DNA of 64,000 nucleotides. It comes from Mytilus galloprovincialis (taxonomy: Eukaryota > Mollusca > Bivalvia > Mytilida > Mytilidae). Positions 1 to 64,000 of the stretch are shown in pieces; position 1 is the first letter of the stretch, and every line of letters begins with the position of its first letter. The DNA lies in NCBI RefSeq assembly GCF_965363235.1, contig NC_134850.1, positions 34,073,102 through 34,137,101 on the forward strand, written 5' to 3'. The position numbers and the translations under genes are program-made. The notes below the pieces were generated by a model. It saw nothing but the letters and a program-made list of their open reading frames with translations, made no database searches and was not told where the DNA came from.

Positions 1-215
1 TTCCTAAACTGTTGGGACTAAAACTCCCAAAATCAATCCCAACTTTCCTTTTGTGGTCATAAACCTTGTGTCAAAATTTCATAGATTTCTATTGACTTAA
101 ACTAAAGTTATAGTGCGAAAACCAAAAGTCTTCGGAAGATGACGATGACGACGACGACGCCAACGTGATACCAATATACGACCAGAAACTTTTCAATTTT
201 TGCGGTCGTATAAAA
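1..215 (-). repeat. Family A repeat, left part cut by window edge
   Basis: Reading the minus strand, this is the start of the family A unit: a TATACGACCGCA end (near 205-215), a GTC-rich microsatellite (140-165), then the conserved 'TTTTCGCACTATAACTTTAG' block. The same blocks recur at 4.7-5.9, 16.0-20.1, 24.4-25.1 and 27.0-27.3 kb. The copy continues to the left of the window. Confidence 0.8.
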
Positions 216-323
216 AAGGCTATCATTGGGTAAATCTTTACTAGTTAATTTATACAAACTAACAAGATACATAAGAATAATCTCTTTTTAACTTCTTTTT
301 GAAGTAGTTACAGCTTAACTTAC

Positions 324-378
324 CATCTGGGGGCTTCCATTCATCTCTATTCTTTCTATCTTGAGTTTCTTCTGCCAT
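324..378 (-). CDS. Probable first coding exon of an unidentified gene
   Basis: On the minus strand an ATG at 378 opens MAEETQDRKNRDEWKPPDG and runs for 18 codons plus one base into a strong donor, GTAAGT, read from 323 downward. Composition is charged and hydrophilic, as in many soluble N-termini, and there is no signal peptide. The intron is phase 1 and the next exon must lie left of the window. The sequence is unique in the window, unlike its repeat-filled surroundings. I do not recognise the protein. The case rests on an initiator ATG, clean codons and a consensus donor; a chance short ORF is possible. Confidence 0.45.
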
Positions 379-700
379 ATTACAATGGTTTAGAGTAATT
401 TAAATGCAATATGTAAACCACTGCAGGGATTCTTGACTCCTAAAAGATTATTGTGGCAGTTATTTAATGGTATATTTTTATACATATATACTTAAAATGT
501 TTTATTGATTCAAAACAACTCTGATACAACTTAAAGCGAAGTTAAGCAATTAAAAAATTAAAACAAAAGAACAGCTAGAGTTCCAATGTCATCCCCGTTG
601 TACATATATTACCTATATAAGGGCAATAACTAAATAAAACACTTTCTTTTTGGTCTTTAAAACAATTTATAAATATTTTAGAGAAATGAAGGCTTCAGAG
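379..700. other. Non-coding, possible 5' flank of the minus-strand gene
   Basis: AT-rich sequence with no recognisable repeat. If the exon at 324-378 is real, this holds its 5' UTR and promoter; I see no clear TATA or initiator that decides this. Confidence 0.2.
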
Positions 701-1620
701 CAAAGCAGAGTTTATTTATAATTAATTTTTCCAAGGGGCATAACTCATTAAAAATATTTGATAAGCACTGATTTCAGAAAGTGTCAAAGACATTGCTGCT
801 ATAAACCTATGATATAAGTTTGATAAAAATTCTGCCAAGAATTGTACACATGAGAGCACTAACAACGCAATATTTCATATAATCAATATATCGAAGGGAC
901 ATATTAAAAAAAATTGATCGGCACTGTTTGAGGTACTGATGATATAAACCTATGATAAAAGTTTCATAAAATTCTGGCAATAATTAATTGTACACATGAA
1001 AGTGTTAACAATGCAACTTTCCTTATAATCAATATTTCCAATGAGCAATTTACTCTTTTAAAATAATTGATCTGCACTGATTTTGGAACTTGGCAAAGAC
1101 ATTGCTGATATAAACTTATGCTATAAGTTTAATAAAAAAACTGGCAAGAATTGTACACATAAGAGCTAACAATGCAATTAACAATAAAATTAATGTTTCT
1201 AAGGGGCATAACATATTTAAAAACAATTGATCTGCTCTGTTTTTTGAACTTGTCAAAAACATTATTAATATAAATGTATACTATAAGTTTCATAAAAATC
1301 TGTCAGGAATTGTACACATGAGAGCGCTAAAGATGCAATTTTTAATACACTAAATGTTTCCAAGAGGCACAACTCTTTTAAAAATAATATATTGACACTG
1401 ATTTTTTATATCTACCAAAACATTGCTGAAATAAATATATACCCGTATAATATAAATTTCATAAAAATCTGGCAAGAACTGTACACATGCATAGAGCACT
1501 TACCAGACCATACAGACGGATGGACGCCTGGTATTTCTATGTCCCCCACAACGCGTTTCCCAGATGAAATCATGTATCAATCAAAATTTAAAAACTATAT
1601 GCTCTTTATTGTAAGGAGAT
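700..1620 (+). repeat. Degenerate tandem repeat, about 160 bp unit, 5 or more copies
   Basis: The motif 'AAGGGGCATAACTC' and variants recurs near 733, 892, 1040, 1200 and 1362, spaced about 147-162 bp. Each is followed by an 'ATTGATCTGCACTG' block, a 'GATATAAAC' block and 'TGTACACATGAGAG'. Copies differ by roughly a fifth of positions. The array ends near 'GACGGATGGACGCCTGG' (about 1517-1535). It is a common type of mollusc repeat. The short ORF across its end is not coding. Confidence 0.75.
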
Positions 1621-2015
1621 AGAAATGAGATAATTTAAGTTTAATAAAAGACCTTAAAGAAAACAGCTGTTGTAACCAATTTTTGTTTCTAAAAGCATTT
1701 TATAAGAGCTACCTTATATTTTATTTCCAAATTTTATCATTTAATTAGGGGTTTTTTCAAATCAGATCCTTAACCATGTTAACTACACATTGCGGTAGTA
1801 TGTAAAATATTCTTTTATTTTTCTTTTAATTTCTTACTCTTTTACTTGTAACCTTTGAAATTATATATGTGGGTGCAGACCAAGCATAACAAGTAAATAG
1901 CTTCCAAATTGATTTAACATTGCCTTTAAACCTTTTCATGTTCATTTCATGTACACATTATTTTTCAATCTGCATGATTGTCAAAATTGCAGTCAGTAAA
2001 CGACAATTTAAAAAA
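1621..2015. other. AT-rich, nothing recognised
   Basis: No gene, RNA or repeat could be supported here. Confidence 0.3.
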
Positions 2016-2019
2016 AAGA

Positions 2020-2690
2020 TTGTAAGGGTTCCGCGGAACCCAGTGCCTCGACTATTTTTGCTGTTAATCGCAGGCTCAACAAAAATGAGGGAAAAAAATA
2101 TTCCTCTCGATACTATCTTTTGATTGTAAGAAGCTTCTGTCCAAGTTTAATAAAAATTCAGGATTATAAGTTTATGAATCTAATTAATGTTTTAAAAACT
2201 TTATCTGCAGACTGTATGTAATGTTAACTGGAAGAATAACTAAGTCCATTTATAAGTAAAATACGGAAAAACAGGAACAAAATTTTAACAAAATTTCCTT
2301 CTAGATACCAGCTTTTGATCATAAACAAGCTTCTGCCCAAGGTTGGTACAAATCCAGGATACGTTTAAGAAAGTTATTAAAATTTTAAAAACTGTAACCA
2401 CAGAGTGAATGTACTGTTTCCTGGCAGAAAAACTTAGTCCATTTACAAAAAATATGATTTAGAGGTAAATTACGGAAATCATGGATTTTTTTTTACTAAA
2501 TTTACTTCTGGATACTATCTTACATGACAAGCTTCTGTCCTAGTTTGGTAGAAATCCAGGATAGTTAAAAGTTATTAAAATTTCAAAAACTCTAACCACA
2601 AAGTGAATATTTGTGGATGCCGCCGCTGACGGAATGTAGGATCGCTATGTCTCACTTTTTCGACAAAAGTCAAAGGCTCGTCAAAAATGA
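2020..2690 (+). repeat. Tandem repeat, about 170-200 bp unit, three copies
   Basis: Blocks 'GATACTATCTTTTGATTGTA', 'AAGCTTCTGTCCAAGTTT' and 'CAGGAT' recur at about 2109, 2306 and 2512. The array starts after 'GTTCCGCGGAACC' (2028-2040, a perfect palindrome) and ends with a GC-richer stretch 'GATGCCGCCGCTGACGGAA' near 2617. It looks like a dispersed mollusc repeat with an internal array. Confidence 0.65.
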
Positions 2691-2699
2691 ATGATTTAG

Positions 2700-3235
2700 T
2701 GTCAAGATACATTTTATTTGAGCAACAGAAAATGTTTCCGTTTCTTACTCATCTGAAACCCTGTTGTCCACCTAGTTTCACTTTTTCAGCTAAATTCAAA
2801 TAACATGCTAAACACATACAAAACAATCTATCCCTAACTGTGATCACATCCTTGGTCACATACATACAATTATAACTGAGGTTGAATTAATGTCTTGCAA
2901 GACAATTATGTATCACATCCAAGATTTTGAGTTTATTTTGACAAAATTTAACTAAACTGGCTGCTCATATTGAATAATATTACAATGTTGTGTCCTTGTA
3001 TAAAATTTGAACAAAACAAAAACGAAAACAGAAGTATTTTTATTTCAAGTGGTACTAAAAAAAAAAAATTACTGGCAATTATAATTCTGTTAGCCACACT
3101 TGTGTTTTGTTTTAAAAAAATACTAATATTTAACACTTGCACTAGAAGAACAGTTAACTAATTCTTACATTAATTTTTTTTAGAATCCAATAGTTTTTTT
3201 TGGCTCTGCATTATTTAACTTGGATTTAATATCCC
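2700..3235. other. AT-rich, nothing recognised
   Basis: Two short ORFs lie on opposite strands over the same bases (2,948-3,161); both are low-complexity and look non-coding. Confidence 0.3.
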
Positions 3236-3355
3236 AAATGGGGGTCTCACTAATTAGTGACAAGAAGCGTCAAGAAGCGAACAAAAGTGACAAGACGAAT
3301 AATTTAACGACAAGAAGACTATAAAGAAGACTATCATTAAGTGATAAGAAAAGTA
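3236..3355. repeat. Short degenerate 'GACAAGAAGCG' motif array
   Basis: After 'GGGGTCTCACTAATTAG' come irregular copies of GTGACAAGAAGCG, GTCAAGAAGCG, GTGACAAGACG and CGACAAGAAGA. A related 'GGGTCTCATTGGGGTCTCAG' end is seen at 10,566-10,586 in opposite sense, so this may be one tip of a dispersed element. Confidence 0.4.
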
Positions 3356-3979
3356 AATATTATTTATTTGAAATAAATGAATAAAAGAAATATGCATTAT
3401 ACAAATGTCATAGTTTTGTGTTAAATATATATACATAATTTTTCGTTATTTAATTAGATTATCTAATTATACTAGTTGATAGAAGAAAAGAAACATTTTT
3501 CAAGAAAAGAGTCTAAATAGTATAAAATGTTAAAATATTTACATTATTTATAATTAATTATAGTTATGGATCATAAAGTATACCAGATCGAGTGTTTGGA
3601 TTTATTTTTGTTTGGGGGTGGGGTGGGTGGGGGGTATTGTTATGCCATTTTTATCTATTCTTTATATGGGCACTTAGAATCATCAGATCATTGGATGATT
3701 AACTCCTCATGTATGCTATTATATAAGAGGGTGGTAAAGGGGGGTACTGAACACTGAAACATGTGAAATAAGAATCGCAAAAACGTTGCACGAAAAATAA
3801 AAATCGGGAAAAACGAAGCACTAGAAATAAAATCGTACATATTAAGAAAAAAAGTAACAAAAGTTATTACTCAGCCGTTCTTGGTGATCATGCAGTCATT
3901 ATAAATGGACATGGAGACCCTGTGGTCACCTTTTAGATTTGCATCGGATTTGGAAAAAAAATAGTATTCATCACTGGGG
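3356..3979. other. AT-rich, no gene
   Basis: Contains a G-rich run near 3,615-3,635 and scattered 'ACGAAAAATAAAAATCG'-like repeats at 3,790-3,840 that resemble 6,500-6,650. No coding signal. Confidence 0.3.
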
Positions 3980-4309
3980 TAATTAATAGCCTATTCCTCA
4001 TGAATCACTGAAGTAAATGTGATCGATCTCCATAACTGCAGTTACGTATATCCAAAGATGGCGGACGACTTTTCTGGTTAATATTTCTATGGTCGATTTT
4101 GTAATAACTATGTTCTATTCTTCGGTATTTTGTGTCTTTTTAAACATCATTTACTAAATTTGAACCTGAAATACTATGGGTTTTGTCATAGTTTAACCGC
4201 TAAATGGAGAAACTGGTGTCAAAACAATCAGGTATCTGAGTAAACATCAAATACATAAGTTGAAAAACTGCATGAATGATCAACCAAGTATATATAAAAA
4301 AGAAAATTT

Positions 4310-4680
4310 AGTAAAAATGTATAATTGCCAATGAAATAACTCTCCACAAGAGACCAAATGACCCAGAAATTAACAACTATAGGTCATCGTACAGCCTTCA
4401 ACAATGGCCAAATGCTGCATATAGTCAGCTATAAAAGGCCCAGAAATGACAAATGTCAAACAATTTAAACTAGAAAACTAACGGCCTAATTAATGTACAA
4501 AAAATGAACGAAAAACAAATATTTAACACATCAACAAACGACAACCACTGAATTACAGGCTCCTGACTTAAAACAAGCACATACAGAATGTGGTGGGATT
4601 AAACATGTTAACGGGTGCCAAACCCTCCCCCTAACCTGGAACAATGGTTTAACAGTATAATATAAGAACAGACTATAACC
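4310..4680 (+). repeat. Family B dispersed repeat, plus orientation
   Basis: Contains the ordered blocks 'GCCAATGAAATAACTCTCCA', 'GACCAAATGACCCAGAAATT', 'AGTCAGCTATAAAAGGCCC', 'GGCTCCTGACTT' and 'CCAAACCCTCCCCCTAACC'. The same order is seen at 25,680-26,060, and inverted at 53.2, 60.4, 61.5-62.0 and 62.5 kb. I know this family as abundant in mussel DNA. It codes for nothing. Confidence 0.8.
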
Positions 4681-4683
4681 AGA

Positions 4684-5915
4684 TGCTCCGCACAGCTTTA
4701 TACGACCGCAGAGTTGGAACCCTGAACATTGGGGCAAGTATGGACACAACATTCAAGCTTGATACAGCTCTGAATTTGGATTGTAATTAAATAGTTGACA
4801 CAACACAGGTTTCTGACACATATGTGGTCTAAGAACTTAAACTTAAAAACCTTAAATTTTAAATTGGACATTACATATTATGGTCCAATATCCTAAATCT
4901 AAATACATATATCAAAGAACCCCAAGAATTCAATTTTTGATGAAATCCAATAAAGTTCAATTTTGGACCCTTTAGACCTCAAGGTGGACCAATCTGATAA
5001 CCGGGCCCAAACATCAAAAATCTAAAGACATGGTTAGATTAAGCATATATCAAAGAACCCCATATATACAATTTTTGTTGAAATCAAACAAAGTTTAATT
5101 TTGGACCGCAATTTGGAGCAACGTGAAAACTGGGCCTATAATCAAAAATCTAAATACATGTTTAGATTCAGCATATCAAAGAACACCAAGGATTCAATTT
5201 TTGATGATATCAAACAAAGTTTAATTCTGGACCACGATTTGGCACAACTTGAAAACTGGGCCCATAATAAAAATTATAAGTACATGTTTAGAATCAGCAT
5301 ATACATTGTATGTTGTATAAAACAATGATTTAAGTTGATTCAACTACTATTCTGGACAAAGAAAGAAAACTCCAATTGAAAATGTCTTGCTATGGCGCAA
5401 TACTGTGCAATTGAAAATACTTGCTATTGCACAATACTGTGCAATTGAAGATTTCTTGCTATTGTGCAATACTGTGCAATTGAAAATTTCTTGCTATTGC
5501 ACAATACTGTGCAATTGAAGATTTCTTGCTATTTTTGGCCCCTTTTTCCTAAACTGTTGGGACCAAAACTCCCAAAATCAATCCCAACCTTCCTTTAGTG
5601 GTCATAAACCTTGTGTCAAAATTTCATAGATTCCTATTTACTTAAACTAAAGTTAGAGTGTGAAAACCAAGAATAATGCTTATTTGGGCCCTTTTTGGCC
5701 CCTTATTCCAAAACTGTTGGGACCAAAACTTCCAAAATCAATCCCAACCTTCCTTTTGTGGTCATAAACCTTGTGTTTAAATTTCATAGATTTCTATTCA
5801 CTTATAGTGCGAAAACCAAAAGTCTTTTGACGCCGATGACAATCATTTACAATGACGATGACGACGACTACGGACAACGATGACGCCAACATGATACCAA
5901 TATACGACCAAAAAA
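4684..5915 (-). repeat. Family A repeat, full-length-like copy, minus orientation
   Basis: Starts (3' end of the unit) with 'AGATGCTCCGCACAGCTTTA' and 'TACGACCGCAGAG' at 4,681-4,715 and ends with a GTC/GAC-rich stretch and 'CCAATATACGACC' at 5,830-5,911. It includes two internal arrays: a ~145 bp unit ('CAAAGAACCCCAAGAATTCA', 4,910-5,300) and a 35 bp unit (5,390-5,535). Confidence 0.75.
5390..5535. repeat. 35 bp tandem repeat with hairpin core, four copies
   Basis: Each unit holds 'GCACAATACTGTGCAATTGA' followed by 'TTCTTGCTATT'. The core TTGCACAATACTGTGCAA is nearly self-complementary. The same array in opposite sense is at 18,300-18,480 and 19,440-19,680. Confidence 0.8.
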
Positions 5916-6405
5916 GTCTTCCACCTATATATAGCTAACTAGACATGATGTTGGCTTGGCTCTATAGAAATAAAGAATAGGTAGCATGATCAATATATTT
6001 TCACACAATATTTGTAAAGTCTTTCAAGAACAATTCAGATTCCAATTTCATTTCAAACGAGAAGGACAATTGTATAGAAATGAATTCAGTTACGAATATC
6101 TATATTTCCAGTAACGTATATCAACAGCAATTAATTTTTTTCAGTTACCCATATCACGTTTTTTTGGACAACCGATTTCTCCTTTTAGCGGTTAAACTAT
6201 GAAAAAACCCATAGTATTTCAGTTTCAAATTAAGGAAATTAGTCTTATAAGACACGAAATACCAAAGAATAGTACATAGTTATTACATAATAGACAAAAG
6301 AAATATTGACCAGAAACGTCGTCCTCCATCTTCGACTTTATACATGTAAATGCAGTTACGGAGATAACATTTACTTCAGTGATTCATGAGGAATAGGCTA
6401 TTAAT

Positions 6406-6828
6406 AAAGATAACAACTAATATCAGGGCTGACTTTGAATTAGTCCCTGGTTTACTTTTTAATCAAATTCGTGACAAGCATGAGAAATTAAGAGTACCAA
6501 CACGAAACACAGAAAATAAATAAAGGGGAAACACTAAGCACGCACATCGTACCAAACACGAGTAAACGAGAAATAAAACTTAGAAACATGAAAACACTTG
6601 AAATAAAAAGGCTGAAAACGTTGCACAAAAGTAACCCTTTTATCTTCGACCTGACCCTCATATAGTATAAATTAAATTCCATTGTTAGGATTGTTACAAA
6701 ATGTTCAGATTGATGATTATAATAAATAAAAATAACATAATAAAAAAACACTAAATATTCATTACAAAAGTGCAACTATACATAAATACAACAACATTTG
6801 AAACTTCATTAAACAATTAAACAACAAA
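6406..6828. other. AT-rich, no gene
   Basis: Repeated short 'AAACACGA'-like motifs at 6,500-6,620 resemble 3,790-3,840. The ORF across it is low-complexity and hydrophobic and I do not regard it as coding. Confidence 0.3.
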
Positions 6829-7049
6829 TAATAATAATAATAATAATATTTTATTCGCACAAACACATTTACATTAAATGGTTATGGCATACAAAATTAA
6901 AACAATAAACTGACAATAGTTAAATTGATTATAACTATATTAGAGTGACAGTGGTATTCACAGCGAAGAAGAAAAAGGCTATAAATATCAACAGTTTACA
7001 CATTATAAAAAAGACCACAAACAAAAATTAGGTTGCATATTAAACAAAG

Positions 7050-9482
7050 TTACACAGATGTTCTTAATAAAAGACAATCATTAATATACTTTATGGTGAT
7101 TTTTATAATGACTGGTAGACTGCTATTTAAAAGTACAGTCAAATGATTTAGTGTTATAGTGGACTGCAATTTAATAAAATTGAAATTAAGATTTTTATTA
7201 ATATTTTGTATATAGGTATCCCTTAATGATTTATAGCATGGACAGATTGAGAAGAAATGGTATTCATCCTCAATTTCTTGTCTGTTACAGGATAAGCAAA
7301 TGCGTTTATTTCTTTCAATGTTGGTATAACGCCCTCTTTCAATTGCTAGGGAATGCGCACTTAGTTTAAATTTACTGAAAACTGATCGGTCGGTTTTGAA
7401 TTTACATATATCAATATATGGGGGCCTTTTTCTAATTCTTTTAGTATGACAAAAGAAATTTAATTTTTCACATTTATTGATAGAACAATTCATAATTTGA
7501 TAAGCCTGGTCATAGATTCTTTGTTGGATACTATTTATGTGATATTTTAAATTAAAAGTATTAAAAGTGAGATAACCAAAACCTAATTTATTTAACCAGT
7601 CTTTTACAATGTTAACCCATTTACTTGTTTTCTCTACATTATTATATATTTTATGGACTAAAGTGTTAGGAGAGTTTACAATGTGGTTTAGAAATTTTAT
7701 AGCTGAAAGGTGAATTTTAAAGTACAAAGGGATTCTGTTTGTCTCAGTTAAACAGGCTACATTTGTTGTTTTGCACTGTACTCCTAAGATTTCTTTAATA
7801 AATTTAATATGTAAATGTTCAAATGGATCTGAATCTTTGAACACTTGGCTTACACCCCAAACTTCACTTCCATAAAGAGTTATTGGAACAACTAAAGTAT
7901 CAAATAATTTTTCAAGCATACTGCAGGGATTATCTAAAGAGACTGTTTTTTTAATTTTAAACCAAGCTTTTCTTCCTTTTTCCATAAGATTTTTTTTTGA
8001 ATGATTTAAACTTCCTGAACAATTTATAGTTATTCCAAGGTAACAAATAGATTTAACAGTCTCAAGATGTTCTTTTTCTACTTTAAAATAATTACAATGA
8101 GATTTTCCATTAGAATTGAATATTATAATTTTTGATTTTTGTTTGTTAACATCAAGTTTCCATAGGGAACAAAATTTAGTTAACTCATTTAGTGCATTTT
8201 GTAGCCCTTCTTGGGTTTCAGACAATAAAATAATGTCATCTGCATATAATAATGATGTTAGTTTAACATCTCCTATAATAATTGGTTGAGTGTTTGCATG
8301 ATCAAGGTCATTTACAAGGCCATTTATATAAATATTAAACAAAGTGGGGCTAAGTACATCCCCTTGTTTTACTCCGCAATTTGATATAAATTCATGGCTA
8401 ATACCATTTTGAAATTTAATTCTGCATTTGTTATCATTATACATTGATTGGATGACGTTAAAAAGTTTGCCTGGAAGTCTGTTTTGGAGTAGAATGTAGA
8501 ATAAACCCTCCCTCCAGACAGTATCAAAGGCTTTTCGCAGATCTATAAATGCTGCAAAAATTTTCTTTTTTTTAGTTTTATATTTGTCTACAATAGACTT
8601 TAATGAGAATATATGATCTGCTGTTCTAGCTTTTTCTTTGAAGCCAATCTGATTTTCACTTATCAAATTATTGGTGTTAATAAACTTCATAAGTCTAGTG
8701 TGTATAATTTTATTGAATAATTTTCCCAAATTAGAAGTCAATGAGATACCTCTATAATTAGAGGGGTCAGATTTGTTCCCCTTTTTATGAATTAAAGTAA
8801 TCAGACTTTTGTTCCATAATTTTGGGAAGCTGCCTTTCATAAATACTAGGTTAAAAAGTTTTAATAGGGGTTCTAATAATACTGGCATACCGCATTTAAT
8901 CATTTCGTTAGAAATTAAGTCTTCAGCTGATGATTTACCATTTTTAAGTGTTTTAACTGCATTTAAAATTTCAGCTGGCTGAATGTGTTTATTAAATTCG
9001 TTGTCAGAGTTGCATGTATTTAGTGTCTTTTTTAAGGCTGTTAATTTTTCAATAATTATGTCATGGAATTTATTGTTTTGGATATTAGAAGTACTGTTCA
9101 TTTTTTTAAAGTAGTTTATAAATAATTCTTGATCAAAATTGTTTTCCTCTTTTATTTCTGAAAGAGAACTTAATTTGTTAAGTAAATTCCAAAATGTCTT
9201 TGGGTCTTTTTTCATATTTAGTGAAATTTGGTCACAGATTTGACTCTTGTAACTTCTTTCTTCTTGTTTACACCTTCTTCTTAATTTAGATTTGAATGAG
9301 TAAAATGATTTTCTATAGGATCCATTGTCTGGAAACTTATTTACAAGTAAACAGTACTTTTTAACTGTAGTATGGAGGTCATGACAAGAGTCTGAGAACC
9401 ATGGTTTTTTATTTTTCTTAATAGGCCTATTCATGATTTTCTTTTGAACAAATTTAGTGGATAAAAGTGCTGTATCACACAA
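7050..9482 (-). CDS. LINE reverse transcriptase, with C-terminal Cys/His motif
   Basis: An 810-codon open frame. RT motifs appear in order: 'HKKGNKSDPSNYRGISL' (about residues 233-249), 'AFIDLRKAFD' with the first catalytic Asp (about 311-320), 'GVKQGDVLSPTLFN' (about 370-383) and 'YADD' (about 413-416), the active-site box. A thumb/connection-like region follows, then CLSC..H..C (about residues 729-747, C-x2-C-x9-H-x4-C), typical of the C-terminus of such LINEs. The protein would copy the element's RNA at a nicked target site. No internal stop is present. The listed first codon is TTG, not a real start: the frame is the downstream part of an endonuclease-RT ORF2 and is separated from the endonuclease by one frame change near 9,485-9,500. 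Domestication is not suggested. Confidence 0.95.
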   Translation of the reverse strand: MCDTALLSTKFVQKKIMNRPIKKNKKPWFSDSCHDLHTTVKKYCLLVNKFPDNGSYRKSFYSFKSKLRRRCKQEERSYKSQICDQISLNMKKDPKTFWNLLNKLSSLSEIKEENNFDQELFINYFKKMNSTSNIQNNKFHDIIIEKLTALKKTLNTCNSDNEFNKHIQPAEILNAVKTLKNGKSSAEDLISNEMIKCGMPVLLEPLLKLFNLVFMKGSFPKLWNKSLITLIHKKGNKSDPSNYRGISLTSNLGKLFNKIIHTRLMKFINTNNLISENQIGFKEKARTADHIFSLKSIVDKYKTKKKKIFAAFIDLRKAFDTVWREGLFYILLQNRLPGKLFNVIQSMYNDNKCRIKFQNGISHEFISNCGVKQGDVLSPTLFNIYINGLVNDLDHANTQPIIIGDVKLTSLLYADDIILLSETQEGLQNALNELTKFCSLWKLDVNKQKSKIIIFNSNGKSHCNYFKVEKEHLETVKSICYLGITINCSGSLNHSKKNLMEKGRKAWFKIKKTVSLDNPCSMLEKLFDTLVVPITLYGSEVWGVSQVFKDSDPFEHLHIKFIKEILGVQCKTTNVACLTETNRIPLYFKIHLSAIKFLNHIVNSPNTLVHKIYNNVEKTSKWVNIVKDWLNKLGFGYLTFNTFNLKYHINSIQQRIYDQAYQIMNCSINKCEKLNFFCHTKRIRKRPPYIDICKFKTDRSVFSKFKLSAHSLAIERGRYTNIERNKRICLSCNRQEIEDEYHFFSICPCYKSLRDTYIQNINKNLNFNFIKLQSTITLNHLTVLLNSSLPVIIKITIKYINDCLLLRTSV

Positions 9483-9484
9483 AA

Positions 9485-10220
9485 TTAAGCGTTGAATTTT
9501 TCAACAGCTGAATTACAATCAATCTGTTTATCATTTACAAATTCATCTAGTCTTTGTTTTACATGTGAGTTTTGAATGTTTGTAGTATAACAATCAATTG
9601 CTTTGTTATCCCAAATAAATTTACCAGGGAGAGGATCTAATTTTGTCTCTATAGTTTTACATTTGTGAAAGCAAGTAAGTAAAGAGCAACTGATAGGACA
9701 GTGATCTGATATTGGCGTAAAATCACTAACTTTAAAGTTTCCTATGCATTGTAATAAATTAGAAGACACAAGTGTATAGTCTACAAGACTGGAACCATTA
9801 TATGTTATACATGTACATTTGCCCAAAGGGTCTCCAATAGTTCTTCCGTTCAGTATTCTGAGTCCGGATTCTTTACATAAATCAATTAATAACTTTCCAC
9901 TCTTATTTGCAGATTTTGAATCAAGATTATTTCTTAAACTATGTGAGTCAATTGAATAATCATTGTCTTTTGATTTTGGGAATTTTGCTTCATCAGAGAT
10001 AACAAAATCTGGAATAGTATTGGTGTATGCATTAAAATCACCTTGAATTACAATATCTCCGAGTTGACTATAGTGCTCAATATTTCTTAGCAACTTTGAA
10101 TAAACTTCATTTATATCTTCTGTACAGCCAGAAGAATATTCTGGTGAAAAATATACTGTAGCCATAAAAATGTCATTCTTAAGATTAAAAAAATGTTTAT
10201 CTAGTTTAACCCATACAGCA
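9485..10220 (-). pseudogene. LINE endonuclease domain, N-terminally truncated
   Basis: Apurinic-like endonuclease of the exonuclease III fold. 'GDIVIQGDFNAYTN' carries the GDFN catalytic block and 'DFTPISDHCPISCSL' carries the SDH block that ends the domain. The family normally has about 230 residues before the RT; about the first 100 are missing here, including the N-terminal catalytic Asn and Glu. The frame ends in TAA at 9,485-9,487. The RT frame overlaps by about eight codons and differs by one base, so EN and RT are not in one frame in this copy. The element cannot make a full ORF2 protein. Confidence 0.85.
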
Positions 10221-10235
10221 AATCAACTGTCATGA

Positions 10236-11090
10236 CTGTCATTAATCAATTCTGTGTTAATTGACTTTTTCTATATTTTTGTTTTGTTTTAATAGTGTAT
10301 ATACTTTCATGTCGTTAAATTTGTCTTCTCTGCCCTAATTTATTCTTCAAAAAGCTAATTGTTGTCTTCTTGTCGCCTATTATTGAGATCAAACATGTGA
10401 TATTCATTATATTATACCAATTTGGATGAGTGATCAGATTTCGAGTCCAGAGAGATTTTCTGATTTGACTCCCCACTGAGCAGAAAAGGATAATGGTGAT
10501 ATTGCAATTCCTACCCGTGTTAATATTTAAAAAAATGTGGTTGACATTCTTTAAAAACATATTTTTAGGTGGGTCTCATTGGGGTCTCAGCGTGACGTGG
10601 GATTGCCGACTTGTGTTATTTTAGTGCTTTCATTATATAATTATGATATTTGCATATATATGCTGACTTATTGCATTTGTACACTTTAACCTTATACAAA
10701 GCTCTGCATCATCTGCATCATCTGATTTGCTCAAAACACAAAATGTCAGCCATCCATTAAAAACGAAAGTAGAATGATGTAAAATCGAAAGTAGATATGC
10801 AATTTGTGTTAACATTTTTTGTTAAAATTTAACAAAAGTAAACAAAACTTTTTAAAATACCCCTTTTCATATCTCAACCATTTATTTATTTTCGAATAAA
10901 TTCTATGCGTAATCACTCCAAATAGATTTAAATGTGCATTGCATGGAAATCACCTAAGCTAATTATAGAGATAAAGGTGTGGTTTTCGAAGATCTAGAAC
11001 AGTCCTCTGGTCATTGGCAGTATGGTTGGCATTTGAAAGGTAAGGTTTACGGGTCTTAGATTAATGCCAGTGGGTACGTGAAATTCATTA
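10236..11090. other. No gene; one fragment of a dispersed repeat
   Basis: The stretch 10,290-10,590 ends in 'GGGTCTCATTGGGGTCTCAG' and 'TGACGTGGGATTGCCG', which looks like a dispersed repeat end. The rest is AT-rich with nothing recognised. Confidence 0.35.
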
Positions 11091-11164
11091 ATTTATCCAT
11101 TGATATATTTCTTGGCTAGCAAAAACTTTCTGGCCAAACCGGCATGGCCATGTGTTGTGTGCAG

Positions 11165-11254
11165 TTATGATGTGGCAGCGAGCAGTGTCTCATGGAATCA
11201 TGTTCAAGTTGCCAAATTTCTCATTGAGGCATATTCACGAAATGTTGTCACTAA
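11165..11254 (+). CDS. Candidate exon, unidentified
   Basis: A good acceptor (TGTGTTGTGTGCAG, ending 11,164) precedes 90 bases that stay open in the frame YDVAASSVSWNHVQVAKF and continue to VVTK, ending at a GTATTA donor. Entry phase would be 2 and exit phase 0. Residue composition is more protein-like than the surrounding AT-rich ORFs. No neighbouring exon with matching phase was found, and phase does not link it to the exon at 20,681. I do not recognise the sequence; this could be chance. Confidence 0.3.
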
Positions 11255-11598
11255 GGTATTACTTCGTTTTCTGTCTTGTTAAAAAGGCGCGTTGACCCCC
11301 CCCTTTTATTTTTTTATTTTTGGTTTTTAATTATTGGCAGCTAGTGGCTGCCTGCAAAATAGCAAATTTTATTTTGAATGATCTGATATAAATAGGCTTA
11401 ATTCAAGCCGGCAAAATAGCCTTTTTCTATCGAAATGGCTATTCTGTATCTGTATCTGTATAAGGAATTCCCTCCTTCAAAGGAGCACTTCTTTTCAGAA
11501 TCGGTTCACAATATATATTTACAGGACTATATTTACAGGGGTCTTCGATATACAAAAAGTGCAAAAATCTACGCCCGTGGCGTGAATCTTGTCTACTT

Positions 11599-11862
11599 TC
11601 AATGGCCCTTTCGTTTGTTTGACGGCAGAGCTTTCAAAAGTTCATTTCTTTTAGTATGTAAAGCATAGCACAGTTTTCTATTTATATACTCTACTTTGAA
11701 GCAGTTGTCCATACATTTGCATCTACAGCCACATGCGCATAATAATCTACTTGGGTCTAAAATAAGCTGTTTATTTATTACTAAGCTGGTTAGGTTAAAG
11801 CATTTATCACAGTTTTTAATGCTACGAAGAAAGCAGTATAATTGCATCGGAACTAAACACAT
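11599..11862 (-). CDS. Small Cys-rich ORF, unidentified, doubtful
   Basis: An 87-codon minus-strand frame with a cysteine cluster CACGCRCKCMDNC at about residues 43-55 and a basic C-terminus. No signal peptide, no repeat hit in the window, and two short ORFs overlap it on the plus strand. It could be an exon of a minus-strand gene or a non-coding stretch. Cys spacing recalls metal-binding proteins but is not enough to assign a family. Confidence 0.2.
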   Translation of the reverse strand: MCLVPMQLYCFLRSIKNCDKCFNLTSLVINKQLILDPSRLLCACGCRCKCMDNCFKVEYINRKLCYALHTKRNELLKALPSNKRKGH

Positions 11863-11889
11863 TTATTCTAAAATACAGTTGTTGGCATG

Positions 11890-12160
11890 ACACGGGTTAT
11901 GTTCTTCTCATATATTTTATGATGGTATGATACTAAACCCCTAACGGGAAGGATTGTGCCTGATGTTCATATGATGAAATCATAATCTTTCAGTCAGTTT
12001 AATTGAAGTCTGGAGCTGGCATGTCAGTTAACTGCTAGTAGTCTGTTGTTATTTATGTATTATTGTCATTTTGTTTATTTTCTTTGGTTACATCTTCTGA
12101 CATCAGACTCGGATTTCTCTTGAACTGAATTTTAATGTGTGTATTGTTATGCGTTTACTT
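11890..12160. other. No gene
   Basis: AT-rich spacer; nothing recognised. Confidence 0.3.
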
Positions 12161-12164
12161 TACT

Positions 12165-12500
12165 ACATTGGTTAGAGGTATAGGGGGAGGGTTGAGATCT
12201 CACAAACATGTTTAACCCCGCCGCATTTTTGCGCCTGTCCCAAGTCAGGAGCCTCTGGCCTTTGTTAGTCTTGTATTATTTTAATTTTAGTTTCTTGTGT
12301 ACAATTTGGAAATTAGTATGGCGTTCATTATCACTGGAGTAGTATATATTTGTTTAGGGGCCAGCTGAAGGACGCCTCCGGGTGCGGGAATTTCTCGCTA
12401 CATTGAAGACCTGTTGGTGACCCTCTGCTGTTGTTGTTTTTTATTTGGTCGGGTTGTTGTCTCTTTGACACATTCCCCATTTCCATTCTCAATTTTATAA
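12165..12500. repeat. Family C dispersed repeat (mussel type)
   Basis: Contains 'TAGGGGGAGGGTTGAGATCT', 'CAAGTCAGGAGCCTCTGG', 'GGGGCCAGCTGAAGGACGCC' and 'TCTTTGACACATTCCCCATT'. The last block recurs at about 57,980-58,005. I recognise these blocks as a frequent mussel repeat. Confidence 0.7.
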
Positions 12501-12620
12501 TTCATGCAAGTATGGTATACGAGTATTATGCAGAGATTTACAATCTAGAATAAAAAGTTCAACAGTTTCTGAATTTTCATTGCAGAGAAGACAGGTTGGA
12601 TCTATTGAATTTTGGTTAAA

Positions 12621-13279
12621 CAGTCAGAGCTCAGACATAAATAAGTCTGAATCTGCTTTTGACTCATAGAGGTCTAAATTTGTAAGTTTTAGGATTTGTC
12701 TCCCTTTAATGCAAGACAAAATACGACTTTAATAAGTCAAATATTGTTAAGCAAGAAATGATTGACCAGAATCAAAAAGTTGCAAATATCGACTCCTACA
12801 AGTCGATAAGTTACCAAAATTGGTTAACTTCAAGACCCACGCATATTTATAAAAAGGTCATGCATCTAAATCAAATAATGACAACATTGAAAGCCAATGC
12901 TTTGTCTTCTAAAGAAAAATATGAATGAGAGTCTAAAAAATGGGGGAATCATGTTAATTAACCTTACAATGCAACCACCTGGATCCACACTTAATGAGGT
13001 AAAACATCTGTGTTTAGTAAGGATGTTCAATTAGATAATTAAATATAGATAGCTCAAGTCCTTGTGAACATTTAGACAGGTTTTTGCTGTCATAGGTGGT
13101 GTATTTTGGCCACCAAGTCAAGTTAAGTTTTTTCATCAACATAAATAGACCTAAACAAGTCTGTCATTTTGTGACTTAGATAAGTCTAAAATTGAAAACA
13201 CATTTTTATAATAAATACATGTTTTGACTTCTTTAAGTCAAAAACAGAAATCGACTTGTTTATGTCTGAGCTCTGACTG
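12621..13279. mobile_element. 659 bp TIR element, 5-bp target duplication TTAAA
   Basis: The ends are inverted copies beginning CAGTCAGAGCTCAGACATAA on both sides. TTAAA lies directly outside each end (12,616-12,620 and 13,280-13,284). There is no ORF, so it is non-autonomous. Inside are many short near-palindromes of the form GACTT-N4-AAGTC (for example near 12,731, 12,790, 13,182 and 13,228). I cannot assign a superfamily. Confidence 0.85.
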
Positions 13280-13284
13280 TTAAA

Positions 13285-13985
13285 TGCAGCCTTATTGCTT
13301 TGCAGATAATAAGTTCCTATTTTGCACCAGCAATAAAATTTATATTTCAAAAGCAAGTTTGATTTTATTTTTTTTGATTTTTTTTTAAGCTACCGGTACA
13401 TGTGATTGACTTTGTTATATTGTATAATGTTTTATCGAATTCATGATGCAAGGAATTTTTTTAACTTTAATTTTTTATCATGTTTATATAAACATACAGT
13501 TGAAAAATCTGAAATTTTTATTCTTTATAATGCATGCATGCATATATATGTATACAGCATTAATATTAAACTGACTGATTTTAGAAATAATTTCAGCTAC
13601 ATGTTTAGATATAATTTCATTGCAACAAATGGATGCTCAATATTTTTATTTTGTTTATTTCTTGTAATAAATTCTTACTATACAGTATGGTTATTTACAC
13701 TTTGACTAATAAAAAGTAAAAACACAAAAATACTGAACTAAAAATAATAAATGTTTTAATAAATCATATGTGTCTCAAATATTGTTAGCTGCTTTCCTAT
13801 TCAACTATACTGGTATACCAGTATTCATGTATTTTATTCTTTTATGTTAACATTGCACATTCTCGTAGTACTTTTCAAAAGTAAATATCAAATTTCACTC
13901 TCTACAAAGAAATGCCAAAAGAACAAATTCACTACTTATAGTATACAAAATACAAAATAGCCAGTTTTTTTCTTATTTCAGATTT
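13285..13985. other. AT-rich, no gene
   Basis: An open frame at 13,406-13,705 is Phe/Ile/Tyr-rich and looks like chance translation of AT-rich DNA. Confidence 0.3.
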
Positions 13986-13989
13986 CTTC

Positions 13990-14335
13990 AAATTTATATT
14001 TTTTGCAGAAAAAAAAGGGGGGCGGGGGATATCTTTTTAGGGGGTCAATATGCAACAGGATTGTGTATTGCACACAAGCAAAAAAAAGGGTGGGGCTAAT
14101 TTTTATTTTTTTTGGAGGGGGGGGGGTATTTTTATTATTATTATTTTTTGGGGGGGGTCAATTCGTAGCAGCATAGTGTGTTGCACAAAAGCAAACAAAT
14201 CATATCACCAATTCTAAGTTCTTTGACTACATTTATTCAGGGTTGGACCTCTGCGGTCGTATCCAGCTGCACTCAGCGAAGCAATTTATTGTCAATGTTG
14301 AAGGCCAATAGGTTGCCTATTATTGATTACATTTA
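13990..14335 (+). repeat. Family A, 3' part only
   Basis: G-rich runs, 'GGGGTCAATATGCAACAG', then 'TTCAGGGTTGGACCTCTGCG' and 'GTCGTATCCAGCTGC' match the 3' part of family A at 18.7-19.1 and 19.8-20.15 kb. Confidence 0.6.
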
Positions 14336-14344
14336 CTTCATTTG

Positions 14345-15990
14345 AAAGGAGTAGGTCCGGTAAGGGCCGATTTTGGCCTCAAATTTCAGGTTCATCTAAT
14401 GAAAGATTTTGGACACTTTTTAAACACTTAAGTGTCTATTTTAATTGATACAATTAGTTAATGTGAAAGATTTTAACTGATTTAGTTATTAAAAACGCTC
14501 CAATTCAAGCTTAAATATGAAAAATCTATCAAATATGCCAAAAACGTCACTTTTTCTGATGGTTTTTGTCAAAAATGAAAGTGGCCACATCCGTGTTCAT
14601 CCTCAACCTTTATATATGTTATGTAGTATCATCAAATACAACTTACATTTCAATATTATGAATGAACACGAATGCGGCCACTTCCATTCAAGACTGAAAC
14701 TGTCTAAAATTTAACTAAAATGCTCAAATTGTGAAGATTTCACTAATTTAGCATGACTTGAGTTGTCATACCACCAATTAAAAGTCCCTATCTGTTCAAC
14801 CAAATTTTGCAATTTTCACAGCTTTCTAAATATTTTACCTTAAGTTTAACTTCATAGAAACTAGGTATATCCTGAATCATACAGGTGTCACCTTTCTGCA
14901 TGCCAACTTTCATCATACATTCAAAATCATATAAGAAAGAAGAGAGCTTCAGAAAGGAGGTACCACTAAAAATAACCCCTGGTTTTCTGGAAATCTTAAA
15001 TTAGTATACTATGTAGCGCATTAATCCTCAATTTTTAATGCAAACTCATAGACAGGTAAATTTTGGCTCAAAATGGTCTTAATATATTTCTCTTTCAACA
15101 AAAGTTTCATTTCTGCAAATTTGTTGGTTAGTTTAGGTGAACAATGACATCAAATGCACTATTTTTTGTCCGAGTAGGCCTACTTTCACATACGTTCTAA
15201 ATTTGAGGGTGTAATTGGTGGTATGACACCTAAAGAGACAAAAAAAATGATTAGAAATCTTTTATTTTGCTTTATTCTTAATCCTTAGTCAATTTGTAGT
15301 TAAAAACAGCCTATCTGAGCATTATGCGACTTATATTAAAAATTTCACAGCTCAATTTAAACTGACTGTAATGTATGACTTTGATACAAAATACTTGAAA
15401 ATTTCATATTGGGCTACAGGAACATAAACTTTCAATATCAAGATCAGTTTTTGCTGATTTTTCCTTGTTTGTTCTACTTCTTTAAAGACTTTCCATAATT
15501 TTTGCAATGAATTTAGTAAAAAAATCCAAGGTATTGAAGTGTCAAGGAATATTGACCCCCCTTTTTTTTCATCTGATGTCAGTAAAGTACTAAAAATTTA
15601 TCAAAAGTGCAGTCATGGTCATTTAACTGTGTTTATTTACATCAGTTAATAAAATTTAAGATATACAAATTTCATTTGGAATAATAAATGCTACTTTTGT
15701 GAGTTTCTGCAGTGTTTACATTAGGCTATGCTATCTGCCAAGTACATAGTATGACGCAATGATATAAGGGGTAAATATCAAATAATTTCAATATATCTGC
15801 ATGACAAAATTTGTTTGGGGGGAGGTAAACAACTTATGTTTCAATGTTTTACACCACAGAATAACTTTCTGTGCATTTATAACATTTTTTAGGACATTTT
15901 TTATATAAAAGCATATTGTCAGGATGGGAAAAGCTAAAAATAGCTCAAACTCAAGTTTTAGGCCCTTAATTTGCAATATGTGACATTTTG
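14345..15990 (+). repeat. Family D dispersed repeat
   Basis: Starts 'AGGAGTAGGTCCGGTAAGGG' and ends near 'TTTTGCCACCAAAAAG'. It includes an inverted pair: GTCATACCACCAATTA at about 14,767 and TAATTGGTGGTATGAC at about 15,211. No coding signal. I recognise the opening block as common in bivalve DNA; the exact right border is unclear. Confidence 0.55.
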
Positions 15991-16054
15991 CCACCAAAAA
16001 GATTGATATGTGGCTACTATTATCTCAAATGATCAATTAAGACAAAAAAAAACA

Positions 16055-17010
16055 ATTGTTTTTATACGACCGCAAAAATTTTTAATTTTTCATCGTATAT
16101 TGCTATCACGTTGGCGTCATCGTCATCGTCCTGCGTCGTCGTCCTGCGTCGTCGTCGTCCGAATACTTTTAGTTTTCGCACTCTAACTTTAGTAAAAAGG
16201 AATAGAAATCTATGAAATTTTAACACAAGGTTTATAACCACAAAAGGAAGGTTGGGATTGATTTTGGGAGTTTTGGTCCCAAAATTTTAGGAATTAGGGG
16301 CCAAAAAGGGCCCAAATAAGCATTTTCTTGGTTTTCGCACTATAACTTTAGTTTAAGTAAATAGAAATCTATGAAATTTTGACACAAGGTTTATGACCAC
16401 AAAAGGAAGGTTGGGATAGATTTTGGGAGTTTTAGTTCAAACCTTTTCGGAATTAGGGGCCAAAAAAGGGCCCAAATAAGCATTATTCTTGGTTTTCGCA
16501 CAATAACTTTAGTATAAGTGAATAGAAATCAATGAAATTTAAACACAAGGTTTATGACCACAAAAGGAAGGTTGGGATTGATTTTGGGAGTTAAGGTCTG
16601 AACAGTTTAGGAATTAGGGGCCAAAAAGGGGCCCAAGTAAGCATTATTTTTGGTTTTCGCACCATAACTTTAGTATAAGTAAATAGAAATCTTTGAAATT
16701 TAAACACAAGGTTTATGACCATAAAAGAAGGTTGGGTTTGATTTTGGGAGTTTTGGTCCCAACAGGTTTTTAGGAATAAAGGGCCCAAAGGGTCCAAAAT
16801 TGAACTTTGTTTGATTTCATCAAAAATTGAGTAATTGGGGTTCTTTGATATGCCGGATCTAACTGTGTATGTAGATTCTTAACTTTTGGTCCCGTTTTCC
16901 AATTGGTCTACATTAAGGTCCAAAGGGTCCAAAATTAAACTTAGTTTGATTTTAACAAAAAATGTATCCTTGGGGTTCTTTGATATGCTGAATCTAAAAA
17001 TGTACTTAGA
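16055..17010 (+). repeat. Family A outer copy, left half
   Basis: Begins TTTATACGACCGCAAAAATT, then a GTC-rich stretch (16,110-16,162), then about four copies of a ~165 bp unit ('TTCGCACTATAACTTTAG', 'TTATGACCACAAAAGGAAGG', 'GGGGCCAAAAAGGGCCCAAA'), then the ~145 bp unit. It is interrupted at about 17,010 by a second family A copy and resumes at about 19,127. Confidence 0.85.
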
Positions 17011-17066
17011 TTTTTATACGACCGCAAATTTTGAAAAAATTTTCGTCGTATATTGCTATCACGTTG

Positions 17067-17107
<41 letters not shown>

Positions 17108-19126
17108 CGGCGTCCGAATACTTTTAGTTTTCGCACTCTAACTTTAGTAAAATTGAATAGAAATCTATGAAATTTTAACACAAGGTTTATGACCATAAAA
17201 GGAAGGTTGGTATTGATTTTGGGAGTTTTGGTCCCAACATTTTAGGAATAAGGGGCCAAAAAGGGCCCAAATAAGCATTTTCTTGGTTTTCGCACCATAA
17301 CTTTAGTTTAAGTTAATAGAAATCTATGAAATTTTGACACAAGGTTTATGACCACAAAAGAAAGATTGGGATTGATTTTGGGAGTTTTGGTTTCAATAGT
17401 TTAGGAATAAGGGGCCAATAAAGGGCCCAAATAAGCATTTTTCTTGGTTTTTGCACAATAACCTTAGGTTAAGTAAATGGAAATCTATGAAATTTAAACA
17501 CAATGTTTATGACCGCAAAAGGAAGGTTGGTATTGATTTTGGGAGTTTAGGACCCAACAGATTAGGAATTAGGGGCCAAAAAGGGACCCAAATAAGCATT
17601 TTTCTTGGTTTTCGCACTATAATGTTAGTATAAGTAAATACAAATCTATGAAATTTAAACACAAGGCTTATGACCATAAAAGGAAGGTTGGTATTGATTT
17701 TGGGAGTTTTGGTCCCAACAGTTTAGGAAAAAGGGGCCCAAAGGGTCCAAAATTAAACTTTGTTTGATTTCATCAAAATTGAATAATTGGGGTTCTTTGA
17801 TATGCCGAATCTAACTGTATATGTAGATTCTCAACTTTTGGTCCCGTTTTCAAATTGGTCTACATTAAGGTCCAAAGGGTCCAAAATTAAACTTAGTTTG
17901 ATTTTGACAAAAAATGAATCGGTTGGGTTCTTTGATATGTTGAATCTAAAAATGTACTTAGATTCTTGATTATTGAAGTTTTTTTGGTCCAGTTTTCAAA
18001 TTGGTCTACATTAAGGTCCAAAGGGTCCAAAATTAAACTTTGTTTGATTTCATCAAAAATTGAATCCTTGGGGTTCTTTGATATGCCAAATCTAACTGTG
18101 TATGTAGATTCTTCATTTTTGGTCCTGTTTTCAAATTTCAAATTCTACATTAAAGTCCAAAGGGTCCAAAATTAAACTAAGTTTGATTTTAACAAAAATT
18201 GAATTCTTGTGCCTCTTTGATATGCTGAATCTAAACATGTACTTAGTTTTTTGATTATGGGCCCAGTTTTCAAGTTGGTCCAAATCAGGATCTAAAATTA
18301 TTATATTAAGTATTGTGCAATAGCAAGTCTTTTCAATTGCACAGTATTGTGCAATGGCAAGAAATATCTAATTGCACAATATTGTGAAATAGCAAATTTT
18401 TTTTTAATTAGAGTTATCTTTCTTTGTCCAGAATAGTAAGCAAGAAATATCCTATTTGTGCAATAGCAAGAATTTTTTTTAATTGGAGTTATCTTTCTTT
18501 GTCCAGAATCAACTTAAATCTTTGTTATATACAATATACAATGTATATACACTTTTTACTACCAACTGATAAATTTAAATAATCTTTACCATTCAGTGAT
18601 AACAAGCAGTTTTTTTACATCTTAATATTTTATGATGTATTTAAATGAGTAGTTATTGTTGCAAACTCCATTAGAAATTTGAATTGATATCAGTTTTGAA
18701 AAAGGGAAACGGGGATGTGAAAAAAAAGGGGGGGGGGTTAAATTTTTCTCATTTCAGATTTCATAAATAAAAAGAAAATTTCTTCAAACATTTTTTTGAG
18801 AGGATTAATATTCAACAGCATAGTGATTTGCTCAAAGGCAAAAAAAACCTTTTAAGTTCATTAGACCACATTCATTCTGTGTCAGAAACCTATGCTGTGT
18901 CAACTATTTAATTTTAGATTTAAAAAGTTTGAAGAAGAAATCTTTAATTGATTTGTAAAATCTTGGCATTTGTTTTGTGTAAAAAAAAACCATGTAATGT
19001 CAAAAATTTGATCACAATCCAAATTCAGAGCTGTATCATGCTTGAATGTTTTGTCCATACTTGCCCCAACTGTTCAGGGTTCGACCTCTGCGGTCGTATA
19101 AAGCTGCGCCCTGCGGAGCACCTGGT
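17011..19126 (+). repeat. Family A inner copy, complete, nested in another copy
   Basis: Opens with TTATACGACCGCAAATTTTG, has a (GTC)n run (17,067-17,108), four ~165 bp units (17,125-17,720), the ~145 bp units (17,750-18,290), the 35 bp hairpin units (18,300-18,480), a G run, and closes with 'CTCTGCGGTCGTATAAAGC' and 'CCCTGCGGAGCACCTGG'. TATACGACCGCA and its complement mark both ends, like terminal inverted repeats. No protein is encoded. The poly-Val frame over the GTC run is an artefact. Confidence 0.85.
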
Positions 19127-20155
19127 TGATTATTGGCCCAGTTTTCAAGTTGGTCCAAATCGGGGTCCAAAATTAAACTTTGTTTGATTTCATCAAAAAT
19201 TTGATAATTGGGGTTCTTCGATATGCCAAATCTAACTGTGTATGTAGATTCTTAATTTTTAGTCCCGTTTTCAAATTGGTCTACATTAAATACCAAAGGG
19301 TCCAAAATTAAACTAAGTTTGATTTTAATAAAAATTGAATTCTTTGGCTTTTTTCATATGCTGAATTTAATTATGTACTTAGATTTTTGATTATGGGCCC
19401 AGTTTTCAAGTTGGTTCAAATCAGGATCCGAACTTATTATATTAAGTATTGTGCAATAGCAAGAAATTTTCAGTTGCACAGTATTCAGCAATAGCAAGAA
19501 ATCTTCAATTGCACAGTATTGTGCAATAGCAAGAAATTTTCAATTGCACAGTATTACGCAATAGCAAGAAATCTTCAATTGCACAGTATTGTGCAATAGC
19601 AAATATTTTCAATTGCACAGTATTGCGCAATAGCAAGAAATATCTAATTGCACAATATTGTGCAATAGCAAGAAATTTTCAATTGATTGGAGTTATCTTT
19701 CTTTGTCCAGAATAGTAGTTGAATCAACTTAAATCATTGTTTTATATAATACACAATGTATATTCACTTTTACTACCAACTGATAAATTAAAACAATCTT
19801 TACTATTCAGTGATAACAAAGGGAAAGGGGGATGTGAGAAAAAAAATGGGGGGGGGGGGGGGGGGTTAAACTTTTCTCATTGCAGATTTCATAAATAAAA
19901 AGAAAATTTCTTCAAACATTTTTTTGAGAGGATTGATATTCAACAGCATAGTGAACTGCTCAAAGGAAAAAAAAGTATTTTAAGTTCATTAGACCACATT
20001 CATTCTGTGTCAGAAACCTATGCTGTGTCAACTATTTAATCACAATCCAAATTTAGAGCTGAATCCAGCTTGAATGTTGTGTCCATACTTGCCCCAACCG
20101 TTCAGGGTTCAACCTCTGCAGTCGTATAATGCTGCGCTCTGCAAAGCAACTGGTT
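19127..20155 (+). repeat. Family A outer copy, right half
   Basis: Resumes with 'GATTATTGGCCCAGTTTTCA', which continues the sequence broken at 17,010, then carries ~145 bp units, seven 35 bp hairpin units (19,440-19,680), a long G run (19,848-19,866), and ends 'TCTGCAGTCGTATAATGCTG' to about 20,155. Confidence 0.85.
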
Positions 20156-20680
20156 GTCATATATTAAGCTCTTTTCTCATTTGAAATTTGAATTATTTCA
20201 TATTTTGTCATGGCACAGCCTTTTTAATAATAACCAACTAGATGGTATGGGATTTACTCATTGTTGAAGGCAATAGAAGACATATTATTGATAATCATAC
20301 CATAATCTCCTTAATAAAACAAACATCAATTATCAACTCATGATCCAAAGAGCCAAACTTAGTGGTACAGGCCCGAACATGATGACCATATATATAAGAT
20401 ATGTGCTTTGTCAAATAGAAATCAACTGTATGTAAGTGCACATATACATGTACATGTATCAGACTTTGATTAATACTGGAACATTCAAATCCAAATAAAA
20501 GATGAATTTTGGTCTGTTTTGGTAAGGTTTTTATAACAAGTCAATTTGCAAACAGTAACTGACTTTCCGTTTGGAGATTTTTTTCAACCCGAATTAGGTT
20601 AACAGATTGATCAATATTCATTTGCATATGGTCCTGGTCGATTTTTATCTAACACAGCTCAAATCTATTTATTTTTTCAG
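20156..20680. other. Putative intron, no repeat recognised
   Basis: AT-rich. Its right end is a usable acceptor (TTTATTTTTTCAG, ending 20,680). Confidence 0.35.
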
Positions 20681-20846
20681 AATCGAAACAAGTAGACTAC
20701 TTAACACAGACAGGGTGTCATAAACCCTGTATATGTAATACAGACCTCAACTTTTATGGTTTTGATAGTTGTAATTGTTTGCCATTTAATGGAGAATGTA
20801 TACCTGGAACAGTATTAGCTCTAAATGTATCATGTCTTACAGCTGA
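20681..20846 (+). CDS. Exon of an unidentified membrane protein: Cys-rich extracellular part
   Basis: Enters in phase 1 after TTTATTTTTTCAG and leaves in phase 2 at GA|GTAAGT. The frame reads SKQVDYLTQTGCHKPCIC, then ICNTDLNFYGFDSCNC and a further Cys pair, giving eight cysteines in 55 residues and an NVS glycosylation sequon. This pattern suits a disulfide-bonded extracellular module, but I cannot name the domain. The next exon in phase is at 22,003. Earlier exons, including the signal peptide, are not visible. Family unknown; an invertebrate-specific receptor is a guess. Confidence 0.55.
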
Positions 20847-22002
20847 GTAAGTTAACATGTAGGTCTTAATCTGGTTGGTGATACATATTTAGAGTTGTAT
20901 GTTTTGTCTTTCATTAGTGAATAAATAGCGAATACCATATGGCTTTTTCAATGCCACATCTGTATCAACCCTTGACTCCAATATGATACCTATAGTTCTG
21001 CTGCAGGAATTAACATAAGATGTTATGTGTATACAATGCTTCAGGAAAAATTAATTATCAGGAATGCCCAATAAAAAAAAAAAAGCCGAGGATTTATGAA
21101 TATGTAGAAACATTAGGATCTATAAATCCAAAAGAAACCTAATAATAGCAAAACTCATCAAAAATCAATTTTCCCAGAGGATAAAAAAACATGAGATATT
21201 TTTATTAACCACTCATGGTGCCCAAAACTTGAGCACTTCCATCAACGAGTTATTACACAATAAAACACAGTGAATGATTAGATTAAAGTACAATCAAACA
21301 AAAACATGAATACACATTTTTAAAATTAACATGTAAACAGTCATTGACAAAGCATTAAGTCTTTTGGAAGCCCCTGTGACCTGGAGGAAATTGCAAATGG
21401 GTTTTCTAATTCTTAATCATGTTTATAGACCTAGGGTATGGGAGACAACTCCTCATAATATGTTTAATGTTTCTAGAAGAGGAAGTTGGAACCAGTTATT
21501 GAATAACAAATTTGTTGCCAGTAATTGCATTTCTTGTAAAACAGTAATAAAGACTTAGATAAAAAAAAAACAAAAAAAAAAACATCCATAATGTTTTATA
21601 CAACAACAACACTGTATTTTAAGAGTGTTAAACAGTAAGTTATAAAAGCATAAACAAAAAAATATTGAAAAAAATAAACATGTCATACATTAGTATGAAA
21701 ATCAAGTATAATAATAATGTATAATACAACTGCATTAAATGTTAAGAAAAAAAAATTGTGGTCAATGGGAATATTCTGCATACTGTCTTATGGGAAATCT
21801 GTATTTCGTTAAGTATTTTAATTCACATTTCACCTTTAACCATGTAATCCATGCAAATCAATTTCCAACAAATAGCGATGAATCCACATTATATTGATTT
21901 TACAGTGAAATTTTCAAGACAAGATAAGTACTTTATAAATAGAATATTCTTTTTTTGCTTAACCATATCAATAATTGTACCTATAATTTTATATTTTTCT
22001 AG
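20847..22002. other. Intron of the membrane-protein gene
   Basis: Bounded by GTAAGT and TATTTTTCTAG. AT-rich with nothing else recognised; the small ORF at 21,364-21,558 lacks support. Confidence 0.45.
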
Positions 22003-22082
22003 GGAAGCTGTAGCTGTAGAAAGTTTAACAAAACCTGAGATTTCAGTTCATATTCCTATACCAATAGAGGAAACTACAGCAG
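22003..22082 (+). CDS. Membrane-protein gene, juxtamembrane exon
   Basis: Acceptor ATATTTTTCTAG, donor CAG|GTATGC. With two bases from the previous exon the frame reads EEAVAVESLTKPEISVHI then PIPIEETTA, leaving in phase 1. Pro/Glu/Thr-rich, as in a stalk between extracellular modules and a membrane span. The phase fits both neighbours (2 in, 1 out). Another open frame starting at 21,851 runs through the acceptor but is unlikely to be used. Confidence 0.55.
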
Positions 22083-22148
22083 GTATGCTACTTCCTTTTG
22101 ATATGAATTCTAAGAGATGTGATTGTAAATACTATTCATTATTATTAG

Positions 22149-22903
22149 CTCACCTGGCCCAAAGGGCCAAATGAGCTTTTCTCATTTCTTGGCATTATCG
22201 TTAACTTTTACAAAATATTTTCTTCTGAAACTTCTGGGCCAAATGTAATCAAACTTGGCCACAATAGTCATTGGAGTATCAAGTTTAAAAACTGTGCTGG
22301 GTGACCCAGCATCCAACCAATATGGCCGCCATAGCTAAAAATGGAACATAGGGGTAAAATGTAGATTTTGGCTCATATCTCTGAAACCAATGCATTTAGA
22401 GCAAATCTGACTTGGTTAAATTGTTAATCTAGTCAAGATCTATCTGCTCTTCAATTTTAAGATGAATCAGACAACCGGTTGTTGGATTGCTGCCCCTGAA
22501 TTGGTAATTTTTAAGGAAATTTTACCGTTTGATTATATCTTGATTATTTTTATAGATAGAGATAAACTGTAAACAGCAATAATGTTCAGCAATGTAAGAT
22601 CTACAAATAAGTCAACGTGATCAAAATTGTCAGTTGACCCCTTAAGGAGTTATTGCCCTTTATAGTTAATTTTTAACAATTTTCATAAATTTTGTAAATT
22701 CTCTGTAAATTTTTACAAAATATTTTCCTAAGTGTTTCTAATGGGTCAAATTCATTATAGATAGCAAGATCATTCAGTAAAGTAAGAACTTCAAACACAT
22801 CACCATCACCAAAACACAATTTTGTCACGAATCCATCTGTGTCCTTTGTTTAATATGCACATAGACCAAGGTGAGCAACACAGGCTCTTAAGAGCCTCTA
22901 GTG
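22149..22903 (+). repeat. Family E dispersed repeat
   Basis: Starts with the palindrome-like AGCTCACCTGGCCCAAAGGG and ends 'AGGTGAGCAACACAGGCTC' plus 'TTAAGAGCCTCTAG'. It lies in the intron just after the 22,003 exon. I recognise both ends from many bivalve sequences. No ORF. Confidence 0.75.
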
Positions 22904-23650
22904 CCATTTTTTTGTGAGTTTCATGTTTACAGGTGAACCACAAATTTAAATGTCACAAAGTACAAATTTTCTACTGGCTTGTATGCAGACTTTTGCAACA
23001 ATAAACTATAAAATCAAATACCCACGCAAATACAATGTTTCCATAATTTACAAAATTGGTACGAAATAAAGTGGTACCATGTGACTTTCACCAATGAACA
23101 AACACCTGTACTGCATGCGTAAGTTTTACAATTTCTTCATCTCCCAAAGTTTAGACATCATTCTAATTTGAACAAATACCTTTATAGACTCATTAGTGTT
23201 ATATACATCCAGGCAGATGTAGTTCTGTTGAAACTGCAATAACAGTTTAATGGATAGATAAACAATTTACATGTAGCAGATATATTTCTAGTTGATCTTT
23301 AACCAAGTATGGCATGAAATGGTATAGAACCACTAATTCCGCCCGGTCAGAATGAACATATAATTATGTAGTACATATTAAAACAAAATAGTTCCTATGC
23401 ATACTTGCATAGCTGTAACTTTGTCAATAATAGGTATCAAATGATAGCAGAAGGACTTGGAATCACTGTAGAACCCTTTTTGGAAGATTTTTTGAATACA
23501 AAGGAAAGATATGAAATTTGAATAGGAGGGCATGTTTTATTTACCCTGTTGCTAAAATCAGAAATACCTGTTTTTAGTACTTCCAGACTTCCAATTTTCA
23601 ATTAAAAGTATGTTGGATTTTTTAGCAGGATAACGTCTAGTTATTGAATT
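22904..23650. other. Intron sequence, nothing recognised
   Basis: AT-rich, no clear repeat or exon. Confidence 0.3.
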
Positions 23651-23689
23651 TTAAACCTGATACTTTTTGTTATCTATTAATCATGTATT

Positions 23690-24185
23690 TCTAATACGTT
23701 CTCCTATTTATTTGTATTGTAGTCCTGTAATATTATGTTGTCATTTCAATGTTATATTTAACATCGCCATTAAAGTGCGAGGTTTGGCATGCCACAAAAC
23801 CAAGTTCAACCCACCATTTTGTCCTTTAAAAATGTCCTGTACCAAGTCAGGAATATGGCCATTGTTATATCATTGTTCGTTTCTGTGTGTGTTACATTTT
23901 AATGTTGCGTCGTTTGTTTTCTCTTTTTTTTCAGTGTAAATTCACATTGCGATAAGACGTGTCACGGTAATTGTCTATCCCAAATTCATGTATTTGGTTT
24001 TGATGTTGTATTTGTTATTCTCGTGGGATTTTGTCTGATGCTTGGTCCGTTTCTGTGTGTGTTACATTTTAGTGTTGTGTCGTTGTTCTCTTATATTTAA
24101 TGTGTTTCCCTCGGTTTTAGTTTGTTACCCCGATTTAGTTTTTTGTCCATGGATTTATGAGTTTTGAACAGCGGTATACTACTGT
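23690..24185. repeat. Family F dispersed repeat
   Basis: Carries a duplicated 'TTTCTGTGTGTGTTACATTT' block (23,880 and 24,050) and 'GGCATGCCACAAAACCAAG'. The 90-codon ORF at 23,667-23,939 lies within it and is not a gene. The family is familiar from mussel DNA. Confidence 0.55.
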
Positions 24186-24369
24186 TGTCTTTATTTAAGA
24201 TATGAAATGACTGTCGCTTTATTTGAACTTAAGACTAAATAGCTCTTAATGATGCTTGAAAATGCAGGATTTAAAATAGAAAGCAATTAGGCTATGAATT
24301 AGTGGTTTTATTACATAAAAGGAATCAAGAACTCTTAATAATTCAGTAATTTGTATATAAACACAAACA

Positions 24370-25075
24370 ATTTGCAGTCGTATATTGGTATCTGACATCG
24401 TTGTTGTCATCGCCAGCATCAGCTTTGTCCAAAGGCATTTGGTTTTCGCACAATAACTTTAGTATAAGTAAATAGGAATCTATGAATTCTAAACACAAGG
24501 TCTTTGACCACAAAAGGAAGGTTGGGATTGATTTTGGCCCCAACAATTTAGGAATTAAGGGCCAAAAGGGTCCAACATTAAACTTTGTTTGATTTCATCA
24601 CAAATTTTAATATTTCGGTTCTTTGATATACTGAATCTACCCGTGTATTTAGCTTCTTAATTTTTGGTCCTGTTTTCAAATTGGTCTACATTAAGGTCCA
24701 AAGGGTACAAAATAAAACTTTGTTTGATTTTAACAAAAATTATTGGGGTTCTTTGATATGCTGAATCTGAACATGTCATGAACTTAGATTTTTTATTATG
24801 GCCGGACCTAGTTCTCAAGTTGGTACAATTCAGGGTCCAAAATTACTTTTTGTTTGATTTCAACAAAAATTGAATATATGGAGTTCTTTGATATGCTGAA
24901 TCTAACCATATATATTCAGATTTTTTATATTTGGGCCTAGTTATCAAATTGGTCCACAATGAGGTCTAACGGGTCGAAAAATTGAACTTTATTTGATTTC
25001 ATCAAAATTTCTAATTCTTGGGGTTCTTTGATATGCTGAATCTAACCATGTATTTAGATTTTGGATATTGGAACA
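24370..25075 (+). repeat. Family A, diverged plus-strand copy
   Basis: Begins at 'CAGTCGTATATTGGTATCTG' and shows 'TTTTCGCACAATAACTTTAG' and several ~145 bp units ('GGGGTTCTTTGATATGCTGA'). Older than the 16-20 kb copies by eye. Confidence 0.7.
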
Positions 25076-25543
25076 TAAAAGGTATTAATTTACTAGTACA
25101 AATAAGACGATACGAGTCCAAATACCATGAGGCTTGCACGTTAACCAAAAAATCGTGAACTCTGTCCTTTTATCACGTGACCAATGTCTTGACCTTAGAA
25201 GCCATTAAATTGTTTGCCGTCCACCTTTCATTTCACAAATTGTATTTCGCACGCCTATATAGTTTTTTGCTGACGTAATTTGTTAAGCATTTCCGGTTCA
25301 GAAAGGTTTCACATTATAAAACTGGTACCCGCTTGTAATAACCTACTTTAAAGGAACATAGTGAAGTAGCCAGCAAGGGACCAGCTTATCAGATCATGTG
25401 GACATTTTAACTCCCAACATAACTGACTGTTTGGTCAATGCTTGTAAATAACACTGCATTGTTTATTTTACAACAACGATTGACTAATCTGATTGATCAG
25501 TCTATTCATAATATCTCAAATATTTTATCATTTTTTTCTTTAG

Positions 25544-25595
25544 GCAATAAGACAGAAGATAACATATCAAATGATGGCAGTTTTAGTGACAAGAG
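25544..25595 (+). CDS. Membrane-protein gene, short extracellular exon
   Basis: After a strong acceptor (TTTTTTTCTTTAG) the frame reads NKTEDNISNDGSFSDKR with entry phase 1, matching the previous exon, and a GAG|GTAAGG donor, exit phase 2. Two N-glycosylation sequons (NKT, NIS) fit an extracellular position just before the membrane span encoded at 26.8 kb. Confidence 0.5.
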
Positions 25596-25675
25596 GTAAG
25601 GTACTTTCTATTAGAAAACTGAATGGAGGGAGAATTTGTTTGTCCTGTTATTGATTTTTGCAACTTATTATATTT

Positions 25676-26065
25676 AAAAAGGAAGATGTGGTATGATTGC
25701 CAATGAAACAACTCTCCACATGTACATCAGAGACCAAAATGACACAGAAATTAACAACAATAGGTAACCATACAGCCTTCAACAATGAGCTAAGCCCATA
25801 CTGCATAGTCAGCTATAAAAGGCCCCGATATGACAAATTGAATGTAAAACAATTCAAACGAGAAAACTACCGGCCTTATTCATATAAAAACTGAATGAAA
25901 AACAAATATGCAATACATAAACAAACAACAACTACTGACTAACAGGCTCCTGACTTTGGACAGGCACATATGCATACATAATGTGGTGGGGTCCAACATG
26001 TTAGCAGGATCCCAACCCTCCCCCTTACCTGGTCCAGTGGTATAACAGTACTCTGTCATGTAAAA
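25676..26065 (+). repeat. Family B dispersed repeat, plus orientation
   Basis: Near-complete copy: 'GATGTGGTATGATTGCCAAT', 'AGCTATAAAAGGCCCCGATA', 'CAGGCTCCTGACTTTGGAC', 'CCAACCCTCCCCCTTACC'. The 65-codon ORF inside is not a gene. Confidence 0.85.
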
Positions 26066-26510
26066 AGAACATTAACATGAGTATAAAAGGAGATATTGGG
26101 TATGCAACTATGAGATAGCAATCGAAAAAAGCAAAAATGATTGAAGAAAACCTATTTAGGGAGCAATGTGCAGTCCTCTCCAAAGGACAAGTGTCTGTAC
26201 AATTGTTTAAGCTCTAAAGTGTTGTAAAAGTTTTGACTGAATTTAACAGAGACTATCAATTATATCCAAATAGCACCAAATATTCAATATAACAAAAATT
26301 AACGTCTCATAAGTCATTCAGTGACTAGGTTCCTGATATAGGACAATATGTGAACAGGTTAAATAAGTTTCTCTAGATCTGAATCGTCCCCCTCATAATC
26401 ATAAATTTATTCTTTATACACAGCTAAGTGTTGATATATATGCCATGAGTCATATACATATTCACAGGCAGGGTCTGGATGGGATCTGCAGAATATACAA
26501 TAATGGCAAA
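26066..26510. other. Intron sequence, nothing recognised
   Basis: Possibly the tail of the family B copy; no other feature. Confidence 0.3.
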
Positions 26511-26515
26511 AAATA

Positions 26516-26645
26516 TAACATATAGAATTATAGAGTAACGAGCCAAAAAATATAACATATAGAGTAACGAGCCAAAAAATATAACATATAGAGTAACGAG
26601 CCAAAAAATATAACATATAGAGTAACGAGCCAAAAAATATAAAGA
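26516..26645. repeat. 29 bp tandem repeat, about four copies
   Basis: Unit AGTAACGAGCCAAAAAATAT followed by AACATATAG, almost identical between copies. Two overlapping minus-strand ORFs of Tyr/Ile/Phe repeats arise from it and are not genes. Confidence 0.9.
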
Positions 26646-26812
26646 AAAGAAATAATTGACAAAATTTATAAAGAACAAAAAAAATGGCTTAAAAAATTAA
26701 AGAATACAGAAATGGAGAACCTTAATCATGACCCTCTAATATACACATATATTATGAGATGTATAAAGTATTATAAATGTAATATGTATAAAAGATGGTT
26801 TTCTTTTTGCAG

Positions 26813-26932
26813 GTGAATTATTACAGGTTGTAGTTTAGGAGCTTTGGTTGTAATATTGGTTATAATTTGTTGTATCTGTCAATACAAAAGAAGTCGTCAT
26901 AAAGAATCAAGTTTTATAGGAGGTAGGGATAA
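26813..26932 (+). CDS. Membrane-protein gene, transmembrane exon
   Basis: The frame CSLGALVVILVIICCICQ gives an 18-20 residue hydrophobic span followed at once by basic residues (YKRSRHK), the usual inside-positive pattern of a type I single-pass protein. Donor GAG|GTAGGG, exit phase 1. The best acceptor (TTCTTTTTGCAG, ending 26,812) puts a TGA directly in this frame. A second AG 14 bases later (ending 26,826) avoids it but needs entry phase 1, while the exon at 25,544 leaves in phase 2. So an exon is unseen, or this allele is damaged. Confidence 0.5.
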
Positions 26933-27039
26933 GCTAAGCTCTCTGGGCTTGTATATTTTTTCTTAGCAAATACAAATACATGTTAATTTAATATTTCCGA
27001 CAATGAAACAATGTAAATACAGTTTTATATAACTGCAAA

Positions 27040-27265
27040 ATATTTTGTGTTTGTATAATGGTATGATGTCGTCGTCGTCCAAAAACACATTTGATCCAGA
27101 AGATAACTTTAGTTTAAGTGAATACATCTCTATGAAATTTTATGAAAAGGTTTGATACCTCAAAAGGAAGATTGGGATTTATTTTGGGGATGATGGTCCC
27201 TACCGTTTTGGAATTAGGGGCCCAAAAAGGGGCCCAAAAGAAGTATTTTTCTACTTTCATGATAT
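27040..27265 (+). repeat. Family A fragment
   Basis: A short copy: 'AACTGCAAAATATTTTGTG', a GTC run (27,068-27,079), then 'GATAACTTTAGTTTAAGTGA' and 'GGGGCCCAAAAAGGGGCCC'. Confidence 0.65.
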
Positions 27266-27269
27266 CAAC

Positions 27270-28900
27270 TTGTGTATAAGCATTTCAATTGCTCTGAAAT
27301 TGTACCACAATGTTTAATACCACAGGTAGAAGTGTTACGGCCAAAATTACCTTTAAATTGTAGCCAACAAACACTTCCATCAGAAAAAAGTTCCGATTAT
27401 GACACGGTGACACAAGAAGTTTTGAAAGCTTATGAGCTAGTACCAGAAGCATATAGACAGAAATTTAGATCTCATAAAAAGTTCGATTCACAATCCTATG
27501 TGGAATTTGCTCGGGAAAAAGAAGATCTATTTGATAAATGGCTCACTTCAAAGATAAGATAACAATTTTGATAACCTAAGACAATTTAAAGGCGATTTCT
27601 GGCCGTAACAGAAATTGGGGGCTCGTCCGGGATTTCTTTTTTGACCATTTCAAGTTTTAGTTTCTCCATCTCTAGTCTTTCCCTCATTTCAAGTTCTGCC
27701 TGTTTTAACTTAAATTCATCTTGTTTTAATTTAAATTCATCTTCTTTTTCTTTTATTTTCTCCATTTCCAACCTTTCCTTCATTTCAAGTTCTTTTATTT
27801 TTATTTTCTCTATCTACTTCATTTCTAGTTCTTATAATTTAAGTTCATGTTCTAATTCAAGCTGTTTAAATTTAAAGGAGTCAACATTTTCGACCTTAAG
27901 TTCAAGAGCCTCTTCACCTAAAATTTCTGCTTCAACTAATTTGTCTATTACCAAATTTTTTATAATTTGTTTTCTCATAGATACCTTAAAATTCAATTTC
28001 AGATGTTTAGCAAGCAACACTAATTCCTCTTTCTTTAAATTATCAAACCCCTCCAGGTCTGGCGTTTTCAAAAATTTACCGGCATCAAATGCCATTAATG
28101 TAGAATTTTGTTGGCTAGTTATAATAAAAATTACTAAACAAATTTTGAATAAGATATTTTCAGTATCCCGGACGAGCCCCCAATTTCTGTTACGACCGAA
28201 ATCACCTTTAAATTGTAGCCAACAAAAGACACAAATCAATTATAAAAATTAACAATATTTATTATACAAAAGTTTACAAGAAGTATTACACAACTATTAC
28301 TGTCAACTTAACTGTCAAAATATGAGTCCAATCTTTTATCTTTATCTGTATCCAGACATCTTCTTGGAATCCAATCTGAATATTACGTTCACTACTAAGG
28401 TCACAATCCAGTATGATGTTGTTTGTAGAATTAAAGTGTCAATCCAAATGCGGTGAATACTAATGTCTATCGATGTCTATGTCTAAGTGTGAGTGTTTAA
28501 CTTTAGTGTCTGTATATATATAGTTGTCATGGAAGATTCTAGAACAGTCTATGATGGAAGATTCTAGAACAGTCTATGATGGAACATCCTAGAAAGTTAC
28601 AATAGAAGTTTCTAGTAAAATATAGATCTTTATATAACGCATTTTTTATTAGGATCATTCTGGAAAGTTCCAATCATTCTGTAATTGTTCCAGTGATTTC
28701 TAAACTGCACAGTTCTAAGATTATTCTGTAAACAACTATCAGGCCACACAACACAAATCAGGCCAACATAAATAAATGCAATAATTACAATAACAAAAAA
28801 GGGGGAAAACAAGGGTTCTTCTGGTTAAAGACAATTTAGAAAATTTAAAAGCAGTAAAGGGGAGGTAATCCAATTAAAATTTAAAGATTACTGTTATATA
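27270..28900. mobile_element. Fossil LTR retroelement mosaic (Ty3/Gypsy-like)
   Basis: A broken, rearranged LTR element. Parts: a plus-strand gag-like piece with a SCAN-like region (27,336-27,562); a minus-strand gag N-terminal piece rich in Glu/Lys/Leu coiled coil (27,586-28,100); one LTR in minus orientation from 28,189 rightwards; and LTR-tip fragments at 27,336-27,375 and 27,570-27,610. Two 18-base primer-binding sites of tRNA-Pro type, TGGGGGCTCGTCCGGGAT, lie in opposite orientations at 27,616-27,633 and 28,165-28,182. No pol region is present. The inverted arrangement points to insertion and rearrangement of more than one copy. It is clearly not functional (several breaks) and moderately old. 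Gypsy assignment is by gag type and is not certain. Confidence 0.75.
28189..28800 (-). repeat. LTR of the fossil element, minus orientation
   Basis: The 3' tip (GGTCGTAACA read on minus) is at 28,189, next to the primer-binding site. The 5' limit is uncertain, near 28,800. Read on the minus strand, a cluster of GAAnnTTC-type motifs (28,531-28,671) is followed by a TATATATA stretch (28,511-28,523), giving a promoter-like order inside the presumed U3. Confidence 0.6.
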
Positions 28901-28969
28901 TATGGTTGATTACATGATTACCTCCCTTACACTGCTTGAAAATTATGTATTAAGAAATAATGATTGTCT

Positions 28970-29202
28970 TGAGATGTGTGGGGTAAGGGTGTTTATTTTT
29001 TTTTCATTTCAGGAACCAGATATTAAAAAGAAATTTTTCTACAAATATTTTTTTTGAGGGGATTAATATTCAACAGTATAGTGTATTGCTCAATAGCAAA
29101 CAAAATATTTTTAAATTCATTAGACCACATTCGTTCTGTGTCAGAAACCTATTATGTGTCAACTACTTAATCACAATAAAAAATTCAGAGCTGTATCAAT
29201 CT
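28970..29202 (+). repeat. Family A 3' part, left piece of an interrupted copy
   Basis: 'GGGGATTAATATTCAACAG', 'TTAGACCACATTCGTTCTGT' and 'ATTCAGAGCTGTATCAATCT' follow the family A 3' part. The copy is cut at 29,202 and resumes at 38,117 as 'CAATCTCAATGTTCAG' and 'CACTGCGGTCATATAAAG'. Confidence 0.75.
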
Positions 29203-30066
29203 CAGACCTGCCAACTATCCCGATTTTTACCCCTCAACCCGAATCCCGATATCGGGATCGTAAAATTAGTCAAAATCCCGATTTTCAACAAATATACCCG
29301 AAAAAATTATTGTTTACCGATTTTGAAGTTTTTTTTATCAATTTTAAAAAATCAATCATTTTACCTGGGGACATATTATGACAAGTTAATGACCCTACGC
29401 TAATCAACAGTCACAACAGGTGTCATAATTAGTGGTTGTATGTAATCAGATTACCTAATGGGTCGTAACAGTCCTCAAAATTAAATTTTGTATACACAAA
29501 TTAAATTTGGTCAAACACAGCCTTTCAATTTTTATCAATGTATCATACAAGCACAATATGCAACATTTGCCGTAGTTCCACAGCAAAATCATAATTAATT
29601 GAAAGATGAGAACTGTAAAGAACTCTCAAGAAAACATCGTTTATCTTGAAATTTGTTTAATTTTTGAAATCAGACATCGTGTGTCTGTTGATTTAAAATC
29701 AACGCCATTTTGTATACACTTCTACTGTGTTACTGTATAAGCCTCCGCCGGTAAGAGCACCTCTGAATACAAAGAAAGATAACTCAAATTTTATCCATTT
29801 TCTCATTGCTTTGACAAGACCATGAGTAAGACCAAATCATAATCTGTCTTCATCCTTCTTACTTTAGGACATGTAGTTTTAGGTGTTTTGAGTCAAGGTT
29901 CATAGTTGAGAAGGTCTTTGGAGGGGGGAAAGGGGGTCTCTACTTTGAATCCTTTATTTTTAATGCCTTTTTGTCTATTCCTCAGTTATTTTGTCAATTT
30001 TATAATTTAATAGTACAAGAATTATGCAAATAAAAGAAATCAAGGCCTATAAGCTCATCATTAGTA

Positions 30067-33000
30067 CAGTACTTGCAACCTTAGGCGTTACTATTTGAGC
30101 GATCAGTCAGCGGTCATCGATCAGTCACCGATCAGTCAAGTTCGCGTCAAACTCACGTCAGCAATCCGTCAGACTTATAGTAAAAGTAATTGACTGATCG
30201 GACTGATCGGACGGATAGTACCGATCGACCTTGATGACGGATTGAACTTTAATACGTCACATGATAAACTAATACAAATTACGGAATCTTAATTTCGTTT
30301 AATCTAATTAAAATGGCGACTCTTGAAAATCAAACGTTCAATTATACATTTTGTTTATTAATTATTTAGCAAAGTTTTATGAATTGAAATGAAAAGAAAT
30401 GTATAGATAAACCCTAAATTAAAATATCAACATTAAAGAATGGTCTTTTACGTTTTATTTAGGTTATATATTTTCAAAACCGGCGAGTTCTAAAACGGTG
30501 TCTACATCGCAGTTTTTATTTTATTATTTTCCAAACATTCTCGGGAAAAACAAAATGAAAGAATCAGTTATTGAAAAATGTAGTCTATTTTTTTTTTCAA
30601 TATTTTAAATTGTTGTATCCTTATCATCATAAAATTCTTAAAAAAAATTATCATAATCACGGACTTTCTATATACATATTTTCGAACATCCTGGCACTTG
30701 AAATTTCTAGGAGGTGAAATTCTCGGGATTTTACCTCAAACTCTATGGGAAAATACAATTTTTAATTCCAATTTAAAACCAAACGGTAAAAGATATCACA
30801 AAGATTTTTAAAACACATGTCTAGTATGATAAGGAGAATTGAAAAAACGATCTCAAATTTTATTTTAATGATTCAACAAAAAATAAATTGAGTTTTAAGT
30901 TTGTGTACCTATATATGGTAAAACCCGAGGATTTGCCACCGCTTCAACTCCAATATTCAAATAGATAAACACAATCTAATTATCTGATTGGTCAATCTTC
31001 AGATGTGATGCAAGCATGAAATTATGTATTCTCGTCACAATCGAAGCATTTAAAATAACAAATTACAAAAATAACAGTTTTCTGCTGTATTTTTAAACAA
31101 GAAATAGAAATAATTTTAAACAATGCAAACAACATTACAATATATTTTTCTGATAGTCTTTTTTTAATAAAAAAGATAACTACTCCTAAACAATAAAAAG
31201 TACATCATTACATCTCAATTCTAATTAGCAGACTTGTCTCAAGATGGTAAAATAACTGATTTCAAATAAAATATTAGAAGACTTGTCTCTAGATGGTAAA
31301 AATAACTGATTTCAAATAAAATAGTATCATTTTTAATAAAAAGAAGAATAATTTTAGTTATTTTTAACAATGCGAATAAAATTTTAGTATGATTTCTCTG
31401 CCATTCTTTTAATTTTATGAAAAAAAACTATTCAAAATATAAAAAGTGCAAAAATCCAATGGCGGTCAATAATTTTCAGTAAAATGAAGAAATATTTGCA
31501 TTTTAGGCAACGCGTACAAAAATTTAATATCTTTTTCCTTAAAGTAAAATTATTTTATGAAGAACAGCCAATCATTATGTACAAAAAGTACTGAAATCAT
31601 ATGACAGTTAATAATATGCATCAAAATAAATCAATAACTACATTCTTATTCCACAAAAATAAAAGTTTAAGTATTTTAATTCTCATTATATCTGAATTCT
31701 GATTAGAAGACTTGTCTCTAGATGGTAAAAATAACTGATTTCAAATAAAATAGTATCATTTTTAATAAAAAGAAGAATAATTTTGGTTATTTTTAACAAT
31801 GCGAATAAAATTTTAGTATGATTGCTCTGGCATTCTTTTAATTTTATGAAAAAAAACTATTCTAAACTATGAAAAGTACAAAAATCCAATGGCGGTCAAT
31901 AATTTTCAGTAAAATGAAGAAATATTTGCATTTTAGGCAACGCGTACAAAAATTTAATATCTTTTTTCTAAAAGTAAGCATATTTTATGAAGAACAGCCA
32001 ATCATTATGTACAAAAAGTACTGAAATCATATGACGGTTAATAATTTGTATCAAAATAAATCAATAACTACATTCTCATTCCATAAAAATAAAAGTTTAT
32101 GTATTTTAATTCTCATTATATCTGAATTCTGATTAGAAGACTTGTCTCTAGATGGTAAAAATAACTGATTTCAAATAAAATAGTATCATTTTTAATAAAA
32201 AGAAGAATAATTTTGGTTATTTTTAACAATGCGAATAAAATTTTAGTATGATTTCTCTGCCATTCTTTTAATTTTATGAAAAAAAACTATTCAAAATATA
32301 AAAAATACAAAAATCCAATGGCGGTCAATAATTTTCAGTAAAATGAAGAAATATTTGCATTTTAGGCAACACGTACAAAAATTTAATATCCTTTTCCTTA
32401 AAGTAAAATTTTTTTATGAAGAACAGCCAATCATTATGTACAAAAAGTGCTGAAATCATATGACAGTTAATAATATGCATCAAAATAAATCAATAACTAC
32501 ATTCTTATTCCACAAAAATAAAAGTTTAAGTATTTTAAATCTCATTATATCTGAATTCTGATTAGAAGACTTGTCTCTAGATGGTAAAAATAACTGATTT
32601 CAAATAAAATAGTATCATTTTTAATAAAAAGAAGAATAATTTTTGTTATTTTTAACAATGCGAATAAAATTTTAGTATGATTTCTCTGCCATTCTTTTAA
32701 TTTTATGAAAAAAAACTATTCTAAACTATAAAAAGTACAAAAATCCAATGGCGGTCAATAATTTTCAGTAAAATGAAGAAATATTTGCATTTTAGGCAAC
32801 GCGTACAAAAATTTAATATCTTTTTCCTAAAAGTAAGCATATTTTATGAAGAACAGCCAATCATTATGTACAAAAAGTACTGAAATCATATGACAGTTAA
32901 TAATATGCATCAAAATAAATCAATAACTACATTCTTATTCCACAAAAATAAAAGTTTAAGTATTTTAATGCTCATTATATCTGACTTCTGATTAGAAGAC

Positions 33001-36000
33001 TTGTCTCAAGATGGTAAAAATAACTGATTTCAAATAAAATAGTATCATTTTTAATAAAAAGAAGAATAATTTTGGTTATTTTAAACAATGCGAACAAAAT
33101 TTTAGTAGGATTTTTCTGATATTCTTTAAATTTATGAAAAAAAAACTATTCTTAAATATAAAAAGTACAAAAATCCAATGGCTGTCAATAATTTTCAGTA
33201 AAATGAAGAAATATTTGCATTTTAGGCAACACGTACAAAAATTTTATATCTTTTTCCTGAAAGTTAGATTATTCTATGAAGAACAGCCAATCATGATGTA
33301 CAAAAAGTACTGAAATCATATGACGGTTAATAATTTGCATCAAAATAAATCAATAACTGCATTCTTATTCCACAAAAATAAAAGTTTAAGTATTTTAATT
33401 CTCACTATATCTCTATTCTGATTAGAAGACTTGTCTCTAGATGGTAAAAATAACTGATTTCAAATAAAATAGTATCATTTTTAATAAAAAGAAGAATACT
33501 TTTGGTTATTTTTAACAATGCGAATAAAATTTTAGCATGATTTCTCTGCCATTCTTTTAATTTTATGAAAAAAAACTATTCTAAACTATAAAAAGTACAA
33601 AAATCCAATGGCGGTCAATAATTTTTAGTAAAATGAAGAAATATTTGCATTTTAGGCAACGCGTACAAAAATTTAATATCTTTTTTCTAAAAGTAAGCAT
33701 ATTTTATGAAGAACAGCCAATCATTATGTACAAAAAGTACTGAAATCATATGACGGTTAATAATTTGTATCAAAATAAATCAATAACTACATTCTTATTC
33801 CACAAAAATAAAAGTTTATGTATTTTAATTCTCATTATATCTGAATTCTGATTAGAAGACTTGTCTCAAGATGGTAAAAATAACTGATTTCAAATAAAAT
33901 AGTATCATTTTTGATAAAAAGAAGAATAATTTTGATTATTTTAAACAATGCGAACAAAATTTTAGTAGGATTTTTCTGATATTCTTTTAATTTATGAAAA
34001 AAAAACTATTCTTAAATATAAAAAGTACAAAAATCTAATGGCGGTCAATAATTTTCAGTAAAATGAAGAAATATTTGCATGTTAGGCAACACGTACAAAA
34101 ATTTTATATCTTTTTCCTGAAAGTTAGATTATTCTATGTCATGATGTACAAAAAGTACTGAAATCATATGACGGTTAATAATATGCATCAAAATAAATCA
34201 ATAACTGCATTCTTATTCCACAAAAATAAATGTTTAAGTACTTTAATTCTCACTACATCTCAATTCTGATTAGAAGACTTGTCTCTAGATGGTCAAAATA
34301 ACTGATTTCAAATAAAATAGTATCATTTTTAATAAAAAGAAGAATAATTTTGGTTATTTTTAACAATGCGAATAAAATTTTAGTATGATTTCTCTGCCAT
34401 TCTTTTAATTTTATGAAAAAAAACTATTCAAAATATAAAAAATACAAAAATCCAATGGCGGTCAATAATTTTCAGTAAAATGAAGAAATATTTGCATTTT
34501 AGGCAACACGTACAAAAATTTAATATCCTTTTCCTTAAAGTAAAATTATTTTATGAAGAACAGCCAATCATTATGTACAAAAAGTGCTGAAATCATATGA
34601 CAGTTAATAATATGCATCAAAATAAATCAATAACTACATTCTTATTCCACAAAAATAAAAGTTTAAGTATTTTAAATCTCATTATATCTGAATTCTGATT
34701 AGAAGACTTGTCTCTAGATGGTCAAAATAACTGATTTCAAATAAAATAGTATCATTTTTAATAAAAAGAAGAATAATTTTGGTTATTTTTAACAATGCGA
34801 ATAAAATTTTAGTATGATTTCTCTGCCATTCTTTTAATTTTATGAAAAAAAACTATTCAAAATATAAAAAATACAAAAATCCAATGGCGGTCAATAATTT
34901 TCAGTAAAATGAAGAAATATTTGCATTTTAGGCAACAGGTACAAAAATTTAATATCCTTTTCCTTAAAGTAAAATTATTTTATGAAGAACAGCCAATCAT
35001 TATGTACAAAAAGTGCTGAAATCATATGACAGTTAATAATATGCATCAAAATAAATCAATAACTACATTCTTATTCCACAAAAATAAAAGTTTAAGTATT
35101 TTAAATCTCATTATATCTGAATTCTGATTAGAAGACCTGTCTCTAGATGGTAAAAATAACTGATTTCAAATAAAATAGTATCATTTTTAATAAAAAGAAG
35201 AATAATTTTTGTTATTTTTAACAATGCGAATAAAATTTTAGTATGATTTCTCTGCCATTCTTTTAATTTTATGAAAAAAAACTATTCTAAACTATAAAAA
35301 GTACAAAAATCCAATGGCGGTCAATAATTTTCAGTAAAATGAAGAAATATTTGCATTTTAGGCAACACGTACAAAAATTTAATATCTTTTTCCTAAAAGT
35401 AAGCATATTTTATGAAGAACAGCCAATCATTATGTACAAAAAGTACTGAAATCATATGACAGTTAATAATATGCATCAAAATAAATCAATAACTACATTC
35501 TTATTCCACAAAAATAAAAGTTTAAGTATTTTAATGCTCATTATATCTGACTTCTGATTAGAAGACTTGTCTCAAGATGGTAAAAATAACTGATTTCAAA
35601 TAAAATAGTATCATTTTTAATAAAAAGAAGAATAATTTTGGTTATTTTAAACAATGCGAACAAAATTTTAGTAGGATTTTTCTGGTATTCTTTAAATTTA
35701 TGAAAAAAAAACTATTCTTAAATATAAAAAGTACAAAAATCCAATGGCGGTCAATAATTTTCAGTTAAATGAAGAAATATTTGCATTTTAGGCAACACGT
35801 ACAAAAATTTTATATCTTTTTCCTGAAAGTTAGATTATTCTATGAAGAACAGCCAATCATGATGTACAAAAAGTACTGAAATCATATGACGGTTAATAAT
35901 TTGCATCAAAATAAATCAATAACTGCATTCTTATTCCACAAAAATAAAAGTTTAAGTATTTTAATTCTCACTATATCTCTATTCTGATTAGAAGACTTGT

Positions 36001-37973
36001 CTCTAGATGGTAAAAATAACTGATTTCAAATAAAATAGTATCATTTTTAATAAAAAGAAGAATACTTTTGGTTATTTTTAACAATGCGAATAAAATTTTA
36101 GCATGATTTCTCTGCCATTCTTTTAATTTTATGAAAAAAAACTATTCTAAACTATAAAAAGTACAAAAATCCAATGGCGGTCAATAATTTTTAGTAAAAT
36201 GAAGAAATATTTGCATTTTAGGCAACGCGTACAAAAATTTAATATCTTTTTCCTAAAAGTAAGCATATTTTATGAAGAACAGCCAATCATTATGTACAAA
36301 AAGTACTGAAATCATATGACGGTTAATAATTTGTATCAAAATAAATCAATAACTACATTCTTATTCCACAAAAATAAAAGTTTATGTATTTTAATTCTCA
36401 TTATATCTGAATTCTGATTAGAAGACTTGTCTCAAGATGGTAAAAATAACTGATTTCAAATAAAATAGTATCATTTTTGATAAAAAGAAGAATAATTTTG
36501 ATTATTTTAAACAATGCGAACAAAATTTTAGTAGGATTTTTCTGATATTCTTTTAATTTATGAAAAAAAAACTATTCTTAAATATAAAAAGTACAAAAAT
36601 CTAATGGCGGTCAATAATTTTCAGTAAAATGAAGAAATATTTGCATGTTAGGCAACACGTACAAAAATTTTATATCTTTTTCCTGAAAGTTAGATTATTC
36701 TATGAAGAACAGCCAATCATGATGTACAAAAAGTACTGAAATCATATGACGGTTAATAATATGCATCAAAATAAATCAATAACTGCATTCTTATTCCACA
36801 AAAATAAATGTTTAAGTACTTTAATTCTCACTACATCTCAATTCTGATTAGGAGACTTGTCTCTAGATGGTAAAAATAACTGATTTCAAATGAAATAGTA
36901 TCATTTTTAATAAAAAGAAGAATAATTTTGGCTATTTTTAACAATGCGAATAAAATTTCAGTATGATTTTTCTGCCATTCTTTTAATTTTATGAAAAAAA
37001 ACTATTCTAAACTATAAAAAGTTCAAATATCCAATGGCGGTCAATAATTTTCAGTAAAATGAAGAAATATTTGCATTTTAGGGATCGCGTACAAAAATTT
37101 TATATCTTTTTCCTATAAGTAAGCATATTTTATGAAGAACAGCCAATCTTGATGTACAAAAAGTATTGAAATCATATGACGGTTAATAACTTGTATCAAA
37201 ATAAATCAATTATGAACTACATTCTTATTCCACAAAAATAAAAGTTTATGCATTTTAATTCTCATTATATCTGAATTCTGATTAGAAGACTTGTCCGAAG
37301 ATGGTAAAAATAACTGATTGCAAATAAAATAGTACAATATTTGATAAAAAGAAGATTAATTTTGGCAATTCAAAACAATGGGAACAAACTTTTAATATCA
37401 TTTCTTTGACATTCTTTTAATTTCATGAAAAAACAACCTATTCGAAACTATTAAAAGTTCAGAAATCCAATGGCGGTCAACAATAACCATTTTCGTAGAA
37501 ATAAGTTCATGTTAACTGAGTCATATAACACAATTATGTATTATATGTCTCTGATTTTAATAATATTTAATACGAAAATATTAATCAACACAAACAATTT
37601 AACGCTCTAAGCATCTTATTCTGTTAAACTATTTTTACTTTTTTATTGCAATTAATTTTATTACAAATTATAACGTGTAAATTAAGGTGTCTTCGTAGAG
37701 GTCCGCGTTCATCGATTGTAAACACTGTTGAGTTCGGTTTACATAAGAATTTTAAATATATACGTATCCGTTCGATCCGTGCATAAATTTAATTTACTGA
37801 TCGATCGGTGACAGTTGTCAGGGTAACTCTCACATAGGTTATTTGACTTATCTGACGGATCCTATGGGTCACCGATCACCGATCACTCATCGATCAGTCA
37901 AACATCCGTCACCGATCATTCACCGATCAGTCAAGTTCACGTCAAACAGTAACGCCTAAGGTTGCAAGTACTG
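30067..37973. mobile_element. Inner TIR element (7.9 kb) housing a 430 bp satellite
   Basis: The 32 bp ends match at 31 positions and start CAGTACTTGCAACCTTAGG. TA flanks both sides (30,065-30,066 and 37,974-37,975), as for Tc1/mariner-type insertion. Next to each end are clustered copies of CGATCAGTCA/TGACTGATCG and GACGGAT in both orientations (30,099-30,230 and 37,770-37,945). The interior is mostly satellite (31.2-37.5 kb). No ORF resembles a transposase, so movement would depend on an enzyme made elsewhere. Superfamily by TA alone is tentative. Confidence 0.85.
31200..37480. repeat. Satellite array, ~430 bp unit, about 14 copies, with higher-order repeat
   Basis: The block GATTAGAAGACTTGTCTCTA recurs at about 31,701, 32,131, 32,560, 32,990, 33,420, 33,850, 34,268, 34,697, 35,126, 35,556, 35,986, 36,416, 36,846 and 37,280, a steady 428-430 bp step apart from one 418 bp unit with a 12 bp deletion (33,850 unit) and a slightly longer unit near the right end. 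Other fixed blocks are 'CCAATGGCGGTCAATAATTT' and 'GAACAGCCAATCATTATGTA'. Variants shared at a 2,566 bp offset show a six-unit higher-order duplication. Edge units are more diverged. No long ORF, as the six-frame view is empty across it. Confidence 0.95.
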
Positions 37974-38116
37974 TATACCAAAAGAAAAAGAAGAGAACTT
38001 AGACTATTTTAGGAGTAAAAAACAATGCTCACAGAAAAGTCGCTAAAATTGTAACTCTTAAAAATTTCGTCGCGCGCTAAATCCTCCATGGAGATTTTCA
38101 AAAGTTGGCAGGTCTG

Positions 38117-38175
38117 CAATCTCAATGTTCAGCACTGCGGTCATATAAAGTTGGGCCCTGCGGAGCATCTGGTTT
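38117..38175 (+). repeat. Family A 3' end, right piece of the interrupted copy
   Basis: 'CACTGCGGTCATATAAAGTT' and 'GGGCCCTGCGGAGCATCTGG' match the closing segment of family A seen at 19,090-19,126. Confidence 0.8.
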
Positions 38176-38268
38176 TATTCTATAATTTACACATGGAACC
38201 TAACAATTTAGTTGTTTTGCATCTAACTAGATGTCTCTGAATTTTCAAAGAAATCAACATAGTTTCAG

Positions 38269-38381
38269 TGCGGAATGGGAGGAGGACCACAAAATGAACT
38301 GTCACACAAAAATAGATAATCTCATTAATGTTTCATCACTATATAATAGCAGAGTAACTGTCGAATTTATTTGTATACCGG
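38269..38381 (+). CDS. Membrane-protein gene, exon downstream of the satellite element
   Basis: The frame AEWEEDHKMNCHTKIDNL continues through NVSSLYNSRVTVEFICIPG to a strong donor CCGG|GTAAGT, exit phase 1, matching the next exon. The frame is open back to 38,231. Candidate acceptors end at 38,230 (phase 0), 38,250, 38,262 and 38,268 (all phase 2); TTTCAG at 38,268 looks best. None accepts the phase-1 exit of the 26.9 kb exon, so the link between the membrane span and this exon is unproven, and one exon may be missing. The start given is therefore provisional. Confidence 0.45.
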
Positions 38382-38534
38382 GTAAGTACAATTTGTAAAG
38401 CAAAAATATATTTGTACCTGTTTTTTGTACAATAGTTATAATGGTTGGCTGTTTGAAGAATAAGATAAGGTCCTAACAGATTATTTTCTATAAGATATAT
38501 AATCACAATAAAATTTGTATTGTTTGTCTTTCAG

Positions 38535-38732
38535 ATCCAACTATTCATATTAAAGTAGATAAAACAGAAATTAATGTACAAGAAGATAATATTAGAGAAA
38601 AACGTCCAGTGATTAAAAAGTCTTCCATTGAAACAAAATCTTCCGATTCAGGAGTTTCTTCAGCTCAAACAAACTCCAAAGAATCTGTAAGCACAGATTC
38701 TGATAGGTCTTCTAGAAAAGTGGCAGCAACCC
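38535..38732 (+). CDS. Membrane-protein gene, Ser/Asp-rich exon
   Basis: Acceptor TTTGTCTTTCAG, entry phase 1. The frame reads DPTIHIKVDKTEINVQED, RPVIKKSSIETKSSDSGV, then a run of Ser, Thr and Asp (SVSTDSDRSSRKVAAT). Such a stretch is usual in disordered, phosphorylatable cytoplasmic tails. The end is placed at ACCC|GTATGA (exit phase 1) because it joins in frame to 41,911 and then to the final exon; weaker donors lie upstream (GTAAGC at about 38,689). Without splicing the frame runs to a stop at 38,794 inside the intron repeat. Confidence 0.6.
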
Positions 38733-41700
38733 GTATGAGAATATTAGGAGGATTCCGCTTAAAAATAGCAGGAACCCAGGCGGAATCCACCTAAAAATTA
38801 AGACTTATAGACGGAATTAAGGCGGACATGGAATATTGAAAAAAATCCGCCTGAAGTATCAAAGACCTTAGGCGAAATATTTACTACTTTCCTGTTGAGT
38901 TAACAGGATTTCTTTAGTAAAAGAAATATCATAGACGGAATGCTGGACTTAGTATATTTGTTCAAGTTTGTTAGGAGGAAATTGGACTTAAAAGATTTTG
39001 TTCAAATTTATCAGGCGGGAATTGTACTTAGAAATTTTTTCTAACTTTTGAGGCAGAATTGTTCTTTTAATTTTTTTTTCAAATGAAAATGTATCATTAC
39101 TGATGAGAGAGTGCATGCATGGTGATTATTTGGGCTATAAAGCCAGTATTTGTACCCCCCTGAAATCCAACATATTTAATATTTTTATATTTAAAGAGTC
39201 TTAAAGATGGCATATTAAATTCAATTAAATTCAAATTGTGATAGCATTGTTAGGTAATTTATAACTTTATGTTATGTGTTGCTATTTATATACATTTAAA
39301 CATATAAAAAGTGACTAGAATATATATACTTATTTCACTAACAGTGATAACAATAACTTGTTTTTGAATTTTCCAAAATAGGAATTGCAGGTTAAATTAA
39401 TTTATTTTCAAGTACAATTAATTATTAAGTGTATCTCTATTTAATTAAGTAATAATCATGATAATACACAAATAGTATTTCCATGCAGTCTCTTTCTTAT
39501 CAGTTAGTGATAGAAATGTTATGTAGGTCCCCCATCTGTTTTCCATTTGCCTCTGTGAAATGGACAGGAAATGATATGTACACACTCAAGAGTTGGGGCC
39601 TTATGAAGGAGACCACATTGCTTTGTACATTTCTCTTAAATTGCTACAGTCCAAAATATAAAAATAATAGATAAAAATTGGTGAATATTATTTATTTATT
39701 ATTATAAATCAAATATTTAAGATTTAGGTAATTAATAGTATAATGATTAGGGAAACATTTCAAGGAATCAAACAACTCCCAAAAAACCCCAACACTCAGG
39801 TCAGATTCAAAATTTGAACTTGCAGACATTACAAGAAAAGATGTCTTAAATATTTATCTTGACCAAAATATGAATTTTACCATGGATGTAGAGTTGTGGA
39901 CTAAAAAGAGCCAAAGTATTCTATTAACATTAAAAAGTGCAGATGTATATATTCTTCTGATGACATGACTATTGGATTTGTGAAGATTGATGTTTTCATA
40001 TATTTTGGATTGAATCTTCTGGTAAGTTGAAATTATGAATATAAGTATTTCAACCTTTTTGAATATTATGAAACTGCTATTTCCTTCAAATAACTTGTGA
40101 CATATATATATATAAGTACCATGTAGGATCAAGAAAATAACTATATAAGACCATTCAATTTTTGCATAATTACATCATGTACATAATTACTGTGGTATTT
40201 GTGTATGACACAAGACTTATATCTTTAAGACAATCTCTTTTATATGATATTATTTGATAGTTAAGTTTTGGCAAAATTGGAGATCTGTTGTATGACTGTA
40301 ATAATTAAATATATATAATAGACATCTATTCCGAAAAATCATAAAGTGTTATCTTTTAAAATTTAGTACATATGTACTCAATTATCATGATTATGGATCA
40401 AATTTAAGATTTTTAAAATGGCAAGACAAACATTTTGTACATGTAAATGCGGGCCTATGATGTTAAAGTAAAATAAAAGACCAATACTACATGTACTAAT
40501 CAAAGTAAAGAATAACCTATACACTTCATGCACAGTATATGTAATAATTATTTTGTTTGATTGTAATAAGACAAATTTTTTTTATATTTCAGAACTGGTG
40601 AAACAAAAGAAAATTGTTTTCTGATAGGACTGAAGAATGGACACATTCAATCAGACTTGGAGTAAGTAGTTTTATATGAAAGAAATCCTTATGAATGCTT
40701 TTTAAGTAACTTTTGCACATATTGGACTTTTAACAAATTTGAAAAAAATCAAAAGTTGTAAAACCATCTGTAATATTTTTTTGATATAAACATGATATAT
40801 ATCTTTAAAATTAGCAAATTGAAAACAGGGGTTACAGCCCACAGGTCTTATTTTATTGAGAAAATCCCCAAAACAGGTCATAGTAAATTCATTATAATTA
40901 TCTGCCCTTGATTTTACAAGGATTTTTTTCTTAAAATATAATTACTCTTTAAAACATGCTTAACATCTTATTTTTCATAGTTTAATCTTATAATTTCAAG
41001 TTTTAGATGTTTCTGTTGTAATATGTATATTGAATGATATATGGTAAAAATAGTAAATTCAGGTCAATATGTCAAAATGAAGGAAAATCCCACCTACTTA
41101 GGCAGCTCACAATTTACCTGTATATAATAGAGAAATTTGTCAAATTCCTTTTAGTTAAACCAATAATGCATGGTAATTTTAATTTATGTCCTCTTTTTTT
41201 CAGGTTATGTTACTGCTTGGTGCACAAAACACAACAGATCCATGCAAGATGGTCATATCAATGATGCTGTTACAGAGCAAATCAGTTATGCACGAAATAA
41301 ATTCAGGAACTTGTGATAATAATTTATATTCAAAGAACACTGAAAAACCCTTAAAAATATGACTAATAACTGAAAATGAAGAAATTGTGAAGAACTAAAA
41401 ATGTCAAAATTATACATACATGTATAGTAATTTGTAGTTGTTTAAATAAATTCGATCAAGTTTGATAACATTTTTTGCATTTTATTGTATGAAGGCCTAG
41501 TTTTTCTTCGCAAGAAGGCATGGCAGTGGTAAAAACCTGAATCTTTGGAAATGAAAAAATTCTTTCATTGAAGACAGAATTTTTTCATATTCTTAAGGCG
41601 GATTTTTTTTCATATTCTAAGGCGGATTTTTTTTCGAAGGCGGATATATTTTCCGTTTTATTAGGCGGATATATTTTCCGTCTCTTTAGGCGGATATATT

Positions 41701-41910
41701 TTTGAGAAAAACATTTTTCCTTTTAATTAGACGGAAATTTTTCCTCCTAAGACAGGCGGATAAATTTGCATATTTCGGCTCTATTCCGCCCGTAACCCGC
41801 CTGGAATCCATGTAAGAAAGATTCTTCGTGTAAAAGTGGACTTTAAACGGATTCCCTCTAAAATATCCGCCTGGAATCCGTGTAAAAGACGCCTGGATTT
41901 TTTCGTACAG
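38733..41910. mobile_element. Intron bounded by arrays of a degenerate AGGCGGA motif
   Basis: AGGCGGA-type motifs (AGGCGGAATCC, AGACGGAATT, AGGAGGAAATT, AGGCGGGAATT) crowd the left end (38,746-39,060). AAGGCGGATTTTTTTTC and TAGGCGGATATATTTTCCG copies crowd the right end (41,570-41,900). Both arrays abut the splice sites. Spacing is about 20-40 bp. No clear inverted ends or target duplication were found, so calling it one inserted element is inference; two separate minisatellites are possible. Confidence 0.45.
40593..41264 (+). other. Exon-like pair nested in the intron (40,593-40,661 and 41,204-41,264)
   Basis: The first piece sits between TTTTTATATTTCAG and A|GTAAGT; the second follows CCTCTTTTTTTCAG. 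Spliced, one frame stays open (TGETKENCFLIGLKNGHI, then ELCYCLVHKTQQIHARWS) to a TGA at 41,264. AATAAA lies near 41,444. It cannot extend the host protein for long in phase 1, so it would be an alternative last exon, a nested small transcript, or part of the intron element. Unrecognised. Confidence 0.3.
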
Positions 41911-41937
41911 GAATACACCCATATCACCATAGTGAAG
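41911..41937 (+). CDS. Membrane-protein gene, 27-base microexon
   Basis: Between TTTTTCGTACAG and AAG|GTAAAT. In phase 1 it adds IHPYHHSE and keeps phase 1, so the Ser-rich exon, this piece and the terminal exon read as one frame. The evidence is phase agreement and border signals only. Confidence 0.4.
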
Positions 41938-42082
41938 GTAAATTCGTCTATTTACAAAATCTAAAGCAACTCACTGATTAACACAAATTTAGGTTAAAGT
42001 ATCCAAATGAACCAATGTCTGTCTTTTTATGCATTTACATGCATGCTTCTCACAAGCTTATGTCTAGCTCACACATTCACAG

Positions 42083-42199
42083 ATCACTTCCCTGGATCAT
42101 CAGACGGACTAAATCTCACTGATGATCCCAGAAATGCATTTTCCGTAGTTCGATACAGATCTAATACAGGGATACAGATGCACAAGGTTGTGACTACAG
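42083..42199 (+). CDS. Possible alternative exon of the membrane-protein gene
   Basis: After ACACATTCACAG the frame reads DHFPGSSDGLNLTDDPRN, then AFSVVRYRSNTGIQMHK, entry phase 1, matching its neighbours. A donor at 42,200 (CAG|GTTTTT, exit phase 1) would join to the last exon in frame. A stronger donor at 42,264 (CA|GTAAGG) gives phase 2 and would not. The frame also extends upstream to an ATG at 42,007, giving an apparent signal-like start that I consider fortuitous. Composition is protein-like. Confidence 0.35.
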
Positions 42200-42358
42200 G
42201 TTTTTATACTGCAACTACCCATCAATTTCATCATGGAACACTTTCTCACAATCGAGGGGTCCAGTAAGGGATGAAAATGAGTTTGACATATTTATTTGTG
42301 TTATGATTTTAAAAGCTAACAATTTATAATTATAAGCTGCAGTATAAAAACAAAATAA

Positions 42359-42454
42359 GGTCAATGTCATAAAAAAATATAAACTTTTTTGTACTCAGCC
42401 CCAAACTGGGGAAGGGCTCAATACCAAAAAGTTTATATTTTCCTCACATTGACC
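42359..42454. mobile_element. 96 bp hairpin MITE with TAA target duplication
   Basis: The arms pair almost end to end: GGTCAATGT and ATATAAACTTTTTTG at the left, complemented by AAAAAGTTTATATTTTCC and ACATTGACC at the right. TAA lies outside both ends (42,356-42,358 and 42,455-42,457). The 3-bp TAA suggests a PIF/Harbinger-type origin. Confidence 0.75.
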
Positions 42455-42681
42455 TAATATTGTATATTTATGTTACAACCATGGATAATGAAGGACAAGG
42501 TCATTTGGCGACATAAGTGACACAGGTTCTTACAGTATTTGCAATTGTAAGAAATACAATGTCCTACCACAGAAACCTGTTGAAAAATAATATTCTCCAG
42601 AGTCAAAATTCTGTAATATGAACATAGTCTATTGAAATGTTATTTTTTATGAAATTAAACCAAAATATTTTCAACTTTCAG

Positions 42682-42888
42682 ATAAAGAATTAAACATTCC
42701 ATTACTCGAAGAACAGAATCACAGATTGTCTTCCTCATCAGATGCAATTTTGTTAAACAGACCTCAATTTGATCTCGACCATGTTGATACAACTCAGGAT
42801 TATTTTGAACCTCAAACTCCACTCCATCATAGCTTTCCAACTCTATTTACCAACTCAGAAGGCAACTTGATACAAATAGAGTCTTAAT
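42682..42888 (+). CDS. Membrane-protein gene, terminal coding exon
   Basis: Acceptor TTTTCAACTTTCAG, entry phase 1. The frame reads DKELNIPLLEEQNHRLSS, SSDAILLNRPQFDLDHVD, TTQDYFEPQTPLHHSF and ends NLIQIES with TAA at 42,886-42,888. It is acidic, Ser- and Pro-rich with an EPLL-like LLEE motif and one tyrosine (QDYFEP), as expected of a cytoplasmic C-terminus. Only phase 1 is open. Composition, acceptor and stop make this the best-supported exon of this gene. Function unknown. Confidence 0.68.
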
Positions 42889-43016
42889 GATCAAATTAAG
42901 CTTGTGGATTTGTAAAAAAAAAAACAGTGATCAAAATGTAAATTTTAAATGGATTTTTTATACTGACTGTATATCATCTGTATTGTTATGTTTTAAGTGT
43001 TGAAGGGGCATAAGCT

Positions 43017-43040
43017 ACAAAATAAAAAAAATAAAATATG
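43017..43040 (+). terminator. Candidate polyadenylation signals for the membrane-protein gene
   Basis: Two AATAAA signals occur about 135-150 bases after the stop (within CAAAATAAAAAAAATAAAAT). Another is near 43,396. Which is used cannot be told from sequence. Confidence 0.4.
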
Positions 43041-43979
43041 ATTTTATTATTTTACAAATAGTAATTAAAGTGAAATAATGATTTGCTTTAAGCAGCAAAG
43101 GAGCAAAAGAGTGCAATAATGTTCATAGCGTGCACAAAATTTGATTCAAACAAAAGTTTATTACCAAATTTTTTTTTTAATTTGAGCTCACATGACCAAG
43201 GTAAAAAGATGTTTGAAAATTAATGCCAAAAAGAAACAATTGTCACATTAGACAAGCTATTTATGTTATAAAAGTATGATGGAATGAGAATATTTTGAAC
43301 ATTTCTTAACTTCCCTTGTTTTGTATACAAGAGTGTAAGGCAAACTAACTTTAGTAAGTAATTACTTTATATTCCATGGGATCATGTTGATATTAATAAA
43401 GCTTCTCTAATATTACTCTTTTAATATGTTTGTACATGATTGTAAAAAAAAAATATTGTTGAAATTGAATACTAGTAGTAGTATATATTTTATCCTTTAG
43501 TGAGAAGTTTCACAAAAAATCTTAATGAGAAAAACATCTTGTAAGTCATTATCATCATTATCCTTTTCAGTTTAATTAACAATCATGTTTTATGAAAGAT
43601 TTTTTGTAAAAAGAACCTTTAAAGCTTTTGGCAGTTTTATGCAACTTCTGAAAAAAACTTCTAACAACTAAAACTAGAGTTGAAAAAAGCATTAAAATCT
43701 TGCCTTTCTGGAGTTCATTATACTTTTATGTTCAAACATCCATAATCATGATAATTAAAAGGTGCTTTCAAATTGGTAGCTTTTAATATATAATTCATGG
43801 AGTTTTAATCTGTTGTTTGTTTTTAACACTTGCCATCTTCTCAAACATTTGTAAATGTTTAGGGTAAATATTGTTTATATTTATGTATTTAATTTTAAAT
43901 ATTGATATCTGAATGCTGTCAAATAAGTCATAGAAAATTTTTAAGCTGCTGATCTCAAAAGGACACTGTGAAACAATCT
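43041..43979. other. AT-rich, possible long 3' UTR or intergenic
   Basis: No repeat or ORF of interest recognised. Confidence 0.3.
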
Positions 43980-44078
43980 CCGGCACAGAGTTCATATCCG
44001 TTCCATACATGCAATACTTAATATATTGAGTGTAGTGTTACAAAGTATTGAACAGAACGGATATGATCTCTGTGCCGG
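43980..44078. mobile_element. 99 bp inverted-repeat element
   Basis: Arms CCGGCACAGAGTTCATATCC (43,980 onward) and its complement ending 44,078 match at 23 of 24 positions. The interior also tends to pair (AATACTT with AAGTATT). Likely a tiny MITE or foldback; no clear target duplication. Confidence 0.65.
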
Positions 44079-44410
44079 ATAATGACTGTGAACATAGTTA
44101 AATTGTTACCTGATGGTACATTAAAGCACTACACTTTAAACTGTTGGATATCTAATTCCATAGACACATTCATGTTGAGACCAGTCCACTTTTTTCTCTC
44201 TTGGTAAAATGTTAGATCCTATATTCTATATTTCTATCGAATTTAACCTTTTCGAAATCCGTTGTATAAAAATTTGTTATAAATGTGGTTGTGAGGCCTC
44301 AAACTAAATTTTATATTCTCATTATGTGGCAACCATGAATTCTATTCCACTTAAGTCTTCATTTATCTCGTCTTTAAGTTAATTGATAAAATTAATATTT
44401 CATGCACTTG

Positions 44411-44534
44411 AAACAAGGAATTATTTGAATCTGGAATAATTTTTAATTCTGGAAAATTGATTAGAAATGTATGATGAAACCTTACCCAACTATTATAGGG
44501 CTGGCCTATTCCAGATTCAAATAATTCCTTGTTT
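44411..44534. mobile_element. 124 bp element with perfect 28-bp inverted repeats
   Basis: The left arm begins AAACAAGGAATTATTTGAAT and the right arm (44,507-44,534) is its exact complement over 28 bases. Its CAAGGAATT tip is shared with the palindrome at 55,908-55,941. No ORF. Confidence 0.75.
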
Positions 44535-44559
44535 TAACATCATCCTGTTTGTTGGGCTC

Positions 44560-45640
44560 TGCTGGCTACTTTTTTGTCGAATCTGCAACTTTTGTTGCAG
44601 AAAGCTCGACATAGGGATAGTGATCCGGCAGCAGCGTTAGCTAACTTCTTAAAAGCTTTATATTTTAGAAGGTAGAAAAGACCTGGATGCTTCATATTTT
44701 GTATATAGATGCCTCATGTTACGAACTGTACGTCAGTTACATGTCCAATGTCTTTGACCTCATTTTCATGATTCAGCGACTACTTGAAAAAAAAGTTAAG
44801 ATTTTTTATAATATTAAATTCTCGAATATTATAAGTAATTGGATAACTATATTTGGTATGTGCGTACCTTGCAAGGTCCTCATGCCCGTCATACAGTTTT
44901 CACTTGACCTCAACCTCATTTCATGGATCAGTGAACAAGGTTAAGTTTTGGTGGTCAAGTCAATATCTCAGATACTATAAGCAATAGTTCTAGTATATTC
45001 GGTGTATGGAAGGACTGTAAGGTGTACATGTCCAACTTGCAGGTGTAATCTGACCTTGACCTCATTTTCATGGTTCAGTGGTTATAGTTAAGTTTTTGTG
45101 TTTTGGTCTGTTTTTCCTATACTATATGCAATAGGTCTACTATATTTGGTGTATGGAATGATTGTAAAGTGTACATGTCTAGCTGACAGGTGTCATCTGA
45201 CCTTGACCTTATTTTCATGGTTCAGTGGTCAAAGTTAAGTTTTTGAGTTTTGGTCTATTTTTCGAATACTTTATGCATTAGGTCAACTATATTTGGTGTA
45301 TGGAAATATTTTATGATCTATATGTCTGTTACGCAGGTTTTATTTGACCTTGACCTCATTTTCACGGTCCATTGCTAAGTGTTAAGTGTTTGTTGTGTTT
45401 TGGTCTGTTTTTCTTAATTTATAAGCAATAAGTCAACTATATTTGTTGTATTGAAGAATTGTTAACTGTACATGTCTGCCTGGCATGGTTCATCTGACCT
45501 TGACCTCATTTTCATGGTTTATTGATCAATGTTTCATTTTCTTGGTTAATGTCGAGTTTATGTGACAGTTGTAGTAAAGCTTTGAATTTAGGTCTATCAA
45601 CATAATATCAATGATTAGTAAAGAAGGCGAGACATTCTTA
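44560..45640 (+). repeat. Family G dispersed repeat with ~147 bp internal units
   Basis: Opens 'CTGCTGGCTACTTTTTTGTC' and 'AGCGTTAGCTAACTTCTTAA', then six units each containing TTGACCTCATTTTCATGGTT and 'ATATTTGGTGTATGGAA', then a tail 'CAGTTGTAGTAAAGC' and 'AAGAAGGCGAGACATT'. I recognise the family from bivalve genomes. Not coding. Confidence 0.75.
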
Positions 45641-45819
45641 ACAATAATAAGTTCCTCAGCTTAAATTTAGATTTTGAGATCTTTCAGCTGTGTATATTGT
45701 ATATATTTTTATTTTATTTAAACTATTATTTTCTTAGAAACACATTCCATTTAACTTATTGTGAATGAAATTGATTCATATATTTTATAACATTGTTAAG
45801 ATTTATATACATGTATGTC

Positions 45820-46385
45820 TTTCATTCATATAAGTGTGGTTGGTGATTGCACAAAGTCAGTGCACGAGTCTTTCATTCATATTAGTGTGGTTGGTGCTTG
45901 CACAAAGTCAGTGCACGAGTCTTTCATTCATATAAGTGTGGTTGGTGCTTGCACAAAGTCAGTGCATGAGTCTTTCATTCATATTAGTGTGGTTGGTGCT
46001 TGCACAAAGTCAGTGCACGAGTCTTTCATTCATATAAGTGTGGTTGGTGCTTGCACAAAGTCAGTGCACGAGTCTTTCATTCATATTAGTGTGGTTGGTG
46101 CTTGCACAAAGTCAGTGCACGAGTCTTTCATTCATATTAGTGTGGTTGGTGCTTGCACAAAGTCAGTGCACAAGTCTTTCATTCATATTAGTGTGGTTGG
46201 TGCTTGCACAAAGTCAGTGCACGAGTCTTTCATTCATATAAGTGTGGTTGGTGCTTGCACAAAGTCAGTGCACGAGTCTTTCATTCATATTAGTGTGGTT
46301 GGTGCTTGCACAAAGTCAGTGCACGAGTCTTTCATTCATATTAGTGTGGTTGGTGCTTGCACAAAGTCAGTGCACGAGTCGTTCA
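45820..46385 (+). repeat. 51 bp minisatellite, 11 copies
   Basis: Unit TTTCATTCATATTAGTGTGG, TTGGTGCTTGCACAAAGTCA, GTGCACGAGTC. Copies are nearly identical, with two alternating variants (ATTAG/ATAAG). Because 51 is divisible by three and the unit lacks stops, a 207-codon frame of 17-residue repeats appears; a second frame is open too. I see no promoter, codon bias or homology to suggest translation. Confidence 0.95.
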
Positions 46386-46439
46386 TTATTTTATTGATCT
46401 GTATTGTTGTTATTTATTTTTATCACTTATTTTACTAGG

Positions 46440-47705
46440 CGTTCACTTATAACTCATATAGATGTTAAGGTTGACAATATGCCTCCGAAAGAAGCATTTA
46501 TTTTTTTGTTGATGTCCTTTTTTCTGTTGAACTAATAGGAGAAAAAGAGGTAATATCGAAATAAAATAAAAACTAAATTACAGAAAGCATTTAAATTTAA
46601 CAATTATTTAGTTTGTGTACATCTTATTTGAAAACATTAATAAAAAATATAGGTCACCAATGAGTTAAAAAGATACTTCAATTTAATGCCCAAAAAATGG
46701 CATTTTTGCACCAAAGGGAGATAATTTTGAGCTTTTTCAATGATATAAACATTTTAAAAGTCATCTGGGGCCAAACTGAATCGATTTCTTTGGTTGATTT
46801 TTGTTCCATATCATAAAGTAATAACTAATAGTGTAATAAATAAAATTTGTCATGAGTAAACAAATATTTATTTTTTTGCTGAAATTTTTGTACCCGCGAG
46901 CCTCCTTATAAAGTGTTATGTTTGTAGATAAAAACAGTAAAAAAATTAACAACTAACAATCAAGTTTGCTGAAGCTTTTATGCAATCATGAACATAATTA
47001 TGAAAATTATATTGAAGTCATAGACAAACATTGTAATTAAATAAGTAATGTTTTAGTCTGATCACCATGTATTATTTGTGTATGCACAAAGATAGATGTT
47101 CTAGACAGAAGCGATGTTTTTTTGTATTTTAGTTTATATGTCCTTTAATATTGTGAGATGGTTGTCACATGTGTATCTACTTAATAGGCTATCATACAGT
47201 TGAACAGAGTAATCATTGTTTGACTTTCATCTAATATTTTCATACTGTATTTTCAGAAATTACTGCTTCCATTTATTATTGTCATTTTGTCATTTTGGAC
47301 TTGAATGCGGTTTAAAGTTTTGCAATATTAAGAAAAAATCCTGTTTAGTTAATATGCAAATTTTAAAATGTGAGTTTAAACTATTACGATTACATGTATA
47401 ACCCTGTCAAATTTTTCACAATTATAAACACATCCCAATATTTTCTGAATCTACTGTAATTTTTATTATACCACTGTAAACCAACCCAATTTTTCATCAA
47501 TTTATTAATGCCATTTAAAAAAAATAATTAAAAAATGAATACATATTTTTCATCAAATCAAATTGAATCTTCTTTCTTTATTGAGTGTTTATAGATAGAA
47601 TGATGAAAGAGAAAACTTTAAATGCAAAAAATATTTTTAATGAAAATGAGTTTTTTTGGAGTATCTTTTTACCAAATAAATAATGTTTTTATTATACTTT
47701 TACTT
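46440..47705. other. AT-rich, nothing recognised
   Basis: No gene or repeat could be supported; short ORFs are low-complexity. Confidence 0.3.
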
Positions 47706-47717
47706 TATTTGATTGAG

Positions 47718-47873
47718 CATTGGCGGATCCAAGGGGGTTCCGGGGGTTGGAACCCACTTTTTTTTTTGGCTGCTCAATGCATTTGAATGGGGACATATAG
47801 TTGGAACCCCCCCCCCCCCCCTTTGTCCTGGGTTGGGAACCCCCCTTTTTAAAATGGCTGGATCCGCCCCTGA
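47718..47873. mobile_element. hAT-like MITE with GGCGGATCCA ends
   Basis: Left TTGGCGGATCCAAGGGGG and right CTGGATCCGCCCCTG are inverted. A poly-C run lies at about 47,806-47,821. The CAGGGGCGGATCCAG type of end is common in animals and resembles hAT termini. The 8-bp duplication expected for hAT is not clear here. An ORF on the minus strand across it is an artefact. Confidence 0.65.
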
Positions 47874-47879
47874 TGAGTA

Positions 47880-49570
47880 TTTGTGAGTTCTATTCTTAGT
47901 TAAGACTTTAATCATTACTAGAAGTTCGAAATATTTGTGATTTTTTTGTTGTTGCGAAAATTTAAAAGAAATCAGCTTCCCAAAAGTAAAATATTGCAAT
48001 TTCAATTTTTAATAGCATTATATATATAGAATAAGTTGAAATCATTTTAATTTTTTCACATTTTTGCTCAATGTTCAACAACCACAATAATTATAGATTA
48101 ACTAAATATTTACTGTGATTGATATTTAAACTTTGAGATAAGCCCATGCTTGCAGTGACATAAATGTCATGTAGACCATGCATGCATCTAAAAGGTTGTC
48201 AATGTTTGATCAGACACATTTTTGTTACTGATACTACAAATTTTAGGGCATAAATCTTGGTTGTGTATATAGTGTGTGAGTGAAAGTTATATGTATGATT
48301 GAATTGTGTAAAGATATTTTAAAAATTAGTGGATGTATGGTTTTTATATTACAACATTTAAATGTACATGTACTTATTGAGGGGTGGTTGTGACATTTGT
48401 ATTTAGACACAAAAGTCACACAAGGCGTTTATTTACCTAATATTTTGACTGATTCTTAGGAAATTAAAAATAATTATCCTTGGTCATACAAAAGCATGTA
48501 GTGGCCCATTATAGTGATCTGAGCTGTTAAAGGGCAATTGATACTTGATTTGATGTACAGTATTTATTTATCTATTTAGATACAGATTTATTCTTTTTTA
48601 TGTTGCAAAAACTTGTAATTTTCATTAAAAATCTCAAAATAAATTATGCTGGTAGATTTGAATTTGTCTTCATGGTTTCCAAAATTTTAAAGGCTTATTT
48701 GTGAGTCAACTGTGCTTATAGGCACAAATTTTAATTATCATATGATGGAACAACTCTATTGAGATGATTATATAATTGATGATTTTAAGAAAAGTATTAG
48801 CATATGAAATGATAAATTGGAAGTGAGCCATCTTTAATTTAAAGAGCTAATTTTACTATCAATTTATTATAGCTATAGTTCTGCTTGAGAATTTTTGGAT
48901 TGTGTCATAATTTAAAAAATATTGATAACTTGCATTATAAAAATGTCTAACACATTTTGGACTGAAATTTTTTCTTTGGTCTCATAACAGATAAATTTTG
49001 GAAAAAAATCCATTTGAACATAAGGCATAATTATATTGTACAGTATTACAAATAAAGACATTTTGAAAATAAAAACAATATTTTATTGAGACATGTGTAT
49101 TTTTTTACTAAGGAAATTTTCATATTGCTTTTGAAAGGAAGAAGGTTATATTGATATTTTTTTCAGCTGATATTGAATAAAGAAATATATTGAGAGTATT
49201 TAAATAGCATTGGATAACAGGCTAAGACTTTTAAGCCTTCTCCACTTTTGTATATTCATATCAACAGACTGCTGACAGAATATTTTTTTGTATAAAATTT
49301 GGATTGAACAATAGTGTTGTATGAGATTCACTTATGACAATAAATTATTTCCATACTTTTTACATTGATTTGTATAAATTATTAAGCAGACATTTGCACG
49401 ACAGCAACATGCACTGAATAGGTCTTGTCCATCACTTATTTAATAGTTGCTTTTATACCATTTTGTGTTGCTGTCTATTCATATTTTACCATGGAAAAAA
49501 TACCAAATACCAGTGGAGAAAATAAAAATTCCGTCATCTTAAATATTTCTGTTGTAGAGGGACTTCATAA
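47880..49570. other. AT-rich, nothing recognised
   Basis: No ORF, repeat or RNA gene could be supported. Confidence 0.3.
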
Positions 49571-49574
49571 AAAT

Positions 49575-49720
49575 AAGATGGTGTGGTTAAATTGACTATC
49601 AGACAACTCTCTACCAGCAACCAAATGGCATAGAAATGATAGCAACTGAAGGTTATCATGAGGCCTTCAACAATGAGCAAAACTCATTCCATACAGCAAG
49701 CTATAAAAGGTTTAAAATTT
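49575..49720 (+). repeat. Family B fragment
   Basis: 'AGACAACTCTCTACCAGCAA', 'GGCCTTCAACAATGAGCAAA' and 'AGCTATAAAAGG' place it in family B. Confidence 0.6.
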
Positions 49721-49929
49721 GTTTGATTATCAATTTTGATATTAATTTTTCCTACATAACTCGTAGGGGGGCTAGAATGAGACATTTTGTCCGGCCTTTT
49801 TTTTTCTCACTCTATTCGGTCCTATTTTTTGCAATTAGTTTACCCTGAATGTTTTTACATAAATTGTCATATAATACATGCCATATAATACAATTGTATT
49901 ATATGTCTCTGATTCAAACTACAGATTTA

Positions 49930-50800
49930 AGTTTAGTAAACCAATACACAACTTTTATAAATCTATATATATTCATAATTTATTTTAATTCCTGAACACT
50001 CAACTACACTCATCATGATCCTTGACCAAGAACACTATTCACAATTGAACACACTTTAGGATTTATGGATCAGTCCAATATATCATCTTAAATATAACTG
50101 ACATATATTCATCAATGATTTAATTTTCAGTAAATCAAAAGGTGGTCAATTCATGCGTCAGTGTTACTAAAGTGAAGAATGATAATTATTCAAATCAGAC
50201 CAGTGTTCACAATTCCTTTTACCCATTTTTAAAATTGATTTTCACTTAGCTATAGTGGATTATACCATATTGATTTAGGCTATTATAAAATGGACTCAGG
50301 ATTATTTCAGGAATAATCCATTTTAAGACAAATATACCTAGACTTGGTTATAGTGGGATAAACCATTCTATTCTGAAATGGACATACCTGCTGATACCAT
50401 TTAAAAAATGGACCGGACTATATCAGGATGTCCATTTCATGACAAATTTACCTAGTTTTAAATGGGTTTTACACTAGTAATTTTGTGGCCCTTTATAGCT
50501 TGTTGTTCAGTGTGAGCCAATGCTCCGTGTTGAAGGCTGTATATTGACCTATTTTGGTTTACTTTTATATATTATTATTTGGATGGAGAGTTTTCTCATT
50601 GGCACTCACACCACATCTTCCTATATCTAGTCTGACATTATTGCCTGGGTTCCGGCTGACAACTGGACAGTTACCTAGAGATGTGAAGCATGAATAATTT
50701 GAAACAGGATCCCAGTCTTGAATATGTTGACTTATCCTTTCCCAATAAAATGATAGACTAATTTGTATTCTATTCTATTATAAACAATGCCAATCACTTT
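49930..50800. repeat. Duplicated segment, copy 1 of 2
   Basis: 'TCCTGAACACTCAACTACAC', 'GACCAAGAACACTATTCACA', 'ATTCAAATCAGACCAGTG', 'CCATTTCATGACAAATTTAC' and 'CCCAATAAAATGATAGACTA' reappear in the same order at 51,225-51,760. This copy has an extra family B insert at 50,460-50,635. Confidence 0.7.
50460..50635 (-). repeat. Family B fragment inserted in duplicated segment
   Basis: 'TTATAGCTTGTTGTTCAGTG', 'TGTTGAAGGCTGTATATTGA' and 'TGGCACTCACACCACATCTT' are the complement of family B. Its absence from copy 2 dates it after the duplication, or marks its loss there. Confidence 0.65.
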
Positions 50801-51189
50801 TCTTTACTAGATATGAATAAGCTGGCTTATGGTAGAAATTTTATAGGAAAAAAACTTGAAGTCACATTATCCATTGTGAGAAAAATTGTCCCAAATTAAA
50901 AAAAAAAATTACTTCTTATTCTTGGTTTATACTGAATAACTTAATATATTTACTTTAAAGAGGAGAGGCAAAACACAATGTATATGGCCATCTATGAAGT
51001 TGTCTTCAAGTGCAAGTTGATGATTCTGTCGAACTTAAAAATTAAAATTATTGTAACTTAATTGCAATTTAGAAGTCAAAATAATCAAGTTAAAGAATAA
51101 AGATGACTTCCATAATTTTAAAAGCCCCTCCCTTAAAAACCTTAACACAATGGTTCTTTAGAAGTCAGTGTTTATACCTGATTGGAATA

Positions 51190-51780
51190 CACAACTTTTA
51201 CGTTTTGTATGTATTTATAGTTCAGTTATATTCCTGAACACATAACTACACTCATCTTGATCAATGACCAAGAACATTATTCACTGGTGAACACACTTCA
51301 AGATATATAGATTAGTCCAATATCATCTTGCACATGAAAAATGAAACTTACTCATCAGTGATTTAATGTTCAGTAAATCAAAATAAATTTGAATCTTCAT
51401 GTATCAGTGTTACTGAGTGAAGGATGATTATTATTCAAATCTTTATTCATCTTCGGAACAATATTCACAATCCCTATTCACCTATGTTTAAAATGGACTT
51501 GGCTATAGTGGAATAAACCATTCTGAATTGGACATACCTGCTGACACCATTTAAAAAATGGACCAGCCTATATCAGGAATAATCCATTTCATGACAAATT
51601 TACCTGTTTTAAATGGGCTAGTCTGTTTTAATGTCTGGGTTCCCAGTTGAATACTGGATGATGTGAAGCAAGGATAATTTGACAAATGATCCCTACCTTG
51701 GATATGATTAGTTTTTTTTCTTTTCCAATAAAATGATACTCTATGTATCAAATTCTATTATAAAGTGCTATTTACTTTCC
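51190..51780. repeat. Duplicated segment, copy 2 of 2
   Basis: See copy 1. Offset is about 1.24 kb at the left part; divergence by eye is around 15-20%, with small gaps. Confidence 0.7.
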
Positions 51781-51789
51781 TTTACTCAA

Positions 51790-52020
51790 TAAGATTGATT
51801 AATTGATTGGTGTGTAATGCCACTTTCAATACTATTGTATTATGAAATGACCTGGTGGTCAGTTTTATATGGCTGTGGGAGCCTGAGTGCCCTGGGAGAA
51901 GTACCAACCTGAATTGGAAAATGTTCAGTCCAAGTCAATTAAGATTGGTGTCAAGTTCACTTGCAGGGTGTGGAATTACAACCCACAACCTCATTGTTGA
52001 CAGGCTAATATGGTAGAAAC
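51790..52020 (-). repeat. tRNA-derived SINE-like repeat, copy 1
   Basis: 'TGATTGGTGTGTAATGCCAC' at one end is shared with 58,988-59,010. The stretch AATTACAACCCACAACCTC (about 51,974-51,992), read on minus, resembles a tRNA B box that has decayed (GAGGTTGTGGGTTGTAATT). No clean A box in this copy. Confidence 0.5.
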
Positions 52021-52024
52021 AAAC

Positions 52025-53215
52025 AATAATCAAAACCAAACAGTGCATGGAGGTTTAGTTTGATTAGTGATATAATCACATCAAAACTAAAATTATAAAT
52101 TATTATTGCTATGCAAAGCACAAGTACAGTAGGTAGGAGTAAGAATACAGACTTGTTTGTGGGTTGAAATCCGAATAATTAATGTTTTGTGGTATATAGA
52201 GAAGCATTGTGATCTTTCATATCTTATAACTACCCATAGACAAGGTGATGCCCCCGCATTCCATTCTGAAGAATCTGTATTATAACAAAATCAATGTGAT
52301 ACTTTCTTTGATATATTATTGTATCTATAGGAGACACAAATGGTGCCCCCACAGATGCAAAGTTTTATTTTAAGATACATAAAGTTGGGCATGAAAGCAC
52401 ATAGGTTAATGGTTCACTGTAGCAATTACAACAAGCAGAACAGGTCATCGATAGTAATATGTGCATTTGTTTATAGAAGTATATACATGCATAACATTGG
52501 ACCTGACCTTATTTTCTTTCCAAAGTCTTCAGTTTTTTATTCTGTATTTATTTTGTATCTCAGAAATATTGTTTTATAGGATGGATGCATGGTAGTTAAA
52601 TTCAGTTGGCAAATAATCAGGACATGATAATGATAATTTGATTTGAATATGCACTCTGCTTTTTACAAGACTGACACACTTTGTATCAGTCTACAGGAAG
52701 CCTTTTGAAATGCCAACCTACCCAGAAACATTATTCTTACTGAAGGCTGGCCAATCTTTGTTCTTACTCCTAAATACCTTGTGCTAAGTGAAGATGCAGC
52801 CAGTACCAATTTTCAGTCCTTGAATTGGCACTTGAGGCCAGCACTACTAAAGGGTGGTTTTATATTTACTATGTATTTATTTTGCTGAGACTACTTAAAA
52901 GCTTAACCATAACAATAATATAAAGCTCAACATGGATTTGTCTGCTATGGTGTGTTCAGAAAAAAGGCACTATTTTTATGCCTCCTTATGCACCAGCAAC
53001 TAAAAGTTGAGTGTGTATTGTTTTACCCCTGTTCGTCCCATTTTGGGTACATAGTTATTCTCATAACTCCTCCTACAGTTTGAATCCTATGATGTTTTCC
53101 ATTTGAAGTCTGTTTGTACATTATATTGAAGGTTTGCATGTGGTCATGTTTTTGATTTTTATTAATTTTTGCTCTTTAAGGAGATAGTTGAACTTTTTTT
53201 CTTTTTTTGTACATA
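52025..53215. other. No gene; possible old repeat fragment
   Basis: 53,030-53,200 has 'TTCGTCCCATTTTGGGTACA' and 'ATAACTCCTCCTACAGTTTG', typical of another mollusc repeat. The rest is unassigned; the ORF at 52,340 lacks support. Confidence 0.3.
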
Positions 53216-53219
53216 AATA

Positions 53220-53410
53220 AGGCCGTTTGTTTTCTCATTTGAATTGTTTTACATCGTCATTTCGGGGCCTTTTATAGCTGACTATGTGGTATGAGCTTTG
53301 TTCATTGTTGAAGGCCATACGGTGACCTATAGTTGTTAATTTCTGTGTCATGTTGGTCTCTTGTGGAGAGTTGTCTCATTGGCAATCATACCACATCTTC
53401 TTTTTTTATA
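53220..53410 (-). repeat. Family B fragment, minus orientation
   Basis: 'GGGGCCTTTTATAGCTGACT', 'CATTGTTGAAGGCCATACGG' and 'GGCAATCATACCACATCTTC' complement the 25.7 kb copy. Confidence 0.85.
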
Positions 53411-53414
53411 TTTG

Positions 53415-55000
53415 TCATTTTTTGGAGTATTTACTTGCATAAGAGGAATCATACATTTAAATAACTGCAAAACCATTTCAACTGACTGAATCAAATCAAT
53501 TTTAAAAAACATTTAAATAATGAATCACATTCATATGTTTTTTAGAAATAAAACTAATTCTGAAATTACTTAAAAGTTTTAATTCATACTTTTATTCATA
53601 AACAAGTTTTATTTAACAATAATTCATCAATGCTATTAAATATATAAATATATGAATGTTAACAGGCAAATATAATATAATCATAATAATTATTACTTCA
53701 AAAGTGTGAGACACAAAAAATGAAAAAAATATTTCAAATGATAGAGCACTTAGTTTTGCTCCCTAACTACAGTAAAAGTAAAGATTATAGATTTTTTTTG
53801 TCTTACCACTTTTGAAGGCTCCTTTTATGTTTTGAGTAGAGATCAGAAGATAAAAATCCTTCATCACCAGCAAAAGTACAATATTATAATAATCATTATC
53901 AAATTATGATAAAAAAAACATTTGACTTTCTAAATTTCTATTTACATTGTAAACTTTTATTTGTATACCACTAAAACTTGAAACGTCATCCTATATCATA
54001 CAATTACATTAAAACGATTCAATCTTCTGTTTATTGGCAAAGCAAAATGTGTTCATATTTCAGTCCTATAAACAATAACAAGCTTTAATAGTATGAAGGA
54101 CAAATATGTTTGTTTTGATCTGGTGATGTTTCAATTGACAAATAGTGGTTTTCATTTCTTCTCTAGTACAGATATGCTAATAAAAAGTAAGGGTTAGCAT
54201 TCTTCAAATACTTTAGATAGGTCATAAGAAACTGAAATACAGATTTTTTTTTTTTAAATTTAACCTAAACAAGCATGTCAAGATGAAACACACAAATTCA
54301 CACTCAAAAACTATGATAAAAGCTTTCATACCAAATAAACAAAATCCTGAAGTTCTATACAATAACTACATAACATGATCAATAACATAAATACAGCACT
54401 TTATGCAATTATGAATCACAGAATAATTATACTCATGTTACATTAAAAGACATGATCAAATTTAATTAGATATAAGAAGATGTGGTATAAGTGCCAATGA
54501 TACAACTCTCCATCCAAGTCACAATTTATAAAAAAACAAAAACATTTTCTAATCTATATAAAAAACAAGAAATGATAGAATAGAAGATTTCATCTTCTAA
54601 AATCTTTGATCTTGACATTATGGTGTTCTTTTGAGTTGAACATAGTAAAAAATGTACAAAAGCAGAGTGTTCTTTTTTAAAGATCTTAAAATTTTAAGAT
54701 TTTGTACCAGTATTCAGTCTAGTTAGAATTTGCTATTCTATGAAATCATTGCACTATGATTGACAGTAGAAATATTGGGGAACTTCACTAAGAATTCAAA
54801 CATTATACATCAAAATTATGCCATATAATCAAATAACAGTAAGAATGAACTGGTTGTTTTGTCAATTCAACAATGCATATAACCAGGAAAATAAATTTGT
54901 TATTGCAACAGCCAAAATTCTTATTTTCAGTCATCAAAATCGTATGAGAAAACTTTTGATAAAAATCTTATATTCTTATAAAAGGATAGCTTTACCCATA
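53415..55000. other. AT-rich; small family B remnant only
   Basis: A family B start lies at 54,472-54,520 ('AAGAAGATGTGGTATAAGTG'). Nothing else recognised. Confidence 0.35.
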
Positions 55001-55019
55001 TGATAATATTTAATTTACT

Positions 55020-55770
55020 AGAACACACCTGTGATATCGCGGGTCCGTGACTGAATTAAAGTATATAACTATGCGTAAGCCTTATTTTAGTATTGGTATT
55101 GTCATCTGATAAAGTCCTGCCGATTATAAGATACACAGTTGTCTCTGCTTTCAAATCGTTATGGTTGAACCCGTCGACCTGGAACTCTTCAATTATTGGT
55201 AATATTCAGGTCCTGGAATTTAGTATTTTTTAATCAACAGCATTGTCCAAGAAAGTTGAATTCTTTGATTCGCTGTTTTACGTCATGCCCACTAACAAAT
55301 TGAAAACTGTACCTATACATTGTACGCCTTATTTTAAGTTAAAATTTTTAGTATTCATATTGTTATCTTAGAAAGTCTTAATAATTAAAAAACTACAATA
55401 GGGAACAATTTGACAATGATTGAATTTAGTTGTGTCGACCCTGTGATTATGACCCGTGTATATAGTAAAATCAAATACACCGTTTGGTGGTGCGCCTGTC
55501 AGATGCGGAACGTACAGATAAGGTAATAGGTAACAGGTGAATATACTATTGGTATCGGTATTGGATTCGACCCGGAACTTGTTAATTATTGGCAATATTA
55601 ATTATGTAGAAAACAAAAGGGTCTGGAGTGGTGTAATTTTTAATCTACACCATTGTCCTATATTATCTATATATAAAGATGAATTCTTTGATTTGTCGTT
55701 TTTACCCGATGCCGGCTGATAAATTAGTCTCGATAACCCAGACGCGTATTTAAATATAGCGTCTGGGGTG
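55020..55770 (+). repeat. Degenerate ~270-540 bp repeats ending in a hairpin
   Basis: Blocks such as 'GAATTCTTTGATTCGCTGTT' (55,258) and 'GAATTCTTTGATTTGTCGTT' (55,681), 'CAACAGCATTGTCCAAG' and 'CTACACCATTGTCCTA', show two or three diverged units. The last ends in the hairpin at 55,737-55,767. Confidence 0.5.
55737..55767. repeat. Hairpin CCCAGACGC / GCGTCTGGG
   Basis: Nine-base perfect arms around a 13-base AT loop that is itself self-complementary (TATTTAAATA). A looser version is at 58,743-58,782 (CATCCAGACGCT / AGCGGCTGGATG). Confidence 0.7.
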
Positions 55771-55907
55771 ATTAACCGGACTGGTCAGATATTTATAGGG
55801 GGCGTAACAAATAATTAAATATAGAACATATCTATAAATAGCACTTCCGTTATCCCCATTATATTTAAAAACAATTAATCCAAGCGGTAAACAGTGTAAC
55901 GTTACAT

Positions 55908-55941
55908 CAAGGAATTGTATATTTAAATATACAATTCCTTG
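55908..55941. repeat. 34-bp perfect palindrome between 7-bp direct repeats
   Basis: CAAGGAATTGTATATTT followed by its exact complement. GTTACAT lies directly on both sides (55,901-55,907 and 55,942-55,948), like a target duplication. Confidence 0.9.
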
Positions 55942-55949
55942 GTTACATG

Positions 55950-57260
55950 TATAAAAATAATGTGATTATTTAAACTGACATTTTGTAGTTGACCCTATTT
56001 TGCCCAACTTGTAGATGGGCAATTTTAAAAGAACGATCAAAAACTGAATTTTGTGACACATGTAAAAAAAAACAATTTAAGAATTAAGACGGGATTTATT
56101 TTCGTGGGAAAAATTTGGTTGATTATATAGAGAAACAATGTAGTATGACTGTAGATTGTCCTCCTTATAACAAGGTCTGGATAAGCCACTGTTTGTGTAT
56201 GGGGGATATCACGCTCAGGGATCCGTATAGGTGGACCGTTGTACATAAAGCCAAACAATATACCCTAATTTTCTGGTGAGTTATAGTTTCTCCGACAGGT
56301 ATCCCGAACGGCCTATAATCTAGGACCTCATCTTTATATTTGTTGTTTTTTCAGTCCTGAACATATAATACCATTATTTACTACAAGACGATAACCAACG
56401 GCAACCCAAAATCAATCTATTTGTATATTATAACACACCACGTTTAATATTCTCTTATCTTCATACTATACAATGCCATTTTTCTATATTTTTGTATTAT
56501 AGCATACACTCTCTATTCTATGAAATATTTTCCACTTGACGTTATAAGCAACCAACAGTCGGTATATTGATCTATATTGTATCCATATTAGTCTGTATTC
56601 TTTATTTTTTCCCTTTTTTCTTAGTTTTGTCTCGTTATTCTTATTTCTGTAAATCCTTGTTATTATTTATGCTTTCCTTTTTATAACATCTTTCAGATAT
56701 CTGACACACTTACCTTACTCGAAAAGCACACATCAAGTTACGTTTATGGAAAGAAAAAACAACTCGTACAAATACTAAGATTTCAATGTAGAAAAAACTC
56801 CATAACAACTTATTACTGGCAGATCAGTGAAATCATACAATGAGCCAACTCAATTTGTATTTACAAAATTAACTGATCTTAAAATTGCAAACGACAGAGT
56901 AGTCTGAATGATTCAAAATAATCTATATCGCCTAATCCTTTTGGGAAGAAAACATTTATGGGCCAATCTTCACATAATACCACTTTGCCAGTCTCCGTGT
57001 CCATGAAGAAATACAAAAGTTAACCAGTCATTCATGAAACCCAATTCAATACTCTTTGTATACATGTTTGAATCAATCACATGGAAAAGATGGAATGGGA
57101 TTTAATCCATACTGCATGATAACTTGTAAATAACTGAAAAGTGTATTCTCCTACTACAAACTATTATACTGAGTTCACACGTAATACGAATTTGATTCCA
57201 ATATCAATCATGTATTAAAGGGCAGCTTCACAAAAATTCTCCTGTACATGTGAACCTTTA
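55950..57260. other. No gene
   Basis: AT-rich. The 73-codon minus ORF at 56,037-56,258 has some protein-like composition but no motif or splice support. Confidence 0.3.
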
Positions 57261-57263
57261 TGT

Positions 57264-57450
57264 AAAATAAGGAGATCGGTATGATTGCTGATGAGGCAAC
57301 AACCTAGCAGAGTTCAAATGACATGGATGTTCGCAAATATAATCACTGCTCAGCCTTTAGTATTAAGAAAACTCCATACCATATAAATAACTGAGAAGGG
57401 CCAGACATGTAAATGAGATACAATTCAAACGTGAAAACTGTTAAATTTCT
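57264..57450 (+). repeat. Family B, diverged copy
   Basis: 'GGTATGATTGCTGATGAGGC', 'AGAGTTCAAATGACATGGAT' and 'ATACAATTCAAACGTGAAAA' follow family B order. Confidence 0.6.
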
Positions 57451-57454
57451 TATT

Positions 57455-57880
57455 TGATTTTTAATTTGTTTAATTCTCCGACATATCTGACAACAATGTG
57501 ATTCTTGATTTTTGTTTTATTTACTTAATGAATGTCTGTGTACCTTTTTTGGCTTTATGGTTGCTGTCAGAATAATGTTTATACTATGATTATAATGATT
57601 GCTGGCAGCTTCAGTAATTAAAAACAAATCTTTGAATCTTTTTTTTTTATAAAATTGGAGCTGTTTATGATACAATGAAAATGTAAGTATTATAGATTTT
57701 TTTTTTAATTCTTCACATTTTACACATAATATCTGTGTCCAGAAATCTTCATTGGTTTGTCTACAAAAGAAAGTAAATAATAAAATCATATTAATTTTTG
57801 GTCACCAGCATAGCATATATGAAAAACAAAATGTTTGGAAAAAACATTATATATAAATATACATTTTAAAATGTCTTGGT
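57455..57880. other. AT-rich, nothing recognised
   Basis: The 90-codon minus ORF at 57,517-57,789 is low-complexity. Confidence 0.3.
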
Positions 57881-57884
57881 GCAA

Positions 57885-58155
57885 GCTGAATCCTGCTACG
57901 ACATGCGAGATTATCCTGCTGTGTTAATGACACAACCCATTGGTGGCATTGGGTTGTTTCCTGTTCTTTTGTCGGGTTGATGTCTCTTTGACACATTCCC
58001 TGTTTGTATTTTCTATCAAAATCATGTATGAATTTTTATCATTATTGAAGGCCAGACAGTTGCCTTTACGTGCTCACATCCATCTCATTTGAACTTGGGT
58101 TGGATAACTCTCTCATTGGTATTCATACATTCAACATTGCGCATCATTCCTCCCC
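57885..58155. repeat. Family C fragment
   Basis: 'TGATGTCTCTTTGACACATT' matches the end of family C at 12.45 kb; 'GTTTCCTGTTCTTTTGTCGG' precedes it. A family B-like stretch follows to 58,150. Confidence 0.6.
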
Positions 58156-58159
58156 CCTT

Positions 58160-58980
58160 TTTTTTTTACATGTATCAAAATGCGAACTCCATTATACACT
58201 GCAGACAGATACAACAAACTTTATATCCTGGATGAAGTTCATATTTCATAGCACTTTTCAATAAAGTATTTGTAAAGTTAAAGATACTACAAATCAATCG
58301 CGTACTACTGTTCGAGTGGTCCCAGTCAATACAAAAATTGCAATGTATTGTATATGATTAAATACTTGCTTGCGTAGCACGCACATGCACGAAAGAATAT
58401 AACTTCTCGATGTTTCAGGTTGTTTTAAAATTTATGTAACAGTTTGTGTTGTTATATCATGACATCTTACCAAAGTTTGATGTGCTGTTATTTTCCTTTG
58501 CGTGATGGAAGCCATGCTGTCTGGTGTTTTCCACGACTTGTATGTCGTCACAAAAAAATATAAATAGCTTTAAACAACAATCGGTACACTCGGGCTTTTC
58601 AATAGTATTATCGTAATATAATTTCTTCCGAAGTCAATAACCAACTTCTTGGTTATTCGTCTTGGACATTATCTTTAAATACAAGCTAAAAAATCCGATA
58701 CTATTCCGAATGTCATAAATTACCATTTTTATATCACTTGTCATCCAGACGCTCTACTTTGAAAAATAAAGCGGCTGGATGATCGAGACTACTGATAAAT
58801 TGGACCTCGTTATTTTAGCATTATACATGTAGATATCATAAACTATAAATATAAAATCTAAATACAGTACTAGAAGATTTAAAATACAAATTTTGAAAAT
58901 ATTCATCAGTCCAAATAATAGAAATTTTATCTACAATTCTGGTGATTACTTTTTTGTAATGGAACATAAAACAATATCCA
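58160..58980. other. No gene; one loose hairpin
   Basis: Hairpin at 58,743-58,782; otherwise nothing recognised. Confidence 0.3.
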
Positions 58981-58984
58981 AAAG

Positions 58985-59228
58985 ATTTATTGATTGGTGT
59001 TGAATGCCAATTCAAAAACTATTGGGCTATGAGGTAGCCTTCAATTTCTATTGGTGGAGAAAGCCAGAGTTCCCAGAGAGAAACACATCCTTCTGCAAGA
59101 AAATCGACAATCCTGCTCAATTCAGATTGGAGTCGAACACACCTGTCATGTGCAGGAATATAAATTCAAATCTGTTGACAGGATAGTTATACAGTATTCA
59201 GACTACTCCCACCACTTGGCCAACATAG
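58985..59228 (-). repeat. tRNA-derived SINE, copy 2
   Basis: On the minus strand, TGGCCAAGTGGT (59,211-59,222) matches the pol III A box and GTGTTCGACTCC (about 59,129-59,141) matches the B box, about 80 bases apart, as in a tRNA of the Leu/Ser class. The tail side shares 'GATTGGTGTTGAATGCCAA' with the copy at 51.8 kb. Two overlapping ORFs here are artefacts. Confidence 0.7.
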
Positions 59229-59850
59229 CTCTCCCCTTTTCAAAAGAGCACAATTTTGCATTATTTTACACAAATACATGTGACAAGATATATATTAACA
59301 ATGATTCCTGTCAATTTTTTTAAGCGTTTTTATCACATTTATTTACACTTAACACTATAAATTATAAATCATCCAGTGGCAAATATTACTGGCATGTTAA
59401 GGACATAAACAACTTTACACCATTTAAAAGATTTGCATCACTACAATATTATCATACAGTTTCGGCTACTTCATACAGCAACTGAAACACATCATATTGT
59501 CTAATTCTAAATATAGTAACAAAGCACAATTATGTACATTGTGTTTATTTTATGCCAAACCTCTAAATTTCATAAGGGGCTCATTTAGGACCAGAAATGA
59601 TTTTAAATGTTGTGTCACTATTTTAATGGCTATTAATGTAGCCATTTTTAGCAGCAGTATAATATCAATATAAGATTAATGCTAAAAAAAAACTTTAATA
59701 TTTATTATATGAATGAAACTGTTTAAAGGCTTAGTGAACTCAGTTTCAAAAAATGTTGATCTTTTTCTGACATCACCTAATATTGTGTATTTAAAAGCTT
59801 TAGACAATATATATATCATGACTTTATTGTGACAATATTTAAAAAAAAAA
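59229..59850. other. mTOR 3' flank and probable 3' UTR
   Basis: AT-rich. On minus, AATAAA signals occur at 59,823-59,828 and 59,701-59,706, about 25 and 145 bases after the stop; the second has a more usual distance. Confidence 0.45.
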
Positions 59851-60194
59851 TCACCAGAATGGACACCATCCTATGTAACACTGACATAAATTTTCATGAG
59901 ACGTAGCTTGTTTTATTAAAAGTTCCACTTGAGTGGACACATCAATTGATTCTTCGGTGGGAAAGTCCTTTCCTGTCAGTTTATCCCTAACTCTTTGTAC
60001 AATCTGCACAGCCTTCTTGTTTAAAACTTCTGATGTGGAGCTGTCTCCACCTGGCGCATTTCCTGTTGCAACTGGTACCGACTTCTTTGCTGTTCCTGCT
60101 TGTCCAATGTCTACAGTTTCAAGAATATCTGCCTGTTCCTGACTTCCACTGTAGGAACCAGACCTATTGGCCTTTGGTTTTGTTTTAGTTGTTG
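59851..60194 (-). CDS. MTOR: mTOR kinase, terminal exon: linker and FATC domain
   Basis: The last 113 residues of the serine/threonine kinase at the core of TORC1 and TORC2. The acceptor on minus (TTTGAAATTTGAAAAAG region, CAG at 60,195-60,197) gives phase-1 entry. The first ~50 residues are the variable linker (TKPKANRSGSYSGSQEQADI and on). From LNKKAVQIVQRVRDKLTG the sequence follows animal mTOR closely and ends with the FATC tail TQVELLIKQATSHENLC and CQCYIGWCPFW, stop TGA at 59,851-59,853. FATC is needed for kinase activity and stability. The Met at 60,249 is inside the intron and is not a start. Identification is certain; the linker splice position follows from phase with the next exon. 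Confidence 0.97.
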
Positions 60195-60389
60195 CTGAAA
60201 TTTGAAAAAGAAACAATATGGGAAGGACTTGACTAGCTTGTGTTTTCATTATCGTAGATTTCCAACAGATTGAAAAAATATTAAAACTTATTCATGGTTT
60301 TACAATTCAATTTTCTCTTTCTATGAATAACTGTACAATGATAATAAACTAAGAATATTGGTACCTTTTAAAACATTTAAACCTGCTGC

Positions 60390-60660
60390 ATTTATTTGCA
60401 CCTGTCTTAAGTCAGGAACCTGATGTTCAGTAGTTGTCGTTTGTTGATGTCGGGTTCATAAGTGGTTTTTTTTTTGTTTTTTATATAGATTAGACCTTTG
60501 GTTTTCACGTTTGAATGGTATTACACTAGTCATTTTGGGGCCTTATTTTATAGCTTACTGTTTGGTGTGAGCCAAAGCTCTGTGTTGAAGACCGTTATTT
60601 GACCTATAATGGTTTACTTATTCATATTGTGACTTGGATGGAGTTGTCTCATCTTATATC
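60390..60660 (-). repeat. Family B copy in an mTOR intron
   Basis: 'CTTAAGTCAGGAACCTGATG', 'TTTGGGGCCTTATTTTATAG' and 'GACTTGGATGGAGTTGTCTC' are the family B complement. It shows the uninterrupted CTTAAGTCAGG site that is split in the neighbouring copy at 61.5 kb. Confidence 0.8.
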
Positions 60661-60939
60661 TAAATCTTGTTAAACCGTTGATTCATCATTTTTTATTGGC
60701 TGCCAATTTTTATAGGTTGAGCATAAATTTTATACTGTGGATTCATTACAAATTTTCTTTGCTTCATGTGTAAAGGTAAACCCCAAATTTTGCGATGACA
60801 CAATATACAAATTTTATTTAGACTTATCAAGACCAAAAAAAACCTCAAATTTCCACATAGAAAAAATTATCCTCAATCACAATAAAAAGTAAACCATAGT
60901 AGTACAAAAGTATATAAAATCTAAACATCAATCACTTAC

Positions 60940-61075
60940 TGTCCATAAGTCTCCAGTTCAATAAAGGATCATAAACAAAAGCTTCTAAAACAGCCATCAG
61001 ACTGTCTTTGTGTTCTCTGAGCACCGCCATCACACTCTCACATGTTATACGGTAATTGCCATTAATTCCAGTCAC
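60940..61075 (-). CDS. MTOR: mTOR kinase, exon of the kinase C-lobe
   Basis: 45 codons plus one base: [45 protein letters not shown]. This is almost the animal mTOR sequence and covers C-lobe helices after the activation segment. Borders: acceptor CTTTTGTAG (61,076-61,077 is AG on minus) and donor ACA|GTAAGT. Entry phase 0 and exit phase 1 match the exons on both sides. Confidence 0.97.
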
Positions 61076-61484
61076 CTACAAAAGTATCAAGAGAAACAAC
61101 TACAATATCTTTAAAGCTGTCCAAAATTTCAAGGAGTTATTTTTTTCTTAGAATCAGCTTGATCAAAAACAACTTTTAAGTGATGTTTTGATTGAAATCT
61201 ACATGAATATCATTTTACTATTTAACTTAAATGTAAGCCTTACATAAAAAACGTTAAAAAAATAACTTAAATACGCTCAATTTATTAATTACTGACTGAA
61301 CATGTACCGTTAAACAAATTACTAAGGAGACCTTTTGAAAACATATGTAAGACAATTTTTAATATTTTTCTTTCTAGCCAAAATCTAGGTTTCAATTGAT
61401 ATCTTAAAGTGTGTCTTTCTAAGTTGAAAAGTTACACTACTGTTTCAGGTAAGGGTAAAGGTTTGTCACCTATTAAAACATTTA

Positions 61485-61515
61485 AAACACCTGCATTTGT
61501 TTGCATTTTTCCTAA
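61485..61515 (-). repeat. Family B copy, left piece
   Basis: 'ACACCTGCATTTGTTTGCAT' then CCTAA, interrupted by the MITE at 61,516-61,750, continuing as TAAGTCAGGAGC. Confidence 0.75.
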
Positions 61516-61750
61516 GGGACGACATCAAAAGATCAATGTAAGATAAAAAACTTAATTCAAATAGTTTGGGGGGGGGGGGGGGGGGGGGGTTGAACTGCTG
61601 CAAGATTTGGTTATCCGACATTGATTTTTACATATATCCATATGGGTCAATCAATTTTTCCCAAACTAAGTTAATAGGGGGGTAGGGGGTCAGTGAAAAA
61701 ACTAATTGAATTAAGTTTTTTATCCTTCATTGAACTTTTGATGTCGTCCC
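61516..61750. mobile_element. 235 bp Harbinger-like MITE, TAA target duplication
   Basis: About 50 bp inverted ends starting GGGACGACATCAAAAG, with 'AAAAAACTTAATTCAA' further in. TAA lies on both sides (61,513-61,515 and 61,751-61,753). A G run lies at about 61,567-61,589. The insertion splits a family B copy, so the empty site is known from the 60.4 kb copy. Confidence 0.9.
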
Positions 61751-62030
61751 TAAGTCAGGAGCTTGTTGTTCAGTGGTTGTCACATGTTGATGTGGTTCTT
61801 AAGTGTTTCTTGTTTTTATATAGATTAGACCATTGGTTCTCCTGTTTGAATGGTTTGACACTATTCATTTTCGTGGCTTTATAGCTTGTTATTGGGTGTT
61901 AACTAAGTCTCCATGTTGAAGGGTGTACTTTGACCTATAATTTTTAAATTTACAAATTGTGACTTGGATGGAGAGTTGTCTCATTGGCACTCATACAACA
62001 TTATCTTATATCTATTAAGATAAATAGGTA
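61751..62030 (-). repeat. Family B copy, right piece
   Basis: 'GTCAGGAGCTTGTTGTTCAG', 'TTTTATATAGATTAGACCAT' and 'GAGAGTTGTCTCATTGGCAC' continue family B. Confidence 0.8.
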
Positions 62031-62196
62031 TATCAGTAAGTATTTAACTATGATGTGAAAAAATCATCAGGGTGTTATTGGCCAAAATGTATCAAATTCT
62101 ATCTAACCACATTATTTTCAACGAAACAACAGCATCTTAAAGTATGTTTTAACAGAATGCTCATACAAAAAAATAGTGAACTTTTAAAAAATTTAC

Positions 62197-62344
62197 CTCC
62201 ATGGCACTTATTAACATTCTAGTAAGTCTGAATGGGATCTTTTCTGGAAACTTCTCTCTCACCATGGCTACCTCAAAACAATCTCCAAAATCAATATGAA
62301 TGATTTTACCACTCATTCTGTCCAACATCAGGTTAGATGGATGT
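62197..62344 (-). CDS. MTOR: mTOR kinase, exon with catalytic loop and DFG
   Basis: 49 codons preceded by one base that completes the Arg of the GDRHPSN loop. HPSNLMLDR holds the catalytic-loop His and the metal-binding Asn. [15 protein letters not shown] holds the DFG Asp and activation segment, and [16 protein letters not shown] follows. Acceptor CTTTTTTTACAG and donor GAG|GTAAAT on the minus strand, exit phase 0. The preceding exon (with GLGD) is not found in the remaining 1.6 kb and must lie beyond the window. Confidence 0.97.
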
Positions 62345-62489
62345 CTGTAAAAAAAGATGGAAATGTATCCATTGAGAACATGATCATATATAAAAATTGT
62401 AAAAAAGTAAACAGAAATGTTTTGGGTAGAAACCTACAATACTAAGTGGCCAAAATATCACCATAAAGGCATCAATTCAGTGGTTTGTG

Positions 62490-62735
62490 TTTGTTTATGT
62501 GTTACATATTTGTTTTTCGTTCATTTTTTGTACATCAATTAGGTCGTTAGTTTTCTCGTTTGAATTGTTTTACATTGTCTTTTTGGGGCCATTTATAGCT
62601 AACTATACGGTATGGGCTTTGCTCATTGTTGAAGGCTGTACAGTGACCAATGGTTGTTAATTTCTGTGTCATTTGGTCTCTTGTGGAGAGTTGTCTCATG
62701 GGCAGTCATACCACATCTTCTTTTTATATCATTAT
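62490..62735 (-). repeat. Family B copy in an mTOR intron
   Basis: 'GGGGCCATTTATAGCTAACT', 'GCTCATTGTTGAAGGCTGTA' and 'GGCAGTCATACCACATCTTC' match the complement of the 25.7 kb copy. Confidence 0.85.
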
Positions 62736-62779
62736 GTTTTATAATAAGATAACAAAAAGTCCATAAATTATTGCTGTAA

Positions 62780-62972
62780 TATCTTTGGTCAGATTGCTTG
62801 ATAGCTGAACCATGAAGTCATTATTAGTTTATGTAAACAACCCTCCTGTAAGAGAGACAAGTCCGACAGATAACCAATCTATCTGTCTGTAGGACTACTT
62901 CGAAAGGAGGGATATATACCTAACCTAACAATGACTTCACAGTTCAGCTGACAAGCAAGCTAACCAAAGATT
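62780..62972. mobile_element. ~190 bp inverted-repeat element (MITE) in mTOR intron
   Basis: Left 'ATCTTTGGTCAGATTGCTTG' and 'AGCTGAACCATGAAGTCATT' are mirrored at the right by 'AATGACTTCACAGTTCAGCT' and 'AAGCTAACCAAAGAT'. Arms are about 60 bp with small mismatches. Confidence 0.75.
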
Positions 62973-63330
62973 CTGCATTTACCCACTCACTCAATGCATT
63001 CTGCAGTAAGTTCTGTATCATCATCCTTCAAATTAAGACAAACCAAAATATCTAATAATATAGAAATTTCCATAACATCTGACTAGGTTATAATGCAAAA
63101 TTGACGCATTTCAACAAATCTCCTCTGAGGAATTAATTTTCATAAATCTTTGCAAATTGTTTATCTGTTTGAATGCTGGAAACATTCTCCTTGGTACTGA
63201 GTAGGTTTTAATGTTCCATAAAGCTTTTTTTCTAATTCAAAAACAAGAACAGGTAGCTGCATCCATTTTTATGACATTTTTGTGTCCGTTTGGTTTCCAT
63301 GGCTTGTCATGATAATTTCATATACAAAGT

Positions 63331-63405
63331 AGTAGCTTTCATAAAAAGCTGCAGTAGTAGCTTTCATTAAAAAGCTGCAGCGGTAGCTTTCATTAAAAAG
63401 CTGCA
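63331..63405. repeat. ~30 bp tandem repeat of small hairpins, 2.5 copies
   Basis: Unit AGTAGCTTTCATTAAAAAGC + TGCAGC; each unit can fold (GTAGCTTT with AAAGCTGC). Confidence 0.8.
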
Positions 63406-63559
63406 ATATTTTTTGTCTTAGGTCATACATTACAGCTGTGATTTGAGATTTATCTGCCGTAAGATATTATTCATTGTCGATCTTATTTCTTGGTTTGCTA
63501 TATATTGCTATTTGAGATATCATAGTGTGATTTGAGAATTGTATTACCACCAATCAGTG

Positions 63560-64000
63560 AAATGGCAAGAATTTAGGCCAAAGAAACTGAATCACTTGGG
63601 GATATAGTGGTGAACCCCAAAGCTGAAGACACTTTAACAGAGGACAACTCGGAAATGACTATTCAACAATTGTACCAAGAATTTTCAGCAGATAGAAAAT
63701 CTAATGCTCAAAGAACAGCTTAGATTGACCGCAATATAAAACAGAGCAAAGCGTGAATTGATATAATACTTTTTGGTCTCATAGCGATGTAAGCTGAACA
63801 AAAAGAGGCAATGAATGTTAATAATGAACAGATGGGAGCAATATATCAGCAACTTCAACAGTCTGAACACAGGCTAGACCACAAGGCTAGTGGTGAGCGC
63901 TTGGTGGAATTGACGGTCAGACCATGAGAAATTCAATGCTGTGGTAAGACGGATGGACGACCTGACAGCAACTGAGGAGGGAGGCACAGTTCAATTTTAA
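63560..64000 (+). pseudogene. Decayed coding remnant, possibly retroelement gag
   Basis: Broken plus-strand sequence whose open pieces have hydrophilic, Gln/Glu-rich, coiled-coil-like composition (for example TIQQLYQEFSADRKSNAQ and IYQQLQQSEHRLDHKASG). It looks like an old gag-like N-terminal region; no polymerase motif is present. It has several breaks and runs off the window. Family is uncertain. Confidence 0.4.

Follow-up and report, generated by a model that had tools for sequence, protein, structure and literature searches.

The Xstir MITE of Xenopus (reportedly Hikosaka and Kawahara 2004) is said to have tandem repeats riding on it. According to a review passage, tandem arrays of this element also exist apart from the MITE (PMC9659126 / PMC12628747). 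In Xenopus tropicalis, miDNA4 (Scalvenzi and Pollet 2014, via PMC9659126 and PMC12628747) is summarised as a Tc1/mariner MITE with an internal satellite of variable unit number, and a model for it is given in the same reviews. The bivalve elements of this sort, the Cg_HINE Helentrons of Crassostrea gigas, the pearl elements and the comparable MgE of Mytilus galloprovincialis, have central tandem repeats in a fixed orientation between conserved flanks, as set out in the relevant passages of PMC7492417. The units of the oyster arrays are presented there as 140-180 bp long; most arrays hold no more than 5 units, the highest number being 29, and there is no target duplication. The prediction is also cited that more repeats lower mobility (PMC7492417). 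The foldback-like Tetris of Drosophila virilis holds 220-bp repeats inside its TIRs and, in the passages of PMC4079207 devoted to it, has also given rise to satellite-like arrays of kb size.

Here, we describe an element of M. galloprovincialis that is comparable to these systems. Like miDNA4, as the reviews portray it, this is a non-autonomous element with terminal inverted repeats (TIRs) and an internal satellite of variable unit number, and it displays the hallmarks of that kind, namely TIRs, a target duplication, dispersed copies, a variable array and, in the interiors read, no transposase of its own. It differs from miDNA4, by description and not by sequence comparison, in its 430-bp unit, in the 2-14 full units of ten complete copies and in a median length of 5.1 kb, which is not miniature. 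Xstir, to the extent of the review passage, likewise has tandem repeats carried by a TIR element, but in the mussel no arrays apart from the element were seen where examined. Tetris, on the partial account given above, resembles it in being a transposon, apparently non-autonomous, that has tandem repeats inside, whereas the mussel element has TIRs of 32 bp and showed no free arrays where examined. Foldback elements have long TIRs composed of tandem repeats; in the mussel element the array is central, in one orientation, between TIRs of 32 bp. Unlike Cg_HINE in the passages cited, it combines a 430-bp unit with TIRs and a TA duplication, and a 29-unit oyster array would amount to ~5 kb against 6.2 kb for the array in the window.

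This kind of element is already known from miDNA4 and from the bivalve carriers of tandem repeats, and the family described here is a further member. It departs from the known carriers in the length of its unit, in its size and in its target duplication, and its higher-order arrays are copy-specific. The TIR 14-mer was not found in the literature text searched, nor was a description of this Mytilus element family in the titles or abstract openings of the literature on mussel or Mytilus MITEs, satellites and satellitomes, and the text of the golden mussel satellite paper (PMC12818792) names no MITE or Tc1.

Results and Discussion

The window, a stretch of 64,000 nucleotides at C13:34073102-34137101 (contig NC_134850.1) in a genome of 1.385 Gb and 331 contigs, holds a complete TIR element at 30067-37973 with a target-site TA on the left (30065..30066) and on the right (37974..37975). 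With these TA included, the inverted ends (30065-30098 and 37942-37975) measure 34 nt and are 97% complementary, and the TIR proper is 32 bp with one mismatch (31/32 identical), at 30067-30098 on the + strand and 37942-37973 on the - strand. The terminus of the element family is TACAGTACTTGCAACC. A satellite array was identified by TRF at 31273-37484 (+ strand; 430-bp unit, 14.5 copies, 93% matches), from which 14 full monomers were extracted in addition to an edge part, and it holds a duplicated 6-unit block of 2566 bp. The only two stop-to-stop ORFs of at least 70 aa in the element are 75 and 91 aa long. An earlier note, made from the sequence alone, had described inverted 32-bp ends with TA on both sides around a 14-unit, 430-bp array and no transposase, and all of this is confirmed: the window copy is a non-coding TIR element with an internal 430-bp satellite.

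The left arm begins with a conserved end of ~240 bp or more (30067..30306, + strand), from where, at about base 240, identity among copies declines. Further in lies a 353-bp extra segment (30674..31026), readable as a 352-bp TA-flanked insertion and absent from the other fetched loci. At the same point (window 30671-31029) the C9 copy (L005 161-1131) has a 971-bp segment with no detected similarity to the one in the window. The remaining left arm (31027..31223, + strand) includes a degenerate piece of a satellite unit (LEFT 1044-1138, mostly ~75-82% against the unit). On the other side of the array the right arm extends over 489 bp (37485..37973, + strand). The window also holds tandem repeats outside the element, at 16172-17751 (161 bp unit), 44905-45519 (147 bp unit) and 45817-46387 (51-bp unit, 11.2 copies, 97% match).

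The element belongs to a dispersed family of more than 100 copies in the genome. The 27-mer at its end, TA included, has 282 exact matches genome-wide (143+139) and 432 when as many as 3 mismatches are allowed; the reversed control has 0 in either case, and the recurrence of the exact 27-mer is therefore not due to chance. The ends are thus multi-copy, and single-copy ends were one of the observations that the earlier note had named as speaking against its reading. Pairing covered 100 of the 282 exact ends (C1 to C7:45.5 Mb), of which 78 fall into 39 convergent pairs and the other 22 stand unpaired, with chance neighbours expected at ~0.002 per end. The paired elements are 954-16,585 bp long (median 5,071 bp), and the family does not consist of MITEs in the strict sense of miniature elements of a few hundred bp. 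A 46-mer specific to the right end has 128 genome matches. The best 40 of 426 candidate left ends are 98-100% identical to the left end in the window and the best 40 of 473 candidate right ends are 97-100% identical to its right end, figures that lean to close relatives. An apparent right end of 72% in L095 was explained by a deletion within the right arm.

The architecture of the copies is fixed. In 12/12 complete end pairs on C1-C2 the 430-bp units adjoin at least one end, and the direction of the units, judged by eye, is constant relative to the ends in these pairs. Ten complete copies contain 2-14 full units and gain 417 bp in length per unit (r2 0.995), and the smallest paired copy (L055, 954 bp) retains about half a unit. 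A 430-bp periodicity of element length was not significant (Rayleigh p 0.25 for the 39 pairs and 0.18 for 34 of them).

The terminal regions are conserved while the interiors have diverged among copies. For 16 left and 12 right ends chosen by the exact 27-mer only, the selection makes the first 25 element bases alike; over bases 28-120 the copies are pairwise 97.6% and 98.4% identical, respectively. Left ends then stay near 94% as far as base 360 (94-99% over the whole stretch) and fall to 85-86% beyond, and right ends remain at 95% to base 240 and fall to 78-85%. The window holds 28 GATCAGTCA-like motifs, against a mean of 10.7 and a maximum of 19 in shuffles, and 12 of the 28 cluster in the two ends of the element. 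These motifs run forward (+ strand) near each tip and in reverse further in, with 3 forward then 2 reverse in the left cluster (30101..30208) and 3 reverse then 4 forward in the right one (37794..37933, where TRF finds an 11-bp unit at 37876-37933). Hairpin pairing is possible in the left cluster, and DNA folding gave z -3.5 against shuffles for 30067-30210; on the right the values were -3.2 for 37790-37933 and -0.3 for 37830-37973. The ends look functional by these measures, and the GATCAGTCA motifs have a putative role in transposase binding.

Most of the end patterns used for searching already contained TA, and ends retrieved without TA in the query are the informative ones: TA lies outside 16/16 such ends of other copies. 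Beyond the TA, the flanks of most copies appear unrelated by eye. Empty sites were searched for in the genome by joining the flanks of 14 copies by one TA, and the best 40 of 6210 candidates were scored. All 40 span a junction: the window site accounts for 28, the C1:66.58-Mb copy for 10 and the C5:32.04-Mb copy for 2, so that 3/14 tested copies have spanning matches and the rest are uninformative, since only the best 40 of the 6210 candidates were scored. When paralogous empty sites were aligned, a single TA was found in 15/15 (8 for the window, 5 for C1:66.58 Mb and 2 for C5:32.04 Mb), where the occupied sites, including both TA of the window copy, have TA on each side. These three copies were therefore inserted into other repeats, of which unoccupied relatives remain, and TA was duplicated, as in the insertion of Tc1/mariner elements. 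Movement as a unit, which the earlier note had proposed, is well supported by the convergent end pairs, the mostly unrelated flanks and these empty sites.

Some copies have multiplied by other means. Three left ends stand in tandem ~6.2 kb apart at C1:2397617, 2403831 and 2410043, with flanks 99.7-99.9% identical, and this triplet at C1:2.40 Mb is, judging by the flanks, an inserted copy that was duplicated in tandem. L058-L060, with flanks 99.9% identical, owe their number to duplication of the DNA around them. One may ask if segmental duplication of a single insertion, without any transposition, could have spread the whole family, given the shared flanks in L009-L011 (99.7-99.9%) and L058-L060 and the equal length of the two C5 copies at 102.66 and 102.68 Mb. 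We regard this as extremely improbable, as most flanks look unrelated up to the TA and empty sites exist for three copies. A ~9 kb array at C3:404790-414150 has one variant end, and C5:672769 and C5:1164894 share that end together with 1.5 kb of flank at 99.9%.

The common plan of flank, array and flank in fixed orientation, known from bivalves in the passages of PMC7492417, would also fit a tandem-repeat carrier of the Helentron or pearl/HINE type that moves by rolling circle. HINEs are described there as lacking a target duplication and preferring oligo-T sites (PMC7492417), whereas the mussel element has matched 32-bp TIRs and a duplicated TA, and such a carrier is therefore a highly implausible explanation.

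The satellite itself was followed by a 22-mer that is found in 71/93 sampled units and has 910 matches genome-wide (control 0). One hundred of the 910 sites were placed (C1 to C3:108.7 Mb): 71 are inside pairs of exact ends, 28 are inward of one single end at a distance of up to 10 kb, and the last one (C3:52127772) is 12 kb from an end. Hence 99/100 of the placed sites are in the element or no more than 10 kb from an end on its inner side, in zones that make up 0.06% of the sequence there. Edges were also fetched for arrays without a listed end, and in 8/8, chosen by eye from part of 369 matches, the array adjoins a family end whose TIR has no more than 3 mismatches. Among the placed sites (C1 to C3:108.7 Mb), free satellite arrays were not seen, although unassembled heterochromatin is invisible here. 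Taken together, the placed sites and the eight arrays show that the satellite travels with the element; it spreads with it and is confined to it where examined. The earlier suggestion that such a unit could both spread and seed satellite DNA is accordingly upheld for the spreading and unsupported for the seeding, as 99/100 sites are in or near the element, and the same figures speak against a satellite that is found everywhere without these ends.

Copies that are nearly identical at their ends have different arrays. With units typed at 3% divergence, the order in the window is ABAACBCAAACBCD, including the duplicated 6-unit block, while the C12 copy alternates ACAC and then FBFB, the C1:88.3-Mb copy has a 3-unit pattern and other copies differ again. 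The nearest-neighbour monomer lies within the same copy for 84/124 units, against a mean of 11 and a maximum of 23 in 500 label shuffles. In the ten complete copies identity is 97-100% over the first 230 bases and 98.5-100% over the last 135, and yet the unit patterns differ; the order of the array therefore changes faster than bases mutate. The window and C12 copies have unit types in common at ~97-99% in another order, and pieces of their arms are ~98% identical.

How the arrays change can be envisaged in two ways. Unequal exchange or repair within the array, between or after moves, would duplicate or delete blocks of units and so give each copy its own higher-order pattern. Alternatively, the array may be rebuilt during transposition itself, in that repair of the gap after excision re-copies units out of register and every move rewrites the array. 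Ends of 97-100% identity with differing unit orders are what this alternative leads one to expect, and so are the rearranged unit types common to the window and C12 copies at ~97-99%, but unequal exchange after insertion predicts likewise. Moreover, three near-equal-length pairs (L092/L093 and two others), compared unit by unit as possible parents and daughters, revealed no position-by-position match, and we hold rebuilding on moving to be unlikely. A broader form of the idea is still less likely in our judgement: that each transposition, through repair of the gap or of the new copy, yields a new higher-order array per jump, and that length sets no limit to mobility up to ~8 kb. Copies of 12 to 14 units and up to 7.9 kb do keep intact paired ends, and the window copy, with 14 units at its present array length, has empty sites. 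Local rebuilding of the array within each copy, between or after moves, is the reading retained below.

No transposase gene linked to the family ends was found by end-pattern searches, which covered divergence within the first 14 bases, right after base 14 and right after the 27-mer. Partner ends diverging right after base 14 gave 7 matches, all of them of the family, and those diverging right after the 27-mer gave 0. Variants within the first 14 bases had 38 matches against 13 in the control, with no convergent pair among the matches listed. Eight ends at C8:93.8-95.7 Mb read TACAGTACTTGCAAT in one orientation, and two of them, at C8:94723162 and C8:95600906, have a family right end facing them at 3.3-3.4 kb; these are probably a mutated family copy multiplied by segmental duplication.

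Several copies contain foreign pieces, and none of the interiors read resembles a partner transposase. Of 14 ORFs from foreign interior segments scanned against Pfam, with two of the five longest pairs read in part, 4 showed LINE-type domains (below cut-off in one case), 1 a PHD finger next to LINE-type domains and 1 a hAT fragment, while the remaining 8 had nothing over cut-off. The left arm of the C6:55.5-Mb copy holds open frames of 825, 376 and 739 aa (L056 1695-7379) with reverse transcriptase, endonuclease and PHD domains, which by their domain content represent an inserted LINE. L028 has a reverse-transcriptase zinc finger, and the endonuclease match in the C1:88.3-Mb copy (L057) is the one below cut-off. 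In the latter copy a foreign segment of 982 bp (L057 3293-4274) lies within the satellite array. A weak fragment of a hAT dimerisation domain (22.6 bits, cut-off 21.4) in the C1:56.9-Mb copy (L017 1-279 with L100) was considered as a trace of a partner and rejected, as the arms and units of this copy are ordinary and the fragment belongs to a foreign piece of ~1.1 kb nested in its left arm. hAT elements also give 8-bp target duplications.

DDE_3 domains, a class that covers Tc1/mariner, are plentiful in the genome: the best 150 of 764 candidates were scored and many have open frames of 340-398 aa. None of the 78 DDE_3 matches typed on C1-C7 lies within the 39 pairs. The TACAGT terminus and the TA target are those that we take to fit Tc1-like ends, and mobilisation in trans by a Tc1/mariner transposase appears the likeliest. 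The same architecture could be mobilised by another superfamily that uses TA, e.g. ISL2EU, which also does so, or an undescribed group. TA target duplication is not specific to Tc1/mariner, which does not typically have long clusters of subterminal motifs, and no partner element appeared in the searched end patterns. Set against this are the terminus and target just mentioned and the abundance of DDE_3 in long open frames, and we consider another superfamily possible but not favoured. A Tc1/mariner transposase is retained as the presumed mobiliser in what follows.

Conclusions

Very probably, the family is a non-autonomous, TA-inserting cut-and-paste transposon, likely mobilised by Tc1/mariner, with an array that is rebuilt locally in each copy. 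Both ends of the element are conserved, and between them the 430-bp units stand head to tail in an array whose orientation is fixed; insertion is at TA, which is duplicated. A transposase encoded elsewhere, most likely of Tc1/mariner, may recognise the TIR, probably together with the subterminal GATCAGTCA motifs, and would mobilise the entire unit, array included.

It is an issue in the field if transposon-internal arrays expand in place or on moving, and if long arrays block mobility, and both are hard to test with short arrays. Within a single genome the present family offers precise empty sites and more than 100 dispersed copies, whose ends are nearly identical and whose higher-order arrays are copy-specific, and with such copies both issues can therefore be tested by means of orthologous sites between mussels.
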